Source: Selenomonadaceae bacterium
Lineage (GTDB): Bacteria; Bacillota; Negativicutes; Selenomonadales; Selenomonadaceae
NCBI GenBank assembly: GCA_030523645.1
Contig: JAUNIB010000002.1
Span: 186,001-250,000, forward strand
DNA length: 64,000 nucleotides
Direction of reading: 5' to 3'
Part shown: positions 1-64,000 of the stretch, in pieces
Layout: each line of letters begins with the position of its first letter
Numbering within the stretch: the first letter of the stretch is position 1
The notes under the pieces: model-generated
Databases searched by the model: none
The model's input: only the letters and a program-made list of their open reading frames with translations
What the model was told of the DNA's origin: nothing
Position numbers and translations under genes: made by a program

Positions 1-152
1 GTCACCGCCTCGCTGAAGTGGGATATTCCTTCCGTTCATCGCAAGAAGCCGATTCAATCGGCGTCAATAATTTTAGCAAAGGACAACGCCCTTGTCAAAT
101 GAATAAGCGGCAAAATTCTCAAATCGTATTATATATAGGTAGATTTTATTCC
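1..152. other. window edge, no gene supported
   Basis: One + strand frame is open from base 1 to a TGA at 100-102 (33 codons), so this could be the 3' end of an upstream gene. The stretch is too short to recognise and has no clear terminator after it. Bases 103-152 are AT-rich. Nothing else is seen here. Confidence 0.2.
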
Positions 153-181
153 TTGACTAAAAGTGCCCAGCATGATAAAAT
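153..181 (+). promoter_or_regulatory. promoter of the polyamine operon leader
   Basis: TTGACT (153-158) and TAAAAT (176-181) are separated by exactly 17 bases, a strong vegetative-sigma promoter. Transcription would start near 188, about 400 bases before the first gene of the polyamine operon, and so produces a long untranslated leader. Confidence 0.7.
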
Positions 182-187
182 TAATTC

Positions 188-568
188 GATTTTTAGCCGG
201 ACGGATGACCTCTGTCCATAGCAATTATCACGGACCGCTCGATACCTTCGAGCCAAGGCCATACGGACAGCCGGGTCCACTGCCGATTGGCGGCTTCGGT
301 CGCCTTATTGATTGAGTTAAAAGCTCAAATTTTATAAGTTGGTTATCTAACCAAATGGTTTCTCGAAAACCTAACAGCGTATCGACGCTTACTTGTGAAA
401 CGGTCAATAAGAGGAGAGATGATTTTCTCCTCAATAGAGTAGTAAAAGTAATGGTTGCTATATAGACTCTGACGACTAAAATTCTGACCAGCCCCGGAAG
501 CATAAGGCTTGCCGGCAAAATAAAGGATTTCACAGACAGCGCATACGCCATGCGCTGTTTTTTATTTT
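188..568 (+). promoter_or_regulatory. long structured leader of the polyamine operon
   Basis: This untranslated stretch of about 380 bases lies between a strong promoter and an intrinsic terminator, 25 bases before the first start codon. It can form several local hairpins. One has a UUCG tetraloop (289-304, GGCGGC/GTCGCC), one is TTGAG/CTCAA around 314-330, and one is GAGGAGA/TCTCCTC around 412-433. The layout (promoter, structured RNA, terminator, gene) is that of a riboswitch or other attenuator. It does not match the lysine, SAM, guanidine, cobalamin, T-box or purine leader consensus motifs as I know them, and also lacks the hallmark motifs of tmRNA, RNase P RNA and SRP RNA. It could instead be a free small RNA. 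A polyamine or amino-acid ligand is only a guess from the genes downstream. Confidence 0.5.
536..567 (+). terminator. intrinsic terminator in the leader
   Basis: A perfect 9-bp stem (ACAGCGCAT, 536-544, with ATGCGCTGT, 550-558) encloses the loop ACGCC and runs into a T-rich tail. It ends 25 bases before the decarboxylase start codon, so readthrough would control the whole operon. Confidence 0.8.
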
Positions 569-592
569 GTGTTGTGGTGTGGGGTTGATGCA

Positions 593-2062
593 ATGATTGA
601 CAGAAAGACACTGGCCAGGATGCCTGAGCAGCAGAGGGCACCTATTTTCGAAGCACTGGAAAGATTCCGCCAGATGCGCGTTGTTCCCTTTGATGTTCCC
701 GGTCACAAACGCGGCCGCGGCAATCCGGAGCTGCGTGACTTCCTCGGCGAGCGCTGCATCGGCATCGATGTAAACAGCATGAAGCCGCTGGACAATCTCT
801 GCCATCCGGTCTCAGTAATCCGTGAGGCTGAACAGCTGGCCGCACAAGCCTTTGGTGCAGCCAATGCTTTCCTAATGGTCGGCGGTACCACCAGTGCTGT
901 TCAGTCCATGATTCTCACGGCCTGCAAGCGCGGTGACGAAATCATCCTCCCCCGCAATGTCCATCGCAGCGTAATCAACGCCCTCGTCCTCTGCGGCGCT
1001 ATCCCGGTATATGTCAATCCTGAGGTTGACCGCCGTCTCGGAATTTCCTTAGGCATGAAGCGTGAGGAGGTAGAGAAGGCAATCAAGCAGCATCCCAGTG
1101 CCGTTGCCGTCCTCGTAAATAATCCGACTTACTACGGTATATGCTCCGACCTGCGGGCCATCGTAGACATGGCGCACCGTCATGGTATGCTCTGCCTGGC
1201 CGATGAGGCCCACGGCACCCACTTCTACTTCGGTGACGACCTGCCGGTATCCGCTATGTCGGCCGGTGCAGATATGGCCTCCGTCTCCATGCACAAGTCC
1301 GGCGGCAGTCTCACCCAGTCCAGCTTCCTGCTGGCCGGGCCCGGCGTCCATGCCGGCTATATCCGTCAGATAATCAACCTGACGCAGACTACCTCTGCCA
1401 GCTATCTTCTCATGTCCAGTCTTGATATTTCCCGCCGCAACCTCGCACTCAGAGGCCGTGAGGTTTTCCGTCATGTCCGGGAGCTGGCTATTTACGCCCG
1501 GGATGAAATAAATGAAATCGGCGATTATTACGCCTTCGGTCAGGAGCTGCGGGACGGAAATGCCGTCTTTGACTTCGACTCCACCAAGCTCAGCGTTCAC
1601 ACCCTCGACATCGGCCTTGCCGGCATTGAGGTCTACGATACTCTCCGGGACGACTACGATATTCAGATTGAGTTCGGTGACTTGGGCAATATTCTCGCCT
1701 ACCTTTCCATCGGCGACCGCGTTCAGGATATAGAGCGGCTGGTGAGCGCCCTGTCGGAAATCCGCCGCCGCTATCGTCGCTCCCCCACCGGTATGCTTAG
1801 TCAGGAGTACATCGCCCCCGAGGTAGTGACCAGCCCGCAGGATGCGTTCTATGCAGCTGACATTTCCATCCCCCTCGAGGAAAGCCTTGGCCGTGTCTGC
1901 AGTGAGTTCGTCATGTGCTATCCTCCGGGCATTCCTATACTGGCTCCCGGTGAGCGAATCACTCAGGACATCCTCAACTACATACGCTACGCCCACGAAA
2001 AGGGCTGTCAGATGACCGGCCCCGAGGATCCGGAAATCAAGCGTATCAATGTATTGAAATAA
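593..2062 (+). CDS. speA: arginine decarboxylase (Orn/Lys/Arg decarboxylase, aspartate-aminotransferase fold)
   Basis: This is a PLP-dependent decarboxylase of 489 residues, close to the compact Firmicute SpeA/Cad family length. The PLP-lysine motif SVSMHKSGGS is followed by the LTQSS stretch typical of the family, and LADEAHGTH carries the conserved Asp that contacts the pyridine nitrogen. ATG 593 is preferred over the GTG eight codons upstream because GGGG lies 8 bases before it. Substrate specificity among Arg, Lys and Orn cannot be read from the motifs. Arginine is inferred because an agmatinase lies two genes downstream, which would turn the product agmatine into putrescine. It is the first gene of a five-gene operon and is preceded by an intrinsic terminator in the leader. 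Confidence 0.88.
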   Translation: MIDRKTLARMPEQQRAPIFEALERFRQMRVVPFDVPGHKRGRGNPELRDFLGERCIGIDVNSMKPLDNLCHPVSVIREAEQLAAQAFGAANAFLMVGGTTSAVQSMILTACKRGDEIILPRNVHRSVINALVLCGAIPVYVNPEVDRRLGISLGMKREEVEKAIKQHPSAVAVLVNNPTYYGICSDLRAIVDMAHRHGMLCLADEAHGTHFYFGDDLPVSAMSAGADMASVSMHKSGGSLTQSSFLLAGPGVHAGYIRQIINLTQTTSASYLLMSSLDISRRNLALRGREVFRHVRELAIYARDEINEIGDYYAFGQELRDGNAVFDFDSTKLSVHTLDIGLAGIEVYDTLRDDYDIQIEFGDLGNILAYLSIGDRVQDIERLVSALSEIRRRYRRSPTGMLSQEYIAPEVVTSPQDAFYAADISIPLEESLGRVCSEFVMCYPPGIPILAPGERITQDILNYIRYAHEKGCQMTGPEDPEIKRINVLK

Positions 2063-2121
2063 AGAATGCAAACGGTTTTCTGACAGACAGTCACACCGTA
2101 GAATTTTTGGAGGTAATAACC

Positions 2122-2988
2122 TTGGAAGTCTGGTTCAGTGAATACCATACTCCGGATGTGAAGCTCACCCTGCGGGTGAACAGCCAGCTCTACTCAGGCC
2201 AGAGCAACTACCAGCATATCGATGTATTCGACACCCCGGAGTTCGGACGGGTTCTCGCCCTTGACGGCAATATCATGCTCACCGAACGGGATGAATTCGT
2301 ATACGATGAGATGATTACCCATGTTCCCATGGCCGTTCATCCCAACATTTCCACCGTCCTCGTCATCGGTGCCGGTGACGGCGGTGTCGTCCGGGAGCTG
2401 ACCCGCTACGATCAGGTCACCCAGATAGACCTGGTAGAAATGGATCCGGATGTTATCGAGGTCTGCCGCCGCTTCCTGCCGGGAAACGCCAGCCGTCTTG
2501 ATGACCGCCGCGTTCATCTCTACTACGAGCACGCCTTGAAGTTCATCCGCCGCTGTGAAGATATGTACGACCTCATCATTGTCGACTCCAACGATCCCTT
2601 CGGTCCCTCCGAAGGCCTCTTCACCCGTGAGTTCTACGGCAACTGCTTCAAAGCCCTGAAAGAAGACGGCATCATGGTTAATCAGCAGGGCAGCCCTTTC
2701 TACAAGGAGGACGCCGATGCTCTGCAGCGAAGCCACAAGCACATCGTCAATACCTTCCCCATATCCCGGGTCTATCAGGCACATATTCCTACCTACGCTG
2801 CCGGCTACTGGCTCTTCGGCTTCGCCAGCAAGAAATATCACCCCATCGACGATTTGGATGTAGAGCGCTGGAACAAGTTCAACCTCCGCACCCGCTACTA
2901 TACAACACGGCTTCATCGGGGAGCCTTCTACCTCCCCGCATTCCTGGAAGAAATGCTGGTGGAGGTAGAACAAAATGTTGCCCAATAA
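2122..2988 (+). CDS. speE: spermidine synthase-like aminopropyltransferase
   Basis: A cytosolic aminopropyltransferase of 288 residues, normal for SpeE. The N-terminal beta domain starts EVWFSEYHTPDVK, closely matching Bacillus SpeE. The Rossmann domain has GAGDGGVVREL and VEMDPDVIEVCRRFLP, and the catalytic loop is VDSNDPFGPSEG. TTG 2122 is the likely start: GGAGGT sits 8 bases before it, and the residues after it align with the family start. SpeE normally uses decarboxylated SAM, yet no speD is seen in this operon and a complete carboxyspermidine route follows. The enzyme may therefore depend on a speD elsewhere or use another substrate. It overlaps the next gene by 14 bases. Confidence 0.9.
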   Translation: MEVWFSEYHTPDVKLTLRVNSQLYSGQSNYQHIDVFDTPEFGRVLALDGNIMLTERDEFVYDEMITHVPMAVHPNISTVLVIGAGDGGVVRELTRYDQVTQIDLVEMDPDVIEVCRRFLPGNASRLDDRRVHLYYEHALKFIRRCEDMYDLIIVDSNDPFGPSEGLFTREFYGNCFKALKEDGIMVNQQGSPFYKEDADALQRSHKHIVNTFPISRVYQAHIPTYAAGYWLFGFASKKYHPIDDLDVERWNKFNLRTRYYTTRLHRGAFYLPAFLEEMLVEVEQNVAQ

Positions 2989-3832
2989 CATTGAGACATT
3001 TATCGCCTGTGATGCCCCCTACGAGGAGGCACAGCTGGTAATCTACGGTGCCCCTTTCGACTCCACTACAAGTTACCGCCCCGGCACCCGCTTCGGCCCC
3101 TCTGCCATCCGTCACGAGAGCTTCGGCCTTGAAACCTACAGTCCTTACAAGGACAAAGACCTTACAGATTACAAGGTCTTCGACTCCGGCGATTTGGAGC
3201 TTTGCTTCGGCAGCAGTGAGGCTGCCCTTGCCGATATCGAGGAGCGGGCCGACATCATCATGAATGCCGGCAAATTCCCGCTGCTGGTAGGCGGCGAGCA
3301 TCTCGTCACTCTCCCGGCAGTCCGGGCTGCCCTGAAAAAGCACCCCGACCTCCATATCGTCCACTTCGATGCCCACACCGACCTGCGGGACGATTATCTT
3401 GGCGCCAAGCTGAGCCACGCCTGTGTCATCCGCCGCTGCCATGACCTCATCGGTGACGGCCGGATTCATCAGTTCTGCATCAGAAGCGGCGAGCGGGACG
3501 AATTCCGCTTTGCCGATGTTCATACAAACCTTCACAAATTTGATTTCACCGGTCTGGAAGAGACAGTCGCCAAGCTGAAAGAATCCGGCGTTCCCGTCTA
3601 CTTCACCATCGACCTTGACTGCCTCGACCCCTCCTGCTTCCCCGGCACAGGAACTCCGGAAGCAGGCGGCGTCACCTTTACCCAGCTTCTTAAAGCTATC
3701 GACCTGGTAACTTCTGCGAATGTTATTGCCGCAGATATAAACGAGCTTTCCCCCGGTCTCGACCAGTCCGGGGCATCTACCGCTCTCGCCTGCAAGGTTC
3801 TCCGTGAGCTGATGCTGGCCATCCTCAAGTAA
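2975..3832 (+). CDS. speB: agmatinase (ureohydrolase family)
   Basis: Hydrolyses agmatine to putrescine and urea using two Mn(II) ions. The protein has 285 residues, the normal length. The metal ligands are visible in three motifs: GGEH near residue 109, HFDAHTDLRDDY, and TIDLDCLDPSCFPGTGTPEAGG. The paired-Asp motif and the missing arginase signatures favour agmatinase over arginase or guanidinobutyrase, although these subfamilies are close. It overlaps the 3' end of speE by 14 bases, implying translational coupling. With the decarboxylase two genes upstream it completes the arginine-agmatine-putrescine route. Confidence 0.9.
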   Translation: MLPNNIETFIACDAPYEEAQLVIYGAPFDSTTSYRPGTRFGPSAIRHESFGLETYSPYKDKDLTDYKVFDSGDLELCFGSSEAALADIEERADIIMNAGKFPLLVGGEHLVTLPAVRAALKKHPDLHIVHFDAHTDLRDDYLGAKLSHACVIRRCHDLIGDGRIHQFCIRSGERDEFRFADVHTNLHKFDFTGLEETVAKLKESGVPVYFTIDLDCLDPSCFPGTGTPEAGGVTFTQLLKAIDLVTSANVIAADINELSPGLDQSGASTALACKVLRELMLAILK

Positions 3833-3870
3833 ATAAACACATATAAATATATAATGAAGGAGTAGTTAAT

Positions 3871-5145
3871 ATGAGTAGAGCCCTTATCATCGGCTGCGGC
3901 GGCGTTGCCACCGTTGCCATCAGCAAATGCTGTCAGGTCAGCGAGGTATTCACCGACATTTGTATCGCCAGCCGCACCGTATCCAAGTGCGAAGCTCTGG
4001 CTGCCAAGCTGGCCCCCACCACCAAGACCAACATCACTACCTGCCAGCTTGATGCCGACTATGCTGAGAATGTCATCAAAGTCATCAACGAATTCAAGCC
4101 TGATGTAGTCATGAATATCGCTCTTCCCTATCAGAATCTCGCCATCATGGACGCCTGCCTGGCTACCGGCGTTGACTACCTCGACACCGCCAGCTATGAG
4201 CCGGAAGATGTAAACGAGCCGGTATGGCGCGCCCGCTATGAGAAGCGCGTCAAGGAAAAGGGCTTCTGCGCTTACTTCGATTATTCCTATCAGTGGGAGT
4301 ACATGGAGAAATTCAAGGCCGCCGGCATCACCGGTCTTCTCGGCACCGGCTTCGACCCGGGCGTTACTCAGGCTTACTGCGCTCACGCCCTGAAGCACGA
4401 GTTTGACTCCATCGACACCATCGATATCCTCGACTGCAACGGCGGCGACCACGGCTATCCTTTCGCCACCAACTTCAACCCTGAGGTAAATCTCCGCGAG
4501 GTTTCCTCTCCGGGTGCTTACTGGGAGAACGGCCACTGGGTACAGATTCCGGCCATGTCCCAGAAGGGTGTCTATGACTTTGACGGCGTTGGCCCCAAGG
4601 ACATCTATCTCCTCCATCATGAAGAAATCGAGTCCATTGCCAAGAACATCCCCGGCCTGAAGCGCATCCGCTTCTTCATGACCTTTGGTCAGTCCTACCT
4701 GACCCACATGAAGTGCCTGGAGAATGTCGGCATGCTGGGTACTGAGCCGGTCAAGTTCAACGGCCAGGAAATTATCCCCATCCAGTTCCTGCGTACTCTC
4801 CTTCCTGACCCGGCCAGCCTCGGCCCCCGCACAGTCGGCAAGACCAATATCGGCTGCATTTTCCACGGCCTGAAGGACGGCAAGGAAAAGACCTACTACA
4901 TTTACAATGTCTGCGACCATCAGGAATGCTACAAGGAAGTCGGCAGCCAGGCTATCTCCTACACCACCGGCGTACCTGCCATGTGCGGTGCCCTGATGCT
5001 CCTTACCGGCAAGTGGAAGCGTCCGGGCGTCTACACCGTAGAAGAGTTCGATCCGGATCCGTATCTGGAAGCCCTGGACAAGTACGGTCTGCCCCGCCGC
5101 GAAAGCTACAACCCGGCTCCGGTCGAGATTCACCCCGTAGAGTAA
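3871..5145 (+). CDS. carboxynorspermidine/carboxyspermidine synthase (saccharopine dehydrogenase family)
   Basis: The 424-residue NAD(P)H-dependent enzyme would condense aspartate semialdehyde with putrescine (or diaminopropane) to carboxyspermidine (or carboxynorspermidine). A Rossmann motif opens the protein (ALIIGCGGVATVA), followed by the SRTVSKCEALAAKL stretch typical of this branch of the saccharopine dehydrogenase family. Later motifs are GTGFDPGVTQAY and LDCNGGDHGYPFATNF. AAGGAG precedes ATG 3871. The decarboxylase that acts on its product follows immediately, which strongly supports this role over lysine metabolism. Confidence 0.9.
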   Translation: MSRALIIGCGGVATVAISKCCQVSEVFTDICIASRTVSKCEALAAKLAPTTKTNITTCQLDADYAENVIKVINEFKPDVVMNIALPYQNLAIMDACLATGVDYLDTASYEPEDVNEPVWRARYEKRVKEKGFCAYFDYSYQWEYMEKFKAAGITGLLGTGFDPGVTQAYCAHALKHEFDSIDTIDILDCNGGDHGYPFATNFNPEVNLREVSSPGAYWENGHWVQIPAMSQKGVYDFDGVGPKDIYLLHHEEIESIAKNIPGLKRIRFFMTFGQSYLTHMKCLENVGMLGTEPVKFNGQEIIPIQFLRTLLPDPASLGPRTVGKTNIGCIFHGLKDGKEKTYYIYNVCDHQECYKEVGSQAISYTTGVPAMCGALMLLTGKWKRPGVYTVEEFDPDPYLEALDKYGLPRRESYNPAPVEIHPVE

Positions 5146-5156
5146 AATAACAAGGA

Positions 5157-5185
5157 GGCTGCTGCACACCAACCCTGCAGCAGCC
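5157..5185 (+). promoter_or_regulatory. intercistronic hairpin before nspC
   Basis: GGCTGCTGCA (5157-5166) pairs perfectly with TGCAGCAGCC (5176-5185) in the 70-base gap between the synthase and decarboxylase genes. The tail is only weakly T-rich, so it may stabilise or partly terminate the message rather than end it. Confidence 0.5.
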
Positions 5186-5216
5186 CCTTTAATTGTATAT
5201 AAGCAAAGGAACTATT

Positions 5217-6506
5217 ATGCGTCCACCTTTTCTTGGTCTGAAAGACTACGACATCAACGAATTATTCTCCGACAAGAACATCTCTACTCCCTGCTATGTA
5301 ATTGACGAAGCTGCCCTGAAGGCAAACGGTGAGAAGCTGACTGCCATCCGCAAAGCTACCGGCTGCAGAATTCTCCTTGCTCAAAAAGCCTTCTCCAACT
5401 ACGACCTCTACCCCGCCCTTGCCCCCTATCTGGACGGCACAGAGGCCAGCGGCATCTTCGAGGCGCGGCTTGGCCGTGAAGAAATGCCCGACAAGGAAGT
5501 TCATGTCTTCTGCGGAGCCTATCGTGAGAAAGACTTCCCCGAGCTGTTTGACTACGCCGACCATATCGTCTTCAATTCCATTCATCAGCTGGCAAAATTC
5601 GGCCCGGCAGCCAAAGCTGCCGGAAAGAGCGTCGGTCTTCGTATCAACCCTCAGCGCTCTACGCAGGAAGGTCACGCTATCTATGACCCCTGCGCTCCCG
5701 GCAGCCGCCTCGGCACTCCGCGCAATGCCTGGGATAAGGAGATGACGCCGGAGCTTCTCGATCTCATCGACGGTCTCCACAGCCACACCCTCTGCCAGCA
5801 GAACTCCGACGACCTGGCCACCACCGTAGAGGCTATCGAGGAGAAGTTCGGCGACATCCTGCCCCGTCTGAAGTGGCTAAATCTCGGCGGCGGTCATCAC
5901 ATCACCCGCCCCGGCTACGACACCGATACCCTTATCAAGACCATCAACCACCTTCAGGACAAATACGGCTTCACTGTCTATCTGGAGCCGGGCGAAGCCT
6001 GCGCCATCAACGCCGGCTATCTCGTCACCGAGGTACTTGATGTTCTCACGGAGAGCGCCTTCACCAATGAGGACGAGACCGACAAGCCGATTATCCCGGC
6101 CATTGTCGACGCCAGCGCTGCCTGCCACATGCCTGATGTCATCGAGATGCCCTATCGCCCGCCATTGATGGACGCCATCTCTCTTGAAGACGACATCGCC
6201 GAGGGCGAAACCTTTGAAGGCTGCGACGACCCGACTCTTGCCAACAATACCGCACCGAACTTCCCATATCGTCTCGGCGGCCCCACCTGCCTTTCCGGTG
6301 ACTCTATCGGTGACTATGCCTTTGCCGAGCCTCTCAAGGTCGGCGACCGGCTGGTCTTCGGCGACATGGCCATCTACTCCACCTGCAAGAACAACACCTT
6401 CAACGGTATGCCCCTCCCGGCAATCTATAAGCTCGGCGAGGACGGCACCGTCACTTTGCTGAAGTCTTTCGGCTATCAGGATTTCAAATACCGTCTCGGA
6501 AAGTAA
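5217..6506 (+). CDS. nspC: carboxynorspermidine decarboxylase
   Basis: This PLP enzyme of the alanine-racemase fold (429 residues) decarboxylates carboxy(nor)spermidine to (nor)spermidine. The PLP lysine lies in LLAQKAFSNYDLYP, a glycine-rich phosphate-binding motif is LNLGGGHHITRPGY, and the active-site Cys lies in GPTCLSGDSIGDY. It is somewhat longer than many NspC proteins; the extra residues sit mainly in a segment around 270-340. ATG 5217 is chosen over the upstream TTG because AAAGGA lies 6 bases before it. It is the last gene of the operon and is followed by a strong terminator. Confidence 0.92.
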   Translation: MRPPFLGLKDYDINELFSDKNISTPCYVIDEAALKANGEKLTAIRKATGCRILLAQKAFSNYDLYPALAPYLDGTEASGIFEARLGREEMPDKEVHVFCGAYREKDFPELFDYADHIVFNSIHQLAKFGPAAKAAGKSVGLRINPQRSTQEGHAIYDPCAPGSRLGTPRNAWDKEMTPELLDLIDGLHSHTLCQQNSDDLATTVEAIEEKFGDILPRLKWLNLGGGHHITRPGYDTDTLIKTINHLQDKYGFTVYLEPGEACAINAGYLVTEVLDVLTESAFTNEDETDKPIIPAIVDASAACHMPDVIEMPYRPPLMDAISLEDDIAEGETFEGCDDPTLANNTAPNFPYRLGGPTCLSGDSIGDYAFAEPLKVGDRLVFGDMAIYSTCKNNTFNGMPLPAIYKLGEDGTVTLLKSFGYQDFKYRLGK

Positions 6507-6540
6507 TAACCACAAGTCAATTTCTCTACTCAATAAAAAT

Positions 6541-6592
6541 ACCCGTCTTGTTCATGCGTTTCAGTTGCATAAACAAGACGGGTTCTTTTTTA
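6541..6592 (+). terminator. terminator of the polyamine operon
   Basis: ACCCGTCTTGTT pairs with AACAAGACGGGT, a 12-bp stem, followed by TCTTTTTT. It lies 35 bases after the nspC stop. Confidence 0.9.
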
Positions 6593-6627
6593 TAAAAAAG
6601 AAGCCCCCCGACACTGCGAGGTGCTTC
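6592..6627 (-). terminator. terminator of the Rpn-family gene
   Basis: Read on the minus strand, GAAGC..GCTTC with a GC-rich inner stem is followed by CTTTTTT. It lies just downstream of the convergent nuclease gene. Confidence 0.6.
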
Positions 6628-6647
6628 CCTAAATTTCACTAATCTAT

Positions 6648-7613
6648 TTAGCAGACTGACAAACCATTGGCTGTGGCCAATTCTACAATTCTCTCTGTCG
6701 GTAGTTTAGTGATACGAGCAATCATATCCAGAGACAACTTCTCTTTAAGCATATCAAGAGCTACTTCCGACTTTCCTTTCTCTATACCTTCCTGACGGCC
6801 TTCTTGACGGCCTCTGTTCAAAATATCCTTTGCCTCGTAATTAAGAATCTTTCCGCCCATGACGCTCTTCACTCCTTCCACAATCAATTCGTTATGTCTA
6901 GCCAAGCTGGCAACAATTACATTTACCATCTCTTTTATAGCCTTTTGGCTAAAAGATGTCAAGTCCCCTGATTCAAGCACAAGACTTAGCTTGGTTTCTA
7001 TTATAGCATATTCGTTGATGATTTCAGCGAGCTTTTCTTTATTATTCCCTACTGCTTTAATCTGTCGTTCCAATACGAATGCATAGAACGGTATCAGGAA
7101 ATACAGTTTTCGTTCAAAGATGTCGTCCAGTGTATAGCTTTGCATTTTCATTACCGCAATGTCGTAGGACAGTTCTCCGCCGGGTGTTATCATCCGAATG
7201 GTCATCTTGTCCTTCAGCTTCTTGCTGAAGCGGAGATACAGTACACCGGTATGTGGGAAGGTGACAGTCAACACATTACCATCGAGTTCCTTCGGGTCAA
7301 GAGCAATCTGTGTGTCATATTCAAAGAGTCTTACGAGCATACTGCTGTCACCGGTACTCTGACATTCCAAATGGTACTTTTTATCTGTTTCCCCTTTTAC
7401 AACAAAACTGCTATCGGTTATTCTTTTCTCTCCCGGTCCGTCCTGCTGATTAAGAAAATGCTCGTTCTGTCCAAAAACAATTTGCTCGTCTCCGCGATAA
7501 TTTTCCCCGAACATTTCATTTATTACCGGCAGCACCAGCTCCGGGCAGTCATTTATCAATGTATGGAACACATCATCATAAGGGGTTCCTATATATGAGT
7601 TCTCCTGCAACAT
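6648..7613 (-). CDS. Rpn family recombination-promoting nuclease / PD-(D/E)XK transposase-like protein
   Basis: A 321-residue protein of the Rpn/PDDEXK_2 family, whose members are nucleases related to transposases and often occur in many copies per genome. The N-terminal region has TPYDDVFHTLI, then the catalytic core RITDSSF...YHLECQS (metal-binding Asp and the Glu-x-Gln variant of ExK). A helical middle follows, and the C-terminus carries the RQEGRQEGIEKG repeat and a terminal alpha-helical tail common in this family. ATG 7613 is selected by AGGAGG five bases upstream. Codon usage is more AT-rich than that of the flanking genes, consistent with acquisition. Its target and biological role here are not known. 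Confidence 0.8.
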   Translation of the reverse strand: MLQENSYIGTPYDDVFHTLINDCPELVLPVINEMFGENYRGDEQIVFGQNEHFLNQQDGPGEKRITDSSFVVKGETDKKYHLECQSTGDSSMLVRLFEYDTQIALDPKELDGNVLTVTFPHTGVLYLRFSKKLKDKMTIRMITPGGELSYDIAVMKMQSYTLDDIFERKLYFLIPFYAFVLERQIKAVGNNKEKLAEIINEYAIIETKLSLVLESGDLTSFSQKAIKEMVNVIVASLARHNELIVEGVKSVMGGKILNYEAKDILNRGRQEGRQEGIEKGKSEVALDMLKEKLSLDMIARITKLPTERIVELATANGLSVC

Positions 7614-7780
7614 CAACACCTCCTGTGAATATTATAGCGCACGTTCGTTAAAATTCCAAACATCTAATCTATTATCAACCAAAATATTTTCTAAAATTTA
7701 TTCCTTTACTATTTCAAAACATCACACATAAGCCATATCGCCAGTGAGAAGAGCAAATCGGCTGCAAGCGTCGGAGCGCG

Positions 7781-7824
7781 GCAGCGAAGCTGATATCTGC
7801 CCTAGAAGGTATCAGCTTCGCTGC
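7781..7824. repeat. 15-bp perfect inverted repeat
   Basis: GCAGCGAAGCTGATA (7781-7795) is the exact complement of TATCAGCTTCGCTGC (7810-7824), with a 14-base loop. Imperfect complementarity continues outward over about 25 more bases each side. There is no T-tract, so it is not an ordinary terminator. Confidence 0.8.
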
Positions 7825-7891
7825 TTCACCGCTTCGGCGTGAGCGAAGAAGAGCTTTTCTCCCTGGTGGGTGCTGATGTATCGGATGATGC

Positions 7892-8089
7892 TTAGTAGCT
7901 AGGGATGCTGAGTGTCTGCAAACCTGACACAAAGGCACCCATCGGGAACGAAAGGAAAGAAAAAGCGATAACGCCAAGCACGGCATAACTGTGTTCCTGC
8001 TGCATTGCTCGTATGTGGCGCAAGGAACCATCGATATAATTGCGCCGTTCATCTTTGATGCATCTTCTGCGTCCATCAACAGTTGACAA
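7892..8089 (-). CDS. possible small membrane protein
   Basis: This weak candidate of 65 codons starts at a TTG with AAGGA just upstream. It has a charged N-terminal half (GRRRCIKDERR) and one hydrophobic segment (YAVLGVIAFSFLSFPMGAF) that could span a membrane. There is no family match I recognise, and it could be chance. It is listed because it is the only protein-like reading of this stretch. Confidence 0.2.
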   Translation of the reverse strand: MSTVDGRRRCIKDERRNYIDGSLRHIRAMQQEHSYAVLGVIAFSFLSFPMGAFVSGLQTLSIPSY

Positions 8090-8285
8090 ATCCTTATGTG
8101 GGAGCTACCACACTGCGTATTTGTCGCCCGTCGCTGTACGCACAATCTGCATCAATCTGATACGGCTCATTAATCGATGTTTCCTTGTATACCTCTCATG
8201 TGCAAAACCGGGGCTCCGCAGTGTATCCCGTCAATTGGCAAATACGCTCAATATTCCGAAAATGCAATAATGTTATCCCTATAGA

Positions 8286-8325
8286 CAGGCCCGGGGCTCA
8301 CAATGTGAGTCCCGGGCCTGTTTTG
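8286..8325 (+). terminator. strong GC-rich hairpin with short T-tract
   Basis: CAGGCCCGGGGCTCACA pairs with TGAGTCCCGGGCCTG and is followed by TTTTGCG. No coding gene ends nearby on the plus strand, so it may close an unrecognised RNA or a decayed gene in 7.7-8.28 kb. Confidence 0.65.
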
Positions 8326-8535
8326 CGTTATATTTTACTCCAATTAAAACTAAGACAGTCTGTAATAAGAAGGATTCTTTCCCTTAAATCATCGTGCATA
8401 ATAAGGGAATCACGGGCTATATTCAAACTGACATAGGTCAACCTTTTTTTATGCAGAAGTGTTCTTTTTTAGCTATCATCTGCATTCTCATTTCGGAATA
8501 TTTTCAAAATTTGACGAAGGTTCCAAAAGCATGCA

Positions 8536-9684
8536 CTATTTATGAATATTTCCCTGCTCTGTCAGCCACAGCTTCGCGGCAATTACTCGACGGACGGATT
8601 CGTCCACTCTTTCCTGCGTTATTTCTCCTACTCTCAGTGCATCCAGCAGGCCGAGGTATACCTCCTCCTCATGTTCGTACCCATGGCAGACCAGCATGAT
8701 GTCCACGCCGGCCTTTAAGGCACGAACACCAAGTTCACGGAATGGCGCTACTGCCGCCCCGGCCATTTCCAAACCGTCAGTAATAATCAGTCCCTTGAAG
8801 CCCAATTCATCCCGCAGCAGATTGCAGGCCTCCGGCGAAATGCTGGCAGGCAGTTCTCCTGTGAGCTGCGGATACACGGCATGAGTCAACATGACCATAA
8901 AGGAATCGTGACAGTCCCCGTTTGCCTTTATGGTCTCCCGAAAGGGACGCAAATCTTCCTCCTCCAGCTCCCGGCGTGATATGTTCACCACTGCCCTGCC
9001 GATATGGGTATCCACCTCTCCTTTGCCCAGACCGGGGAAATGCTTCAAGGCATGGACTATTCCAGCTGCCCTGTAGCCATTCGATGCCGCCTGAACAAAA
9101 AGTGATGTCTTAGCCGGGTCAGTGCTGAAGTGACGAGCCTTAAATGAGCCCAGGTCGGCCACCGGGGCAAAGTTCACATTGAAGCCAAGACTTCTCAATC
9201 TTCTTCCTGTCTTTTCCGCCCAATTCTCTGCCAGCTCGGGGCGGTCGGTTGCCCCAAGTTCCAAAGCTGCCGGAGGTGCTTCTACCACCTGACGCATCCG
9301 TGCTACCTGCCCGCCTTCCTCATCTATGGCGATGAATAGGGGCATCTCACCGCTTCCTGCTTCCTGCAGGTCCCTCGTCAGTGCTTCTACCTGCTTCTCG
9401 GTTTCAAGGTTCTTGTCAAAGAGAATAATCCCGCCAAAATGGTACTGCTTCAACCGAGAGCTGATTTCTTCATCCACCTCCTGCCCGTGAATGCCGACAA
9501 TCATCAGCTGTCCGATTTTTTCCTCCGGGGACATCCCGGCCATGAGGTCCTCAATAATGTCCTCCCTGCTGCGAGGGACGATTCCCTGCCCATAGACAGC
9601 ACTCTGTCCGAAGCCTGCCAGCAACGCCGTCAGCAGCACGATAAGAAAGAAATACATCCTTCTGTTTATCATTTTATCTTTCAT
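8536..9684 (-). CDS. glycoside hydrolase family 3, beta-N-acetylhexosaminidase (NagZ-like)
   Basis: Likely removes N-acetylglucosamine from peptidoglycan fragments. The protein has 382 residues. An N-terminal hydrophobic segment (YFFLIVLLTALLAGFGQ) is a signal peptide or anchor, placing the enzyme outside the cytoplasm, unlike cytosolic E. coli NagZ. Conserved GH3 motifs are IDEEGGQVARM, KHFPGLG with the following D-T-H dyad, and the nucleophile motif ITDGLEM. There is a single catalytic domain and no C-terminal second GH3 domain. ATG 9684 follows GGAG by 8 bases; the longer ORF start at 9741 lacks a good site. The gene stands alone. Confidence 0.85.
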   Translation of the reverse strand: MKDKMINRRMYFFLIVLLTALLAGFGQSAVYGQGIVPRSREDIIEDLMAGMSPEEKIGQLMIVGIHGQEVDEEISSRLKQYHFGGIILFDKNLETEKQVEALTRDLQEAGSGEMPLFIAIDEEGGQVARMRQVVEAPPAALELGATDRPELAENWAEKTGRRLRSLGFNVNFAPVADLGSFKARHFSTDPAKTSLFVQAASNGYRAAGIVHALKHFPGLGKGEVDTHIGRAVVNISRRELEEEDLRPFRETIKANGDCHDSFMVMLTHAVYPQLTGELPASISPEACNLLRDELGFKGLIITDGLEMAGAAVAPFRELGVRALKAGVDIMLVCHGYEHEEEVYLGLLDALRVGEITQERVDESVRRVIAAKLWLTEQGNIHK

Positions 9685-9846
9685 CTTCTCAGCTCCATGC
9701 ATGACAGCCGGCAATCTTTTACGCCGACTATATTCCGTCAATAAACAATTCGCTCTTCTCTATTCTTTTCCCTCTTTTCTCCTGTCACGAATTATGATGT
9801 GACATTTTTATTGGCCGGAGAAAATTCACTCTTTTTGAAAAAACGC

Positions 9847-9875
9847 TTGCTTTTTTCAAAGACCCATGATATACT
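9847..9875 (+). promoter_or_regulatory. promoter of tRNA-Pro
   Basis: TTGCTT (9847-9852) and TATACT (9870-9875) are separated by 17 bases. The tRNA begins 12 bases after the -10 box. Confidence 0.75.
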
Positions 9876-9887
9876 TACTTCTGTTGT

Positions 9888-9964
9888 CGGGATGTGGCGC
9901 AGTTTGGTAGCGCGCATCGTTCGGGACGATGAGGCCGCAGGTTCGAACCCTGTCATCCCGACCA
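9888..9964 (+). tRNA. tRNA-Pro (anticodon CGG)
   Basis: The 77-base cloverleaf has an acceptor stem CGGGATG/CATCCCG, a D-arm GGCGCAG..TAGCGC, and an anticodon arm CATCG-TTCGGGA-CGATG giving CGG (reads CCG). The T-arm contains GGTTCGAACC, and CCA is encoded. The gene is monocistronic with its own promoter and terminator. Confidence 0.95.
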
Positions 9965-9976
9965 TCTTGCAAAACC

Positions 9977-10003
9977 ACCGCTGATTATGTCAGCGGTTTT
10001 TTT
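9977..10003 (+). terminator. terminator of tRNA-Pro
   Basis: ACCGCTGA (9977-9984) pairs with TCAGCGGT (9990-9997), followed by a run of T, 13 bases after the tRNA. Confidence 0.85.
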
Positions 10004-10011
10004 GCGTCTCT

Positions 10012-10228
10012 AACCTCATCCGTCTCGCTTCGCGAGCCACCTTCCCCAGAGGGGAAGGTCATTTGCCGGATTATAGGTGACTCATCCACCACCTTCCCCA
10101 GAGAGGAGAGTCTTTGATTAGATTATCGGTGCATCACCAGTTTCGCTTAGCGTGCCACTTTCCCAAAATGGGAAGGTCAAACCCTCTCCTATGGAGAGGG
10201 GGGACCGGCGAAGCCGGTGGGTGAGGTT
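10012..10228. repeat. MITE-like dispersed repeat
   Basis: This non-coding element of about 217 bases begins with AACCTCA and ends with TGAGGTT. Inside it are several CTTCCCCAGAGGGGAAGG-type palindromes and short hairpins such as TCGCTTCGCGA and ACCGGCGAAGCCGGT. Such GC-rich palindrome clusters are common dispersed repeats in Firmicute genomes. No ORF of its own is present, so any movement would need a transposase in trans. Bases 10229-10329 hold nothing I can name. Confidence 0.6.
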
Positions 10229-10329
10229 CCTGCAAAAACATAATGATTGTTTGATCTCCGATCGCCTGCGGGCTGTCCCTACAGTTAATCCACTCCGCCA
10301 AGCCCTGACGACAACCTCTAAGATACAAA

Positions 10330-10357
10330 AAATGCCACGCTGAAAAGCGTGGCATTT
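10330..10357 (-). terminator. terminator of the nusA-infB operon
   Basis: The stem AAATGCCACGCT/AGCGTGGCATTT has a GAAA/TTTC loop and T-rich flanks on both strands. It directly abuts the ribF stop codon and is bidirectional in form. Confidence 0.85.
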
Positions 10358-11305
10358 TTATTTCAGTATTTCTTTGGCCTGCTCTTTGTCTTTTTCCAGC
10401 TGTTCCTTCAGCTCCTGAAACGAGGCGAATTTTCTCTCGTCCCGCAGCTTCTCTACGAAGCTGACTCGAAGCCGGCTTTCGTAGATATCTCCGGCGAAAT
10501 CCAGCAGGTGAACTTCCAGCCGTCTTTCCCGACCGCCGGCCGTGGGCTTGTTGGTGATGGCTGCTATGGCCGGCTGCATTCTGCTGTCGCCTTCCATCGT
10601 GGCGTACACAGCATAAGCTCCGTTGGCAGGTATAGCCTGTCTCTCGTCCGGGATAATATTGGCGGTGGGAAAACCGATAGTCCTCCCCTGCTCGTCTCCG
10701 TGAACAACAATCCCATCCATCAAGAAGGGACGACCGAGAAGAACTGCTGCCTCAGCAACCTTCCCTGCCTGCACCGCTTCCCTTATCCTCGTGCTGCTGA
10801 CGGTCAGTCCGTCCTCCGTCTTAGTCAGAGGGAATACGACTACCTGACATTCTTCTCCGGTGAGTTTTTCCGACAGTTCTCCGGCGTAACGGCTCAACAG
10901 CTCTGCATCGCCGGCTCCGTGAGCCCCGAAGGAATAGTTCTCTCCCACCATGACAGCAGCAGGACGGAGCGCAGAAATCAATCTCTCGGCGAAAACCTCC
11001 GGTGGCATTGCCGCCAGCTCGGCCGTAAACTCCAGCTCCACCAGGAAATCTATTCCCAGCTCAGCCAGCTGCTTCCGCCGTTCATCGCGGCTGATGATAT
11101 ACAGCGGCTCCTTATCCGGAGCCAGCACCGACAGCGGATGATTGGCAAAGGTAACAACTCCTGCCGGTCTCTTCCCTGAGGCCAGTGCCCCGCCGATAAT
11201 TGTCCTGTGTCCCACATGGAGGCCGTCAAATGTTCCGAGGGCAACGGCTCCACCATGGCAGTCTTTAACAATATCGTTAAAGTTTGTGTAAATCTTCATA
11301 GTCAC
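10358..11305 (-). CDS. ribF: bifunctional riboflavin kinase / FAD synthetase
   Basis: Makes FMN and then FAD from riboflavin. The 315 residues are of normal length. The N-terminal FAD synthetase domain has GTFDGLHVGHRTII (nucleotidyltransferase HxGH-like motif) and the SSTRIR motif near residue 185. The C-terminal flavokinase domain has GFPTANI. It is the last gene of the rimP-nusA-infB operon, overlapping truB by 4 bases (ATGA). A start at the second Met (11299) is also possible. Confidence 0.95.
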   Translation of the reverse strand: MTMKIYTNFNDIVKDCHGGAVALGTFDGLHVGHRTIIGGALASGKRPAGVVTFANHPLSVLAPDKEPLYIISRDERRKQLAELGIDFLVELEFTAELAAMPPEVFAERLISALRPAAVMVGENYSFGAHGAGDAELLSRYAGELSEKLTGEECQVVVFPLTKTEDGLTVSSTRIREAVQAGKVAEAAVLLGRPFLMDGIVVHGDEQGRTIGFPTANIIPDERQAIPANGAYAVYATMEGDSRMQPAIAAITNKPTAGGRERRLEVHLLDFAGDIYESRLRVSFVEKLRDERKFASFQELKEQLEKDKEQAKEILK

Positions 11306-12252
11306 AATATGTACAGCTTTTCCGGGTAAACAGATTCTGTCTCCCAGTCAAATCTACCGATACCGCGGAATACTCCGTCACACCACACCGTAATGAGCTG
11401 TGACTCTTCCTTCTTCGCTGCGGCAGTTCCTCTGAGGTTCTCGGCGAATTTCACATCATGGGTGGACAGGCCGTTGGTAAAGGGCTTCAGTCTCGCGGCC
11501 GTCAGGTCGTACCTTGGGAAGTGACCGAGATACCTTTCCGGCGGCAGTACAGGCAGGGCGGAAAAATCTCTCTCCCCAATTTCTGCCAGCTCTTCCAAAG
11601 AAAAAGCTTCTTTCAGCGGGAACTCTCCGACTCTTGTACGAACAAGGAAGGACATGGTGGCAGGAATGCCTACTGCTCTGCCCAGGTCTGTGCAGAGACT
11701 GCGGATGTAGGTGCCCTTGGAGCAGTCAACATCAAGGAGCAGTGTCCTGCGCTCTCTGTCCTCAGCCAGAAGCTCAAAGCGATATATCGTCACCTGACGG
11801 GGCGGAATCGTCACTTCTTTATTAGCTCTTACCAAATCGGCTGCCCGCTTGCCGTCAATTTTTACGGCAGAGTAGACCGGTGGTACCTGGGTAATTTCTC
11901 CGGTAAGAGTCTTCATTCCCGCCAAAATCTTCTCTGTGGAAGGAAACTCCCAGCCTTCGGGGGCTCTCGCCACAGCGCTGCCGGTATCATCACCGCTGTC
12001 AGTCTCTGCGCCGAAGAGCAGCTCTGCCCTATATGATTTACCTACGGCAGCCAAATATTCAATAAAGCGGGTAGCACGGCCTACGGCTATCGGCAAAACG
12101 CCGGCTGCTCCCGGGTCGAGAGTGCCGGCGTGGCCAATCTTTTTCGTTTTGAGAATTTTCCGCAGGCTGCCGACCACATCGTGAGATGTGAGCCCCGGCG
12201 GCTTCAGCACATTGATGAAACCGTCCAAAGCAAAGTCTGCGGTTTTACTCAT
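11302..12252 (-). CDS. truB: tRNA pseudouridine-55 synthase
   Basis: Forms pseudouridine at position 55 in the T-loop of tRNAs. The 316-residue protein has the family start GFINVLKPPGLTSHDVV and the catalytic aspartate in GHAGTLDPGAAGVLP. VDCSKGTYIRSL follows, and there is a C-terminal PUA-like region. It overlaps its upstream neighbour nrnA by 8 bases and its downstream neighbour ribF by 4 bases, so translation is probably coupled. Confidence 0.95.
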   Translation of the reverse strand: MSKTADFALDGFINVLKPPGLTSHDVVGSLRKILKTKKIGHAGTLDPGAAGVLPIAVGRATRFIEYLAAVGKSYRAELLFGAETDSGDDTGSAVARAPEGWEFPSTEKILAGMKTLTGEITQVPPVYSAVKIDGKRAADLVRANKEVTIPPRQVTIYRFELLAEDRERRTLLLDVDCSKGTYIRSLCTDLGRAVGIPATMSFLVRTRVGEFPLKEAFSLEELAEIGERDFSALPVLPPERYLGHFPRYDLTAARLKPFTNGLSTHDVKFAENLRGTAAAKKEESQLITVWCDGVFRGIGRFDWETESVYPEKLYIL

Positions 12253-13231
12253 GGGCCTTGCCCTCCACCAGTGCGGTGACTGCTTCGATAATCTTAGCCT
12301 TGGCAGCCGACAGCGGCTCCTCTACGGTACATCCGGCTGCCCGGTAATGACCGCCGCCGCCGAACTGCATAGCCACCGAGCCCACATCCATTCCCTTGGA
12401 ACGAAGGCTGGCCTTGCACCTGCCCGGCTGAGATTCCTTTATCATCACTGCCACCTCAACGGTGTCGATGACCCGCACGAAATCAATAAAGCCTTCGGTG
12501 CTTTCGATGTCCTTTACCAGCTCATAAGGGAGGAATATGCCGCCAATCTTTCCATCGGCGAACAGCTCCATCGTCTGCACCGCCGCAGCCAGAGCCCGCT
12601 GCCTGTCGGCGGGACGGGCGTCCAGCGTCTCGGATATGACACTGGGCTCCGCTCCTGCCTCTACCAGAGCCGCCGCTGCTCTGTGAGTAGCCGGTCGGGT
12701 ATTGGAGTAGCGGAAGAAGCCTGTATCGGTACAGATGCCTGTATAGAGACAGTCGGCAATGTCCTTCGTAAGACCTTCCTGTCCGGAAAGCCCCACAATC
12801 AGCTCATAGATAATCTCAGCCACCGCGGCAATGCGGTAGTCGCAAAAGAGATAGTCCGCCTGCTCATCGTTGGTGCGATGGTGGTCGATGTTCACAGTAG
12901 TGACATCCTTGCCCACATACTCGCGGACTCTGCCCACCCGACCGAGGTCGGTATCAAGGACAACCAGCAGGTCAGCCGGTCTTTCCCCGGGCTGTATCTC
13001 CGGTCTGTCGGAAATATCCTCTATTTCCTCATAGCCCTTCAGAAAGCGGAAGGCGATAGGCAGACGGTCGTCAAAGACCACCTGTGCCGCCTTGCCCCTG
13101 TTCCGCAGGTAATGACACAGACCAAGGGCAGAGCCGATACCATCGCCGTCAGGGCTTACATGAGCGGTGATGACAATGTTCCCGGCCTCCAGAATTTTCT
13201 GTCCTGCTTCAATCAGCGTCAGTTTTTGCAT
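12245..13231 (-). CDS. nrnA: bifunctional oligoribonuclease / PAP phosphatase (DHH family)
   Basis: Degrades short RNA oligomers and dephosphorylates 3'-phosphoadenosine 5'-phosphate. From ATG 13231 it is 328 residues. DHH-domain motifs are SPDGDGIGSALGL, VLDTDLG, NIDHHRTND and TDTGFFRYS, and the C-terminal DHHA1 domain has the glycine-rich GGGGHYRAAGC. ATG 13231 has AGGAGG six bases upstream and overlaps the rbfA end by 23 bases. The longer ORF to 13396 runs deep into rbfA and is unlikely to be used. Its position in the nusA-infB operon is conserved in Firmicutes. Confidence 0.92.
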   Translation of the reverse strand: MQKLTLIEAGQKILEAGNIVITAHVSPDGDGIGSALGLCHYLRNRGKAAQVVFDDRLPIAFRFLKGYEEIEDISDRPEIQPGERPADLLVVLDTDLGRVGRVREYVGKDVTTVNIDHHRTNDEQADYLFCDYRIAAVAEIIYELIVGLSGQEGLTKDIADCLYTGICTDTGFFRYSNTRPATHRAAAALVEAGAEPSVISETLDARPADRQRALAAAVQTMELFADGKIGGIFLPYELVKDIESTEGFIDFVRVIDTVEVAVMIKESQPGRCKASLRSKGMDVGSVAMQFGGGGHYRAAGCTVEEPLSAAKAKIIEAVTALVEGKAHE

Positions 13232-13622
13232 TTTCGCCCTCCTGAGAGGTCGTCTCTCCGGTGCCGCCATGAGCCGCGTCTTCTTCGTGAATACGATTGA
13301 TGAGGCTCTGAATATGACCGCTGTATTCCAGAGATTTATCAAGCTCAAAGGAAATCTCGGGAGTGAAGTGGAGCCGGACCCGCTGGCCCAGCTCACGACG
13401 CATAAAACCTACCGCACTCTGCAGGCCGTCCCAGGTGTTCTTCATCTGGTCGTCGCTGCCCATGAGGCTCACATAGATTTTTGCGCTTCGCAAATCCCCT
13501 GTCATTTCCACTGAGGTTACGGTGACGAAGCCGATGCGGGGATCCTTCAAATCATAGAGAATGATTTTTCCGGCTTCCTGCTTCATCAGCTCCTGCACTT
13601 TTTCCACACGGAGTTGTGACAT
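13209..13622 (-). CDS. rbfA: ribosome-binding factor A
   Basis: A 30S maturation factor acting on the 5' end helix of 16S rRNA. The 137 residues include the KH-like core with DLKDPRIGFVTVTSVE and AKIYVSLMG near residues 24-55. The C-terminal tail (about 20 residues, Glu/Gly/Asp-rich) extends beyond the core. It lies 13 bases after infB. Confidence 0.95.
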   Translation of the reverse strand: MSQLRVEKVQELMKQEAGKIILYDLKDPRIGFVTVTSVEMTGDLRSAKIYVSLMGSDDQMKNTWDGLQSAVGFMRRELGQRVRLHFTPEISFELDKSLEYSGHIQSLINRIHEEDAAHGGTGETTSQEGENAKTDAD

Positions 13623-13635
13623 ATTATTTCTCCAA

Positions 13636-16362
13636 TTACTTTCTATCGCTGGCCTGATTCAGGTCATTGATATCAGTAGCGATTTCTTCCATGGTGTAGA
13701 CTTCCAGGACATCGCCTTCACGATAGTCACGGAAATCCTTTACAGTAAGACCGCACTCGTAGCCGGTAGCGACTTCCTTCACATCGTCCTTGAAGCGGCG
13801 GAGGGTATCAACCTCTCCGTCGTAGATAACGATGTTGTCGCGGAGCATGCGAACCTTGGAGTTGTTGGTAATCTTGCCTTCCAGTACATAGCTGCCGGCG
13901 ATGATGAGCTTGGCGAACTTCATGACCTGACGAATTTCTACGCGGCCCTGAATGACTTCCTTGTACTTCGGTGCCAGCATACCGGACATAGCATCCTTAA
14001 CATCGTTGATGGCATCGTAGATTACCTGATAAGTGCGGATATCAATCTTTTCAGCGTCCGCTACCTTCCGGGCATTGGCATCCGGGCGGACATTGAAGGC
14101 GATGATGAGGGCGTTGGAGGCTGCTGCCAGCATAACATCGGACTCATTGACGGCACCGACGCCGGAGTGAATGATGTTTACCCGTACTTCATCGTTCTTG
14201 TTGAGGCCAAGGAGAGAGCTGTTGATTGCTTCCACAGAGCCCTGACCATCGGCCTTGATAAGGATATTGAGATCCTTGATGCTGCCTTCCTGAATCTGCT
14301 GGAACAGGTCATCAAGGGATACCTTCTTCTTGTTGATGAGCTGGTTGCGCTGATGCTCGATACGCTTCTCAGCGATGGAGCGGGCAAGCTTCTCCTCGAG
14401 GGCGGCCAAATCATCACCGGCAGCCGGAACGGCATTGAGACCCAGTACCTCAACCGGAGTGGAGGGGCCGGCCTTCTTTACACTGTCGCCGCGGTCGTTA
14501 ATCATGGCGCGGACTTTACCGTAGGTAGTACCGGCAATGATGGAATCACCGATACGGAGAGTACCGCTCTGAACGAGAACGGTAGCAACCGGGCCGCGGC
14601 CCTTGTCCAGCTGAGCCTCGATGATGACACCGCGGGCCTCACGGTTCGGGTTAGCCTTCAGCTCGGCTACTTCGGCTACCAGCAGGATGTTCTCCAGCAG
14701 GTCTTCAATACCGATCTGCTTCTTGGCAGATACCGGTACCATGATGGCGTCGCCGCCCCATTCTTCGGAGACGATGCCGTGCTCGGCCAGCTGCTGCTTT
14801 ACATGCTCCGGATTTGCACCCGGCTTATCAATCTTGTTGACGGCTACGACGATAGGAACATTTGCAGACTTGGCGTGGTTGATAGCCTCAATGGTCTGGG
14901 GCATTACGCCGTCGTCAGCGGCTACTACGAGGACAGCAACATCGGTTACCTGAGCGCCGCGGGCACGCATGGCGGTGAAGGCCTCATGACCCGGGGTATC
15001 AAGGAATACGATTTTCTTGCCCTGGCAGTTGACCTGATATGCACCAATACGCTGGGTGATACCGCCGGCCTCCTGGCTGGTAACGGAGCTGGAACGAATG
15101 CAGTCAAGCAGGGAGGTCTTACCGTGGTCAACGTGACCCATTACGGTAACGACAGGCGGACGGAGTACCAGAGACTGGGGTGCATCCTCGATGACCGGAA
15201 TCTCGGTGGGGTCAACCTCCGGCGGCAGCTCCTCAACGGTAACACCGAAGGAGTCAGCCACAAGAGCTGCAGTATCGAAGTCAATTTCCTGATTGATAGT
15301 GGCCAGAACGCCCATGAGCATGAGCTTCTTGATAATCTCAACAGCGGTGAGGCTCATCTTGCTGGCGAGATCCTTAACGGCAATAACTTCGCCGACCTTT
15401 ATCTTCTTCGGACGGGCGATTTCTGCCTTCTGCGGAGCCTGCTGTACACGACCCTTGTTGTCACGGCCCTTGTTCTTGCCGCCGAAGTTCTTCGGCCCGC
15501 GGGCGTTGTTTTCGTCGTTGAAGTTGTTGCGGCCCTTGTTGTCACGGCCGCGGCCCTTATCGTTGGTCTTGTTGCCGTGAGCAGCGTTCTTGCCGCCGCC
15601 GCGCTGCTGATTGCCGCCGTTTTCGTTGTCATGACGACGCTTGCCGCCGTTACCGTTGCCGCCATTGTTCTGGGGCTGCGGAGCCGGCTGCTGATTCTGC
15701 TGGCGGTTGCCGCCGTTGTTATTGCGGTCGTTCTGCTGACGGCGCTCATTGCCGCCGTTGCCGTTGGCATTGGGACGATTCTCGCGGGGACCGTTGTTGC
15801 GGCTGCCCTGACCGTCCTTGCGCTGCTGCTCGCCGCGGTTATTCTGATTGTTCTGATTATTATTCTGGGTAGCATTCTTGGCCGGAGCCTGCTGCTGACG
15901 ATTTTCAGCCTCTGCCGGCTTCTCCGCCTTCTTCTCCGGCTGCTCCTGCTTCTCGGCCTTGGCTTCCTTCTTCGGTTCTTCCTTAGGCTGAGGAGCAGCA
16001 GTTTCCTTCTTCGGCTCAGGCTTTACTTCAGCCTTTACCTCCTTTTTCGGCTCTTCCTTGGGCTGAGGAGCAGCTTCCTTCTTCGGCTCAGGCTTTTCCT
16101 CTGCCTTCTTCTCCGGAGCAGCTTCTGCAGCGGTCTTTTCCTGCTTTGCAGCCTCCGGAGCTGCCGGAGCAGCTGCCTGGCGGGCAGTCTTCTTCGCCGG
16201 CTTGGCTCCCTCAAGGGCCTTCTTCACTACATCCTGACCGGCATCATCTACACCGGACATATTATTTTTTACATCGATATGATGCTTCTTCAGAATCTCG
16301 ATAACGGCTTTGGTGTCTACCTTCAGCTCGCGGGCGAGTTCAAATACTCTCATCTTCGACAT
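13636..16362 (-). CDS. infB: translation initiation factor IF-2
   Basis: A GTPase that brings initiator tRNA to the 30S subunit; 908 residues. An IF2_N domain occupies about residues 1-52, and a Lys/Pro/Glu/Ala-rich linker runs to about 150. A strikingly Asn/Gln/Gly/Arg-rich stretch covers about 150-310, a second IF2_N domain about 325-375, and the G domain starts near 407 ([25 protein letters not shown]). C-terminal domains II-IV follow. The Asn/Gly-rich stretch resembles RNA-binding low-complexity sequence and is unusual beside the Lys/Ala linkers of most IF-2 proteins. The long open frame on the other strand is only its shadow. Confidence 0.97.
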
Positions 16363-16379
16363 TAATCCACCCCCGTGTT

Positions 16380-16709
16380 CTACTTCTTCAACAATTCAGG
16401 TGCTGCTATCTTTAGTACCGATTTTTTGAATCCGTTATCCAGCACCGCCACAATGCCTCTGGGGCTTTTCCCAAGGGCTTGTCCTATATCGTCTCGGGTC
16501 AACGCCGTTATCAGCGTCACCTCGTTTATTTCGGCTTCCTGCCGATATTTCTTTCTCACTCTGTCCGTTGCATCTTCTGCCAGAATGAGGAGTCTCACTT
16601 TATTTTTATAAAGGCTGCCTTCTACCTCAGGGTCGGCGGATACCGCCTTGCCTGCGGCCTGAGCCAGCCCCAGCAGCTGCTTCAGCCGCTGTGTTTCTAC
16701 CGGGTTCAT
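16380..16709 (-). CDS. ylxQ: L7Ae/L30e-family RNA-binding protein YlxQ
   Basis: A 109-residue protein of the ribosomal L7Ae/L30e/S12e fold that binds kinked RNA. It shows [30 protein letters not shown] and the [14 protein letters not shown] region. It overlaps ylxR by 4 bases and lies between nusA and infB as in many Firmicutes. The exact RNA target in this group is not known from sequence. Confidence 0.9.
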
Positions 16710-16981
16710 TCCGCACCTCCGAAGAGCTGTGCTCTTGCTTCGGCCAACTTCTCAGCCGGTACCTGTTCCTTGAAGGCTTTGGCAAACTGCTTTGTCTTTA
16801 CCGCTGCGTCGAAGCATTCCGGCTTCCTGCATATATAGGCTCCCCGGCCAGGTTTCTTTCCCACCGGGTCGTAGGAGATTTCCCCTTCCGGGCTTCTGAC
16901 TATTCTAGCCAGTTCCTTCTTGGGGTGAGGCTCCTTGCAGCCGAGACACAGCCTGACCGGAATTTTCTTTACCGTAGCCAT
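16706..16981 (-). CDS. ylxR: YlxR/RnpM family RNA-binding protein
   Basis: A 91-residue basic protein of the YlxR (DUF448) family, which in Bacillus has been linked to RNase P modulation. Typical features are RLCLGCKEPHPKKEL near the start (two Cys) and the conserved GRGAYIC motif near residue 45. It lies 3 bases downstream of nusA and overlaps ylxQ, matching the conserved operon order. Confidence 0.92.
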   Translation of the reverse strand: MATVKKIPVRLCLGCKEPHPKKELARIVRSPEGEISYDPVGKKPGRGAYICRKPECFDAAVKTKQFAKAFKEQVPAEKLAEARAQLFGGAE

Positions 16982-16984
16982 GGC

Positions 16985-18148
16985 TTAGTCCTCCGCAGCG
17001 TTGAAGGCCTCCGCTTCACCCATTTCCACGAAGTTCATGGAATCATCGGTTCCTTCTTCTCCCACCTGAGTCTCGCTCTTGATGTCGATTTTCCAGCCGG
17101 TGAGCTTGGCCGCCAGTCTTGCATTCTGACCTTCCTTGCCGATAGCCAGGGAGAGATGCTCGTCGGGAACGATTACCCGGGAGATTTTTTCTTCCTCATT
17201 GACGGCTACTGACAGCACCCGAGCCGGGCTCAAAGCGTTGGCGATGTATTTTGCCGGGTCAACGCTCCACTTTACAATGTCGATTTTCTCATTGCGAAGC
17301 TCGTTGACAATGGTCTGTACGCGCATTCCCTTGAGGCCTACACATGAGCCTACCGGATCGACGCTCTCGTCGTTGGAGTGAACGGCAATCTTGGAGCGCA
17401 TACCCGGCTCTCTGGCAACGGATTTGATTTCTACCGTTCCGTCCGAAATCTCCGGCACCTCGTTCTCAAAGAGGCGCTTCAGAAGACCCGGATGTGTGCG
17501 GGATACAACAATCTGCGGTCCCTTGTTAGTCTTCTTTACTTCGATGATAAATGCCTTGATGGTCTCGCCAACCCGGTATTCCTCACCGGCAATCTGCTCG
17601 GAGGGAGCCATCATTGCTGCGGTCTTGCCGAGGTTGATGTAGACATTCTGCTTGTCTACCCGCTCAATCATGCCGGAAACGATATCACTTTCCTGACTGG
17701 AGAATTCATCGTAGATGATTCCCCGCTCGGCTTCGCGAATCTTCTGGACAACCATCTGCTTTGCGTTCTGAGCGGCAATGCGGCCGAAATTTGAGGGGGT
17801 GACATCTATCTCGAGAATATCTCCCACCTGATAATCCGGGTTTATTGCCATGGCCTCGCCAAGAGAAATCTCCATTACGCTGTCGGTGACTTCCTCAACG
17901 ATGGTCTTCTTTGCGTAAATGTGGAAACTGCCGTTTTCTCTGTTCAGCTCCACCCGAATATCAGCATTGGTGTTGCTATCGCGGTGGTAGGCATTTACCA
18001 GTGCTTCCTCGATTGCTTCATACAGCACCTCAGGCTCTATTCCCTTTCCGGTGCAGAGCATATTAAGCGCATTGATAAATTCTTTGGCCCGCTCGTCTTC
18101 CTTCTGTTTCGGCTTGACCTTGCCTTTTCCTCTGCTGCTCTTTATCAA
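16985..18148 (-). CDS. nusA: transcription termination/antitermination factor NusA
   Basis: Binds RNA polymerase and modulates pausing, termination and antitermination. From TTG 18148 it is 387 residues. GGGAGG lies 9 bases upstream and no ATG precedes the first conserved residues. Domain order is the N-terminal RNAP-binding domain (EVLYEAIEEALVNAYHRD), an S1 domain around 140-205, and two KH domains (CVGLKGMRVQTIVNELRNEKID and AIGKEGQNARLAAKLTG). The start carries an unusual basic extension (about 20 residues). An acidic tail ends the protein. Confidence 0.95.
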   Translation of the reverse strand: MIKSSRGKGKVKPKQKEDERAKEFINALNMLCTGKGIEPEVLYEAIEEALVNAYHRDSNTNADIRVELNRENGSFHIYAKKTIVEEVTDSVMEISLGEAMAINPDYQVGDILEIDVTPSNFGRIAAQNAKQMVVQKIREAERGIIYDEFSSQESDIVSGMIERVDKQNVYINLGKTAAMMAPSEQIAGEEYRVGETIKAFIIEVKKTNKGPQIVVSRTHPGLLKRLFENEVPEISDGTVEIKSVAREPGMRSKIAVHSNDESVDPVGSCVGLKGMRVQTIVNELRNEKIDIVKWSVDPAKYIANALSPARVLSVAVNEEEKISRVIVPDEHLSLAIGKEGQNARLAAKLTGWKIDIKSETQVGEEGTDDSMNFVEMGEAEAFNAAED

Positions 18149-18198
18149 AATCTTATTCCTCCCGAAATTAATTTATGGTGTTTCGCAATGCTATTGCG

Positions 18199-18684
18199 TC
18201 AAATCTCTATGTAAAGGCGTACCCGGGCAATTTTCTTACGCTCGATGTCGCGGCTGGCTTCCGGGGTCTCCCCCTCCAGCAGCAGCCGGCTGCCGTCTTC
18301 GCTGAGTCCGATCAGCTTGCCTACGATGGTCTTCTCCCCGTCGATAGGCTCATAAAGAGAAATCTCCACTGCCTTGCCGGCCTCCCGGACATAGTCTCTG
18401 TCCTTTCGCAGGACTCGGTCGAGTCCCGGTGAAGAAACCTCGAGGATGTAGGCTCCGGGAACACAGTCCTCCCGGTCCAGCTCCTCATCCAGCTTCTCAC
18501 TAAGGGCCTGGCAGTCATCAATCCCGATGCCGGACTCCTTGTCAATGAAGACCCTCAGGTACTGCTCATGTTCCTTGACAAATTCTACATCGACCACTTC
18601 AAGCTCGCTGCCGGCTGTAAGACGGCGGGCAATTTCCTCTACGCGGTCCTCTACTGCTGCACTTACACTCTTTCCTTTGGCCAT
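18199..18684 (-). CDS. rimP: ribosome maturation factor RimP
   Basis: Assists 30S subunit assembly. From ATG 18684 it is 161 residues, the usual length. AAGGAGG lies 7 bases before this ATG, whereas the open frame upstream to 18831 has no good site and contains the leader hairpin. Family motifs are LEVVDVEFVKE, LRVFIDKESGIGIDDCQ and YILEVSSPGLDR. It is the first gene of the nusA-infB operon, with its own promoter about 110 bases upstream. Confidence 0.93.
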   Translation of the reverse strand: MAKGKSVSAAVEDRVEEIARRLTAGSELEVVDVEFVKEHEQYLRVFIDKESGIGIDDCQALSEKLDEELDREDCVPGAYILEVSSPGLDRVLRKDRDYVREAGKAVEISLYEPIDGEKTIVGKLIGLSEDGSRLLLEGETPEASRDIERKKIARVRLYIEI

Positions 18685-18737
18685 ACGCATGCCTCCTTTG
18701 CATTTTTCAATTAAGCGATATTTCCAAATGGTAATAA

Positions 18738-18767
18738 ATGAAGAGTGGGCGCTAACCCACTCTTCAT
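18738..18767 (-). promoter_or_regulatory. leader hairpin before rimP
   Basis: A perfect 12-bp stem (ATGAAGAGTGGG with CCCACTCTTCAT, loop of 6) lies between the operon promoter and the rimP start. It has only a weak T-rich tail, so it may be a stabilising or regulatory structure, or a partial terminator. Confidence 0.6.
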
Positions 18768-18792
18768 TCACAAAACATTCACTTATAGCTGA

Positions 18793-18821
18793 AGTATACC
18801 ACTTCTCACGGGAAATGTAAA
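18793..18821 (-). promoter_or_regulatory. promoter of the rimP-nusA-infB operon
   Basis: On the minus strand TTTACA (18821-18816) and TATACT (18798-18793) are spaced by 17 bases, giving a start near 18786. Confidence 0.75.
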
Positions 18822-18866
18822 CATTTATCACAAAGAATATGAATAAAGTCTGACATTAAGGAAGGA

Positions 18867-19367
18867 TTACATGTGCTTTACCGGTACCGGTCCGCGGGAA
18901 AGTGCGATTGCTCCGGTACGGGCAATCTCGATAATCTCATACTCGGAGAGGACTTCACAGAGTGCGTCGATCTTGCTCTCCTCACCGGTAAGCTCAATGA
19001 CTACATTTTCCGGGCTTACATCGACAATCTTCGCTCTGAAGATATTGACTACGTTGATAATATCGGCACGATTGTCCTTAGTGGCATGTACCTTGATGAG
19101 CACCAGCTCACGGCCGATTGATTCAACCTCGCTGAGATTTACAATCTTGATTACATCGATGAGCTTGCCAAGCTGAGTCATAACCTGATTCAGCTCGTGG
19201 TCACTGTCGACAGATACCACGATATTGATGCGGGTGACATCGGCTTCTTCGGTATAGCCGGCTGAGATGCTTTCAATGTTGAAGGCGCGGCGGCTGATGA
19301 GGCCGGAGACATGAGTCAGTACGCCCGGCTTGTTGTCTACAAGGACAGCGAGAAGATATTTTTTCAC
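18867..19367 (-). CDS. ilvN: acetolactate synthase small (regulatory) subunit
   Basis: The valine-sensitive regulatory subunit of acetohydroxyacid synthase, 166 residues. An N-terminal ACT domain (YLLAVLVDNKPGVLTHVSGL, RRAFNIESISAGYTE) is followed by the ALS_ss_C domain (AKIVDVSPENVVIELTG). It overlaps ilvB by 4 bases (ATGA), so the two subunits should be made together. Confidence 0.95.
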   Translation of the reverse strand: MKKYLLAVLVDNKPGVLTHVSGLISRRAFNIESISAGYTEEADVTRINIVVSVDSDHELNQVMTQLGKLIDVIKIVNLSEVESIGRELVLIKVHATKDNRADIINVVNIFRAKIVDVSPENVVIELTGEESKIDALCEVLSEYEIIEIARTGAIALSRGPVPVKHM

Positions 19368-21055
19368 TTGTCATTACCTCCCAGCATCATGTTGTCCAGT
19401 GCCTCTCCCGGAGCGACCATCGGCAGAACATCGTCATCCTCGGGAATCATTACATCCACGAGAGCGGGGCCTTCATAGTCAAAGGCTTCCTGCAGGACGG
19501 CCTGCAGCTTCTCCGGCTCGCTGACCCGATAGCCCTTTACGCCCATGGCTTCGGCCAGCTTCACCAGGTCGGTCTTGCCTTTGAGGATAGTGTTGGAATA
19601 GCGTTCCCCGTAGAAGGCGCGCTGCCACTGCGTAACCATGCCCAATACATGATTGTGCAGCACTACAACCTTTACACGGATGTCGTTATCTGCGGCGGTG
19701 GCAAATTCCTGACAGTTCATCATGATACTGCCGTCACCGGTAAAGAGGACGACCTGCTTGTCCTGATTGGCCAGCTTAGCGCCGATAGCTGCCGGCAGGC
19801 CGTAGCCCATGGTACCCTGTCCGCCGGAGGTGATGAACTTCCGCGGCTCACGGGCATTGTAGAACTGAGCGGCCCACATCTGATGCTGACCGACATCGGT
19901 AGCTACGATATCATCCTTGCCCAGCATCTTGCTGACGGTCTCCACAATCTGAGGACCGGCGATTATATTGTCTCTCTTTACATAGGAGAAGGGTTTATCC
20001 TGATTGAGGGCTCTTACATGAGCCAGCCATTCGCCGTAGGTCTCGGCAAAGGCAAACTCCTCGGCCTCCAGACTGTCGGCAAAGCGCGGCAGGCTCCAGC
20101 CCAAATCGCCCTTTACCTGATAGTCTACCGGCACATTCTTGCCGATTTCTGCCGGATCAACCTCGAAGTGAGCAATCTTCGCCTTGGGGGCAAATACCTC
20201 AAGCTTGCCGGTAACACGGTCATCGAAGCGGACACCGATGCCGAGGACCAGGTCAGCCTCAGTCATGGCAATGTTTGCCGCGTAGGAGCCGTGCATGCCA
20301 ACCATGCCAAGGAAGTGGCTGTCATCTCCCGGCACGCAGCCGAGACCCATCAATGAGCTGACTACGGGGATATCGGTACGAGCCACGATACGGCGAATTT
20401 CCTTGGATGTATTGGAGAGGGTAACACCGCCGCCTACGAAGAGCAGCGGCTTCTTTGCCTCTTCGAGAGCAGTGATGACCTGCTCTATTTCAGATTCCTT
20501 GCCGGGATTCTCGCCGCGATAGCCCTTGAGGTTTACAGACTCGGGGTAAGTGTAGTCAATCTTCGCTGCGAATACATCCTTCGCAATGTCGATTACTACC
20601 GGACCGGGACGACCAGTCCGGGCAATGTAGAAGGCTTCCTTCAAGACTCTGGGCAGATCTTCGACCCGCTTAACGAGATAATTATGCTTGGTAATCGGGG
20701 TAGTGATACCTACGATATCCGCCTCCTGGAAGGAGTCCTTGCCGATATAGGGGTTGCCTACCTGTCCGGTAATGCAGACCATCGGAATAGAATCAATATA
20801 TGCGGTGGCAATGCCGGTGACAAGATTCGTAGCACCGGGGCCGGAGGTGGCAAATACAACGCCCACCTCGCCGGTGGAACGGGCATAGCCGTCGGCTGCG
20901 TGAACTGCACCCTGCTCATGTCGGGTCAGAATATGGGGGAACTCCATCTGATAGACAGCATCATACAGAGTGAGAACCGCGCCGCCGGGGTAGCCGAATA
21001 CTACCTTGACGCCTTCTTTTCTCAGGCTGGTGATGATAGCCTCTGCACCATTCAT
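19364..21055 (-). CDS. ilvB: acetolactate synthase large (catalytic) subunit
   Basis: A ThDP- and FAD-dependent enzyme starting branched-chain amino acid synthesis from pyruvate. It has about 563 residues. The catalytic Glu is in TRHEQGAVHAADGYAR, FAD-binding residues surround VLGIGVRFDDRVTG, and the ThDP motif is GDGSIMMNCQE. ATG 21055 is preferred; two TTG codons just upstream are also in frame and one of them fits the GAGGG site better, so the exact start is uncertain by six bases. No other ilv or leu genes follow. Confidence 0.95.
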   Translation of the reverse strand: MNGAEAIITSLRKEGVKVVFGYPGGAVLTLYDAVYQMEFPHILTRHEQGAVHAADGYARSTGEVGVVFATSGPGATNLVTGIATAYIDSIPMVCITGQVGNPYIGKDSFQEADIVGITTPITKHNYLVKRVEDLPRVLKEAFYIARTGRPGPVVIDIAKDVFAAKIDYTYPESVNLKGYRGENPGKESEIEQVITALEEAKKPLLFVGGGVTLSNTSKEIRRIVARTDIPVVSSLMGLGCVPGDDSHFLGMVGMHGSYAANIAMTEADLVLGIGVRFDDRVTGKLEVFAPKAKIAHFEVDPAEIGKNVPVDYQVKGDLGWSLPRFADSLEAEEFAFAETYGEWLAHVRALNQDKPFSYVKRDNIIAGPQIVETVSKMLGKDDIVATDVGQHQMWAAQFYNAREPRKFITSGGQGTMGYGLPAAIGAKLANQDKQVVLFTGDGSIMMNCQEFATAADNDIRVKVVVLHNHVLGMVTQWQRAFYGERYSNTILKGKTDLVKLAEAMGVKGYRVSEPEKLQAVLQEAFDYEGPALVDVMIPEDDDVLPMVAPGEALDNMMLGGNDK

Positions 21056-21093
21056 CAACAAATCAAATCCCTCTTTTCGGAGTAAAATAAACA

Positions 21094-21113
21094 GGCCGGT
21101 GAAACCACCGGCC
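21094..21113 (-). terminator. hairpin between thiE and ilvB
   Basis: GGCCGGTG pairs with CACCGGCC around a 4-base loop, followed on the minus strand by TGTTTATTTTACT. It sits 52 bases after the thiE stop and 40 before ilvB. It either ends the upstream operon or attenuates ilvBN. Confidence 0.65.
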
Positions 21114-21165
21114 GAAAGTGACTAGGTTTACAGTTTTACATTTTATCACAAATCATTTCAAAAGG

Positions 21166-21861
21166 CTAGAGAAGGGCGAATTTTTTCATAGCCGCTGTAA
21201 GGGCGGCAATTTTTGCACCGATGTCCTCTGCCATGGTGATGTCGGAAACCACAGCACAATGCTCGGCACCTACCGCAGCTACGGCACCGATGTTATGCTC
21301 CTTGATTCCGCCGATGGCAACGAATGGCAAACCTGTCTCCGCGTGAGTGTCTGCTGCCAGCTCGATATAATCAAGGCCGGTAACCGGAGCCGGCTTTTCC
21401 TTTGTCTGCGTGGGATATACGGGGCCTGCGCCAATGTAGTCAATCACGCCTTTTTTATATAGCTCAACGGCTCCTGCCAAATCCTCCGGGTTGTGAGTGG
21501 AAAGGCCGATGACCATATCCTCTCCCACCAGCTTACGGACTTCCTCCGCCGGCAGGTCATCCTGTCCCACATGAACGCCGTCGGCACCGATGATAAGAGC
21601 TAAATCCACATAGTCGTCCACGATGAGAGCCGCTCCGTACTCCTCAGTCAGCTTACGCAGCAGCAGTCCCTCCTCGTACATCGCCCGGAGAGCCTTTTTC
21701 TTTTCCCGGTACTGGACAAACTTTGCCCCGGCCTCCAGCGCCGCTCTGACCACCATCAGATTGCCGCGGCCGGCAGACTGGCCTTCGTCGGTGATTACAT
21801 ATACAGGACTCTCTTCAAATCGGGCTATTGCTTCCCGACGGCTCAAAACATTCTTTTCCAT
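21166..21861 (-). CDS. thiE: thiamine-phosphate synthase
   Basis: Joins HMP-pyrophosphate and thiazole phosphate to thiamine phosphate. The 231-residue TIM barrel has QYREKKK, GADGVHVGQDDLP, GAGPVYPTQTK and the phosphate-binding AIGGIKEHN. No other thiamine gene is adjacent. It starts directly after the Nif3-like gene and is probably the last gene of the dnaG-rpoD-trmK-nif3 group or of a shorter unit. Confidence 0.95.
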   Translation of the reverse strand: MEKNVLSRREAIARFEESPVYVITDEGQSAGRGNLMVVRAALEAGAKFVQYREKKKALRAMYEEGLLLRKLTEEYGAALIVDDYVDLALIIGADGVHVGQDDLPAEEVRKLVGEDMVIGLSTHNPEDLAGAVELYKKGVIDYIGAGPVYPTQTKEKPAPVTGLDYIELAADTHAETGLPFVAIGGIKEHNIGAVAAVGAEHCAVVSDITMAEDIGAKIAALTAAMKKFALL

Positions 21862-22674
21862 TTACACTACCTCGAAGGGGTCAGCGGCGGTATTGTCCGC
21901 CATGACCTCGATATCGTATCCGCGCTCTGTCAGTTCCCCGCTCACTCTGGCGGCAATAACCTCGGCAATAAGCTGCTCCGTGGGGAAATGTCCCGCATCT
22001 ATTACCGGCAGTCCCAGCTCCTGCGCATGACGGGCGTCATGGTATTTCACATCGCCGGTTACATAGACATTTGCTCCCGCGAAAACAGCCTTGTCGATAA
22101 ATTCCGCTCCGGCTCCGGAGCATAGCGCCACTTTTTTGACAGGCTTTTCTTTATTGCCGAAGGGACGAATAAGGCGTACATGGTCAGCGCCCAAACGCTC
22201 CCTCACCTCCTCGGCAAACTCCCGGAGACTGAGCGGGACTTCCGTTTCCCCGACCCGGCCAAGGCTGTCACCCGTATCTGTAATGACAAAAGACTGCAGC
22301 GATTTCAAGCCGATTCTCTCAGCCAGAACATCATTTACTCCACCCTCGGCAATGTCGAGATTTGTATGTGCGGCTATGACCGCAATATCATTGGCCAGCA
22401 GCTTTTGCAGCAGACGGCCCAGCGGCAGGTCTGTCCGCAGGTGCTTCTGACCACGGAAGATGACCGGATGATGAGCGATTATTAATCCGCAGCCCTTCTC
22501 TATGGCTTCATCAACCACAGATTCCAGCACATCAAGGCAGGTCATTATCTTCGTTACCCGGCGGGCAGGACTGCCCACCAGCAGTCCCGGATTGTCCCAG
22601 GACTCGGCCAGCCGCTTCGGTGCCCAGCCTTCCATTATGTTCATTATCTCTGCCACAGAGCATTCTTTTTTCAT
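21862..22674 (-). CDS. Nif3-like dinuclear metal-centre protein
   Basis: A 270-residue member of the NIF3/YqfO family, conserved and of unclear function, forming a hexameric toroid with a dimetal site. Candidate ligands are the His pair in IIAHHPVIF, His and Asp in AAHTNLDIA, and HFPTEQ near the end. It lacks the internal PII-like insertion of Bacillus YqfO. Its start overlaps the trmK stop (ATGA), a pairing of trmK with nif3 seen widely in Firmicutes, which hints at a tRNA-related role. Confidence 0.88.
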   Translation of the reverse strand: MKKECSVAEIMNIMEGWAPKRLAESWDNPGLLVGSPARRVTKIMTCLDVLESVVDEAIEKGCGLIIAHHPVIFRGQKHLRTDLPLGRLLQKLLANDIAVIAAHTNLDIAEGGVNDVLAERIGLKSLQSFVITDTGDSLGRVGETEVPLSLREFAEEVRERLGADHVRLIRPFGNKEKPVKKVALCSGAGAEFIDKAVFAGANVYVTGDVKYHDARHAQELGLPVIDAGHFPTEQLIAEVIAARVSGELTERGYDIEVMADNTAADPFEVV

Positions 22675-23363
22675 AGAGCCTTCTCCCATACGGTCAGTTC
22701 ATTTTTCTGCCGGGCATATTCGGGGGACGCCTCGGCATTCTTACCCTGCTCCATCCCTCTGATTGCCCGGCGGAGCTTCGCTATGTTTTCTTCGGCGTAT
22801 TTCCTCCACAGCTCCGGTGCCTTCTCCCGCAGGAAAAAGCCTGTTACCAGCTGCTCCTCTGACGGAGCAGGAACATCTGCCGCCGCCAGTTCTGCTGCCA
22901 GCACAACATAGATATGGCCGTTTTCTTCGGCCATGGCCTCGTCAACGATTTTCCAGCCTGCCGCAAAAATACGACGGCGCACCTCCGGTATGTCCGTCTG
23001 GGGCTGGAGGACAATCCTCGGACTGTTGGTCAGGACAGCTTTCCCAGCCGCCAAAATGCTCAGCATCAGCTCGCCGCCCATGCCGGCAATGGTTATCAGC
23101 TGAGCCTCGCCAGCTGAAAGAGAAGCCAGTCCGTCCCCCTGCCGCACCTCGACAGTATCCGTCAGATTTTCCCCGGCAACCGACCGGCGAGCAGCCTCGC
23201 AGGGGCCGGCATTTTTATCCGAGGCTACCACCTTCTCACAGATACCGCACTTTGCCAGCTCCATGGCCAGCTTGGCATGATCGGTTCCAATATCGGCACC
23301 GCATTTATATTTACCGCCGCCGGCAAGGGCCGCTACTGCCTCTAAACGAGGACCTAAATTCAT
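22671..23363 (-). CDS. trmK: tRNA (adenine(22)-N1)-methyltransferase TrmK
   Basis: A SAM-dependent enzyme methylating A22 in the D-loop of some tRNAs; 230 residues. The Rossmann motif is ADIGTDHAKLA, followed by VVASDKN (acidic SAM ligand), the family signature TIAGMGGELM and a C-terminal helical domain. It sits downstream of rpoD and is coupled to the Nif3-like gene. Confidence 0.92.
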   Translation of the reverse strand: MNLGPRLEAVAALAGGGKYKCGADIGTDHAKLAMELAKCGICEKVVASDKNAGPCEAARRSVAGENLTDTVEVRQGDGLASLSAGEAQLITIAGMGGELMLSILAAGKAVLTNSPRIVLQPQTDIPEVRRRIFAAGWKIVDEAMAEENGHIYVVLAAELAAADVPAPSEEQLVTGFFLREKAPELWRKYAEENIAKLRRAIRGMEQGKNAEASPEYARQKNELTVWEKAL

Positions 23364-23419
23364 ATCTATCTACCTCACAACCGGCCTGCAGCAGCCAGTC
23401 ATATACTGCTGAAACACGA

Positions 23420-23453
23420 AACGCCAACAGAGCATTGCCGCTCCGTTGGCGTT
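23420..23453 (-). terminator. hairpin after rpoD
   Basis: ACGCCAACGGAGC pairs with GCTCTGTTGGCGT (one wobble), just after the rpoD stop. The T-tract is better on the plus strand than on the minus strand, so termination of rpoD may be partial and allow readthrough into trmK. Confidence 0.6.
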
Positions 23454-23459
23454 TTATTT

Positions 23460-25421
23460 TTAATCCAGGAAATCCCTCAGCTTGCGGCTGCGGCTGGGAT
23501 GACGAAGCTTGCGGAGTGCCTTCGCCTCTATCTGGCGAATACGCTCTCTTGTTACGCCGAAGCTCTGGCCTACCTCTTCGAGAGTTCTCGCCCGGCCGTC
23601 ATCAAGACCGAAGCGGAGACGAAGAACCTTTTTCTCTCTCGGGGTGAGGGTATCAAGAACCTCCTCCAGCTGCTCCTTCAGCAGCGTGAAGGACGCGGCA
23701 TCTGCCGGAGCCGGGGCATCGTGGTCCTCGATAAAGTCGCCGAGATGCGAATCTTCCTCTTCACCGATGGGTGTTTCCAGGGAAACCGGTTCCTGAGCAA
23801 TCTTCAGTATCTCTCTGACTCTCTCCACATTGAGATCCATCTTCTCGCCGATTTCTTCCAGAGACGGGTCACGGCCCAGCTCCTGAAGAAGCTGACGGGA
23901 TACGCGAATGAGCTTGTTGATGGTCTCTACCATGTGAACCGGGATACGGATAGTACGAGCCTGGTCGGCGATTGCGCGAGTTATAGCCTGACGAATCCAC
24001 CAGGTTGCATAGGTACTGAACTTATAGCCCTTGTTGTAGTCGAATTTCTCGACGGCCTTTATGAGACCGAGGTTGCCTTCCTGAATGAGGTCAAGGAAGA
24101 GCATTCCGCGGCCTACATAACGCTTGGCTATAGAGACAACAAGACGGAGGTTTGCTTCGGCCAGACGCTTCTGGGCCTCGATGTCGCCGCTCTCCATGCG
24201 CTTGGCCAGCTCTATTTCCTCGTCGGCGGTAAGCAGTGCTACCCGGCCGATTTCCTTCAGGTACATACGAACCGGGTCATCAATGGCTATACCTTCGGGA
24301 ACGGACAAATCAAGCTCAGGGCCGTCGTCGTCCTTGCCGTCCTCATCGTCGGCCTCTCCGTCAATGTCCATATCCTCGCTGCGGTCTACATCCACAGAAA
24401 GACCGGAATCCATTTCCACATCAAGGTCGGAGGAGATTGTTTCATCCGAATCGTCATCTATCTTATAGTCAATCTCAATGCCGTGCTTAAAGAGTCGGGC
24501 ATAAATCTCATCTACCATGTCCGGCTCAACAAACCGGTTGCCGATAGCAGCATCCACATCATGGTTTGTGAGGCGCTTGTGACTCTGCTTGCCCTTTTGA
24601 ACCAGGACTTCACAAATCTTGTCCAGCTCCTCGGCCGTGATTGTCTCCTCGTCTCCTGCTCCGAGCATCTGCTCGTCAACGGACCTTTCTGCATCGGCGG
24701 CCTTTGCCTCAGACTTGGCAGTCTTTGCTTTCTTTGTGCGCTTCTGCTTGGGCGCCTTTGCCAAAGGCTCCTCTGCCTCTACCTTTGCCAGCTCGCCATC
24801 GGTGGGCTCTTCCGTGTCATCAGCGGCAGCGGAATTGACAGCTACTGCCAGCTTATCCAGCGCAGCGGCGGAAAGGGTCTCTGACTCGGCAGCTTCATTT
24901 TTTTCCGGCTCCGCGGCAACCTCAGGTTGCTTCTCCGCAGGGGCAGAGACAGACTTCTTTGCGGCTGCCTTTTTCTTTGCCGGTTTCTTCTTTTCTGCGG
25001 CAGGAGCTTCTTCAGCCTCTGCTGCATCAACCGCCTCAACAGACTTCTTTTCCTCTGCGGCAGGCTTTTTCACCGGCTTCTTCTTTACCGGTTTCTTCTT
25101 TTCTGCGACAGGAGCCTCCTCAGCCTCTGCTGCTGCAACCGCCTCAGCTGGCTTCTTTTCCTCCGCGGCAGATTTTTTTGCCGGTTTTTTCTTTGCCGGC
25201 TTCGCCTCTGCCGCAGTCTCCGGCTGCTCAGCGGACTCAGTCTTAGCCGCTGTCTTCTTCACCGCAGACTTCGCCGTACTCTTGGCAGCTGCTTTCTTTG
25301 CCGGCTTCTCAGCCGCCTTCTTCTCTGCTGCCTTCGGCTCTTCCTTTACCTCCGGAGCAGTCTCCTTTGCGGCTGTCTTTTTCTCAGCCTTGGTCTCAGC
25401 CGCCTTTTTCTTCGTTGCCAT
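23460..25421 (-). CDS. rpoD: primary sigma factor RpoD with long Lys/Ala-rich N-terminal tail
   Basis: The housekeeping sigma factor; 653 residues from ATG 25421 (GGAGG 7 bases upstream). The last 276 residues are a standard core: region 1.2 ([14 protein letters not shown]), 2.3-2.4 ([20 protein letters not shown]), region 3, and 4.2 ([26 protein letters not shown]). A region 1.1-like domain starts near residue 264, with an acidic linker after it. Residues 1-263 are Lys/Ala/Glu/Pro-rich, resembling histone-H1-like tails, and include a tandem repeat of about 36 residues (AEEKK..EAV..AEAEEAP..). Most primary sigma factors lack such a tail. Confidence 0.97.
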
Positions 25422-25449
25422 CTCTGTCCCTCCTTCCGTTTTCTTGATT

Positions 25450-27318
25450 TCAGTTGCCCGAGAATTTCTTGCCACTGTCCAGCCCATCCATTTCTTTTTT
25501 TAGCCGTGATGCCTCCCGCAGTGCGGCGAGGGCTTCCACTGTATTTCCTTTATGGTCAAGAGCATCGGCTAAGAGCCGCTGCTCCTCATATTTATTCTGC
25601 AATATCGCCCGGCGGATAACTACGATACACTCCTCAAAGAGTCCCATAAGGTCTTCTCCAGGGACAGCGCTCATCACCGCCCGGGACAGCTCTGCTGCCG
25701 CCGCTTCGTCGAGACTGCTTTCCGACAGCTCTCTGCCGGCCGCCGCATCCTTCGCAAAGGATGCGATAATCCCGCCAATCAAGGGGTCAGGATAATCCTC
25801 CAACGGAATTTCCGCCAGCAGATAGGGCAGCGCCCCGGCATCCTGCCACAGCTGACGAACAATCACCCGCCCGGCGCTGCGTACTGACTGTTCAACTCTC
25901 ACCTTTGAAGCCGTTTTGTCTCCGGCAGCCTGCGCCGTTCCGGAAATCTGCTGACCGCTTCTCACCGCTGCGGCACCGCTGCGGTTCATCTGTCCGCCGC
26001 CGGTATATTCCGGCTGAGGCCGATACCGTGAAACACTCTGCGTAATCAGCCCTTCGTCAATAGACAACCGGCCTGCCACCTGACGGACATAAAGGTTAAA
26101 GTTGACCACATCATCCTTTACGGAATAAAGCACCGGCAAAACGCTTTTCAAAGCATCCTGCCTGCCGGACTCACTGCCCAGCTGAGCCTGCCCGAAAAGG
26201 TAATTCAGCTGATAGTCTACCACCGGCTGAGCCTCGTCTATCAGACGGGCAAAAGCCTCTTTTCCCTGCCGGCGGACAAATTCGTCCGGGTCTTTTCCCT
26301 CCGGAACAATCAGCACCTTTGCTTTGGCTCCCACTTCCCGGAGGATGCCCAAAGCCCGCATGGTGGCATTTTGCCCCGCCGCGTCACTGTCGTAGCAGAA
26401 ATAAATCTCCGGTGCGTAGCGCATCAGCAGTCTGCACTGCTCTCTCGTAAAGGCTGTTCCCAAGGACGCAACTACATTTCTTATCCCGGCAGCCGCCAGA
26501 GATATGGCGTCCATGTACCCTTCCACCACTACTACCTTTTCCGCTGTGCGGATGGCCTTTGCTGCCCGGTCGAGGCCAAACAGCATACGACGCTTATTGA
26601 ACAATGTAGTTTCTGGAGAATTCAGGTACTTCGGCTCACCGCTGTCCATGACCCGGCCGCCGAAAGCCACAATCCGGCCACGCTCATCGGCAATTGGTAT
26701 CATCACCCGATTGCGGAAGCGGTCGTATACACCGCCCCGTTCACCGTTCTTCACAAGTCCTGCTTCCAGTAGCAGAGCCTCGCTGATACCACGCTGACGA
26801 AAAGCCTTATTGAATTTATCAAAAGAATTTGGGGAGAACCCCAATGAAAACTCTGAAATAATCTCCGGCCCGATGCCGCGGGATGCCCAATAGCTCCTGC
26901 CAACGGCTCCCATTTCCGTCTTTGTCAGACAGTTGTGGAAGTAATCACGGGCCATCTGAAGAACCTGACGAAGCTGATTGTAGTGTTCGTCCCGCTGCCG
27001 CTCCTCCGGGGATTTCTCCTCCTCCGGCAGAGGCATTCCCAGCCTGTCCGCCTGAAGCTTCAACGCCTCAAAGAAGGACACATTCTCCACCAAGGAGATA
27101 AACTTAAAGACATTGCCTCCGGCATGACAGCCGAAGCAGTAGAAGAGTCCCTTGTCTCCGTTTACGGAAAAGGACGGTGTCTTTTCCTGATGAAACGGGC
27201 AGCAGCCCCAGTAATTGTTTCCCTTACGTTTCAAAGGAACATAGGAGGAAACAACACTGACTATATCCGAGGCCTCTCTGACCCGCTCGATAAAGTCTGT
27301 CATGGCGGCGCTTCTCAT
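25450..27318 (-). CDS. dnaG: DNA primase
   Basis: Makes RNA primers at the replication fork; 622 residues from ATG 27318 (GGAGGAGG upstream). An N-terminal CHC2 zinc finger is seen in [11 protein letters not shown] and YCFGCHAGG, the Toprim domain in [12 protein letters not shown] and [10 protein letters not shown], and a C-terminal DnaB-binding helical region follows. The gene precedes rpoD by 28 bases, as in the classical Firmicute macromolecular-synthesis operon without rpsU. Confidence 0.95.
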
Positions 27319-27643
27319 TGTTCCTCCTCCTTCCGTCTCTCCGGCATCGTCCCTGCACAAAAGGGTAACGGAAGGGGTGATATTTCCGACGCCATTACAA
27401 TCAATCCGGGACTTTCTCTCTCACTATTGATGAAAAATTCGCCATTTGTGACAATTTTCCTGCTTTTTGTCACTCAAGTCATGTAAATTTTCTTACACAA
27501 TATATATTCCATACCGAATCACAATATCCTTTTTTTGCAAAAAAACCAAGAAAAATCCCACGCCCGTGAGGTATTTCTGTGATATAATCGAGATAATTTA
27601 GCTTATCGGGAATAAGTACATTATTTTTTAAGGACTGATTTTT
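27319..27643. promoter_or_regulatory. divergent control region between dnaG and the OstA-like gene
   Basis: This AT-rich spacer of about 325 bases separates two divergent genes. For the plus strand there is an extended -10 box, TG-A-TATAAT (TATAAT at 27583-27588), without a clear -35. The dnaG promoter could not be assigned with confidence; AT-rich -10-like sequences lie at 27490-27520. Confidence 0.45.
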
Positions 27644-28168
27644 ATGACTTCACTGAAAAAAATTTTTCTTGTCCTGCTGCTGGTGCTGACCGCAGCCGGT
27701 ACCTTCCTGCTGCCGACGGAAACGGTATATGCAGCCAGACCCAATGTCACTGCCGACAATAAGTACTTCGATATTTCCACCGGCTGCTATGTGCTCACCG
27801 GCAATGTCCGGGTGGAAATCGGCGAGCGCATCATAACGGCAAACAAGGCTGTCGTAAATCTCCTGACCATGGAGGTAAAAGGAGACGGCAATATAAATCT
27901 GGTCAGCAGTGAAGATGACATCACCTTCAGCGGTGACAGCGTAACGGTGACCGGCCGGGATAAGACGGCCTTTGTTACCGGTCATGCTTCCTTCCGGCAG
28001 GGAGAAACTGCCATTGCATCCGACAGTGCCTCCTACAACTGGCAGACTAAGCTGGCAGAATTCCGGCAGAATGTTCGCCTCACCCTCAATGGAAATCAGA
28101 CCACCCACGTCAATCTGACCTACCATGTAATAGACCGGGCCGTAGTAAATGCGGAACCGGCTCTGTAA
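27644..28168 (+). CDS. OstA/LptA-like periplasmic protein
   Basis: A 174-residue exported protein. A signal peptide (KKIFLVLLLVLTAAGTFLL, cleavage near ETVYAA) is followed by a beta-rich region of the OstA/LptA/LptC type with alternating short strands: YVLTGNVRVEIGERIITANKAVVN, DDITFSGDSVTV, ETAIASDSASY. LptA-like proteins bridge LPS from inner to outer membrane; Negativicutes have LPS, so a role in envelope lipid transport is plausible but not proven. AAGGA precedes ATG 27644. The M48 protease follows 27 bases later. Confidence 0.7.
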   Translation: MTSLKKIFLVLLLVLTAAGTFLLPTETVYAARPNVTADNKYFDISTGCYVLTGNVRVEIGERIITANKAVVNLLTMEVKGDGNINLVSSEDDITFSGDSVTVTGRDKTAFVTGHASFRQGETAIASDSASYNWQTKLAEFRQNVRLTLNGNQTTHVNLTYHVIDRAVVNAEPAL

Positions 28169-28195
28169 CTTCACCCATACTGAAAGGAGTTCCCC

Positions 28196-29338
28196 ATGAA
28201 GCTCATATCCAAATCTCTGGCAAAAAAAATAGCCGCCCTTACCGCAGCGGTCACCATTATTCCTTCTGCCCTGCTGATTCCGGCCAAGGCCGAAGCCTTC
28301 GACATCGGCGGCGCTATCGGCGGCATGATTATGGCCGGTGCTCAGGCCAAGCAGGTCAGCTCTCAGATTGATTACTTCGACGATAAAGGCCGTGATGAAT
28401 TCTACGGACAAATGCAGCAGGAATACGGTGTCAATGAAGACCCGGAACTGAATGCAAAGGTGGATGAGCTGATGGCCAATCTCACTGAAGGCGTCGGCGC
28501 AGTGGACCCTTCCATTTACGATAAACCATACAATTATTTCATCAACAATGACACTTCCTTCAACGCCTTCTGCTCCCTTGGTCACAACATCAGCATAAAT
28601 ACCGGTCTCTTCGACATGATCAACAACATGGACGAAGTAGCCGTTGTCATCGGACACGAAATGGGCCACGGTCAGAAGGAGCATGTAAAGAAAGGCTTTA
28701 AGAAGTCCTCTACCCTTTCGATTATCGCTGCCGGTATTCAGGGCGGCTCCTCCATCGGCATTGCTATCTGCACATCAGTTCTGGCCAATCAGGTACAGGC
28801 AAACAACATAACGAAGCCCCAGGAACGGGAGGCCGACGCTCTGGCCTTCGAGTATCTGGTAAATACGCCCTACAATCTCGGTGCCACCGCCGCTGTCTGG
28901 CAGCGGGTAATCGATAAGTCCGGTGATTCAAAGTCCAGCTTCCTCGGTGCGGTCTTCACCCCCAATGACCATCCCGGTCATGTGGAGCGTCGTGACACCT
29001 ATGCCAAGACCCTCAGCGCTTACAGCAACGATGTTGTCACGGTAGCCGACGGCACCGTATCGGTAAATGGACAGACTGTTTTCACGCCGGTTGACGATGA
29101 TGATATGTCCGGTGCAGAGCGCAGCTACTTCGTCGCCGGCAATCTCGCCCGTGTCTATCACAATGCAAAGCCGTCCTCCCTCGCCGCCAGCTCCTACGGC
29201 AATGAAGTCTACATCGGCGACACTCTCATCTTCACTGCCTCCGATATGGACGAGAGTGCCTCTGTACTGGCAGACCGCCTGAACGCCGCTCACAAGGCAC
29301 AGGCTCCGGCGGCAGGAAAGAAAAAGAAGAAAAAATAA
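28196..29338 (+). CDS. M48 family metallopeptidase, exported
   Basis: A zinc protease of 380 residues with a signal peptide (first ~33 residues, ending AKAEA). The HExxH motif is GHEMGHGQKEH near residue 155, and the third zinc ligand is the Glu in QEREADALAFEYL. A downstream HPGHVERRD matches the BepA/LoiP group of periplasmic M48 proteases. These act in outer-membrane quality control, consistent with its OstA-like neighbour. The C-terminus ends in a run of lysines. The start has AGGAGT upstream. Confidence 0.85.
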   Translation: MKLISKSLAKKIAALTAAVTIIPSALLIPAKAEAFDIGGAIGGMIMAGAQAKQVSSQIDYFDDKGRDEFYGQMQQEYGVNEDPELNAKVDELMANLTEGVGAVDPSIYDKPYNYFINNDTSFNAFCSLGHNISINTGLFDMINNMDEVAVVIGHEMGHGQKEHVKKGFKKSSTLSIIAAGIQGGSSIGIAICTSVLANQVQANNITKPQEREADALAFEYLVNTPYNLGATAAVWQRVIDKSGDSKSSFLGAVFTPNDHPGHVERRDTYAKTLSAYSNDVVTVADGTVSVNGQTVFTPVDDDDMSGAERSYFVAGNLARVYHNAKPSSLAASSYGNEVYIGDTLIFTASDMDESASVLADRLNAAHKAQAPAAGKKKKKK

Positions 29339-29342
29339 GGAG

Positions 29343-29372
29343 CTGTGAAAAAATGAGTGCTCATTTTTCACA
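29343..29372. terminator. bidirectional terminator between the M48 gene and crcB
   Basis: CTGTGAAAAAATGAG pairs with CTCATTTTTCACAG (one bulge). The A and T runs are built into the stem so that it can serve both converging genes. A close relative occurs at 43515-43554. Confidence 0.75.
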
Positions 29373-29382
29373 GTCCCTTCTT

Positions 29383-29745
29383 TTATCTTACTGCCATTCG
29401 TCCCAGCGCCACACCGGCCACGCAGCCGATAACGCTTCCAACGGCGTAAGCGGCCGCAGTCACATACTCACCGCCCTCTATCAGTCCAAGCGTCTCCGCC
29501 GAGAAGGTGGAAAAGGTCGTAAGGCCGCCGCACACTCCAGTCTTGAAGAACAATCCGCCGCCGGAACTCAGCCGACCATCGCTGATGAATCCGATAACAG
29601 CTCCAATGAGCAGCGCACCGAGAATATTTGCCAGAAAAGTATTACAGGGGAAAACGCCCTTAAAGGGGAGGAATGTGAGACCATAGCGCATAGCGGCACC
29701 AACGGCTCCACCGGCTGCCACCAGCAGCACATTTGTCAATGTCAT
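29383..29745 (-). CDS. crcB: fluoride exporter CrcB/Fluc
   Basis: A small four-helix membrane channel exporting fluoride; 120 residues. Motifs are GGAVGAAMRYGL near the start, NTFLANILGALLIG (conserved Asn) and GVCGGLTTFSTFSAE (the Phe-box and the Na+ site). ATG 29745 is preferred over GTG 29754 because of AGGTG six bases upstream. There is no fluoride riboswitch in front; the gene lies right after the rfb terminator and has no evident promoter, so expression may rely on readthrough. A single Fluc gene implies a homodimeric channel. Confidence 0.9.
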   Translation of the reverse strand: MTLTNVLLVAAGGAVGAAMRYGLTFLPFKGVFPCNTFLANILGALLIGAVIGFISDGRLSSGGGLFFKTGVCGGLTTFSTFSAETLGLIEGGEYVTAAAYAVGSVIGCVAGVALGRMAVR

Positions 29746-29764
29746 ATCATTCACCTGAAAAGCA

Positions 29765-29798
29765 GGTGGTCTGAGAAAACCTCTCCAGCCACCTGCCT
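29765..29798 (-). terminator. terminator of the rfbACB operon
   Basis: GCAGGTGG pairs with CCACCTGC on the minus strand, followed by TTTT, 13 bases after the rfbB stop. Confidence 0.65.
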
Positions 29799-29810
29799 GT
29801 TTATTTTGTA

Positions 29811-30848
29811 TTACAGCGTGGAATAGGCCAGCTTTGTTTTTGTTGACCTTTCGTAAGCCTTCTTATATTCGCCGCTGATGATATTTTCCCACCAGCTCCG
29901 ATTATCCAGATACCACTTGATTGTTTTCTCAATTCCATCATCGAACTTCGTTTCCGGCAGCCAGCCGAGCTCCTGGGAAATCTTTGTCGGGTCAATGGCA
30001 TAGCGGCGGTCGTGACCAAGCCGGTCAGGCACAAAGTCTATAAGCTCGTCACCTTTGCCCAGCGCCTTCAGAATAGTCTTTACCACATCAAGATTTGCCC
30101 GCTCATTATGACCGCCGACATTATAGACCTCGCCCTCTCTGCCGCTTTCCAGAATAAGGTTTATGGCCGCACAGTGGTCCTCTACATAGAGCCAATCACG
30201 AACATTCTTCCCGTCTCCGTAGACCGGCAATTTCTCCCCGGCAAGAGCCTTGACAATCATCAGAGGAATCAGCTTCTCCGGGAAATGATAAGGGCCGTAG
30301 TTATTGGAGCAGCGGGATATTGTCACCGGCAAGCCGTAGGTTCGATGATACGCCAGCACCAGCAAATCAGCCGAGGCCTTGGACGCCGAATAGGGACTGG
30401 ATGTATGAATCGGTGTGGTCTCAGTAAAGAACAAATCAGGTCTGTCCAACGGCAGGTCGCCATAGACCTCATCGGTAGATACCTGATGATAGCGGCTTAT
30501 GCCAAATTCGCGGCAGGCGTCCATCAGAACCGAGGTACCAATAATATTCGTCCTCAGGAATACATCAGGGTTTACAATAGAGCGGTCTACATGGCTCTCC
30601 GCAGCGAAGTTTACCACTACATCCGGCTTCTCTTCCCTAAAGAGTTGAGCTACCTGCTCACGGTCGGTTATATCACCCTTGACGAATCGGAAATTTGGAT
30701 TCTCAAGTGCTGGAACTATCGTCTCAAAGTTTCCCGCATAAGTCAGCGCATCATAGCAGATAATCCTGTCTGCCGGACGCTTTTTCAGCATGTAGTAAAC
30801 AAAGTTACTGCCAATAAACCCGGCGCCGCCGGTTACAATTATGTTCAT
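29811..30848 (-). CDS. rfbB: dTDP-glucose 4,6-dehydratase
   Basis: An NAD-dependent SDR enzyme converting dTDP-glucose to dTDP-4-keto-6-deoxyglucose in dTDP-rhamnose synthesis. It has 345 residues. The Rossmann motif is TGGAGFIGSNFV, the active site is STDEVYGDLP with the YSASKASADLL Tyr-x3-Lys, and the substrate-binding region includes SNNYGPYHFPEKLIP. It is the third gene of rfbA-rfbC-rfbB; the reductase rfbD is not in this window. Confidence 0.95.
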   Translation of the reverse strand: MNIIVTGGAGFIGSNFVYYMLKKRPADRIICYDALTYAGNFETIVPALENPNFRFVKGDITDREQVAQLFREEKPDVVVNFAAESHVDRSIVNPDVFLRTNIIGTSVLMDACREFGISRYHQVSTDEVYGDLPLDRPDLFFTETTPIHTSSPYSASKASADLLVLAYHRTYGLPVTISRCSNNYGPYHFPEKLIPLMIVKALAGEKLPVYGDGKNVRDWLYVEDHCAAINLILESGREGEVYNVGGHNERANLDVVKTILKALGKGDELIDFVPDRLGHDRRYAIDPTKISQELGWLPETKFDDGIEKTIKWYLDNRSWWENIISGEYKKAYERSTKTKLAYSTL

Positions 30849-30851
30849 TTT

Positions 30852-31415
30852 TTAATCCCCGTAAACAAAGTTCAGACTTTCCATCCGTTCCTTGAGGCTT
30901 GGTGCCTTTGCATCCTTATCCGACAAAATTGACGGCTCCAGCGGCCAAACAATACCGATATCCGGATCGTCCCAGCGGATATTTCCGTCACATTCCGGTG
31001 CATAGTAATTATCGGCCTTGTACTGGACTTCTACATCCTCAGTCAAGGTGATAAAACCGTGGGCAAATCCCCGCGGTATGTAAAGCATTTTGTGATTTTC
31101 GGCAGATAGCTCCGCCCCCGTCCACTTTCCGAAATTCGGTGAACCTTTGCGAATATCCACTGCCACATCAAAAATAGCCCCACGGGTCGCTCTGACTATT
31201 TTTGCCTGACAGCAGGGATTTAACTGGTAGTGAAGTCCTCTAAGGATTCCCTTCTCCGCCGAATAGGAGTGATTGTCCTGAACCCAGTTATTCGTTATAC
31301 CAAACTCCGCCAGTTTCCTTGCAGACCAGCTCTCCATGAACCAGCCCCGGGAATCACCGAATACATCCGGCTCGATAACGAATATGCCCGGTAAACCTGT
31401 CTCTGTTACCTTCAT
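30852..31415 (-). CDS. rfbC: dTDP-4-dehydrorhamnose 3,5-epimerase
   Basis: A cupin-fold epimerase of 187 residues. Typical motifs are [31 protein letters not shown] (catalytic His region) and [17 protein letters not shown]. The gene overlaps rfbA by 4 bases and precedes rfbB by 3 bases. Confidence 0.95.
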
Positions 31416-32290
31416 TTTCTCTCCCTTAACACGCCCATAAGATATTCCCCGTATTCGTTTTTCTTCAGGGGTGCAGCCAGTTCCTCGACCGCCGCAGCGT
31501 CAATATACCCCATTCGATAGGCAATCTCTTCAACACAGGCTATTTTCAATCCCTGGCGTTCCTGGATAGTCTCCACAAAGGAAGCGGCACGCAGCAGCGA
31601 TTCGTGGGTTCCGGTATCAAGCCATGCATAGCCCTGTCCCAGAGTTTCTACTCTCAGCTTTCCCTGTTCCAGATAAATCTTATTCACATCTGTGATTTCC
31701 AGCTCGCCGCGAGCCGATGGCTTGATAGACTTCGCAATATCTACAATGTTGCTGTCGTAAAAATAAAGTCCGGTGACTGCATAATTTGACTTTGGCTCAG
31801 CCGGCTTTTCCTCAAGACTGAGGGCATCGCCCTGTTCATCAAAGTCAACGACACCGTACCGTTGAGGATCGCGAACATAATAAGCAAATACAGTCGCGCC
31901 CTCTTCGGCGGAAGCTGCTCGCTGCATATTCCGCGCCATATCGGCACCGTAGAATATATTGTCCCCGAGAATCATGGCACAGCCTTCACCGGCAATGAAA
32001 TCTTCACCGAGAATAAAAGCCTGCGCCAATCCGTCAGGGCTGGGCTGCACGGTATACTCGATATTCAGGCCCCACTGACTGCCGTCTCCCAGCAGTTCAC
32101 GGAAGTTCTCTGTGTCCCTAGGTGTGGAAATAACAAGAATATCCCTTATCCCCGCCAGCATGAGCGTGGACAGCGGGTAGTATATCATCGGCTTGTCATA
32201 GACAGGCATCAGCTGCTTACTTACAACCCGGGTCAGCGGATAGAGCCGGGTACCGGAGCCTCCGGCAAGAATTATTCCCTTTTTTACCAC
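31412..32290 (-). CDS. rfbA: glucose-1-phosphate thymidylyltransferase
   Basis: Makes dTDP-glucose from dTTP and glucose 1-phosphate; 292 residues. The signature [16 protein letters not shown] is at the N-terminus, followed by [15 protein letters not shown] and the catalytic GDNIFYG. The start appears to be GTG 32290 with AGGGGG upstream. It is the first gene of the operon; a TATAAT lies about 35 bases upstream but no convincing -35 was found. Confidence 0.95.
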
Positions 32291-32350
32291 TGCAATTCCC
32301 CCTGTGATTAAATTTCTCTACATGATTATACAGCAACAGGAAACAAAAGA

Positions 32351-32376
32351 AAAGGACTGCCCGAAAGCAGTCCTTT
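32351..32376 (-). terminator. terminator of purA
   Basis: AAGGACTGC pairs with GCAGTCCTT, with a T-rich tail on the minus strand, 26 bases after the purA stop. Confidence 0.85.
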
Positions 32377-32401
32377 GTTATATGACGAATTGTCATCGGT
32401 A

Positions 32402-33688
32402 TCAGAAAGCATCATCTACAACGACGATGGTCTGGTCACGGTTCGGACCGACGGAAACGATACCGAGAGGAATACCGGTAACCTCAGCAAGGCGCTCCAG
32501 ATAATTGCGAGCCTCAACCGGAAGATCCTCATACTTGCGGATGCCGGAAATCGGAGTCATCCAGCCCTTGAAGGTCTCATAGACCGGCTCAACCTCAGCC
32601 AGTACCTTCAAGCTGGCCGGGATCTCGTTAATCACTTCACCCTTATACTTGTAACCTACGCACATCTTGATTTCTTCAAGGCCATCCAATATATCAAGAC
32701 GGGTAATAGCCATGTAGTCAATACCGGAAATAAGGCCTGCATAGCGTACAACGAAGGCATCAAGCCAGCCGATACGGCGGGGACGACCGGTAACGGTGCC
32801 GTACTCATGACCGGCTTCGCGGAGGGTGTCACCAATCTCATTGAGCTGTTCGGTGGGGAACGGGCCCTCGCCTACGCGGGAGCAATAGGCCTTAACGACA
32901 CCGAACACCTTGTCAATCTGACGGGGGGCAATGCCGGCACCGACAGTAATACCGCCGGAGACCGGATGAGAAGCGGTGCAATACGGATATGTACCGTAGT
33001 CAATGTCAAGCATTGTTGCCTGAGCACCTTCGCAGAGGATCTTGTGACCGGCCTTTATCTCATCCTGAATGAGAGCGATGGTATCGCAGACATAGGGCTT
33101 GAGACGGCGGGCATAGCCCTGATATTCCTTCAGCAGTGTATCATAGTCAAGAGGCTCCACACCATAGAGTTTCACCAGCACCTTGTTCTTGAGCTCAAGA
33201 TTTTCCTTCAGGCGCTTGGCAAACTCTTCCTCGTCGATGAAGTCGCAGACACGGATACCAATACGGCTGTCACGGTCTTCATAGCAGGGACCGATACCAT
33301 TCTTGGTCGTACCGACCTTAGCATCTCCCTTTGCTTCTTCCATAAGTCCATCAAGAAGATTGTGATAAGGCAGAACTACATGTGCGCGATTTGAAATGCG
33401 CACGCCGCTGACGTCAACGCCCTTCTCAATCATGGCATCCATTTCGGCCAGCATATCCTTCGGATTAAAGGCTACGCCGTTGCCAACAACGCACAGGGTA
33501 CCCTTGAAAAGAATACCGGAAGGCATGAGACGGAGCTTGTACTCCTGATTATTAACGGCAACGGTATGACCGGCATTGCTGCCGCCGCCGTAACGGACAA
33601 CGGCCTCTGCCTGCTGTGCGAGATAATCGACGATTTTACCCTTGCCTTCGTCGCCCCACTGGGTGCCTAATACTGCTACTACTGACAT
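32402..33688 (-). CDS. purA: adenylosuccinate synthetase
   Basis: GTP-dependent first step from IMP to AMP; 428 residues from ATG 33688 (GGAG upstream). Motifs are GTQWGDEGKGKIVDYL (P-loop), GGGSNAGHTV and GTTKNGIGPCYEDR. The next gene upstream, purB, encodes the second step, so the pair forms a small AMP-synthesis unit. Confidence 0.96.
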   Translation of the reverse strand: MSVVAVLGTQWGDEGKGKIVDYLAQQAEAVVRYGGGSNAGHTVAVNNQEYKLRLMPSGILFKGTLCVVGNGVAFNPKDMLAEMDAMIEKGVDVSGVRISNRAHVVLPYHNLLDGLMEEAKGDAKVGTTKNGIGPCYEDRDSRIGIRVCDFIDEEEFAKRLKENLELKNKVLVKLYGVEPLDYDTLLKEYQGYARRLKPYVCDTIALIQDEIKAGHKILCEGAQATMLDIDYGTYPYCTASHPVSGGITVGAGIAPRQIDKVFGVVKAYCSRVGEGPFPTEQLNEIGDTLREAGHEYGTVTGRPRRIGWLDAFVVRYAGLISGIDYMAITRLDILDGLEEIKMCVGYKYKGEVINEIPASLKVLAEVEPVYETFKGWMTPISGIRKYEDLPVEARNYLERLAEVTGIPLGIVSVGPNRDQTIVVVDDAF

Positions 33689-33783
33689 ATTTACCACTCC
33701 ATTTTATTCATTAGGGTTTGGCAGTCATAAATCCGCAGCGGCGGAAATTATTCCCCGTCCCTGCAGCCTATATTTGTGTCCTA

Positions 33784-35076
33784 TCAGATTCCAAAGCGGG
33801 CAAAAATCATGTCCACATTCCGGAGGAACCACTGAACATCGAAGACCTCATCAATTTCGGCCTCGGTAAGAACTCGGCTGATGTCCGGATCCTTCTTAAC
33901 ATTGGTATGGAAGTCTTCGCTCTCCAGCCAACGCTTCATGGCATTGCGCTGTACCCATACATAGGCATCCTCACGGAGTACGCCCTTGGAAACAATGGCC
34001 AGCATCAGGCGCTGACTGTAGATGAGGCCGCCGGTCTTGTTGAGGTTTGCCATCATGGCATCCGGATAAACCAGCAGCTTGTCGATGATGTTGGTGAACT
34101 TCCGCAGGCAGTAATCCACATTGATGGTGGAATCCGGCAGAATGACACGCTCTACGGAGCTGTGAGAAATATCGCGCTCATGCCAGAGAGTGATATCCTC
34201 CATGGCGGCGATAGCATTGCCGCGGACGAGGCGGGCCATACCGGCTACGCGTTCGCAGGTAATGGGGTTTCGCTTGTGAGGCATTGCAGAAGAACCCTTC
34301 TGTCCCGGGCTGAAGTACTCCTCAGCCTCGCGGATATCAGTACGCTGGAGGTTGCGAACCTCGGTAGCGAACTTCTCAAGGGAGCTGGCAACGATGGCCA
34401 GTGTGGTCATGTACTCGGCATGACGGTCGCGCTGGATTACCTGAGTAGCCAGACGGACAGGAGTAAGACCCAGCTTCTTGCAGACAATCTGCTCGATGCG
34501 GGGATCAATATTGGAATAGGTGCCTACTGCACCGGACAGCTTACCGACAGCAACAATCTTGCGGGCATGCTCGACACGCTCGATATTGCGCTCTACCTCG
34601 GCACTCCAAAGAGCCAGCTTCAGACCGAAGGTCATCGGCTCCGCATGGATACCGTGGGTACGGCCGATGCAGGGAGTATGCTTGAACTCAGCGGCGCGGC
34701 GGCGGAGAACTGCATGGAACTTACGCAAATCCTCCAGAATGATATCGGCGGACTTCTTCATCATAACGCCCAGTGCAGTATCCTTTACATCGCTGGAGGT
34801 AAGTCCCTTGTGGACGTACTTGGAATCATCACCGACATACTCGGCCACATTGGTCAGGAATGCGATGATGTCATGGTTTGTTACCTTCTCAATTTCGTGA
34901 ACCCGTGCCAGATCGAATTTTGCCTTTGCACGAATATTTTTTGCAGCCTCAACAGGAATTTCTCCCAGCTCCGCCATGGCCTCACAGGCGCAAAGCTCAA
35001 CCTCGAGAATTTCCTCGAACTCGTGCTGAAGTGTCCAAATGTTGCCCATTTCAGGATTGGTATATCGCTGAATCAT
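33784..35076 (-). CDS. purB: adenylosuccinate lyase
   Basis: Cleaves adenylosuccinate and SAICAR; 430 residues. The fumarase-superfamily signature is GSSAMPHKRNPITCERV with the catalytic Ser in the flexible loop. The N-terminal region MIQRYTNPEMGNIW and TSSDVKDTALG are also conserved. AGGAGG precedes the start. A strong promoter lies about 120 bases upstream. Confidence 0.96.
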   Translation of the reverse strand: MIQRYTNPEMGNIWTLQHEFEEILEVELCACEAMAELGEIPVEAAKNIRAKAKFDLARVHEIEKVTNHDIIAFLTNVAEYVGDDSKYVHKGLTSSDVKDTALGVMMKKSADIILEDLRKFHAVLRRRAAEFKHTPCIGRTHGIHAEPMTFGLKLALWSAEVERNIERVEHARKIVAVGKLSGAVGTYSNIDPRIEQIVCKKLGLTPVRLATQVIQRDRHAEYMTTLAIVASSLEKFATEVRNLQRTDIREAEEYFSPGQKGSSAMPHKRNPITCERVAGMARLVRGNAIAAMEDITLWHERDISHSSVERVILPDSTINVDYCLRKFTNIIDKLLVYPDAMMANLNKTGGLIYSQRLMLAIVSKGVLREDAYVWVQRNAMKRWLESEDFHTNVKKDPDISRVLTEAEIDEVFDVQWFLRNVDMIFARFGI

Positions 35077-35195
35077 TTAGTTGCCCTCCTAATATTATAC
35101 CGTGTCTGTCATACAGCATTTGTCTTGCCAGTCATCATATTTCACGTATAACAGGCACGCAAAAATCACGGGTAGAGACATTTCTTCCCTTGCAT

Positions 35196-35224
35196 ATCAT
35201 ACCTTTATTCCGCTAAACTGTCAA
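35196..35224 (-). promoter_or_regulatory. promoter of purB-purA
   Basis: On the minus strand TTGACA (35224-35219) and TATGAT (35201-35196) are spaced by 17 bases. The resulting leader is about 110 bases. I see no purine-riboswitch core in it. The rest of the 320-base purB-phosphoesterase spacer shows nothing else I can name. Confidence 0.75.
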
Positions 35225-35397
35225 TCAAAACAGACCGTATTGCCAAAAGTATACAAACCCATGCGTCCGCCGCATACGATTCATGCAATATACGAATGCC
35301 CTGCTACAGGCGATTTTCATCTAGTTTAGCTAGGATTTTCACATCATCCGGCAGCCTAGCTGCACAGGAGCAAATTGACAACAGGCAGGAAAAATAT

Positions 35398-36725
35398 ATG
35401 GATATTACTCGCCGCAGATTTCTTAAGAGTCTGCTTCTCACCGCCGGCAGTCTGGCCGTGGCCGGCTGCGGAACATCTGCTATTAAGTCGGCAGCCGACA
35501 AGCTCTCCGCCCTGGGAACTTTGGACAGCTCCATTGAGTTTCCCCGCCAGCTGGTTGCCGCCGACAACAGCACCGGCCGGACAATAATGTGGCAGACGAA
35601 ACCTGGGGCCTTTACCGGTGATGTATCGGTTCTGCTGCGTGATGTCAGGTCCCGGCAGGAGCATCGTTTCCCTGTCCGAGCGGAACGCTTCACCGACGAC
35701 GGGGAGACTCACGACATATACACTTCCGTCCTCTCTGGATTGAAGCCGGGTACGCAGTACGAATACGCGATTTTCCACAACTCTGACGGCAGCCGTCTCC
35801 GTCCACTGATAACCGACGGCGGAGACAGCTTTGAATGCCTCATTTTCCCTGACTCCCAGTCCAGCGACTACAGCGATTGGGAAAAGCTGGCTCAGTCTGC
35901 AGCCAAAAGACATCCTGAAACCAATCTCTTCATTAATATGGGAGACCTGGTGGACAACGGCGAACAATGCTCTCACTGGAAAGCATGGTTTTCCTCCCTT
36001 AATGGCATCATCGACAGCAAAGCCTTTGCCCCCGTCATGGGAAACCATGAAATGTACGATATTAATTGGAAGGTTCGTCATCCCAGAGCATTCCTGGCCA
36101 ATTTCTCCGTTCCGGGCAACGGCAGCAAAATAAAATACGGCAGTGAGAACGATAGACAGGATTTTGACCGCTGGTTCTATTCCTTTGACTACGGCAGCGC
36201 CCACTTCACCGTGCTGAACACCCAGCAGCAGGAGCTGGTTTCCCTCACAGAGGACGAGGGGCCTTAGGCGAAGAGCTGTACCGTCGTCAGGAGGAATGGC
36301 TGAAGAACGACCTCACTTCCACAAGAAAGCGGTGGAAAATCGTCATGATGCATCGGGATGTTCTTCGCTACGGCATCCACAAGCGGCCGGATAGGAAACC
36401 AGGCATCGACGAACTGGGACAGAGGCTCATGCCTTTGTTTGAACAGTACGACGTCAACCTTGTCCTTACTGCCCACCTGCACACCTACCGCAACCGGGGC
36501 CGCATTTACGACTTTGCTCACGCTGACCGCGGTCCGCTCTATGTCCTCACCGGTGTAGCCGGCAATGTCCGCTATCCCGGACTCTGGATTGACCACAAGC
36601 TGGACAAAGTAATCGCCCCACAGCCGGAAACCGACAACTATCTGACCATGAAGGTAACCGGAGACAGCCTGACATTGGAATGTTTCCTGCCTGACGGCAC
36701 ATCCATTGATAAAATTGTGCTATAA
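35398..36725 (+). pseudogene. frameshifted Tat-exported metallophosphoesterase lipoprotein
   Basis: The gene reads in one frame from ATG 35398 to a TAG at 36265-36267, then continues in another frame (from about 36268) to the stop at 36725. The first part has a twin-arginine signal with lipobox (TRRRFLKS...AVAGCG), a purple-acid-phosphatase-like fibronectin domain, and calcineurin-type metal motifs INMGDLVDNG and MGNHEMYD. The second part supplies MMHRDV and LTAHLHTY, the remaining ligands. The break lies at a GGGG run: one more base would restore the frame. It could be a real mutation, phase variation or a sequencing error. Confidence 0.8.
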
Positions 36726-36811
36726 TACAGGCAGCAGCTGCCAGCTGCGACTCATCTGTGGATGCTTTGCTGTAATCAACAGGTACAGCTATCGACTGCA
36801 AGGAGGTTATT

Positions 36812-37891
36812 ATGACTGATTTTCTGATACCGGATTTTCTGAGGAGTTTTCTCAATCCAGATTATCTATACAATGTGCTGATGCCCATATTCGTCATCAT
36901 TCTTGCCGCATACATCGGCAAGCAGATTGACTCCTTCCTGGCTCACAGTTTTGCAAAGAGTCGCCTCTCCGTATTGGGCGGCAGTGGCTCTGCCGATACC
37001 CCAACCCCTTTGGAGATTTTTGTTTTAGCCATGAAGGGGCTTCCCATAAATCTCTGCGTAGGTCTTGCGCTCTATTGGTTTGTCCGCTTCAGTACGCTGC
37101 CCCAGTCCGCAGAAAAGCTGATAACCTGCCTCATCTTCACCAACATTGTATACACTATCACCCGCACGGTGGCCAGGGCAGCTGCCCAGATAGTAGACAT
37201 CAACACAAGAGTGGACTCTGCTCCCAATGTTAAAAATTCTATTCTTATAAATTGTGTACGCTGTGCTATATACGCCATCGGTGTCCTGACTGTACTTGAA
37301 TATTATCAGATTTCCATCGCCCCCTTCATCGCTGCTCTCGGCGTCGGCGGCATGGCGGTAGCCCTCGGCCTGCAGGATACGATGGCAAACTTCTTCAGCG
37401 GTTTCCACATGCTCCTGAGCCGCCAGCTGAAGGTGGGCGAATATATCTCCCTGTCCAGCGGTGAAACCGGCCGCATAACCGACATCACTCTTCGCTACAC
37501 CAGCATCCTGACTCCCGCCGGCAACGACATCCTCATCCCCAACGCCAAGCTGGCCGGTGCCGTCATTACCAACTTCAACAGACCCCTGCCGGAAACAACC
37601 GTCATTATCCCCGTAAGCATAAGCTACAGCAGTGACCTGGAGCTGGTGGAAAGCGTAACAAAGGAACTGACGAAACAAACTATGGACGAGCTGGGGATAA
37701 AGCTGATCGGCGACCCGGCCATCCGCTTCACGGAGCTGGGGGACTTCTCCATCAACTTCAATCTCCTGATTACCACCGACAGACTTGATGCTCAGGGCCT
37801 TATCAAGCATGCTGTCATCAAAAACCTTATCAACCGCTACCGAAAGGAGAATATCGAAATCCCCTTCCCGGTGCGGCAGATTATTCACTGA
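36812..37891 (+). CDS. MscS-family mechanosensitive ion channel
   Basis: A tension-gated channel protecting against osmotic downshock; 359 residues. There are about four to five predicted transmembrane segments in the first 190 residues. The pore helix is ALGVGGMAVALGLQDTMANFFSGF, and a beta domain (VGEYISLSSGETGRITDITLRYT, IPNAKL) and C-terminal alpha/beta domain follow. AAGGAGG precedes the start. Its terminator hairpin contains two DnaA-box-like sequences. Confidence 0.92.
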   Translation: MTDFLIPDFLRSFLNPDYLYNVLMPIFVIILAAYIGKQIDSFLAHSFAKSRLSVLGGSGSADTPTPLEIFVLAMKGLPINLCVGLALYWFVRFSTLPQSAEKLITCLIFTNIVYTITRTVARAAAQIVDINTRVDSAPNVKNSILINCVRCAIYAIGVLTVLEYYQISIAPFIAALGVGGMAVALGLQDTMANFFSGFHMLLSRQLKVGEYISLSSGETGRITDITLRYTSILTPAGNDILIPNAKLAGAVITNFNRPLPETTVIIPVSISYSSDLELVESVTKELTKQTMDELGIKLIGDPAIRFTELGDFSINFNLLITTDRLDAQGLIKHAVIKNLINRYRKENIEIPFPVRQIIH

Positions 37892-37902
37892 CAATCCACC
37901 GG

Positions 37903-38099
37903 TTATCCACAAAATATCAGGCAACTTATCCACCGCTGTGGATAAGTTGCTGTTTTTTTATCCACACAATGCCTCCCGCACCATCACTGACTTCCCTTTT
38001 TCGGCTCACTTTTTTCTCCACGGCTTATCCACCTCTTATCCACACATTAGGAAAAATATCCCCCTTTTATGGTGGAAAAGTCCGATATGGCTATCCACA
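37903..38099. promoter_or_regulatory. cluster of DnaA boxes upstream of nrdD
   Basis: Seven 9-mers match or nearly match TTATNCACA. Perfect TTATCCACA copies lie at 37903-37911, 37958-37966 and 38036-38044 (+) and 37937-37945 (-). TTATCCACC lies at 37926-37934 and 38025-38033, and CTATCCACA at 38091-38099. Such density in 200 bases is far above chance. No origin genes (dnaA, dnaN) are here, so a regulatory or DnaA-titrating role is likelier than oriC. Confidence 0.75.
37922..37959 (+). terminator. terminator of the MscS gene, built from two DnaA-box sequences
   Basis: CAACTTATCCAC pairs with GTGGATAAGTTG (12 bp, loop CGCT), followed by CTGTTTTTTT. The two arms of the stem are inverted DnaA-box-like sequences, so the same DNA can serve as an RNA terminator and a protein-binding site. 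Confidence 0.8.
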
Positions 38100-38157
38100 A
38101 CATATTGTGTTTTACCCCGCTTTTTCCCTTGACATACCACAATATGTAGTATACAAT
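38095..38157 (+). promoter_or_regulatory. nrdD promoter with two NrdR-box-like sites
   Basis: TTGACA (38129-38134) and TACAAT (38152-38157) are spaced by 17 bases. Two 16-mers resembling the NrdR consensus (acaCwAtATaTwGtgt) lie at 38095-38110 and 38137-38152, 42 bases apart, i.e. four helical turns. The second sits inside the promoter spacer and the first overlaps the last DnaA box. Confidence 0.7.
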
Positions 38158-38216
38158 AATCCTCGGAATGTTGAGGACGCACTATACCGTCCTACCGAAA
38201 AGAAGAGGAAAATCTC

Positions 38217-40487
38217 ATGAACAACGAACCTGCTAATATCAAGAAAAGAAACGGTACTGTCGTACCCTTTGACTTTTCCAAAATTCGCAATGCCATTGAG
38301 AAGGCAAATGCCGAATCAACCGACGAAACCCTCAGCGCAGCCAAGCTGGACAAGCTCACGCGAGAGGTAATCAAGCAGATTGCCGATGTGGAGGCTCCCG
38401 GCGTTGAGTACATTCAGGATGCCGTAGAGCGGGCGCTTATCAAGAACAACCTCGCCTCTACCGCCAAAGCATATATCATCTACCGCAACGCTCACACTCA
38501 GATTCGCGAGGCCGAGACTGACCTCATGGACATCTACTATGAGCTTACCTATCGGGCTGCGAAGGATGCCAATATTAAACGCGAGAACGCCAACATTGAT
38601 GCGGACACCGCCATGGGCACCATGCTCAAGTACGGCTCCGAAGGCTCCAAGTACTTCATCGACCGCCGCATTCTCCCCAAGGATATTGCCGCGGCTCACA
38701 CCAACGGCGACATCCACATCCACGATAAAGATTTCTATATGCTGACGGAGACCTGCTGTCAGATTGACCTCATCAAGCTCTTCAAAGGCGGTTTCTCCAC
38801 CGGTCACGGCTGCCTCCGCGAGCCTAATGACATCCGCTCCTACGCGGCTCTTGCCTGCATAGCAATTCAGGCCAACCAGAACGAAATGCACGGCGGCCAG
38901 TCCATCCCGAACTTCGACTATGCAATGGCCGGCGGTGTCGTAAAGACCTTCCGCAAGCAATACTTTGAGCGATTGGCGGAGTACCTTGTCATCACCTGCG
39001 GACTTTCCCTCGGTGATGCCCAGCTCCTCTCCAAAGCCATCAGAGATAATATCGGCATTGACATAACTATCAGCAGTGCCGATGCCTTCCGTGCCGCTCT
39101 TGTAAAGTGGCTGCCCGAGCATCAAGCAAAAAACGGCTTCCAGCCCATCAGCCCGGAAACTGCCGGCAAGGCCCATGACTTCGCGGCCGAGGCTGCCCTC
39201 GACTCCACCGACAAGGCCACCTTCCAGGCGATGGAGGCCTTCATCCACAATCTGAATACCATGAACTCCCGTGCCGGTGCTCAGGTTCCCTTCAGCTCCG
39301 TCAATTACGGAACTGATACCAGCCCCGAGGCCCGCATGGTCATCCGCAATCTGCTGAAAGCCACTGTCTCCGGCCTTGGCTCTGGTGAGCCTTCTATCTT
39401 CCCGGTACAGATCTTCAAGGTCAAGGACGGCGTTAACTACAACCCAGGCGACCCCAACTACGACCTGTTCCAGCAGGCTATTGAAACCAGTGCCAAGCGG
39501 CTGTTCCCCAACTTCAGCTTCCTGGATGCTCCATTCAATCTCCAGTACTACAAGCCCGGTGATTACAACAGCGAGGTTGCCTACATGGGCTGCCGTACCA
39601 GAGTCATGGGCAATGTATACGATCCTAATCGGGAGGTTACCTGCAGCCGCGGCAATCTTTCCTTCACCAGCGTAAATCTCCCCCGTCTGGCCATCGAGTC
39701 AAAGGGCGATATGAACGCTTTCTACGAGAGCCTTGATGAAGTCATTGCTCTTGTTGTCCGTCAGCTTATCCACCGCTTCAAGATTCAGTCCGCCAAGCTG
39801 GCCCGCAACTATCCCTTCCTGATGGGACAGGGCATCTGGCTCGACTCCGACAAGCTGAAGCCTGATGACAAGATTGCCGAAGTTCTGAAGCACGGCACAC
39901 TCACCATGGGCTTTATCGGTCTGGCCGAAACTCTGAAGGCCCTCACCGGCAAACATCACGGCGAGAGTCTCGAGTCCCAGCAGCTCGGTCTGGAAATCGT
40001 CGCCCACATGCGCAAGGCTATGGACGATGAATCCAAGCGTACCGGTCTCAATTTCTCCCTCATCGCCACTCCGGCAGAGGGACTCTCCGGCCGCTTCCTC
40101 CGCATCGACCGTGAGCGCTACGGCATCATCGAGGGTGTTACCGACCGTGAATACTACACCAACAGCTTCCATGTGCCGGTTTACTTCCCCATCGCCGCCC
40201 ACAAGAAGATTAAGGTTGAGGCTCCGTTCCACGCCCTCACCAACGGCGGTCATATCAGCTATGTGGAGATGGACGGGGATCCCTCCAAGAATCTGAAGGC
40301 TTTCGAAGCAATCATCAGGGCTATGCATGATGCAGGCATCGGCTACGGCTCTGTAAATCATCCCGTAGACCGTGACCCGGTCTGCGGCTACAACGGAATC
40401 ATCGACAATGTATGCCCCAAGTGCGGACGAAGCGAAGCGGAACACCGCCATCGCATGATTATCCCCCGCATCTGCTGCGGCAACTAA
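38217..40487 (+). CDS. nrdD: anaerobic ribonucleoside-triphosphate reductase, large part lacking a normal glycyl-radical end
   Basis: Class III ribonucleotide reductase, 756 residues, making dNTPs without oxygen. An ATP-cone starts the protein (IKKRNGTVVPFDFSKIRNAI). The catalytic barrel has YMGCRTRVMGN and EVTCSRGNLSFTSVNLPRL. The C-terminus has a zinc-knuckle-like DPVCGYNG...VCPKCGRSE and then ends RICCGN. In ordinary NrdD the zinc knuckle is followed by an RR(V/I)xGYL glycyl-radical loop; here that loop is absent from this chain and encoded by the next gene. The gene is not obviously damaged. Confidence 0.93.
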   Translation: MNNEPANIKKRNGTVVPFDFSKIRNAIEKANAESTDETLSAAKLDKLTREVIKQIADVEAPGVEYIQDAVERALIKNNLASTAKAYIIYRNAHTQIREAETDLMDIYYELTYRAAKDANIKRENANIDADTAMGTMLKYGSEGSKYFIDRRILPKDIAAAHTNGDIHIHDKDFYMLTETCCQIDLIKLFKGGFSTGHGCLREPNDIRSYAALACIAIQANQNEMHGGQSIPNFDYAMAGGVVKTFRKQYFERLAEYLVITCGLSLGDAQLLSKAIRDNIGIDITISSADAFRAALVKWLPEHQAKNGFQPISPETAGKAHDFAAEAALDSTDKATFQAMEAFIHNLNTMNSRAGAQVPFSSVNYGTDTSPEARMVIRNLLKATVSGLGSGEPSIFPVQIFKVKDGVNYNPGDPNYDLFQQAIETSAKRLFPNFSFLDAPFNLQYYKPGDYNSEVAYMGCRTRVMGNVYDPNREVTCSRGNLSFTSVNLPRLAIESKGDMNAFYESLDEVIALVVRQLIHRFKIQSAKLARNYPFLMGQGIWLDSDKLKPDDKIAEVLKHGTLTMGFIGLAETLKALTGKHHGESLESQQLGLEIVAHMRKAMDDESKRTGLNFSLIATPAEGLSGRFLRIDRERYGIIEGVTDREYYTNSFHVPVYFPIAAHKKIKVEAPFHALTNGGHISYVEMDGDPSKNLKAFEAIIRAMHDAGIGYGSVNHPVDRDPVCGYNGIIDNVCPKCGRSEAEHRHRMIIPRICCGN

Positions 40488-40503
40488 GAAAGGAAGGACT
40501 CAC

Positions 40504-40791
40504 ATGACCATCAACGGTACTGTCGTGACTGTCGCCGGTATTGAAAACATTACCGAGCAGGAAATTCTCGCCTACATTGAGCGCATCAAAGAACAGTCTC
40601 AGGAAGAGGTTACTGCGTTGGACATCAGCCTAGCTGATGACGGTCAGGTTATCCTTGACTATCAGCTGAGACCTCAGAAGTTTGAGCGTATCCGCCGCAT
40701 TACCGGCTATCTGGTTGGCACCATCGACCGCTGGAACAATGCCAAGCGGGCCGAAGAAAGCGACAGAGTAAAGCATTCCCTGTCAGCATAA
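40504..40791 (+). CDS. stand-alone NrdD glycyl-radical domain
   Basis: A 95-residue protein whose last 40 residues contain RRITGYLVG, followed by TIDRWNNAKRAEESDRVKH. This is the C-terminal glycyl-radical segment normally fused to NrdD; Gly68 is the candidate radical site. The first 55 residues (TINGTVVTVAGIENITEQEI...) form a separate alpha/beta-like region I do not recognise. It starts 16 bases after the nrdD stop with AAGGAAGG as ribosome site, so it is a designed second gene rather than a sequencing error. It probably docks on NrdD and is activated by the NrdG homologue downstream. Confidence 0.8.
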   Translation: MTINGTVVTVAGIENITEQEILAYIERIKEQSQEEVTALDISLADDGQVILDYQLRPQKFERIRRITGYLVGTIDRWNNAKRAEESDRVKHSLSA

Positions 40792-40796
40792 AATGC

Positions 40797-40930
40797 GTTA
40801 ATATTGTCTGACGAAAACAAGCTCTCGCACGGCAATCAACATATCGGTACTAGGCTCTGACTGCGTATGCTTACTTGTCAATCGCCAAGTACCGATGTTG
40901 ATTAACGGTTTTCTTACAGACAATATTAAC
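40797..40930. repeat. extended palindromic element, copy 1
   Basis: Outer arms GTTAATATTGTCTG (40797-40810) and CAGACAATATTAAC (40917-40930) are perfect complements. Inner arms AATCAACAT..CGGTAC (40834-40850) and GTACCGATGTTGATT (40889-40903) also pair. A related element lies at 43251-43496 with the same core words (TCTGACGAAAAC, CTCTCGC, ATGCTTACTTG, CGCCAAGTACCGA). It has no ORF. Confidence 0.75.
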
Positions 40931-41009
40931 TTCGAACTCACATTAAGGAAGGAGATAAGAAAAATGGTTAACCATTTTTCTTATCTCCTTTTTCAAAAGG
41001 ATGAACTCT

Positions 41010-41516
41010 ATGAAAATCCGTCTTGCCGGTTTGGTGGACGACTCCATCGTCGACGGCCCCGGCTATCGCTTCACTGTTTTCGTCCAAGGCTGCCCTCACC
41101 ACTGCCCCGGCTGTCACAACCCAAAGACCCATGACTACGCGGGCGGATACGAAGGCGACACCGATGAAATTTTTGCCAAAATAATGGATAACCCTTTACT
41201 GCAGGGTGTTACCTTCTCCGGCGGCGAGCCCATGGATCAGGCCGTACCACTGGCTGAGCTTGCGAAGAAGATAAAGGCCGCCGGTCTCGACCTCTGGATA
41301 TATACCGGCTACACCTACGAAGCCCTGCAGGAGAAAGTTTCTCATCCTGCCGATGACCCTCGGAAGGACGAAAACAATGCCGCCGTCCGTGAACTGCTTA
41401 CCCTCGCGGATGTGCTGGTGGACGGACCTTTTATTATGGAGCAGCGGGATATAGAGCTTTGTTTCCGAGGCAGCCGCAATCAGCGAATTATCAACCTCCA
41501 TGAATTAGACAAATAA
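41010..41516 (+). CDS. nrdG: anaerobic ribonucleotide reductase activating protein (radical SAM)
   Basis: Generates the glycyl radical on class III reductase using SAM and a [4Fe-4S] cluster. The 168 residues have the cluster motif GCPHHCPGC (Cys-x3-Cys-x2-Cys), the SAM-binding GGEPMDQA and a VDGPFI segment. ATG 41010 is preferred over 41001 owing to AAAAGG 8 bases upstream. A palindromic element separates it from the glycyl-domain gene, but it likely belongs to the same functional unit. Confidence 0.94.
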   Translation: MKIRLAGLVDDSIVDGPGYRFTVFVQGCPHHCPGCHNPKTHDYAGGYEGDTDEIFAKIMDNPLLQGVTFSGGEPMDQAVPLAELAKKIKAAGLDLWIYTGYTYEALQEKVSHPADDPRKDENNAAVRELLTLADVLVDGPFIMEQRDIELCFRGSRNQRIINLHELDK

Positions 41517-41522
41517 AATGTT

Positions 41523-41551
41523 TTGCAATTTTATTATTGCCGCGTTATAAT
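41523..41551 (+). promoter_or_regulatory. promoter of the symporter leader
   Basis: TTGCAA (41523-41528) and TATAAT (41546-41551) are spaced by 17 bases, directly after nrdG. Transcription would start near 41558. Confidence 0.75.
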
Positions 41552-41584
41552 AAACGAAAATTGTTACCGAATCACAGGAGTACA

Positions 41585-41656
41585 ATGGTGTACCTGCTTT
41601 GTTGTTATGCAAAGCAGGTACTTTTTTATCTGGAGCAAGGCAATGAAATCAGTTAA
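41585..41656 (+). CDS. leader peptide of the DAACS symporter gene
   Basis: A 23-codon ORF with a good ribosome site (CAGGAG, 6 bases before ATG 41585). It begins MVYLLCCYAKQ, ends at TAA 41654-41656 and overlaps the symporter start by 14 bases in another frame. The terminator hairpin lies wholly inside it, so a ribosome on this ORF would melt the terminator. Adjacent Cys-Cys-Tyr codons sit at the loop side of the 5' arm. This looks like a translation-controlled attenuator. Confidence 0.55.
   Translation: MVYLLCCYAKQVLFYLEQGNEIS
41590..41627 (+). terminator. intrinsic terminator inside the symporter leader
   Basis: GTACCTGCTTTG (41590-41601) pairs perfectly with CAAAGCAGGTAC (41610-41621), followed by TTTTTT. 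It lies between the symporter's promoter and its start codon, 16 bases before the latter. It could also catch nrdG readthrough. Confidence 0.9.
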
Positions 41657-43232
41657 CGAAATAATCCCCCTGCAAGGTCAGAGCCTGTCTGCCGTTACCG
41701 GTCTCATAGACGCGGCTTTGCACAGCTCAAATCGCCCGGAAAAGGAGATTAACCGTACCAGACTGACCACCGAGACAATACTGAAAAAATGGCTGCGTGT
41801 CTTCCCTGCAGAGGAGTCCCCCCTGCTCCGGCTGAGAGTTTACAAACGCTTCGGCTACATCCGCATCATCCTGCGGGTGGAGGGCAACCCTTTTAATCCG
41901 GTCCGCCATGCAGAAGGCAGTCCTCTTGGCTTTTCAGGCTACGAGGATGCTCTGCTGACGCCTATGCACCGTACTATCAGCTACTACTATGCCGACGGTG
42001 TAAACGAAGTCGAAATAAAGCTGCCCACCTTTGATGCGGAAAGCATGACCTTCCGCATCTGCTCTGCAGTTGCCGCCGCTGTGGTGCTAGGGCCGCTTTG
42101 TCACCTGCTTCTTTCCCCTGATATTGCTCAGCTGCTGGCAGCTGAAGTTACGGCTCCGCTGGTTAAAACCATGCTTGGGCTTCTGAGCGGCGTTGCCGGA
42201 GGTATGATTTTTATTTCCCTTGTAGCAGCGGTCTGCAACATGGGTGATGTGTCCACCTTCAGTCAGATTGGCGGCGGCGTCCTGAAACAGATGCTGGGAC
42301 GAGTATTTCTCGCCACACTGGTGACGCTGCCCTGCGGATTGTTCTTCTTTCAGGTATTGGACTCCGGCTCTGCGGTCAATCTGTCCATTCTAAAGGATGT
42401 TTATGCACTGGTGCTGAATCTTGTACCCCGGAATCTGGTCAATCCCTTTGTTAAGGGCGACACCATGCAGATGATTATGCTGGCACTTCTGCTGGGCTAT
42501 ACCATCCTGCTTATCGGTCAGAAGGTCCGCACCCTGGTTACTGTTGTCAATGAGCTGAACGACGTTGTCATGTCCATGCTGAACACCGTCTGCAAGCTTC
42601 TGCCGGTAATCGTCTTTCTCAGCCTTTTCAATCTGCTGCTTCGGGGCGATATGGCCAGTCTGCTGAGCCTGTGGAAGATTATGCTTTTCAACTGCGTGAT
42701 GATTTTCCTTTATCTCGCCGGCAGTCTTATTTACATTACCTACCGCTGCAAGCTAAGTCTTAGACAGCTTCTCGGTGAAATCAGCCCGATTTTCATGCTG
42801 GGAGCTACTACTATGAGCTCGCCCCCTTGCCTGCCCCTTATCACCCGCACCTGCAGCAAAGTATACGGCACAGACAAGACCCTTTGCAGCTTCGCTGTCC
42901 CCTTCGGTCAGCAGCTGTATATGCCCTTCCATGCCATCAATATGCTCTGCTATATCACCGGTCTAGCGGATATGTTTGGCATCAGCTTTTCCCTATCCAC
43001 CGCTTGTATGCTGTTTATCTGCTGCAACATTATGGTGTACACCATCCCACCTATCCCCATGGGCATAATGACCGTAGTCGCCCTGATGCTGAATCTGGCC
43101 GGTATCCCGGCAGAAGGATTGGCCGTGGTTATGTCGGTAGATTTTCTAATGGCAATGGCCCGTATGTCCGCCAAGGTAGCCGGTCTTACGGCTGAGGTTA
43201 TACTTCTCGGCCGCAAGGTACAGGCAGAATAA
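41643..43232 (+). CDS. dicarboxylate/amino acid:cation symporter (DAACS/SDF) with an N-terminal soluble domain
   Basis: 529 residues. About residues 135-529 form a DAACS-type membrane domain: hydrophobic helices from FRICSAVAAAVVLGPL onward, the serine-rich hairpin region GATTMSSPPCLP, and a C-terminal GMITVVALMLNLAG-like stretch. Residues 1-130 are soluble, with NRTRLTTETILKKWL and a beta-rich part; I do not recognise this domain, and it is not part of ordinary DAACS proteins. Substrate is unknown: Glu/Asp, dicarboxylates, Ser/Thr and cystine are all carried by this family. GGAG lies 7 bases before ATG 41643. Expression probably depends on the upstream leader-peptide/terminator unit. Confidence 0.75.
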   Translation: MKSVNEIIPLQGQSLSAVTGLIDAALHSSNRPEKEINRTRLTTETILKKWLRVFPAEESPLLRLRVYKRFGYIRIILRVEGNPFNPVRHAEGSPLGFSGYEDALLTPMHRTISYYYADGVNEVEIKLPTFDAESMTFRICSAVAAAVVLGPLCHLLLSPDIAQLLAAEVTAPLVKTMLGLLSGVAGGMIFISLVAAVCNMGDVSTFSQIGGGVLKQMLGRVFLATLVTLPCGLFFFQVLDSGSAVNLSILKDVYALVLNLVPRNLVNPFVKGDTMQMIMLALLLGYTILLIGQKVRTLVTVVNELNDVVMSMLNTVCKLLPVIVFLSLFNLLLRGDMASLLSLWKIMLFNCVMIFLYLAGSLIYITYRCKLSLRQLLGEISPIFMLGATTMSSPPCLPLITRTCSKVYGTDKTLCSFAVPFGQQLYMPFHAINMLCYITGLADMFGISFSLSTACMLFICCNIMVYTIPPIPMGIMTVVALMLNLAGIPAEGLAVVMSVDFLMAMARMSAKVAGLTAEVILLGRKVQAE

Positions 43233-43250
43233 AACAAGCAATTGAGCTGT

Positions 43251-43496
43251 GAAGAAAGTCTGACGAAAACACACTCTCGCTCTGCGACTCACTAAGCTCT
43301 GCCGTCGTTACACTCGGCAATCGCTAAGATCGCATGCATGACACTCACTAAATTCATCCATCACCTCACTCGGATTCATTAAGTGAGTTAGTCTGATTTA
43401 TCTGCGTAGCGGTACTAAGCTCCTGCTTCTTATGCTTACTTGCAGGTCGCCAAGTACCGACGCAGATAAACGGGTTTCTTACAGACTATTTTCTTC
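43251..43496. repeat. extended palindromic element, copy 2
   Basis: Outer arms GAAGAAAGTCTGACGAAAAC and GTTTCTTACAGACTATTTTCTTC pair with small bulges. Inner arms TTTATCTGCG..CGGTAC (43397-43415) and GTACCGACGCAGATAAA (43454-43470) also pair. It is about 110 bases longer than copy 1 because of an inserted stretch rich in CACTCACTAA and CTCGG words. It fills most of the 336-base gap between the symporter and the next terminator. Confidence 0.7.
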
Positions 43497-43514
43497 GCAA
43501 CTATAATAGAGGAA

Positions 43515-43554
43515 GGGCCTGTGAAAAAATGAATGCTCATTTTTTCACAGGCCC
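43515..43554. terminator. 18-bp perfect bidirectional terminator
   Basis: GGGCCTGTGAAAAAATGA pairs with TCATTTTTTCACAGGCCC around ATGC. It lies 14 bases past the stop of the converging outer-membrane protein gene and is nearly the same sequence as the terminator at 29343-29372. Confidence 0.85.
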
Positions 43555-43568
43555 ATTTTCCATTTACC

Positions 43569-44972
43569 CTAGAAGAAACCTATCAGCCTTACCCAGTTGT
43601 CATTCTTATTTACGGCATATTCCACTGCAAGGAAATCGTGAAGCCGGTAACGCAATGCCGTTTCTCCCAGTTTTTCACCGTTGCGGTATTCGTAGCTAAG
43701 CCGCCATTTCGGCAGGAAATCATAAGACATGCCGTAGGTCATGTGACTGTAATGGAAATCATATCTCAGCTCGCCCCAGACCTTCTGTCCTTTATCAAAG
43801 GCATATCTGTATCCGGCGTCAAATCTGGCTGTCGCATCCTGCGGATAGAAATCCAACTGTCCGAAGAATTCATTTCGGCTATTTGGCAGATAACCGGCTC
43901 GCAGTCGGAATCTTATATCCCTATCCGAATTGTGGGAGCCTTTCTTCTCTCTATGCCCGATGTCCGCCCAGCCGTCAATCCGCACATGATACCGTTCCGA
44001 ATCGGTACGACTCATTACGGTAAGCCGCTCGTTACCGGTAATTGTAACCTTAGTCTTGGCCCTGAGTGCTTTAAGAACCGGCTCCGCATCAAGGGAAGCC
44101 TCTAAAATCTCAGCCAGCTCCTTCTCATGACGACGAACGAAAGCCACCGGCACGCCGGTCAGGAAATTGACCTTACCCTCGTATTCTTCACGAAAGGCCA
44201 ACAGGGAAAAATTCGGCAGTGTATCGGAACGCATACACAAGTCCACCGACCGGACAATCGGCACCCGGGGATACACGAGAACACGCACCCGGGATACGGC
44301 ATCCGCTTCAATATCAAAGTCTGCCCGGAACTCAGGCAAACGCTGATTCATGTAATCGTTCAGTCGTTTTTTCACCACGCCGTTCGTCCAATCGGAAGCC
44401 GCTATCGGCAAACCGATCAGGCTCTCCCGGAACACGGTCTCAATATCGGCCAAATCCTGCCGAACCAGATTGGCAATTATCGGGGTGAGTCCTTCCACCT
44501 CTGTGGTGATTTCCAAGGAATCTATCGTCGCATCCCATGGTACAAGAGAAACCCTTACCTGTACTGCCCCATCCGCTCCAGAAGAAGCTCCGCAGCTTAC
44601 ACCGGTAACGCTGTAGCCAATCAGCACCTTATCAAATACGCTGCGGATTATCTCTTCATTGGCTGCTCTCTGTCCGGCTTCGGTCACAGTTTCCATCGAC
44701 CGACCCAGCAGCAGCTGACCGGCAATCGCCTCTATTGTATTCTCCATCCTCCCGCGAACCGTAGGGGGGAGACTACTGCTGCTGACAGTTGCCGTCACAG
44801 AATCAACTCTTCCGGCTGCAGCTTCAACATGAGAAAAAGGCAATGCAAGCATCAGGACAAGCCATACTGCCCCTCTTTTCCCCCACAGGAAAAAGAGGGA
44901 GAGGAGCCCTGTCCTCTCCCTCTTGGAGATATCGTATTCATCTGTTCTGCGGCAGATAAATAAATTCTTCAT
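43569..44972 (-). CDS. outer-membrane beta-barrel protein downstream of BamA
   Basis: 467 residues, not assigned to a named family. A hydrophobic signal segment (WLVLMLALPFSHVEAAA) lies late, around residues 37-53, after a long charged start. The middle (about 60-300) is alpha/beta and reminiscent of POTRA-like repeats. The last 150 residues have alternating hydrophobic strands typical of a barrel (KVWGELRYDFHYSHMTYGM, LPKWRLSYEYRNGEKLG) and end in RLIGFF, a C-terminal aromatic OMP signal. It lies 9 bases after bamA, so it is probably co-expressed and may be a partner or substrate of it. Confidence 0.65.
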   Translation of the reverse strand: MKNLFICRRTDEYDISKRERTGLLSLFFLWGKRGAVWLVLMLALPFSHVEAAAGRVDSVTATVSSSSLPPTVRGRMENTIEAIAGQLLLGRSMETVTEAGQRAANEEIIRSVFDKVLIGYSVTGVSCGASSGADGAVQVRVSLVPWDATIDSLEITTEVEGLTPIIANLVRQDLADIETVFRESLIGLPIAASDWTNGVVKKRLNDYMNQRLPEFRADFDIEADAVSRVRVLVYPRVPIVRSVDLCMRSDTLPNFSLLAFREEYEGKVNFLTGVPVAFVRRHEKELAEILEASLDAEPVLKALRAKTKVTITGNERLTVMSRTDSERYHVRIDGWADIGHREKKGSHNSDRDIRFRLRAGYLPNSRNEFFGQLDFYPQDATARFDAGYRYAFDKGQKVWGELRYDFHYSHMTYGMSYDFLPKWRLSYEYRNGEKLGETALRYRLHDFLAVEYAVNKNDNWVRLIGFF

Positions 44973-44981
44973 TCTTTTTCC

Positions 44982-47186
44982 TTAGAAGGTACCGCCCATG
45001 CTGAAGTGGACACGACCACCCTGGCTGCCGTAACCGTAGTCAAGACGAACCGGACCCATCGGAGTATTCAGGCCGACACCGGCACCGATACTCTGGTGCC
45101 ATCCCTTCGGCCAGAAGCCGTTCTTCCACGCACCACCGAAGTCAGTAAAGATTGCAAAATCAACCTTCTTTACCAGTGGGAAGCGGTACTCCAATGTACC
45201 ATAGAAGGTGTGGTCACCGCGGAACTGGTCATCGCGGTAGCCACGGAGGCTGTTCTGACCACCGATGCGGTACTGGTTAGACTCAGGGATATGTCCGTTG
45301 CCCCAGCCATAAGCAGCATGGAGAGCAATTACCTGAGCATGACCGACCTTGAAGTAATGCTGGTCGTCATAGGTATACTTACGATAATTGAAATCACCAC
45401 CGAAGCCGGCGAACTCCAACTGCAGGCTCTGACGGCTGCCGTTCATGGGATTATGAATATTATCACGGGTATCGGTTACATGGTCGAGGATAATGGCACG
45501 GGTAGTACCGAAGTTATCCTTAATCCACTGGGTATCACCGCTGCGATCCTTGCCTTCCTTATGCTTTACATAGGAGTCCTTCCTGTTTCGGAAGGTGATG
45601 TAATTGGTAACATACTCGGACTGCGGACGGCTGAGAGTGATTTCGCCGCCGCCGTATTTGCGCATGTACTCTTCAATCTTATTGCCATCCGTACCATAGT
45701 CGTAATATCTATAGGTGCGGTTGTAGAAGTTAAAGGTAATCGCGGTCTCATGACGGTCAAGCCAAGGCTTGGTGTACATGAAACGCCAACCGTGAGCATC
45801 GCTGTCATCACCGGACATTTCCAAGGTCACATTGATGGAATCGCCGCGGCCGCGGAAATTCCTGTCGCCGATACCCAAGAGACCGATAATACCGTCCTGA
45901 CTGGAGTAGCCGACACCGATAGTGAAATTACCGGTACGCTTTTCAACTACATCGATTTCCAGAACAACAGCATTCAGCTCGGAGCCGGGATTCAGCTTCA
46001 TGTTGACATCTTCAAAGAAACCGAGGTTGTATACACGCTGCATACCGCGACGAGCCAGCTTGGCATTGAAGGGTTCGCCTGGCTTCTGACGCATTTCACG
46101 CAGAACTACCTTATCCTTGGTCTTCTTGTTGCCCTTAACGGTATAACCTTCCAGAATACCCTCGTTGATGGTAATCTTCAGCTTACCTTCCTTATTGATA
46201 TCAAGGTCGCCAATCTTAACGAGAATATATCCGTCATCATGGTACTTGGCATCAATAGCCTGAACATTCTCATGCAGCTCACGGGTATTGAGTACCTTGC
46301 CTTCCTCGGCCTTAATCATCTTCCGGAGGTTTTCTGTGGTCTCAACAGTGTTGCCGACGATTTCCAGACTGGTAAGGCGAGGATTTTCCATTACATGATA
46401 GGTAATGACAACGCCTTCGGGAATTTCCTTAATGGTCGGATAAAGATCGTAGAAATAACCGGTATTATAAATGGAGTCTCTGTCCTTATCTACGGAAGCC
46501 AGCGTATAGATATCGCCGGGGCGGGACAGGACAGCCTGACGGGCATAGCCTGCAGTCTCCTCACTGATACCCTCGATATCTACAGCAACAATCGTCCGGC
46601 CTACATACTTGCCGAGACCGGAATTTACGGTCTCCTCTTTCGGACGGGACTTTACCCAGCTGTCAACAGTCTGATTCTTCGGAGCAGGACGATCCTCACC
46701 GGCAGCTGCCACCTGAGAAGTCTGTCCGTCGCTCTTGCGATTAATCGCCTGGGAAACGGCATCATCACTTACCTGAGATACGGTTGCCTGATCAGCCGGC
46801 TGAGGAATACCCTCCTTGCCTTCCTTTAGGAACTCATCAATACCGCTGTTATCTACACGATTTGCTCCGGAAGAGCCGCCGGGAACCATCTGCGGTGCAG
46901 TACCGCCCTGACGGTCAAAGACCAGCACATCACGAAGAGCCTGCTTTTCCTCCTCGGTACGCTCAGATTCCACCTTACCGGTCTTATTTTCTTCCTCAAG
47001 TGCAGCTTTAACAGTAGCAGCCAACTCGGGGTCTGCCGGTTCAGCCGCCGCCGGAGCAGCCTCAACACTGCCGGTCGGCTGTGCCTCTGCCGGTGCAGCC
47101 AATACGGCATTCGGCATAAAAGCCGCTGCTGCAATTGCTGCCGAGCAGGCAAATTTTCCAAGACCCAAAATTTTTTCAGTAATCAA
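44982..47186 (-). CDS. bamA: outer-membrane protein assembly factor BamA
   Basis: The central insertase of the outer-membrane assembly machine; 734 residues. The signal peptide ends near VLAA, then a long Ala/Glu/Gln-rich linker runs to about residue 185. About three POTRA domains follow (VAVDIEGISEETAGYARQ, LTSLEIVGNTVETTENLRKM, LEGYTVKGNKKTKDKVVLRE), fewer than the five of Proteobacteria. The 16-strand barrel has the loop-6 motif SLRGYRDDQF and ends SMGGTF. The start is TTG 47186 with AGGAGG 8 bases upstream. A strong promoter lies upstream. Confidence 0.93.
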   Translation of the reverse strand: MITEKILGLGKFACSAAIAAAAFMPNAVLAAPAEAQPTGSVEAAPAAAEPADPELAATVKAALEEENKTGKVESERTEEEKQALRDVLVFDRQGGTAPQMVPGGSSGANRVDNSGIDEFLKEGKEGIPQPADQATVSQVSDDAVSQAINRKSDGQTSQVAAAGEDRPAPKNQTVDSWVKSRPKEETVNSGLGKYVGRTIVAVDIEGISEETAGYARQAVLSRPGDIYTLASVDKDRDSIYNTGYFYDLYPTIKEIPEGVVITYHVMENPRLTSLEIVGNTVETTENLRKMIKAEEGKVLNTRELHENVQAIDAKYHDDGYILVKIGDLDINKEGKLKITINEGILEGYTVKGNKKTKDKVVLREMRQKPGEPFNAKLARRGMQRVYNLGFFEDVNMKLNPGSELNAVVLEIDVVEKRTGNFTIGVGYSSQDGIIGLLGIGDRNFRGRGDSINVTLEMSGDDSDAHGWRFMYTKPWLDRHETAITFNFYNRTYRYYDYGTDGNKIEEYMRKYGGGEITLSRPQSEYVTNYITFRNRKDSYVKHKEGKDRSGDTQWIKDNFGTTRAIILDHVTDTRDNIHNPMNGSRQSLQLEFAGFGGDFNYRKYTYDDQHYFKVGHAQVIALHAAYGWGNGHIPESNQYRIGGQNSLRGYRDDQFRGDHTFYGTLEYRFPLVKKVDFAIFTDFGGAWKNGFWPKGWHQSIGAGVGLNTPMGPVRLDYGYGSQGGRVHFSMGGTF

Positions 47187-47257
47187 AACCTGTACCTCCT
47201 ATTGCCGAGTCATCTTCGGCTTCATCGGGGTTTATACGCATATATACTTATCGAGTT

Positions 47258-47286
47258 ATTTTACCATAGATTTCTTCGCCGGTAAA
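47258..47286 (-). promoter_or_regulatory. promoter of bamA
   Basis: On the minus strand TTTACC (47286-47281) and TAAAAT (47263-47258) are spaced by 17 bases, 70 bases before the bamA start. Confidence 0.65.
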
Positions 47287-47325
47287 CCGATTTGAAAAAA
47301 ATTATCTTATTATTTCCCGAAGCCT

Positions 47326-50300
47326 TCACGGCAGCTCAACCCGGTAAAACGCCGCGTACATGGTAGGCAGCACAAGAAGGGTCAGAGCTGTTGCCACAAA
47401 AAGCCCTGCGGCAATGGACACCGCCATAGGTCCCCAGAAGGCCGAGGTCATCAGCGGTACCATACCGAGAATAGATGTCCCCGCTGTCAGCATAATGGGG
47501 CGAAAGCGTATCATTGCCGAGCTGATAATCGCATCATAACGGGACAACCCCTCCGACTCATGCCGCTGAATCTGGTCAATAAGGATTATACTGTTGCGTG
47601 CTATCATTCCGGAGAGGGAAAGAATGCCCAATATGGAAACGAAGCCCATAGCCTTGTTAAACAGCAGCATGCCGGCAGTGATACCGATAAAGCCGAGCGG
47701 AATCGTGAGAACAGTCATGGCTACGGTTTTGAAATCCTTTTGGAGGAATACCAGCAGCGACAATATGACAACTGCCATTACCGGAATCGGCTCCATCAGG
47801 AACTTCATAGACTTCATGCTGTTTTCCAGCGCACCGTCAGCCTCAATGATGTAGCCTACCGGCAGCTCATCAATAATGGGCTTACACCCGGCCAGCGCCT
47901 TCTTGGCCGCATCGTTGGCCGTACCGCTGCGGATGTTCGCCTGAACAGTAATCGTCGGCAGACTGTTTCGCCGCCAGATAGTTCCCTCCTCCATATCAAA
48001 GGATATCTTAGCCAGCTGCCCCAGCGGAACATAGCCAGCCTGTCCAAGCGATACCGGCAGCTGCTCCAGCGAGGAGATATCCCGACGGTCGCGCTCCGAC
48101 AGACGAACCTGCATATCGATGGTGCGGTCGCCGCGGTAATACTGCGCACAGGTCACACCGGTTATCTCGCTGTATATGGTCTCAGCTATCTCGGCACTGC
48201 CGATTCCGGTCTGCCGCAGCTTATCCTGATCAAGCTCCAGTCTGATGACCTTCGTCTTTTCATTCCAGTCAAGGTTTACTTCAAAGTTATTGGGGTCAGC
48301 AGCCACCACATCTGCGACCTGCCCGGCTATCCGCCGCACTTTATCCCGGTCGTAGCCGCTGACTCGAATCATGATAGGATAGTCAGCGGGCGGTCCTGTC
48401 TGAATAGTCTTCAGGGATGCCCGAACATTCGGGAAGTCCTCATTCAGCAGCTTGTCCAAATCAGCCTGCAGGGACTTTCTGGCCTCTACATCCTTTGCCA
48501 CAATGACGAACTGACCAAAGCTGTCATCCGGCAGCACCGGGTCAACCGTCAGAACAAAACGGGGAATGCTCTTCCCTACATATCCGCTGAAATTATCCAG
48601 CCGTTCCTGCTGCTCCGGCTTCTGAAGATACTCCGTCAGCCGGGCCATCTCTGCCGCCACCGCTTTCTTGGAGGAACCGGCCGGCAAACGCATATCAAGA
48701 ATTATCTCCGGGCGGAGACTCGGCGGGAAAAATTCCTGTTTGACAAATTTCAGTCCGACTATGGACAGCACAAACAATCCGGCGGTGCCGGCCAGCACAA
48801 GAACTCGATGTGCCAGGAACTTCTCAAGGATATCGCGGAAGATGACATAAAACTTCGTCTGATACATTGGATTGTCCAGCGTCGTCTCTTCCTTTGCCTC
48901 TCCCCGCTTTCCTTCATCGTCTGTTTTGATAAGCCGTGACGCCAGCAGAGGTGCCACAGTGACCGCGATTATCAGCGACAGCAGCAGCGTCGTCGTGATA
49001 ACCGGGAACAAATCCTCACAGAACTCAGCCGCACTGCCCTTACTGAAGGCAACCGGTATAAAGCCCGAGCAGGTTATGAGCGTACCGAAGAACATTGGAA
49101 CAGCGGCCTCCCGGAACATGGAAGCGGCCGCCTTAGCCTTGGACATTCCCTGCTCCAGCTTCAGGCTCATCATTTCCACGGCGATTATTTCGTCATCTAC
49201 CAGCAGTCCCAGGGCCACCACAAGAGAGCCCAGGGAGACCTTGTGCAGGTCGATACCAAGGGCGTACATGACACAGAATGTTCCGAAAAGAACCAGCGGT
49301 ATGCAGAAGCCTACCACCATACCGGTGCGAAGGCCAAGCGACAGGAGGCTCATAATCAGGACGATTATTACGGCCTCTCGCAGAGAAGAAACAAAATCAT
49401 CAATGGATGCCTCTACCACTGCCGGCTGGTCGGCTACTCTGTCAACGGACAGGCCTACCGGCGAATTTTCCTGAACATCTTTTATCAGCGCCGTGAGGTC
49501 TTCGCCCAGCTGCAGTACATTTCCGCCCGGTTCCATCGACACGGCGATGCCCACGGCCGGCTGACCGTTGAAGTACATCAGGTCACTGCTTGGCTCGGAG
49601 ACACGACGCTCGACCTTGGCAACATCGCCAACCCGAAACACTTTGCCCCCGGCACTGATGGGGGCATTTTTTATTGCCGTCAAATCGGGGAATTTTCCGG
49701 TGACACAGATATAGATGTTGTCCGACTCCGTGTCCAGCATGGCCGCCGGGGCAATGGCATTCTGCTTCTTGAGCTGGGCTGCCACTTCCCGAGGAGATAT
49801 CCCCAGAGCTGCCAGCTTTTCTCTATCGGCCTCGATATATATTTTTTCGGTCTGAGCGCCTACCAGCTCTACCTTCTGAACACTGTCCAGCTGGAGGATA
49901 AGGCGGCGTACCTTCTCCGCCTCGGCTCTCAGCTCCTCCAGACTGTAGCCGTCACCGGTGACAGCATAGAGCGAGCCGTACACATCATCAAACCTGTCAT
50001 TGTAAAAGGGGCCGTATACGCCCTCGGGCAATTCCCTTTTTACATCTTCGCCGAAGCCTCTCACATCGCGCCAGGAAGGCCGAATAATATCTTTCGACGG
50101 CGTTTCCTTCAGCTGCAGATAGACATTGCAGTTGCCGGCTCGGGTAACGCTCTTGATGTAGTCCAGATTCGGCAGCTCAGAGAATTTTCTCTCCAGCTTG
50201 TCTGTGACCTGCTCCTCCATCTCCGCTGCCGACGCACCGGGCCAGACCGCCGTAACAACCATCGTCCGCACGGCGTAGGCAGGATCCTCCATCCGCCCCA

Positions 50301-50397
50301 TTCGGAAGAAGGAGAAGATACCAAAGACAACGGTGACCGCGATGAAATACCAGACTACCACCCGGTTCTTCAAAGACCATTCACTAAGATTTATCAT
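47326..50397 (-). CDS. RND efflux transporter permease
   Basis: A proton-driven tripartite efflux pump permease of 1023 residues. It shows the HAE1/HME-like repeat architecture: TM1 (VVWYFIAVTVVFGIFSFF), a large periplasmic domain, TMs 2-6 around 335-470, then the same again. SLGLLVDDEIIAVEMM carries the paired Asp of the proton relay in TM4. The loop WPGASAAEMEEQVTDKLER is a hallmark of the family. It overlaps the adaptor gene by 4 bases. No TolC-like gene is adjacent. The substrate is not predictable. Confidence 0.93.
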   Translation of the reverse strand: MINLSEWSLKNRVVVWYFIAVTVVFGIFSFFRMGRMEDPAYAVRTMVVTAVWPGASAAEMEEQVTDKLERKFSELPNLDYIKSVTRAGNCNVYLQLKETPSKDIIRPSWRDVRGFGEDVKRELPEGVYGPFYNDRFDDVYGSLYAVTGDGYSLEELRAEAEKVRRLILQLDSVQKVELVGAQTEKIYIEADREKLAALGISPREVAAQLKKQNAIAPAAMLDTESDNIYICVTGKFPDLTAIKNAPISAGGKVFRVGDVAKVERRVSEPSSDLMYFNGQPAVGIAVSMEPGGNVLQLGEDLTALIKDVQENSPVGLSVDRVADQPAVVEASIDDFVSSLREAVIIVLIMSLLSLGLRTGMVVGFCIPLVLFGTFCVMYALGIDLHKVSLGSLVVALGLLVDDEIIAVEMMSLKLEQGMSKAKAAASMFREAAVPMFFGTLITCSGFIPVAFSKGSAAEFCEDLFPVITTTLLLSLIIAVTVAPLLASRLIKTDDEGKRGEAKEETTLDNPMYQTKFYVIFRDILEKFLAHRVLVLAGTAGLFVLSIVGLKFVKQEFFPPSLRPEIILDMRLPAGSSKKAVAAEMARLTEYLQKPEQQERLDNFSGYVGKSIPRFVLTVDPVLPDDSFGQFVIVAKDVEARKSLQADLDKLLNEDFPNVRASLKTIQTGPPADYPIMIRVSGYDRDKVRRIAGQVADVVAADPNNFEVNLDWNEKTKVIRLELDQDKLRQTGIGSAEIAETIYSEITGVTCAQYYRGDRTIDMQVRLSERDRRDISSLEQLPVSLGQAGYVPLGQLAKISFDMEEGTIWRRNSLPTITVQANIRSGTANDAAKKALAGCKPIIDELPVGYIIEADGALENSMKSMKFLMEPIPVMAVVILSLLVFLQKDFKTVAMTVLTIPLGFIGITAGMLLFNKAMGFVSILGILSLSGMIARNSIILIDQIQRHESEGLSRYDAIISSAMIRFRPIMLTAGTSILGMVPLMTSAFWGPMAVSIAAGLFVATALTLLVLPTMYAAFYRVELP

Positions 50398-51503
50398 GGC
50401 TTATTCCCCGTCTGGCCGCTTATCCGTACAGTTTCATCCTCCCGCAGGCGATGGACGCCCTTGATTACTACCTGTTCTCCGGCCTTGATGCCGCTTATCT
50501 TCACTTCGTCATTTCCGGCCGCTATTATCTTTATCGGTACCCGGACAGTCCTGCTGTCACGAACTACCCAGACCTGAGGTGACTCCCCGTTCTGATAGAC
50601 AGCGGACAAGGGAATCGTATATACATCCCCGCCGTTCTTTGACTCCGACAGCCCGGGCAATTCGACCGAGGCCGTCATCCCAAGTGCCATACCGCTGTTC
50701 TGCTCTTTTATGGCCACCCTGACCCGATAGGTTCCGGAGATACTGTCAGCCATAGGAGCTACCTCCCGCACGACACCTTCCATTTTTTTGTCGTTGCCGG
50801 CTGACCACAGATACACCACAGCCTTATCGCCGACCTTCACACTGGCGACTCTGGTCTCCGGCACATTTATTTCCGCTTCCAGCTCATCGGTCCCTACCAG
50901 CGTAAGAATACTCTGACCAGCAGCCACCACCTGGCCCGCCTCTGCAAAGAGAGACGCCACTACACCGTCCCGGTCTGCCTTCAGCTCTGTATAGCTCATG
51001 GCATTGCCGGCTTCCGCCCGCTGAGCCTCTGCCGCTGCCAGTGTCGCCGCAGCGCTCTCATACTGAGCACGATAATTATCATAAGACACCTGACTGATAG
51101 CACCCTGCTCAGCCAAAACTGCAAAGCGACGATAATTCGACTCGGCCAAATCATAGGCCGCCGCGGCCTTATTTACCGCAGCATCCGCTTCCCGCAGCTT
51201 CTGTCCCACGTCCTTCGGATCAATGGTCAGCAGCACCGCACCTTTTTCCACCCGGTCTCCCACATTGACAATCCGGTTATTTATCTGACCAGCCACCTGG
51301 AAGGACATTCTGGTTTCATAGCGTCCTTTGATAGTGGCGGCAAACCGTCCCACTGCAGTTTCCTGCCGGCTGTCCCCCACCTTCACTACCGCTACGACAC
51401 GCTCCTTCGGAGCCTCTTCCTTCTTCCCGCCGCAGCCGCCGGCAACCAGACCAAAACCGACTATTACCGACAATGCTGCCGCTGCTATTAACCGCTTTTT
51501 CAT
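50394..51503 (-). CDS. RND efflux periplasmic adaptor (membrane fusion protein)
   Basis: 369 residues from ATG 51503. The signal peptide ends in a lipobox (GFGLVAGGCGG), predicting a lipoprotein. It then has the MFP order: a lipoyl half-motif (GQINNRIVNVGDRVEKGAVLLTID), a coiled-coil hairpin (about 95-165), the second lipoyl half (DGVVASLFAEAGQVVAAGQ), a beta-barrel and a membrane-proximal domain. It is translationally coupled to the RND permease. Confidence 0.92.
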   Translation of the reverse strand: MKKRLIAAAALSVIVGFGLVAGGCGGKKEEAPKERVVAVVKVGDSRQETAVGRFAATIKGRYETRMSFQVAGQINNRIVNVGDRVEKGAVLLTIDPKDVGQKLREADAAVNKAAAAYDLAESNYRRFAVLAEQGAISQVSYDNYRAQYESAAATLAAAEAQRAEAGNAMSYTELKADRDGVVASLFAEAGQVVAAGQSILTLVGTDELEAEINVPETRVASVKVGDKAVVYLWSAGNDKKMEGVVREVAPMADSISGTYRVRVAIKEQNSGMALGMTASVELPGLSESKNGGDVYTIPLSAVYQNGESPQVWVVRDSRTVRVPIKIIAAGNDEVKISGIKAGEQVVIKGVHRLREDETVRISGQTGNKP

Positions 51504-51544
51504 ACCCGCCGCCTCAATTATCTTCAACTAACCTTATGGATATT

Positions 51545-51576
51545 TTTTAAGTAGGAGGCAATCCTCCTACTTAAAA
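51545..51576 (-). terminator. terminator of the coiled-coil protein gene
   Basis: TTTTAAGTAGGAGG pairs with CCTCCTACTTAAAA around a 4-base loop, just before the stop codon's downstream side. Flanking A and T runs make it work in both directions. Confidence 0.85.
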
Positions 51577-51580
51577 TAAA

Positions 51581-52081
51581 TCAGTCTTCCACCCGAGCCG
51601 GTGTCCGACCTCTATTCAGTTCCTTCTTCGCCTGCTCAAGAATATTCAGGGCACTGCCTACATTGCCGATAAGGTTATCAAAAACGGAGTTGGCATAGTT
51701 ATCCGCATTCTCCTGAAGCTGATAAGCGTCCTTCATGGTCCGCTCCTTGATTTCTTTCTCCTGAGCCAGTGCCTGCTCCACAATCTGACGGGCTCTGGCA
51801 TCGGCCTCCTGCTTCACGGCAGACTCCTCCACAATCTTGTTGGCATAGGCCTTGGCCTCACCGACAATGCGATCAGCCTCCTCCTGTGCCCGGGCCAGCA
51901 TATTGTCACGCTCACCGACAATTTCAGCCGCCCGCTTCAGCTCATTAGGCAGCTCACTTTTCAAATCATCAATAAGGCGAATCAAATCCAGCTCCTCTAT
52001 GAGGCACTTATTGGTAAACATCACATGCTTACTGGACGCAATGAGATCTTCGATTTCATATAAAATATCACTGACTGCCAT
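51581..52081 (-). CDS. coiled-coil protein of unknown function next to coaD
   Basis: A 166-residue protein, mostly helical, with charged heptad-like stretches (ERDNMLARAQEEADRIVGEAKAY, ADARARQIVEQALAQEKEIKE). It resembles the DivIVA or ATP-synthase b-subunit type of coiled coil found in this position in many Firmicutes. The start MAVSDILYEIEDLI has a clear ribosome site. No catalytic motif is seen. A structural or cell-division role is a guess. It follows coaD by 30 bases. Confidence 0.6.
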   Translation of the reverse strand: MAVSDILYEIEDLIASSKHVMFTNKCLIEELDLIRLIDDLKSELPNELKRAAEIVGERDNMLARAQEEADRIVGEAKAYANKIVEESAVKQEADARARQIVEQALAQEKEIKERTMKDAYQLQENADNYANSVFDNLIGNVGSALNILEQAKKELNRGRTPARVED

Positions 52082-52111
52082 TATCTTCCCTGCTTTCCCA
52101 TATATTATAAC

Positions 52112-52600
52112 TCAAATTGACATTTCCTGGCGCCGCTTCACCAGTGCTCTTGCCACACACTCCGGCACCAAATCGCCGTATTGACCGCCGAAGGTGAAAA
52201 TCTCCCGGATACAGGAACTGCTGACAAAAGCATAATCCTGTCGGGTCAGCATAAACACCGTATCAATATCCGGTGCTATATGCTTCAGGGTCTGAGCCTG
52301 GGTAATCTCATATTCATAATCCGTGACGGAACGCAGTCCCCGGACTACCACCGTTGCTCCTACCTCATGAAGATAGTCCGGCAGCAAACCGGAAAAGGCG
52401 CTCACTGTAAGATTTGGAATATGAGCGGTAGCCTCCTGAATGAGCCGCACCCGCTCCTCATCGGAGAAGAACGGCTCCTTGCGGATATTGTGGAATACTC
52501 CCACAATAACTTGATCGAACATCTTCGCCGCCCGCTCAAAAATATCAATGTGGCCGTTGGTCACCGGATCAAAACTGCCGGAGCAAACTGCCTTTGTCAT
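52112..52600 (-). CDS. coaD: phosphopantetheine adenylyltransferase
   Basis: Penultimate step of coenzyme A synthesis; 162 residues. The nucleotidyltransferase motif is GSFDPVTNGHIDI (HxGH-like), the ATP site includes RGLRSVTDYEYE, and a second motif is YAFVSSSCIREI. It directly abuts rsmD, a conserved Firmicute gene pair. Confidence 0.96.
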   Translation of the reverse strand: MTKAVCSGSFDPVTNGHIDIFERAAKMFDQVIVGVFHNIRKEPFFSDEERVRLIQEATAHIPNLTVSAFSGLLPDYLHEVGATVVVRGLRSVTDYEYEITQAQTLKHIAPDIDTVFMLTRQDYAFVSSSCIREIFTFGGQYGDLVPECVARALVKRRQEMSI

Positions 52601-53173
52601 CTATGCTTCCTCTTTTCTGCCTGCGGCTTTTACCAGCAGCAGGATTTTTGTTGTCTTGCCGTAGCTTAGCTCCCGTACTGTTTCGAGACCATCAGGCGGC
52701 AATATCGTCTCCTCTGCCGCCACTTCGGCACAAACCACGCCGCTGTCTGACAGGAGATTTCCCTCGGCAATCAGTCCCAAAACCTTCTCCGTAAGCCCTT
52801 TCTGATAAGGAGGATCAGAGAAAATCAGGTCGAAACAACGGCCCTCGGCAATCAACCGTCCCAAGGCTGCCGTCACATCACCGGTTATTACCTCCAGCTG
52901 CTCGGAGAGATGCGTGGTCTCCGCGTTCTCCTTTATGAGCCTGCCGGTGGCCTTATCAATGGCTGCCGCCGATGCAGCCCCCCTTGACAGTGACTCCAAT
53001 GCCAGCGCCCCTGTGCCGGAAAATATATCCAGTACGCGGCTGCCGGCGATAACCTCCCGGGAATTCAGTACAGAAAACAGCGATTCCTTAATGCGGTCTG
53101 CCGTAGGCCGGGTGCTCATCCCCTTCGGGGTCTTCAGATGTGTCCCTCGAGCACTTCCGGCAATAATTCGCAT
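52601..53173 (-). CDS. rsmD: 16S rRNA (guanine(966)-N2)-methyltransferase
   Basis: A SAM-dependent methyltransferase acting on 30S particles; about 190 residues. The start MRIIAGSARG is the family signature. ATG 53173 is chosen over the ATG three codons upstream because AGGAG then lies 9 bases away. LDIFSGTGALALESLSRG is the SAM-binding motif and IFSDPPYQKG the catalytic DPPY motif. Confidence 0.94.
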   Translation of the reverse strand: MRIIAGSARGTHLKTPKGMSTRPTADRIKESLFSVLNSREVIAGSRVLDIFSGTGALALESLSRGAASAAAIDKATGRLIKENAETTHLSEQLEVITGDVTAALGRLIAEGRCFDLIFSDPPYQKGLTEKVLGLIAEGNLLSDSGVVCAEVAAEETILPPDGLETVRELSYGKTTKILLLVKAAGRKEEA

Positions 53174-53269
53174 CCTCTCCATCTCCTGCCGATAATCATA
53201 GGGTAATTCAATGGTATATAATCCGTGATATTATATCACAAAGCATAAAATATGGGAAGATTTTTAATA

Positions 53270-53313
53270 AAAGAAGGCTGCCGCCCTCGGAAAAACCGAC
53301 AGCGGCAACCTTA
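53270..53313 (-). terminator. terminator of the SLH porin gene
   Basis: On the minus strand AAGGTTGCCGC pairs with GCGGCAGCCTT (one mismatch), followed by a T-rich tail, about 30 bases past the stop. Confidence 0.7.
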
Positions 53314-53342
53314 GTGTGTATGTATCGTTGCTTGAGTTTTTA

Positions 53343-54569
53343 TCAGAAGAAGAACTCAACGGAACCGAAGATACGGTTGAGTTTCGGATCGCCGGACTTA
53401 TTTGCATTGCCATGGAAGTAAATGAGATTGCCGACGATATTCTTGGCGAGGGTGACCTCGGTACCAATCTCAAAGCCATGATAGCCGCGCTGTGCACCAT
53501 CATAGGTCGGAGCAACAACGGCAAACTTGCCGAGCTTACGGTAAGCAGCCCAAACGCCGTAGGAGCCGGCCTGATCCTGCTCAGCGCCGCGATACTTCAA
53601 CTCAACAGTGTATGCATCTCTTTCCTTCTTTTCTACATTCTTGTTTCCAGTATTGCGAGCATAAGCACCAGAGAGAACAAGCTTGTCAGTAAATTTGTAA
53701 CCGAGACCACCCTCGATTATTTTTGCCTTCTCATTTTTATCAAAGCCTTTCATATGGTGGTAGCCAACACCCCAAGTGAACTTCTTCTCCTGGTCACCAA
53801 ACACTTCAATTCCCATATAATTGGTGGTATTGCCCGTACCAAATGCATCCTCATCGATGTCGCTAAGGTTAACACGACCTGCACTTACAGCAGCATTAAC
53901 ATTGCCGCCGTTGTAGTATACCTGAGCACCGGTGACGCGGCCATCCCACATCATGCCGCCGTCGAAGTTGGAGTCGTACTGAATCTTACCGAGCTTAACG
54001 GTGAACTTGCCGTACTCGCCTTCAGCCCACATACGGTCAACCTTTACGGTCTTGACATCTTCACCGGTCTTAGTGTTGCCTTCATAATCCATACGAGCCT
54101 TGATGGTCCAGTTCTTGTTTACAGTCATTTCCGGCTCGAGACGAAGAATAAGCTTGTTCTCGGTTTCCTTAGGCTCACCCTTGACACGGTTGCGGCTGTA
54201 CTCATACTTCAACTCGCCCTGCCACTTAACATTGTCAACCTTCTTCTCGAGGGCAGAAACGCGAACGCCGAGGCTGTTCAGTTCGTCAGCAAATTCAGCG
54301 GCCAGCTTGTCAAGGTCAGCGCTCTTTGCATTCTTTGCCATGGCTTTGGCAACCATCTGAGCCATCTCATAGCGGGTGATTTCCTGCTCTCCGCGATAGG
54401 TACCGTCGCCGTAGCCATCAACTACGCCATCGGCAGCCAGATTTGCAATGGCATCATAGGCCCAGTGGTCAGCCGGAACATCGGAGAAAGGATTGGCAGC
54501 TGCAAAAGTAGTGGATGCAGCACCTACTACCAGAGCGGTAGTCAGAGCAGATACAAGAGATTTTTTCAT
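53343..54569 (-). CDS. ompM: SLH-domain outer-membrane porin (OmpM/Mep45 type)
   Basis: The main outer-membrane porin and tether of Negativicutes. 408 residues: a signal peptide (SLVSALTTALVVGAASTTFAAA), one SLH domain (NPFSDVPADHWAYDAIANLA to ITRYEMAQMVAKAM, residues 25-80), a coiled coil (about 85-115), then a barrel ending SVEFFF. In Selenomonas the SLH domain binds cadaverine-modified peptidoglycan, holding the outer membrane to the wall. ATG 54569 has AGGAGG 10 bases upstream. A strong promoter and a 5' UTR of about 140 bases precede it. Confidence 0.92.
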   Translation of the reverse strand: MKKSLVSALTTALVVGAASTTFAAANPFSDVPADHWAYDAIANLAADGVVDGYGDGTYRGEQEITRYEMAQMVAKAMAKNAKSADLDKLAAEFADELNSLGVRVSALEKKVDNVKWQGELKYEYSRNRVKGEPKETENKLILRLEPEMTVNKNWTIKARMDYEGNTKTGEDVKTVKVDRMWAEGEYGKFTVKLGKIQYDSNFDGGMMWDGRVTGAQVYYNGGNVNAAVSAGRVNLSDIDEDAFGTGNTTNYMGIEVFGDQEKKFTWGVGYHHMKGFDKNEKAKIIEGGLGYKFTDKLVLSGAYARNTGNKNVEKKERDAYTVELKYRGAEQDQAGSYGVWAAYRKLGKFAVVAPTYDGAQRGYHGFEIGTEVTLAKNIVGNLIYFHGNANKSGDPKLNRIFGSVEFFF

Positions 54570-54715
54570 TGTAGAAATTCCTCCTAAAAATTGCACCCTC
54601 CCGATATTTTTCAGGAGAGTTGGTACTTCGGCGAATTTCTCTTAACAAAGAATCTCCACAGCAGAGTGTCCATGTTTCCTCCCGTTTTATTCTTTTTAAG
54701 AAAAATTCCAAATTG

Positions 54716-54744
54716 ATTATATCAATAAGTTATTCTATTTGCAA
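54716..54744 (-). promoter_or_regulatory. promoter of the SLH porin
   Basis: On the minus strand TTGCAA (54744-54739) and TATAAT (54721-54716) are spaced by 17 bases, near consensus, as expected for an abundant protein. The 5' UTR runs from about 54709 to 54570 and contains short hairpins. Confidence 0.8.
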
Positions 54745-54805
54745 GTTATTTTTATACCATAAAAGCAATTTATATCTATAACCATATATGTCGTGCGGCC
54801 AAAAC

Positions 54806-54834
54806 TTGCAACATTCCCGTCCTTACTGTATAAT
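54806..54834 (+). promoter_or_regulatory. promoter of sstT
   Basis: TTGCAA (54806-54811) and TATAAT (54829-54834) are spaced by 17 bases. It is divergent from the porin promoter, with the two -35 boxes 61 bases apart. Confidence 0.8.
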
Positions 54835-54884
54835 GTGCAATGTTTTCAGTATTCTTCATTCTTAAATATCTAAGGAGATGTATT

Positions 54885-56132
54885 ATGTCCGGTTTATTCA
54901 AAGCATGGAATTCCATCAACCTGGTATTCCGTATCGCCTGCGGTCTTATTATTGGTACCGCTCTCGGCGTCATGGTTCCCAACAGCCTGTCGATTGTACT
55001 TCTCTTCGGTACCCTCTTCGTCGGTGCCCTGAAGTCCATCGCTCCCATCCTTGTATTTGTGCTGGTTATCAGTGCCCTCTGCCGTAAGAGCAGCAACGGT
55101 GTCGGTTCCCGCTTCAAGACCGTCATCATTTACTACACTATAAGTACACTGGCTGCCGCTCTCATTTCCGTTATCGCCAGCTTCCTCTTCCCGGTAAGCC
55201 TCCAGCTCACCGATACTGTAAAGCAGGCTGCCCCCGCCGGCGTCGGCGAAGTCCTCATCACCCTGATGAAGAACGCCGTCTCCAATCCGGTCGGCTCCCT
55301 TGTAAATGCCAACTACATCGGCATCCTCGTCTGGGCCATCATCATCGGTCTCGCCCTGAAGGAATACGCCAGCGAGCCTACTGCCAACATGATGGGCGAA
55401 GTTGCCGAAGCTATCGGTCAGACCGTCCGCTGGGTCATCAGCTTTGCTCCCTTCGGTATCATGGGTCTTGTCTATGACTCCGTTTCCACCAGCGGTATGA
55501 GCATCTTCACCGACTACGGCAAGCTGCTCCTTGTACTGGTAGGCAGCATGTTTATCATGGCACTCCTTTTCAATCCCCTTCTCGTCGCCATGTCCCTGAA
55601 GCAGAATCCCTATCCTCTGGTTATCCGCTGCCTTCGTGAAAGCGGCCTTACCGCCTTCTTCACCCGCTCCTCCGCAGCAAACATTCCTATTAACATGAAT
55701 CTCTGCGAGAAGCTCGGCCTGAATAAGGATCATTACTCCGTATCCATTCCTCTCGGTGCCACCATCAACATGGACGGCGCAGCTATCACCATCACCGTTA
55801 TGACTTTGGCTGCTGCCAACACTCTCGGCATTGCGGTTGACCTTCCCTCCGCCGTAATTCTCTCCGTACTGGCTACCCTCGGTGCCTGCGGTGCTTCCGG
55901 TGTCGCCGGCGGCTCCCTGCTCCTTATCCCCATGGCCTGCTCCCTCTTCGGTATCTCCAACGATATTGCCATGCAGGTCGTTGCTGTAGGCTTCATCATC
56001 GGCGTCATTCAGGACTCCGTTGAGACCGCTCTCAACTCCTCCAGCGATGTTCTCTTCACCGCTACCGCTGAGTTCAAGGAGCGCATTGAAGACGGCGAGA
56101 AAATCGACCTTTCCGAAATCGCTTCCCGATAA
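54885..56132 (+). CDS. sstT: serine/threonine:Na+ symporter
   Basis: A DAACS-family secondary transporter, 415 residues. It shows the eight-TM plus two-hairpin pattern, the RSSAANIPINMNLCEKLG hairpin, the NMDGAAITITVMTLA segment and the ALNSSSDVLFTA end region. The match to SstT is stronger than to GltP or DctA. ATG 54885 has AAGGAG 7 bases upstream. It is monocistronic with its own promoter and terminator. Confidence 0.9.
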   Translation: MSGLFKAWNSINLVFRIACGLIIGTALGVMVPNSLSIVLLFGTLFVGALKSIAPILVFVLVISALCRKSSNGVGSRFKTVIIYYTISTLAAALISVIASFLFPVSLQLTDTVKQAAPAGVGEVLITLMKNAVSNPVGSLVNANYIGILVWAIIIGLALKEYASEPTANMMGEVAEAIGQTVRWVISFAPFGIMGLVYDSVSTSGMSIFTDYGKLLLVLVGSMFIMALLFNPLLVAMSLKQNPYPLVIRCLRESGLTAFFTRSSAANIPINMNLCEKLGLNKDHYSVSIPLGATINMDGAAITITVMTLAAANTLGIAVDLPSAVILSVLATLGACGASGVAGGSLLLIPMACSLFGISNDIAMQVVAVGFIIGVIQDSVETALNSSSDVLFTATAEFKERIEDGEKIDLSEIASR

Positions 56133-56160
56133 AAGCATCTTAGACATACGAAGACATACA

Positions 56161-56195
56161 AAAGGCAGCCGCAAATTTGCGGCTGCCTTTTGTAA
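56161..56195 (+). terminator. terminator of sstT
   Basis: AAAGGCAGCCGCAAA pairs with TTTGCGGCTGCCTTT and is followed by TGTAATT. This perfect 15-bp stem lies 28 bases after the stop. Confidence 0.85.
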
Positions 56196-56210
56196 TTCCA
56201 ATTAACAGTA

Positions 56211-56236
56211 AAAAAACGCCCTGCTAATGCAGGGCA
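56211..56236 (-). terminator. minus-strand terminator beyond the CRISPR array
   Basis: Read on the minus strand, GCCCTGC-ATTA-GCAGGGC is followed by GTTTTTTT. It lies 36 bases beyond the last degenerate CRISPR repeat and would end the array transcript. Confidence 0.75.
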
Positions 56237-56271
56237 TACCCGAATCACGCCATTACCCACCTCGCCCCAAT

Positions 56272-56300
56272 GGGATTACCCCCGCGCGTGCCGGGCGCAC
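56272..56300 (-). CRISPR. degenerate terminal CRISPR repeat
   Basis: These 29 bases match the array repeat at 27 positions (changes in the GCGGGG and GTAC parts). It sits 539 bases beyond the last regular repeat, so the array has either been interrupted or lost units between them. Confidence 0.8.
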
Positions 56301-56839
56301 TTCACAAGTAACGGTGTCAGCGGAATGACCAGCTTGTCACACAGTCTTTCGATAGCCCACTGGTTGACCTGTCGCATATCCTGTGACTTGTGCGTGTCTT
56401 TGTTATTGGTGTAGCCGGGATTGTCAGCAGAGTATCTTAGCCCAACTTCGGGAGCTTTCGGCACAAGCCCTTTGTAATACTTATCATAGTAATCATCAAG
56501 AGCCATACTGTAGGCTTTTAGGATTTCGTGCTTGTCGGTTACAAACTCGGATATTTCTCCGACAACATATCGTTTACCATTTCCGTTCTTTGTTCCTCCG
56601 TCAGCTCCGGACAGGCGATTGCCGCCAATTCCAGCATTTCTTTCCTCGGCAGCGGCTTCGCCCCTGTCATTTTGCTCATTGCCTCTCGTTGCTGTGCGTT
56701 CATCCGGTATGCGGCTGTCATACTCAAAGCACCTCCATCCGCACATTATTTGTATTGCCATTTGCCTAACTTGCGGGGCATCTAGTGGAAGTCCTGCTAT
56801 CCGCAAATTGTTAAACGCATAGTATTTGAGTCTCAGTGC
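56301..56839 (-). other. 540-base block inside the CRISPR array, with short ORF remnants
   Basis: Between the degenerate repeat and the regular array lies a block of non-repeat DNA. It carries, on the minus strand, a 62-codon ORF (56539-56727, GAKPLPRKEMLELAA..CPELTEEQRTEM). It also carries an overlapping frame running to 56276 (ALDDYYDKYYKGLVPKAPE..) whose last residues and stop are encoded by the CRISPR repeat itself. A GGAGG site precedes the first. I do not recognise either. They look like pieces of a phage or mobile gene rather than intact genes. Confidence 0.4.
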
Positions 56840-57113
56840 GGGATTACCCCCGCGCGTGCGGGGCGTACTTCATGCCGACAATGGTCTGCTGGGACTGCTC
56901 GGGATTACCCCCCGCGCGTGCGGGGCATACGACAGCGTCGTTTTGCCGACCCCGCCCTTCCAGGGATTACCCCCGCGCATGCGGGGCGTACGAGGGCGTT
57001 ATATTCAGAAGTGCCGCTGTTGAGGGATTACCCCCGCGCGTGCGGGGCGTACTTTTTCGCAGCCAGGTAAATCTGCTCCGGATCGGGATTACCCCCGCGC
57101 GTGCGGGGCGTAT
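56840..57113 (-). CRISPR. type I-E CRISPR array, five repeats and four spacers
   Basis: Repeats of 29 bases lie at 56840-56868, 56901-56930 (one extra C), 56963-56991, 57024-57052 and 57085-57113. On the plus strand they read GGGATTACCCCC...GCGGGGCGTAC, with an inner palindrome CCCCGCGCGTGCGGGG. All four spacers are 32 bases, typical of type I-E. Transcription is leftward from a leader at 57114-57250, so the newest spacer is 57053-57084. Repeat variants occur toward the distal end and in the leader-proximal copy (TAT instead of TAC). Confidence 0.97.
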
Positions 57114-57133
57114 TCCAATTTCAAGAGTATGGA

Positions 57134-57207
57134 AGACAAAAAGAACTTGACGAGCGACCGCAAGAGTCCTCGAAAGAGGTTTCCCATGCGGGTTGCATTG
57201 CAAGTTC
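57134..57207 (-). repeat. inverted repeat in the CRISPR leader transcript
   Basis: AAGAACTTG and CAAGTTCTT lie about 55 bases apart in the leader, between its promoter and the first repeat. On the minus strand the second arm runs into TTTTTGTC, so this could act as a weak terminator or a protein-binding site. Confidence 0.45.
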
Positions 57208-57217
57208 TTCGTATGTA

Positions 57218-57246
57218 ATAGTAAAGATTTTACTTGAAAATGTCAA
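57218..57246 (-). promoter_or_regulatory. promoter of the CRISPR array in the leader
   Basis: On the minus strand TTGACA (57246-57241) and TACTAT (57223-57218) are spaced by 17 bases, giving pre-crRNA starting near 57211, about 100 bases before the first repeat. Confidence 0.7.
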
Positions 57247-57298
57247 GAATTGGATTCCACTCACGTGCCAAACGGATTGGAACTAAGATTCATGTATA

Positions 57299-57327
57299 TT
57301 GACATTTCTATTAATTGGCAGTACACT
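57299..57327 (+). promoter_or_regulatory. promoter of the CRISPR-side RNA with operator-like palindrome
   Basis: TTGACA (57299-57304) and TACACT (57322-57327) are spaced by 17 bases. The perfect palindrome TGGCAGT-AC-ACTGCCA (57316-57331) covers the -10 box, as a repressor operator would. It diverges from the array promoter. Confidence 0.65.
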
Positions 57328-57333
57328 GCCACA

Positions 57334-57425
57334 TAGTGCCCCCTCCGACAACAGAACTCGGGTTGTCGGTAGTATTAGCGAACCGTGCGAACACTTCCGC
57401 TAAGTTGGGGGTATTTTTTTATTTC
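57334..57425 (+). ncRNA. candidate small structured RNA beside the CRISPR array
   Basis: A transcript of about 90 bases can be folded by eye into a three-way junction. The closing helix is CCCCC (57339-57343) with GGGGG (57407-57411). Hairpin 1 is CCGACAAC/GTTGTCGG (57345-57352, 57362-57369). Hairpin 2 is TTAGCG/CGCTAA (57375-57380, 57398-57403) with an inner GTG-CGAA-CAC. The closing helix is followed by a run of seven T. It has its own promoter and lies between the CRISPR leader and an orphan repeat. It contains no convincing ORF and matches no RNA family I recognise. Confidence 0.6.
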
Positions 57426-57443
57426 TTTTTCTACTTGTTCACA

Positions 57444-57472
57444 GGGATTACCCCCGCGCGTGCGGGGCGTAC
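57444..57472 (-). CRISPR. orphan CRISPR repeat next to cas2
   Basis: A full-consensus 29-base repeat stands alone, 330 bases from the array and 53 bases from the cas2 stop. No second repeat pairs with it at spacer distance. It lies on the cas2 side of the RNA gene candidate, so leader and RNA gene are enclosed between repeats. Confidence 0.92.
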
Positions 57473-57525
57473 ACTAAAAAATCCCGTAGTATCGGCGCCT
57501 GCAATTGTAAATCCCTATTTTTTAT

Positions 57526-58425
57526 TCACTTTTCTTTTAGCACATCATATACCGCTTTTAACGCTTTGCAATCGCTCAAAGCTCTATGATTCGGCTTTTC
57601 GACCACTTTGAATTCCTCGACAATACTGCTAAGTTTTTTCTTTCCGCCGCCTGCACCGGTGACTTTAGCGTATATTTCCATGGTATCCAAAAATTCATTG
57701 GTCAGCTGCGGCTGGTTATTCACCATAAATGCGTGATTTAAAAATCTTAAATCAAATCTTATGTTATGCCCGATAATGACATCATGTCCAATAAAATCTC
57801 TTATTTCCTCTGTTAAAGAATTTATACTGCATTCTGCTTCATCTAGCATATCATTAGTAATCCCCGTTAGGGTTTCTATGGCTCTAGGGATTTTCTTACT
57901 GGGCTTGACTAATCTCTGAAATTCTTTTACCACCTCGCCCTTACGCACTCTCAGCATTCCTATTTCTATGATTTCAGTTTTCAGTTCACTTAGTCCTGAT
58001 GTTTCTATATCAATAATCACATAGTTTTCCGGATATGTATTGGAGACATTTCCTCGCTCAACCTGAGAGAGAGACTTTGTTTTACCCAATTTTCTCCACT
58101 TTGCAGCCTTGCTGAATCCCAGCCTCTTATCATTACTTTCTACAGGCTTAGGCTTGCTCGGCTGCAAGACCAGTTTCAATCCATCAAAATCGACAATTTC
58201 ATTCTCACTGTTATGGATACAAAAATTCATGTGCTGTTCATTATTTGCACTATAGACCAAAGTAGCCCGGCCATCTTTGATGTTATCCGTTATTCTTTCC
58301 CACAGGCGTTCTCTGACTCTCGCACTCACTCTGCCAACAAACACTCCCGTATTTATTTCCAGCAGCCATTTTGTCAGGTCTCCCCGCAGCGATACAGGAC
58401 AATTTGTTAATGATATGACAATCAT
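57526..58425 (-). CDS. cas2: Cas2e fused to a DnaQ-like exonuclease
   Basis: 299 residues. Residues 1-90 are Cas2e (MIVISLTNCPVSLRGDLTKW, GVFVGRVSARVRERLW), the structural partner of Cas1 in spacer integration. Residues about 130-299 are a DEDDh 3'-5' exonuclease: IDIETSG (D, E), GHNIRFDLRFLNHAF (D) and HRALSDCKA (H, D). Such Cas2-DnaQ fusions are known in some type I-E systems, where the nuclease trims prespacers before integration. All five catalytic residues are present. It overlaps cas1 by 4 bases and is the last gene before the array. Confidence 0.95.
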   Translation of the reverse strand: MIVISLTNCPVSLRGDLTKWLLEINTGVFVGRVSARVRERLWERITDNIKDGRATLVYSANNEQHMNFCIHNSENEIVDFDGLKLVLQPSKPKPVESNDKRLGFSKAAKWRKLGKTKSLSQVERGNVSNTYPENYVIIDIETSGLSELKTEIIEIGMLRVRKGEVVKEFQRLVKPSKKIPRAIETLTGITNDMLDEAECSINSLTEEIRDFIGHDVIIGHNIRFDLRFLNHAFMVNNQPQLTNEFLDTMEIYAKVTGAGGGKKKLSSIVEEFKVVEKPNHRALSDCKALKAVYDVLKEK

Positions 58426-59408
58426 TCAGATACCTCTACGGATAATGCTAATTCCTCCCCATCAGGCGATATATCTTTACCGTATGATATTCCGTTCTTA
58501 ACAGTGCCGCTCTTCTCATCCCAAAGATCTACTATATCACTAAATGTAACATCTATATCTTCTGAGTCCGTCAGCAGATAATGCAGGTCTTTTACAATTC
58601 GTTCTAGCAGATGTTTTTCAGATATCAAATTCCTGACCGACCTCCGCATTTCTCCGGATATGTCTTCAAGATTTTCTGAAGCTATCTTAAACGCTGTAGG
58701 AATCACGAATTCAGCCTTGTACAAATCCGCAATATCGTAGACAAATGAGCGTTCATGGCCTGTGTGAACAAAGCCCAGTCCGGGAGAGCATCCCAATGCG
58801 ACAATTACGCTGTGCGCCAACCCATATAGGCAAGCTGTTCCGGCAGACAACGCCTGATTCACTGCGCTTCCGCCTTCAAAATCGTCCGGGTCGTATTCTC
58901 TTCCCGTCCATTCCACATTGTATTGCTTTGCACTATTGCGATACACTCTGCGAACTCTGGCTCCTTCTTTTCCTCTTAGCTGCTGCATGGTCAAGTCGGA
59001 AACATCATCATCCGGGAAACGCATCTGGTACATCTTTCTGGCCACCGCCAGCCGTGACCGCACATTTGTCACCAAAGCTGCCTGAGTTGTCAACAGGGAA
59101 GATGAGTGCGTAAGCGGACTTCCCGATGCATAGTAACGCACTCCCCTTTCCCCTGTCCAGATTACAGTCACCCCGACATTTCCAAGAAGCTCCATCGCTC
59201 TGTGTGTAATAGAAGTCCCCGGGCCAAGCATAATGACACTTAGCGATGCTGCCGGTGCATTAACAGTTCCTCTCTCGTCCGTTATACTCACAGCACTATC
59301 ATTCTTATTGACCAGACACCGCTCAACATACAGGAAGGATATTCTCTCCTTGATTTGCGGAAGTTCCTGTATTTCAGCCTTTTTGGCACCCACATAATCC
59401 TTTTTCAT
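58422..59408 (-). CDS. cas1: Cas1e integrase
   Basis: A metal-dependent integrase inserting new spacers; 328 residues from ATG 59408, which overlaps the cas6e stop (ATGA). Type I-E features are ISFLYVERCLVNKNDSAV, ITHRAMELLGNVGVTVIWTGE and the metal-binding residues around AVNQALSAGTACLYG, GLGFVHTGHERSF and DIADLYKAE. The C-terminal tail after the Cas1 core is acidic. Confidence 0.95.
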   Translation of the reverse strand: MKKDYVGAKKAEIQELPQIKERISFLYVERCLVNKNDSAVSITDERGTVNAPAASLSVIMLGPGTSITHRAMELLGNVGVTVIWTGERGVRYYASGSPLTHSSSLLTTQAALVTNVRSRLAVARKMYQMRFPDDDVSDLTMQQLRGKEGARVRRVYRNSAKQYNVEWTGREYDPDDFEGGSAVNQALSAGTACLYGLAHSVIVALGCSPGLGFVHTGHERSFVYDIADLYKAEFVIPTAFKIASENLEDISGEMRRSVRNLISEKHLLERIVKDLHYLLTDSEDIDVTFSDIVDLWDEKSGTVKNGISYGKDISPDGEELALSVEVSE

Positions 59409-60022
59409 ACTCTGCCCAATGTGAGCAAACCGCATCCATAGGATTTTGCCCTGCCGATACCGTTTGTCAATGCTTTCTTAAACATATCCTCATCCGTGAT
59501 TGTTAAAATTCCTTCGTAATCGGCTGTGTGCAGAGTTACCTTCTTGCCGTTTCTAAAAAACCTTTTCACCCCACGCTGCACGACAGAAAAGGAATCGAAA
59601 GAGACGCCGATGGTATCTGCCCGCTTTCTCAGCCATTCCTCCTGATATTCTATCGTCACATGGGGGACGACCTTGCCCCTTTTCCCGGGTTCCACATTGA
59701 GGCTGACTACAGGATTGGCACAAAGTCGGAAGCGGTATCGAGCACCTGCCTTCAGCGAGTCCAGCAGTCCCTGATAGTCCCTGCATTCGCCTGTGTCACC
59801 ATCATATCCGAATTGCTTCACAAGCTCGGCAAAATCAGGCTTAGCCTGACTGAGCAGCAGTAAATATGGCTGATTCTGAAGATAATCAAGCCGCCAGAGC
59901 TTCCTGCTCTGATCATCATCGGCAAAGCATCCCTCTACTGATGCATGAATAACCTGCGGGGAGCTGAGAAACTTAATTGTATTCCTTTTGTTATTGTTTA
60001 TTCTCACTCTTGAAAGGTACAT
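59405..60022 (-). CDS. cas6e: Cas6e crRNA-processing endoribonuclease
   Basis: Cleaves pre-crRNA in the repeat stem-loop and stays bound in Cascade. 205 residues from ATG 60022 (GGAGGG five bases upstream). MYLSRVRINNNKRN opens the double ferredoxin fold, VIHASVEGCF carries the candidate catalytic His, and the glycine-rich loop GIGRAKSYGCGLLTLGRV closes the protein. Confidence 0.93.
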   Translation of the reverse strand: MYLSRVRINNNKRNTIKFLSSPQVIHASVEGCFADDDQSRKLWRLDYLQNQPYLLLLSQAKPDFAELVKQFGYDGDTGECRDYQGLLDSLKAGARYRFRLCANPVVSLNVEPGKRGKVVPHVTIEYQEEWLRKRADTIGVSFDSFSVVQRGVKRFFRNGKKVTLHTADYEGILTITDEDMFKKALTNGIGRAKSYGCGLLTLGRV

Positions 60023-60023
60023 T

Positions 60024-60740
60024 CTATCCCTCCAAAATCGCAAACGGGTCATGCTCTGTATTCCTGCATTCCCCCACCGGGTATTCATCTCTACAGACTG
60101 CGCTTATCAGAACCTTTTCCCGCACCACATCGCGATAGCCGTACCGCCGCCTGACAGGATTGAAGCTGACCGGCACATCATGTACAGAATAGCCCGTCTC
60201 TCCGTCTACAGCATCTCTCATGATTTCCAAATAGGCAAGGTTTTTCCGGGGCGCTGATTTCCTGTACCACTGGGCGGCAATCCAAGGCTCTTCCGCCAAA
60301 GCCTGCCCCAAATTCTTTTCACGCATACCTAGAGAAACGCGGCCGGAGGCAGGACAGGAGCGACGGCCTAAATACAAAGGGAAGGCAGGATGGCTCAATG
60401 CCTCATCTATCTCCTGCAAAAACTGAGTCTCTCCCTCCAGTCCAACCAAAAAGGCCGCGTCATATAAGTAGTATCTGTTGGTTACCCAACTGCTATTTTG
60501 TGCCTCGGAATGTACCATGTGAAAGTCTCTGCCCAGCTTGCCTACCTGGTCAATCCTGACGCCAAACTTCATGCCATCAAATACATCGAGTGGTTCATCT
60601 CTGCGCATCCCCATAGCCGCGGCAAGCATACCAATAACACCGCTGCGGGTTGGCTCGGTATGAGTGAGTCTGTTGTCAAACATACTCTCCGCTCCCCAGG
60701 ACTGCATTGGTGCTGCCAGTCGTAACAGCAATGTATTCAT
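60024..60740 (-). CDS. cas5: Cas5e, Cascade subunit
   Basis: Binds the 5' handle of crRNA in the type I-E Cascade complex; 238 residues. Typical Cas5e motifs are LLLRLAAPMQSWG at the start, TEPTRSGVIGMLAAAMG, and PLYLGRRSCPASGRV. It sits between cas7e and cas6e with 1-4 base gaps. Confidence 0.93.
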   Translation of the reverse strand: MNTLLLRLAAPMQSWGAESMFDNRLTHTEPTRSGVIGMLAAAMGMRRDEPLDVFDGMKFGVRIDQVGKLGRDFHMVHSEAQNSSWVTNRYYLYDAAFLVGLEGETQFLQEIDEALSHPAFPLYLGRRSCPASGRVSLGMREKNLGQALAEEPWIAAQWYRKSAPRKNLAYLEIMRDAVDGETGYSVHDVPVSFNPVRRRYGYRDVVREKVLISAVCRDEYPVGECRNTEHDPFAILEG

Positions 60741-60744
60741 AGCC

Positions 60745-61902
60745 TTACTCCTGCGCCATTACGGCAAAGTATTTCTGCAGATTTTCTTCCATTGAGGCAT
60801 ACAGGGTTGCCATGTTTGTCTTTTCTCCGTGCCCTTCAAAGCCAATCGCCCATGCCATAGCCGGAGCTGCCCCATAGTCATCATAAACCTTGTTTGCATA
60901 TTTGGTCAGCCGGTCAACGGAGGACTGCGAGTATCCCTTGTCACCCGCTTTAACCGGCATTTCAAATGCTCCAACAAGGTTTATCGGCTGGTCTGTCCGC
61001 AAAGTTACCAGTACAGCTTCGGGAAGAGTACGATTGGCAAAGGAATTCTGTTTCCCTGTAGGCATAGAGGTGACAAAGGCTTTGATAAATTCATTAACCG
61101 CCTTAACGGTTATCTCCGCTTCGCCGCCCAGTTCACGGTAAAGCTCATGGACTGCTACGGTTGCATATCTGTACAGTGTTGCAGAGTTAAACTCCGTAAC
61201 ATCAATCATGGCTGCGCCGGCAGTTCCTTCCTCTGCCATGTCGTCCAGCGCCGTAAAGTAGTCATATTCATTATCTACTCTGTGTGTGGAGATGCTGTGG
61301 GCAATCTGTGAACATGCGTCTGAGTTAAAATCCGGGTTGCTCGCCATCATGCGCCCGAACAAAGCAATATCTACGCTATGATGGTCTTTTACATACTTAT
61401 GTACCTCTGATTGCATCTCCTTCTTCTCATCCGATGATATCTGTTTCTTTTTCAAATTTTCTTTATTATTTATAGCAAATTCTGCTAACTTGTATGCCTG
61501 GCCTGCTCCAATAAAGAACAGTGCATCTAATTCATTAGTATCTTTATCCAGTTTAATTTTCTCATCTTTTTTTGCTCCCTTTCTTACAAAGAAACCTTCT
61601 ACGAGTGCTTTTGCTAAAGCTACTGATTCTTCTGCTCCCAACGAATCCTCAATTTTCTCTATATTTTGTGCAATCAAATCCACAACTTTTTTCGTTCGTA
61701 AACCCAGCTCTGATTCCTGAAAATTATCCGTGAGTTTATATCTCACAGCCCTTTTCCAACTCTGTGAAGATACTCTGGCACGCTGTACGCCCCCGTATAC
61801 TGCCGTCTTGGGGCTCCCGGTGTCATCGCGGTTGATGCAGCTCGGCGGTACAGTCTGAATAACATGTATATCTACATAAATACGATTCTTCTTTTCCATC
61901 AT
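60745..61902 (-). CDS. cas7e: Cas7e, Cascade backbone subunit
   Basis: The repeated backbone protein coating the crRNA; 385 residues. Family motifs are VDIHVIQTVPPSCINRDDTG, GGVQRARVSSQSWKRAVR, and ALFGRMMASNPD with the following DAC. ATG 61902 shares a base with the cse2 stop (TAATG), and a second ATG follows directly. A Lys-rich stretch around 130-170 is slightly expanded relative to E. coli CasC. Confidence 0.94.
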   Translation of the reverse strand: MMEKKNRIYVDIHVIQTVPPSCINRDDTGSPKTAVYGGVQRARVSSQSWKRAVRYKLTDNFQESELGLRTKKVVDLIAQNIEKIEDSLGAEESVALAKALVEGFFVRKGAKKDEKIKLDKDTNELDALFFIGAGQAYKLAEFAINNKENLKKKQISSDEKKEMQSEVHKYVKDHHSVDIALFGRMMASNPDFNSDACSQIAHSISTHRVDNEYDYFTALDDMAEEGTAGAAMIDVTEFNSATLYRYATVAVHELYRELGGEAEITVKAVNEFIKAFVTSMPTGKQNSFANRTLPEAVLVTLRTDQPINLVGAFEMPVKAGDKGYSQSSVDRLTKYANKVYDDYGAAPAMAWAIGFEGHGEKTNMATLYASMEENLQKYFAVMAQE

Positions 61903-62477
61903 TAATCTTCCTTTCTGCTTTCCATATAATAATCTCTGCCCCATGACAGCAGAACATTTCTCCGGCTTTCTTCTGTCTGTACTCTATATAAATCAAAGGC
62001 AAACCCCGGATAGTCCAGCGTAAGCTTTTCCCTTTTGCACAGCTTGATAAGGCTTCTCGCATGCACAGACAGCTCCGTCATGTCTTTGGCAGAAAGCACC
62101 TTGTTAAATCGTCTCTGCACTGCCTCTGCATCACCGGGCTTCCGCAGCACCAGCTTTCTTATCATGTGTCCAAAGGAGTTGCGATTGCTGACTGCATCAT
62201 CATCCTCCTGCAAGCCGCTGCTGACGCAGCTATCAATTCCCTGTTGATGCATTGCATAAAGGGTGATAGCCGTGTACATTGCCTTCTCTATTTTTCTCTC
62301 GGTGTCACCGTAGTCGCTTATGGTTTCATCCGGCAGAACAAACCCCAGCAAGTCCGGCAATTCACCCATGTCTTTGCCTACGCCTCTCCTTAGCTGAGCC
62401 ATTACTGCCCTTGACTCTTTAAGCTGCATTATCTTTGCACGCATATTCTTCAGGATTCTTTCTTTCAGCTTATCCAT
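61902..62477 (-). CDS. cse2: Cse2 (Cas11e), Cascade small subunit
   Basis: A helical small subunit of 191 residues that stabilises the displaced target strand. It shows AVMAQLRRGVGKDMGELPDL near the start, ITLYAMHQQG and SFGHMIRKLVL, all typical of Cse2. ATG 62477 is preferred over the GTG four codons upstream because GGAGGT is then 10 bases away. The gene overlaps the cas8e end by 8 bases. Confidence 0.92.
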   Translation of the reverse strand: MDKLKERILKNMRAKIMQLKESRAVMAQLRRGVGKDMGELPDLLGFVLPDETISDYGDTERKIEKAMYTAITLYAMHQQGIDSCVSSGLQEDDDAVSNRNSFGHMIRKLVLRKPGDAEAVQRRFNKVLSAKDMTELSVHARSLIKLCKREKLTLDYPGFAFDLYRVQTEESRRNVLLSWGRDYYMESRKED

Positions 62478-64000
62478 TTTCTGCCCCACCTCCCAATTCT
62501 TTCACTACACTTCCTATGAATACTCGATGCGCCGTAAAGACATCCATGCCTCCTTCTCTTATATAAATATTATTTACACCACAGTCGTTCACTAAGTCAT
62601 CACCAATTCTCAGCAAAACACTTTTGGCTATATTCAGCCATTCCTGTATTTTATCAGCGACTTTATCCTCGTTTGCATTGATTGACAGCAGCCATTGCCT
62701 AAAATGACTGTTTAATTCTGCATATCCTTGTTCTCTGGCCTCTTTCCTTGCTCTATCTCTTATCTTTTTCTTATTTCCCTTTGTCTCTTTCTTTACCTTG
62801 TTAGCAGAATAGCCGTCTATTAGTACTATCCTGGCTGCAAGATTACCTAATTCCTCAACAGCTTTGTCAACCACCCCTAACGCTATCACTATTTCCAAGA
62901 CCCATCTTTTATTAAACGATTCAATCAAATCCGCACTTATATCCAATGTATCTTCTACATAATCCTGAATCATCTTCGTAGCACTTTTACCCTTGAAGTG
63001 TGCGCCTATCATTTTCAGTCGTATAGTACCGGAAACGATTCCTTCATCTTTGAGTATTTTTTGCCAGTATACAACTCCCGGCATCAGTACATCTTCATTC
63101 TCACCAGTCCCCAGCAACGAGGAAAATTCCCTCCACATTTGTTTCTCCGGATCAGGTTTCCGTGGGATAAAGCCAATTTTTTCATTACGTTTCCATCCAG
63201 TCATAGTCTCATTTATAAGAATTGCTTTCTCTGCTTCGCCAAAATAGTCTCCCATAGTTGAAAGATACCCTACGACCTTACCATTTTGTCGTTTTAATAG
63301 AATCCTCCTTGACTGCATAGTCAAGAGTTCTTTCTGTGCTCTGGGTTGTGCAATATGATTTTCAATTATACCGCATACAGGGGTTTCCCAAAATGCTCCT
63401 TCAGCCACCCGCCCATCGGCAAAGATTTCGTCCCACTGGTCAACAAGCACGAAGTTCAGCATCAGTGTCTCAAAAAGGCTTTTTCCTTCAACTAGAATTA
63501 GGCCAAGTTGCCCTAGATACCCTACACCTTTTGGAGTTGGATTTTTTGCTGCATTATCATCAAATCCGTTAAGATGGAGCAGCCACCGTGCCGCTTCTGC
63601 ATAAGACAAAGAACTTTGTCCTTCTCCTATTCTCATTGGTGCCAACCTTGATTTGTGCTCACTTTGAAACAATTCACCAATCAATCTCGCTACAGGTTTA
63701 ACATTTTTTTCTTTTCCTGAGTTATTTTCTTTTGCCTTTTTATCGGAACTGTCCATTGCCTGACGAATATTGGCTAACTGATAAAAGGGCGTCTCGGGAT
63801 GAAAGAGCCAAAACCGCTCTCTATACTCTTCCAAATATTGCTCAATGACTTCATACGGAAATTTTTTGTTCTCCCATAGGGCTTTCCAAAGCTCTACCGC
63901 ATCATCCCTATCCTCGATATCATCGGTCACAAATGCTGCATGCATAACCGCCAACAGCAGCCTCATAACCGCAACATCCTGAGTCGGCAGTTCTCCCGCT
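62470..64000 (-). CDS. cas8e: Cas8e (Cse1) large Cascade subunit, 5' partial
   Basis: The PAM-recognising large subunit that recruits Cas3. The frame runs out of the window: before the first Met at 63966 it continues as GELPTQDVAV, the conserved Cse1 stretch, so the true start lies beyond base 64000. Visible motifs are MRLLLAVMHAAF, WLFHPETPFYQL and YLGQLGLILVEGKSLFETLMLN. It is the first Cascade gene here; cas3 would be expected just outside the window. Confidence 0.94.
   Translation of the reverse strand, partial: AGELPTQDVAVMRLLLAVMHAAFVTDDIEDRDDAVELWKALWENKKFPYEVIEQYLEEYRERFWLFHPETPFYQLANIRQAMDSSDKKAKENNSGKEKNVKPVARLIGELFQSEHKSRLAPMRIGEGQSSLSYAEAARWLLHLNGFDDNAAKNPTPKGVGYLGQLGLILVEGKSLFETLMLNFVLVDQWDEIFADGRVAEGAFWETPVCGIIENHIAQPRAQKELLTMQSRRILLKRQNGKVVGYLSTMGDYFGEAEKAILINETMTGWKRNEKIGFIPRKPDPEKQMWREFSSLLGTGENEDVLMPGVVYWQKILKDEGIVSGTIRLKMIGAHFKGKSATKMIQDYVEDTLDISADLIESFNKRWVLEIVIALGVVDKAVEELGNLAARIVLIDGYSANKVKKETKGNKKKIRDRARKEAREQGYAELNSHFRQWLLSINANEDKVADKIQEWLNIAKSVLLRIGDDLVNDCGVNNIYIREGGMDVFTAHRVFIGSVVKELGGGAENG

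Follow-up and report, generated by a model that had tools for sequence, protein, structure and literature searches.

A structured small RNA family absent from Rfam, with a member lodged between the repeats of a type I-E CRISPR array in Selenomonadaceae

Introduction

In CreTA, a small RNA gene with its own promoter lies beside CRISPR repeats, which can be degenerate; the RNA is short and rare-codon, and a CreT-like toxin requires a guide matching its promoter (PMC8501985). Racr RNA anti-CRISPRs and solitary repeat units likewise feature a small RNA expressed from a promoter close to a lone repeat, in settings related to phages (PMC10651486). Foreign DNA also enters CRISPR-Cas loci as insertion sequences in cas genes, with possible damage to immunity (PMC10359306). 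Ordinary bacterial sRNA genes with intrinsic terminators, of the kind collected in Rfam, have a promoter of their own, a compact fold and a U-tract.

Here we analyse a small RNA gene from a Selenomonadaceae bacterium, in a 64,000-nucleotide stretch (the window) of contig JAUNIB010000002.1. Like CreTA, it has its own promoter and lies beside CRISPR repeats, but no guide seed-matches that promoter, most copies of its family are not near CRISPR, and the family is a long structured fold conserved over species. It resembles Racr in being promoter-driven and near a repeat, in a family with phage-related contexts, but it stops short of the repeat, whose orientation is opposite, and shows no repeat mimicry. 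As in the insertion-sequence work, foreign DNA appears to sit in a CRISPR locus where it may damage immunity; in this case, however, the insert has no transposase, lies between two repeats and holds RNA genes. With ordinary sRNA genes the RNA shares its promoter, length (about 90 nt), compact fold and U-tract, and differs in its absence from Rfam 15, its patchy accessory distribution and its position between CRISPR repeats in two genomes.

Results

Architecture of the array

The CRISPR-Cas locus of the window is organized as follows.

57526 to 63966, minus strand: type I-E genes cas2 (DEDDh-fused), cas1, cas6e, cas5e, cas7e, cse2 and cse1, identified with Pfam
57473 to 57525, minus strand: true CRISPR leader (about 55 bp) between cas2 and repeat 1, from alignment with L004 and L005
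57444 to 57472, minus strand: first, leader-proximal repeat, from repeat positions
57114 to 57443, strandless: 330-bp insert occupying the first-spacer position, with both RNAs inside, from repeat positions and gap lengths
56840 to 57113, minus strand: remaining regular array of five repeats and four spacers of 32-33 nt, from repeat positions
56301 to 56839, strandless: second large insert, of 539 bp, ahead of the degenerate last repeat at 56272, from the repeat layout

L004 and L005, two loci from relatives within the family, have cas2 followed by a short leader ending in GGGATTTTTTAGT, then the first repeat and a normal array. The junction, GGGATTTTTTAGT followed directly by GT, is identical in these loci and at the repeat 57444-57472 of the window. 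The true leader is therefore 57473-57525, and repeat 1 separates it from the RNA. The initial annotation had placed the RNA between the leader and cas2, boxed in by repeats; the flanking repeats (57444-57472 and 57085-57113) stand, whereas the leader-to-cas2 position does not, since the leader lies beyond repeat 1. The cas2 gene itself (57526-58425) is fused to a DEDDh exonuclease domain, as seen with Pfam.

Read in the crRNA direction, the gaps between repeats measure 330, 32, 32, 32, 33 and 539 bp. The ends of the 330-bp insert, read in the window sequence alone, show no clear target duplication. It may have entered as an unusually long Cas1-Cas2 capture, by recombination between repeats of two arrays, or by insertion into a spacer. 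The 539-bp insert matched nothing in Pfam, PHROG or the phage and viral collections, and none of it is clearly structured; it holds a minus-strand ORF of 176 aa that matches no family. The window is not unique in carrying a large inter-repeat insert, since 6 of 63 other I-E arrays have one (590-1477 bp), some with small gene pairs. By eye, small complete genes can be read in large inserts at L086 (9680-10325), L081 (9968-11359), L106 (9624-10036) and L064 (8081-11014); the ORFs of L086 read like an antitoxin-toxin pair, and L064 has partial toxin-like ORFs.

A small RNA gene and a divergent RNA candidate in the 330-bp insert

57299 to 57327, plus strand: sigma-70-like promoter TTGACA-N17-TACACT, 10/12 to consensus, with same-spacing promoters in other copies
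57316 to 57331, strandless: inverted repeat TGGCAGT-AC-ACTGCCA over the -10 box, read from the sequence, with a putative function
57334 to 57420, plus strand: small RNA gene, three-way junction plus U-tract, from fold z, homologues and covariation
57414 to 57420, plus strand: seven-T terminator tract of this RNA, read from the sequence
57218 to 57246, minus strand: divergent promoter TTGACA-N17-TACTAT, 10/12 match
57138 to 57211, minus strand: second RNA candidate with terminator, fold z = -3.9

The promoter that had been described for the plus strand is present, with TTGACA at 57299-57304 and TACACT at 57322-57327, and so are the three-way-junction fold and the run of seven T. The junction spans 57335-57415 and consists of a closing helix (57335-57343/57407-57415), a hairpin of 8 bp (57345-57352/57362-57369) and one of 6 bp (57375-57380/57398-57403). 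The stretch 57299-57430 folds with -40.7 kcal/mol (z = -3.5), a value equalled by none of 200 shuffles. In this fold the inverted repeat at 57316-57331, a perfect 7 bp, gives an extra hairpin; it is a possible operator of the promoter. With a predicted promoter and intrinsic terminator of its own, the element reads as a structured, standalone sRNA gene. No repeat-like sequence occurs inside 57334-57420; repeats are confined to the sites given above.

The view that the gene was unrecognised is borne out by Rfam 15, in which nothing reaches the gathering threshold for this RNA (best E = 3.2, chance level). Elsewhere in the window, 232-286 matches SpF59_sRNA (68.4 bits), an Rfam family described from Streptococcus.

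For the minus-strand candidate (57211-57138), searches for a family gave simple hairpins or weak matches and no convincing homologues. Pairing between the plus and minus RNAs of the insert is no better than in shuffles. Leader read-through would be predicted to form the terminator of the minus RNA before spacers 2-6 and so cut them off.

A conserved fold supported by covariation

BLAST searches of the family genomes (queries 57330-57425 and 57111-57440), of plasmids (57116-57520) and of phages (57111-57440) returned short AT-rich matches only; relatives came to light with covariance models alone. R1, a model built from the single RNA sequence in the window, recovered full-length copies from 8 further genomes of the family, nine in all, with E values between 3e-11 and 8e-6. 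Of the 26 pairs in alignment A5, which has 9 rows, 21 show double-sided changes; a 3-bp helix within the second hairpin has no covariation support. A refined model, R3, added copies in five further genomes, one of them outside the family, along with second copies in G035 and G061. The final 16-row alignment keeps 96.9% of pair cells and shows double-sided changes in all 23 pairs, whereas none of 500 shuffles comes near and slid partners pair in 37-56%. The initial annotation would have been overturned by stems that do not covary; across these 16 copies they do.

The 16 rows were chosen with a structure model, which biases them toward pairing. The covariation nevertheless counts, because the first copies came from a single sequence, because unpaired motifs are also conserved (AGAA..CG, GCAGUAG and GRACG..CGA) and because promoters, which lie outside the model, are enriched. 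A sigma-70-like promoter at fixed spacing (9/12 or better) precedes 8 of 17 copies, against 0.41 expected; copies L161, L164, L199, L202 and L203 lack a recognisable one. The probability of a chance fold of unrelated DNA is vanishingly small: promoter- and terminator-like matches are common by themselves, but homologues and covariation refute this explanation. We conclude with strong support that the window RNA belongs to a previously undescribed, structurally conserved family with compensatory changes. No ORF is conserved within it.

Another reading is a small mobile palindromic element, or a bidirectional terminator, that lacks any RNA function. Many copies do have an A-tract before and a T-tract after the closing helix, and they lie tail-to-tail with neighbours in a scattered distribution. 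A terminator needs only one helix, however, and here three covary; the loops and linker are conserved, promoters are present, and each genome has only one or two copies. A pure terminator or palindromic repeat is therefore inadequate, since it leaves conserved loops, promoters and low copy number unexplained, and we regard this explanation as very unlikely.

Among 299 genomes spread over the phylum there was no further confident member, and no copy turned up in the phage, plasmid and viral collections. The genome searches score the first candidates per genome only, so absences in them are soft. Several candidates were set aside: short R1 and R3 matches of 40-60 nt (L140, L144-L147 and others), which are simple hairpins; G170, G001, G514 and L141-L143, which are too weak; and the viral-contig pattern matches L171, L172, L217 and L218, which are not family members. 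We make no claim for a loop-loop kissing interaction, as its pairing, judged by eye, is inconsistent between copies.

Relationship to CRISPR loci

The family touches CRISPR repeats at three loci: the window, L200 with two copies, and L165. At L200 (genome G061) each copy has its own promoter, and the copies are interleaved with decayed I-E-like repeats; the genome of the window and G061 are the two with copies between repeats. At L165 a tandem pair sits next to an array with I-C-like genes, some 20 bp away from its last repeat, and Cas10 lies further out. Apart from the window, then, 2 of 14 loci are within about 35 bp of a repeat. CRISPR arrays are estimated to make up well under 1% of such genomes. 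At that share, chance placement of the copies beside repeats is unlikely, by a count made post hoc.

Other inter-repeat gaps at L200 (8055-9796) are occupied by further units of a promoter plus a hairpin, with several distinct folds among them. The same repeats recur elsewhere in G061 (L216, 12443-12869), where a 73-aa ORF lies between them.

The initial annotation suggested a role in cas expression, array transcription or adaptation. Such a dedicated regulator might act antisense to pre-crRNA or in trans on cas mRNA, and the opposite orientation of the RNA inside the array would suit it, as would the L200 and L165 copies that likewise touch repeats. A cas or CRISPR regulator would be expected in related I-E loci, yet a search of 80 such cas loci with the single-sequence model R1 came back empty, so conservation there is unsupported, as is an I-E accessory RNA. 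The close relatives L004 and L005 have no copy in their leaders, which lead directly into normal arrays, and for at least 11 of the 15 loci the several kb read are free of CRISPR repeats and cas genes. With most relatives in loci without CRISPR, we consider a dedicated regulator rather improbable; a link to CRISPR as such may exist, given the three loci at repeats.

Neighbours of the family in other genomes

The contexts of the copies are scattered and non-syntenic, and they come from a minority of genomes. In L160, L162, L163 and L201, the RNA lies tail-to-tail, 3′ end against 3′ end, with a phage polyvalent gene that closes with a PBECR1-type nuclease part, an assignment made by Pfam for L201 and by a shared ..KTWLVTNF end for the other three. 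In L165 and L166 the RNA is divergent from a PcfJ/Sel1 protein gene, and a third PcfJ-like gene lies 1.7 kb from a copy. The neighbourhood of the L166 copy includes an array and genes for Csm6, Cas2 and Cas1; at L164 an SspH-like gene, a resolvase and one for a PcfJ-like protein all fall within 7 kb. GmrSD accompanies the RNA at L198, Mrr at L202 and HsdS at L203, and the L167 copy occurs with a YhgA-like gene. At L161 and L199 the neighbours show no clear link. As a plain listing of loci, these neighbours suggest that the RNA belongs to the accessory genes of phage and defence regions.

The PcfJ-like plus Sel1 proteins near the RNA and CRISPR or defence genes are about 720 aa long (L165 8698-10911, L166 6476-8650, L164 10686-12833); those of L164-L166 have no PADLOC match.

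Such neighbours bear on whether the RNA could be a CRISPR-held, CreT-like toxin, or an RNA that serves PBECR1, PcfJ or another toxin-like or defence protein as partner or antidote. The tail-to-tail PBECR1-type genes at four loci and the divergent PcfJ-like genes at two would fit such a role, and at L200 a copy takes its promoter from the sequence that follows a repeat. Against it, the 7 guides of the window array match RNA promoters no better than shuffles in a search for a CreA-like guide with a seed match beside a PAM (8/10 for the best seed, which 20% of shuffles also reach, uncorrected for the 7 guides); the RNA has no conserved ORF, and no single protein partner is common to all loci. We regard a toxin or toxin-partner RNA as unlikely.

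Discussion

Taken together, these data favour an accessory sRNA that spreads horizontally, acts in trans and belongs to phage and defence regions; it is lodged in the window array without being a fixed component of type I-E CRISPR-Cas. We assign this reading a probability of roughly 0.6. The family, its fold and covariation, the promoter enrichment, the array position and the scattered contexts are direct observations; expression, trans action, mobility and the polar effect on spacers 2-6 are what we infer from them.

Under the accessory-sRNA reading, plus-strand 57334-57420 would be a self-contained gene that travels between genomes with phage and defence regions, a mobility suggested by the patchy distribution and the neighbours. 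Its rigid three-way junction may expose two conserved loops, in trans, to a partner that is either protein or RNA. In the window, a 330-bp piece with the plus RNA and the divergent RNA candidate would have come to fill the first-spacer position, where the plus RNA would be transcribed antisense to pre-crRNA. The terminator of the minus RNA (57150-57138) would halt leader transcription ahead of spacers 2-6, probably as a side effect.

A broader and speculative extension, which we think doubtful, is that I-E-type arrays serve as docking sites for sRNA cassettes: units bounded by repeats, with their own promoters and terminators, borne by mobile elements, that would silence older spacers and regulate or sabotage immunity. 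The array location of the RNA in the window is unusual, and any meaning attached to it is tentative.

The results add a strongly supported structured RNA family that is missing from Rfam, together with a model for finding more members. Because it repeatedly accompanies phage nucleases, restriction systems and CRISPR arrays, the family is a candidate player in phage-host conflict. RNA genes between repeats in two genomes suggest that CRISPR arrays can carry genes besides spacers.
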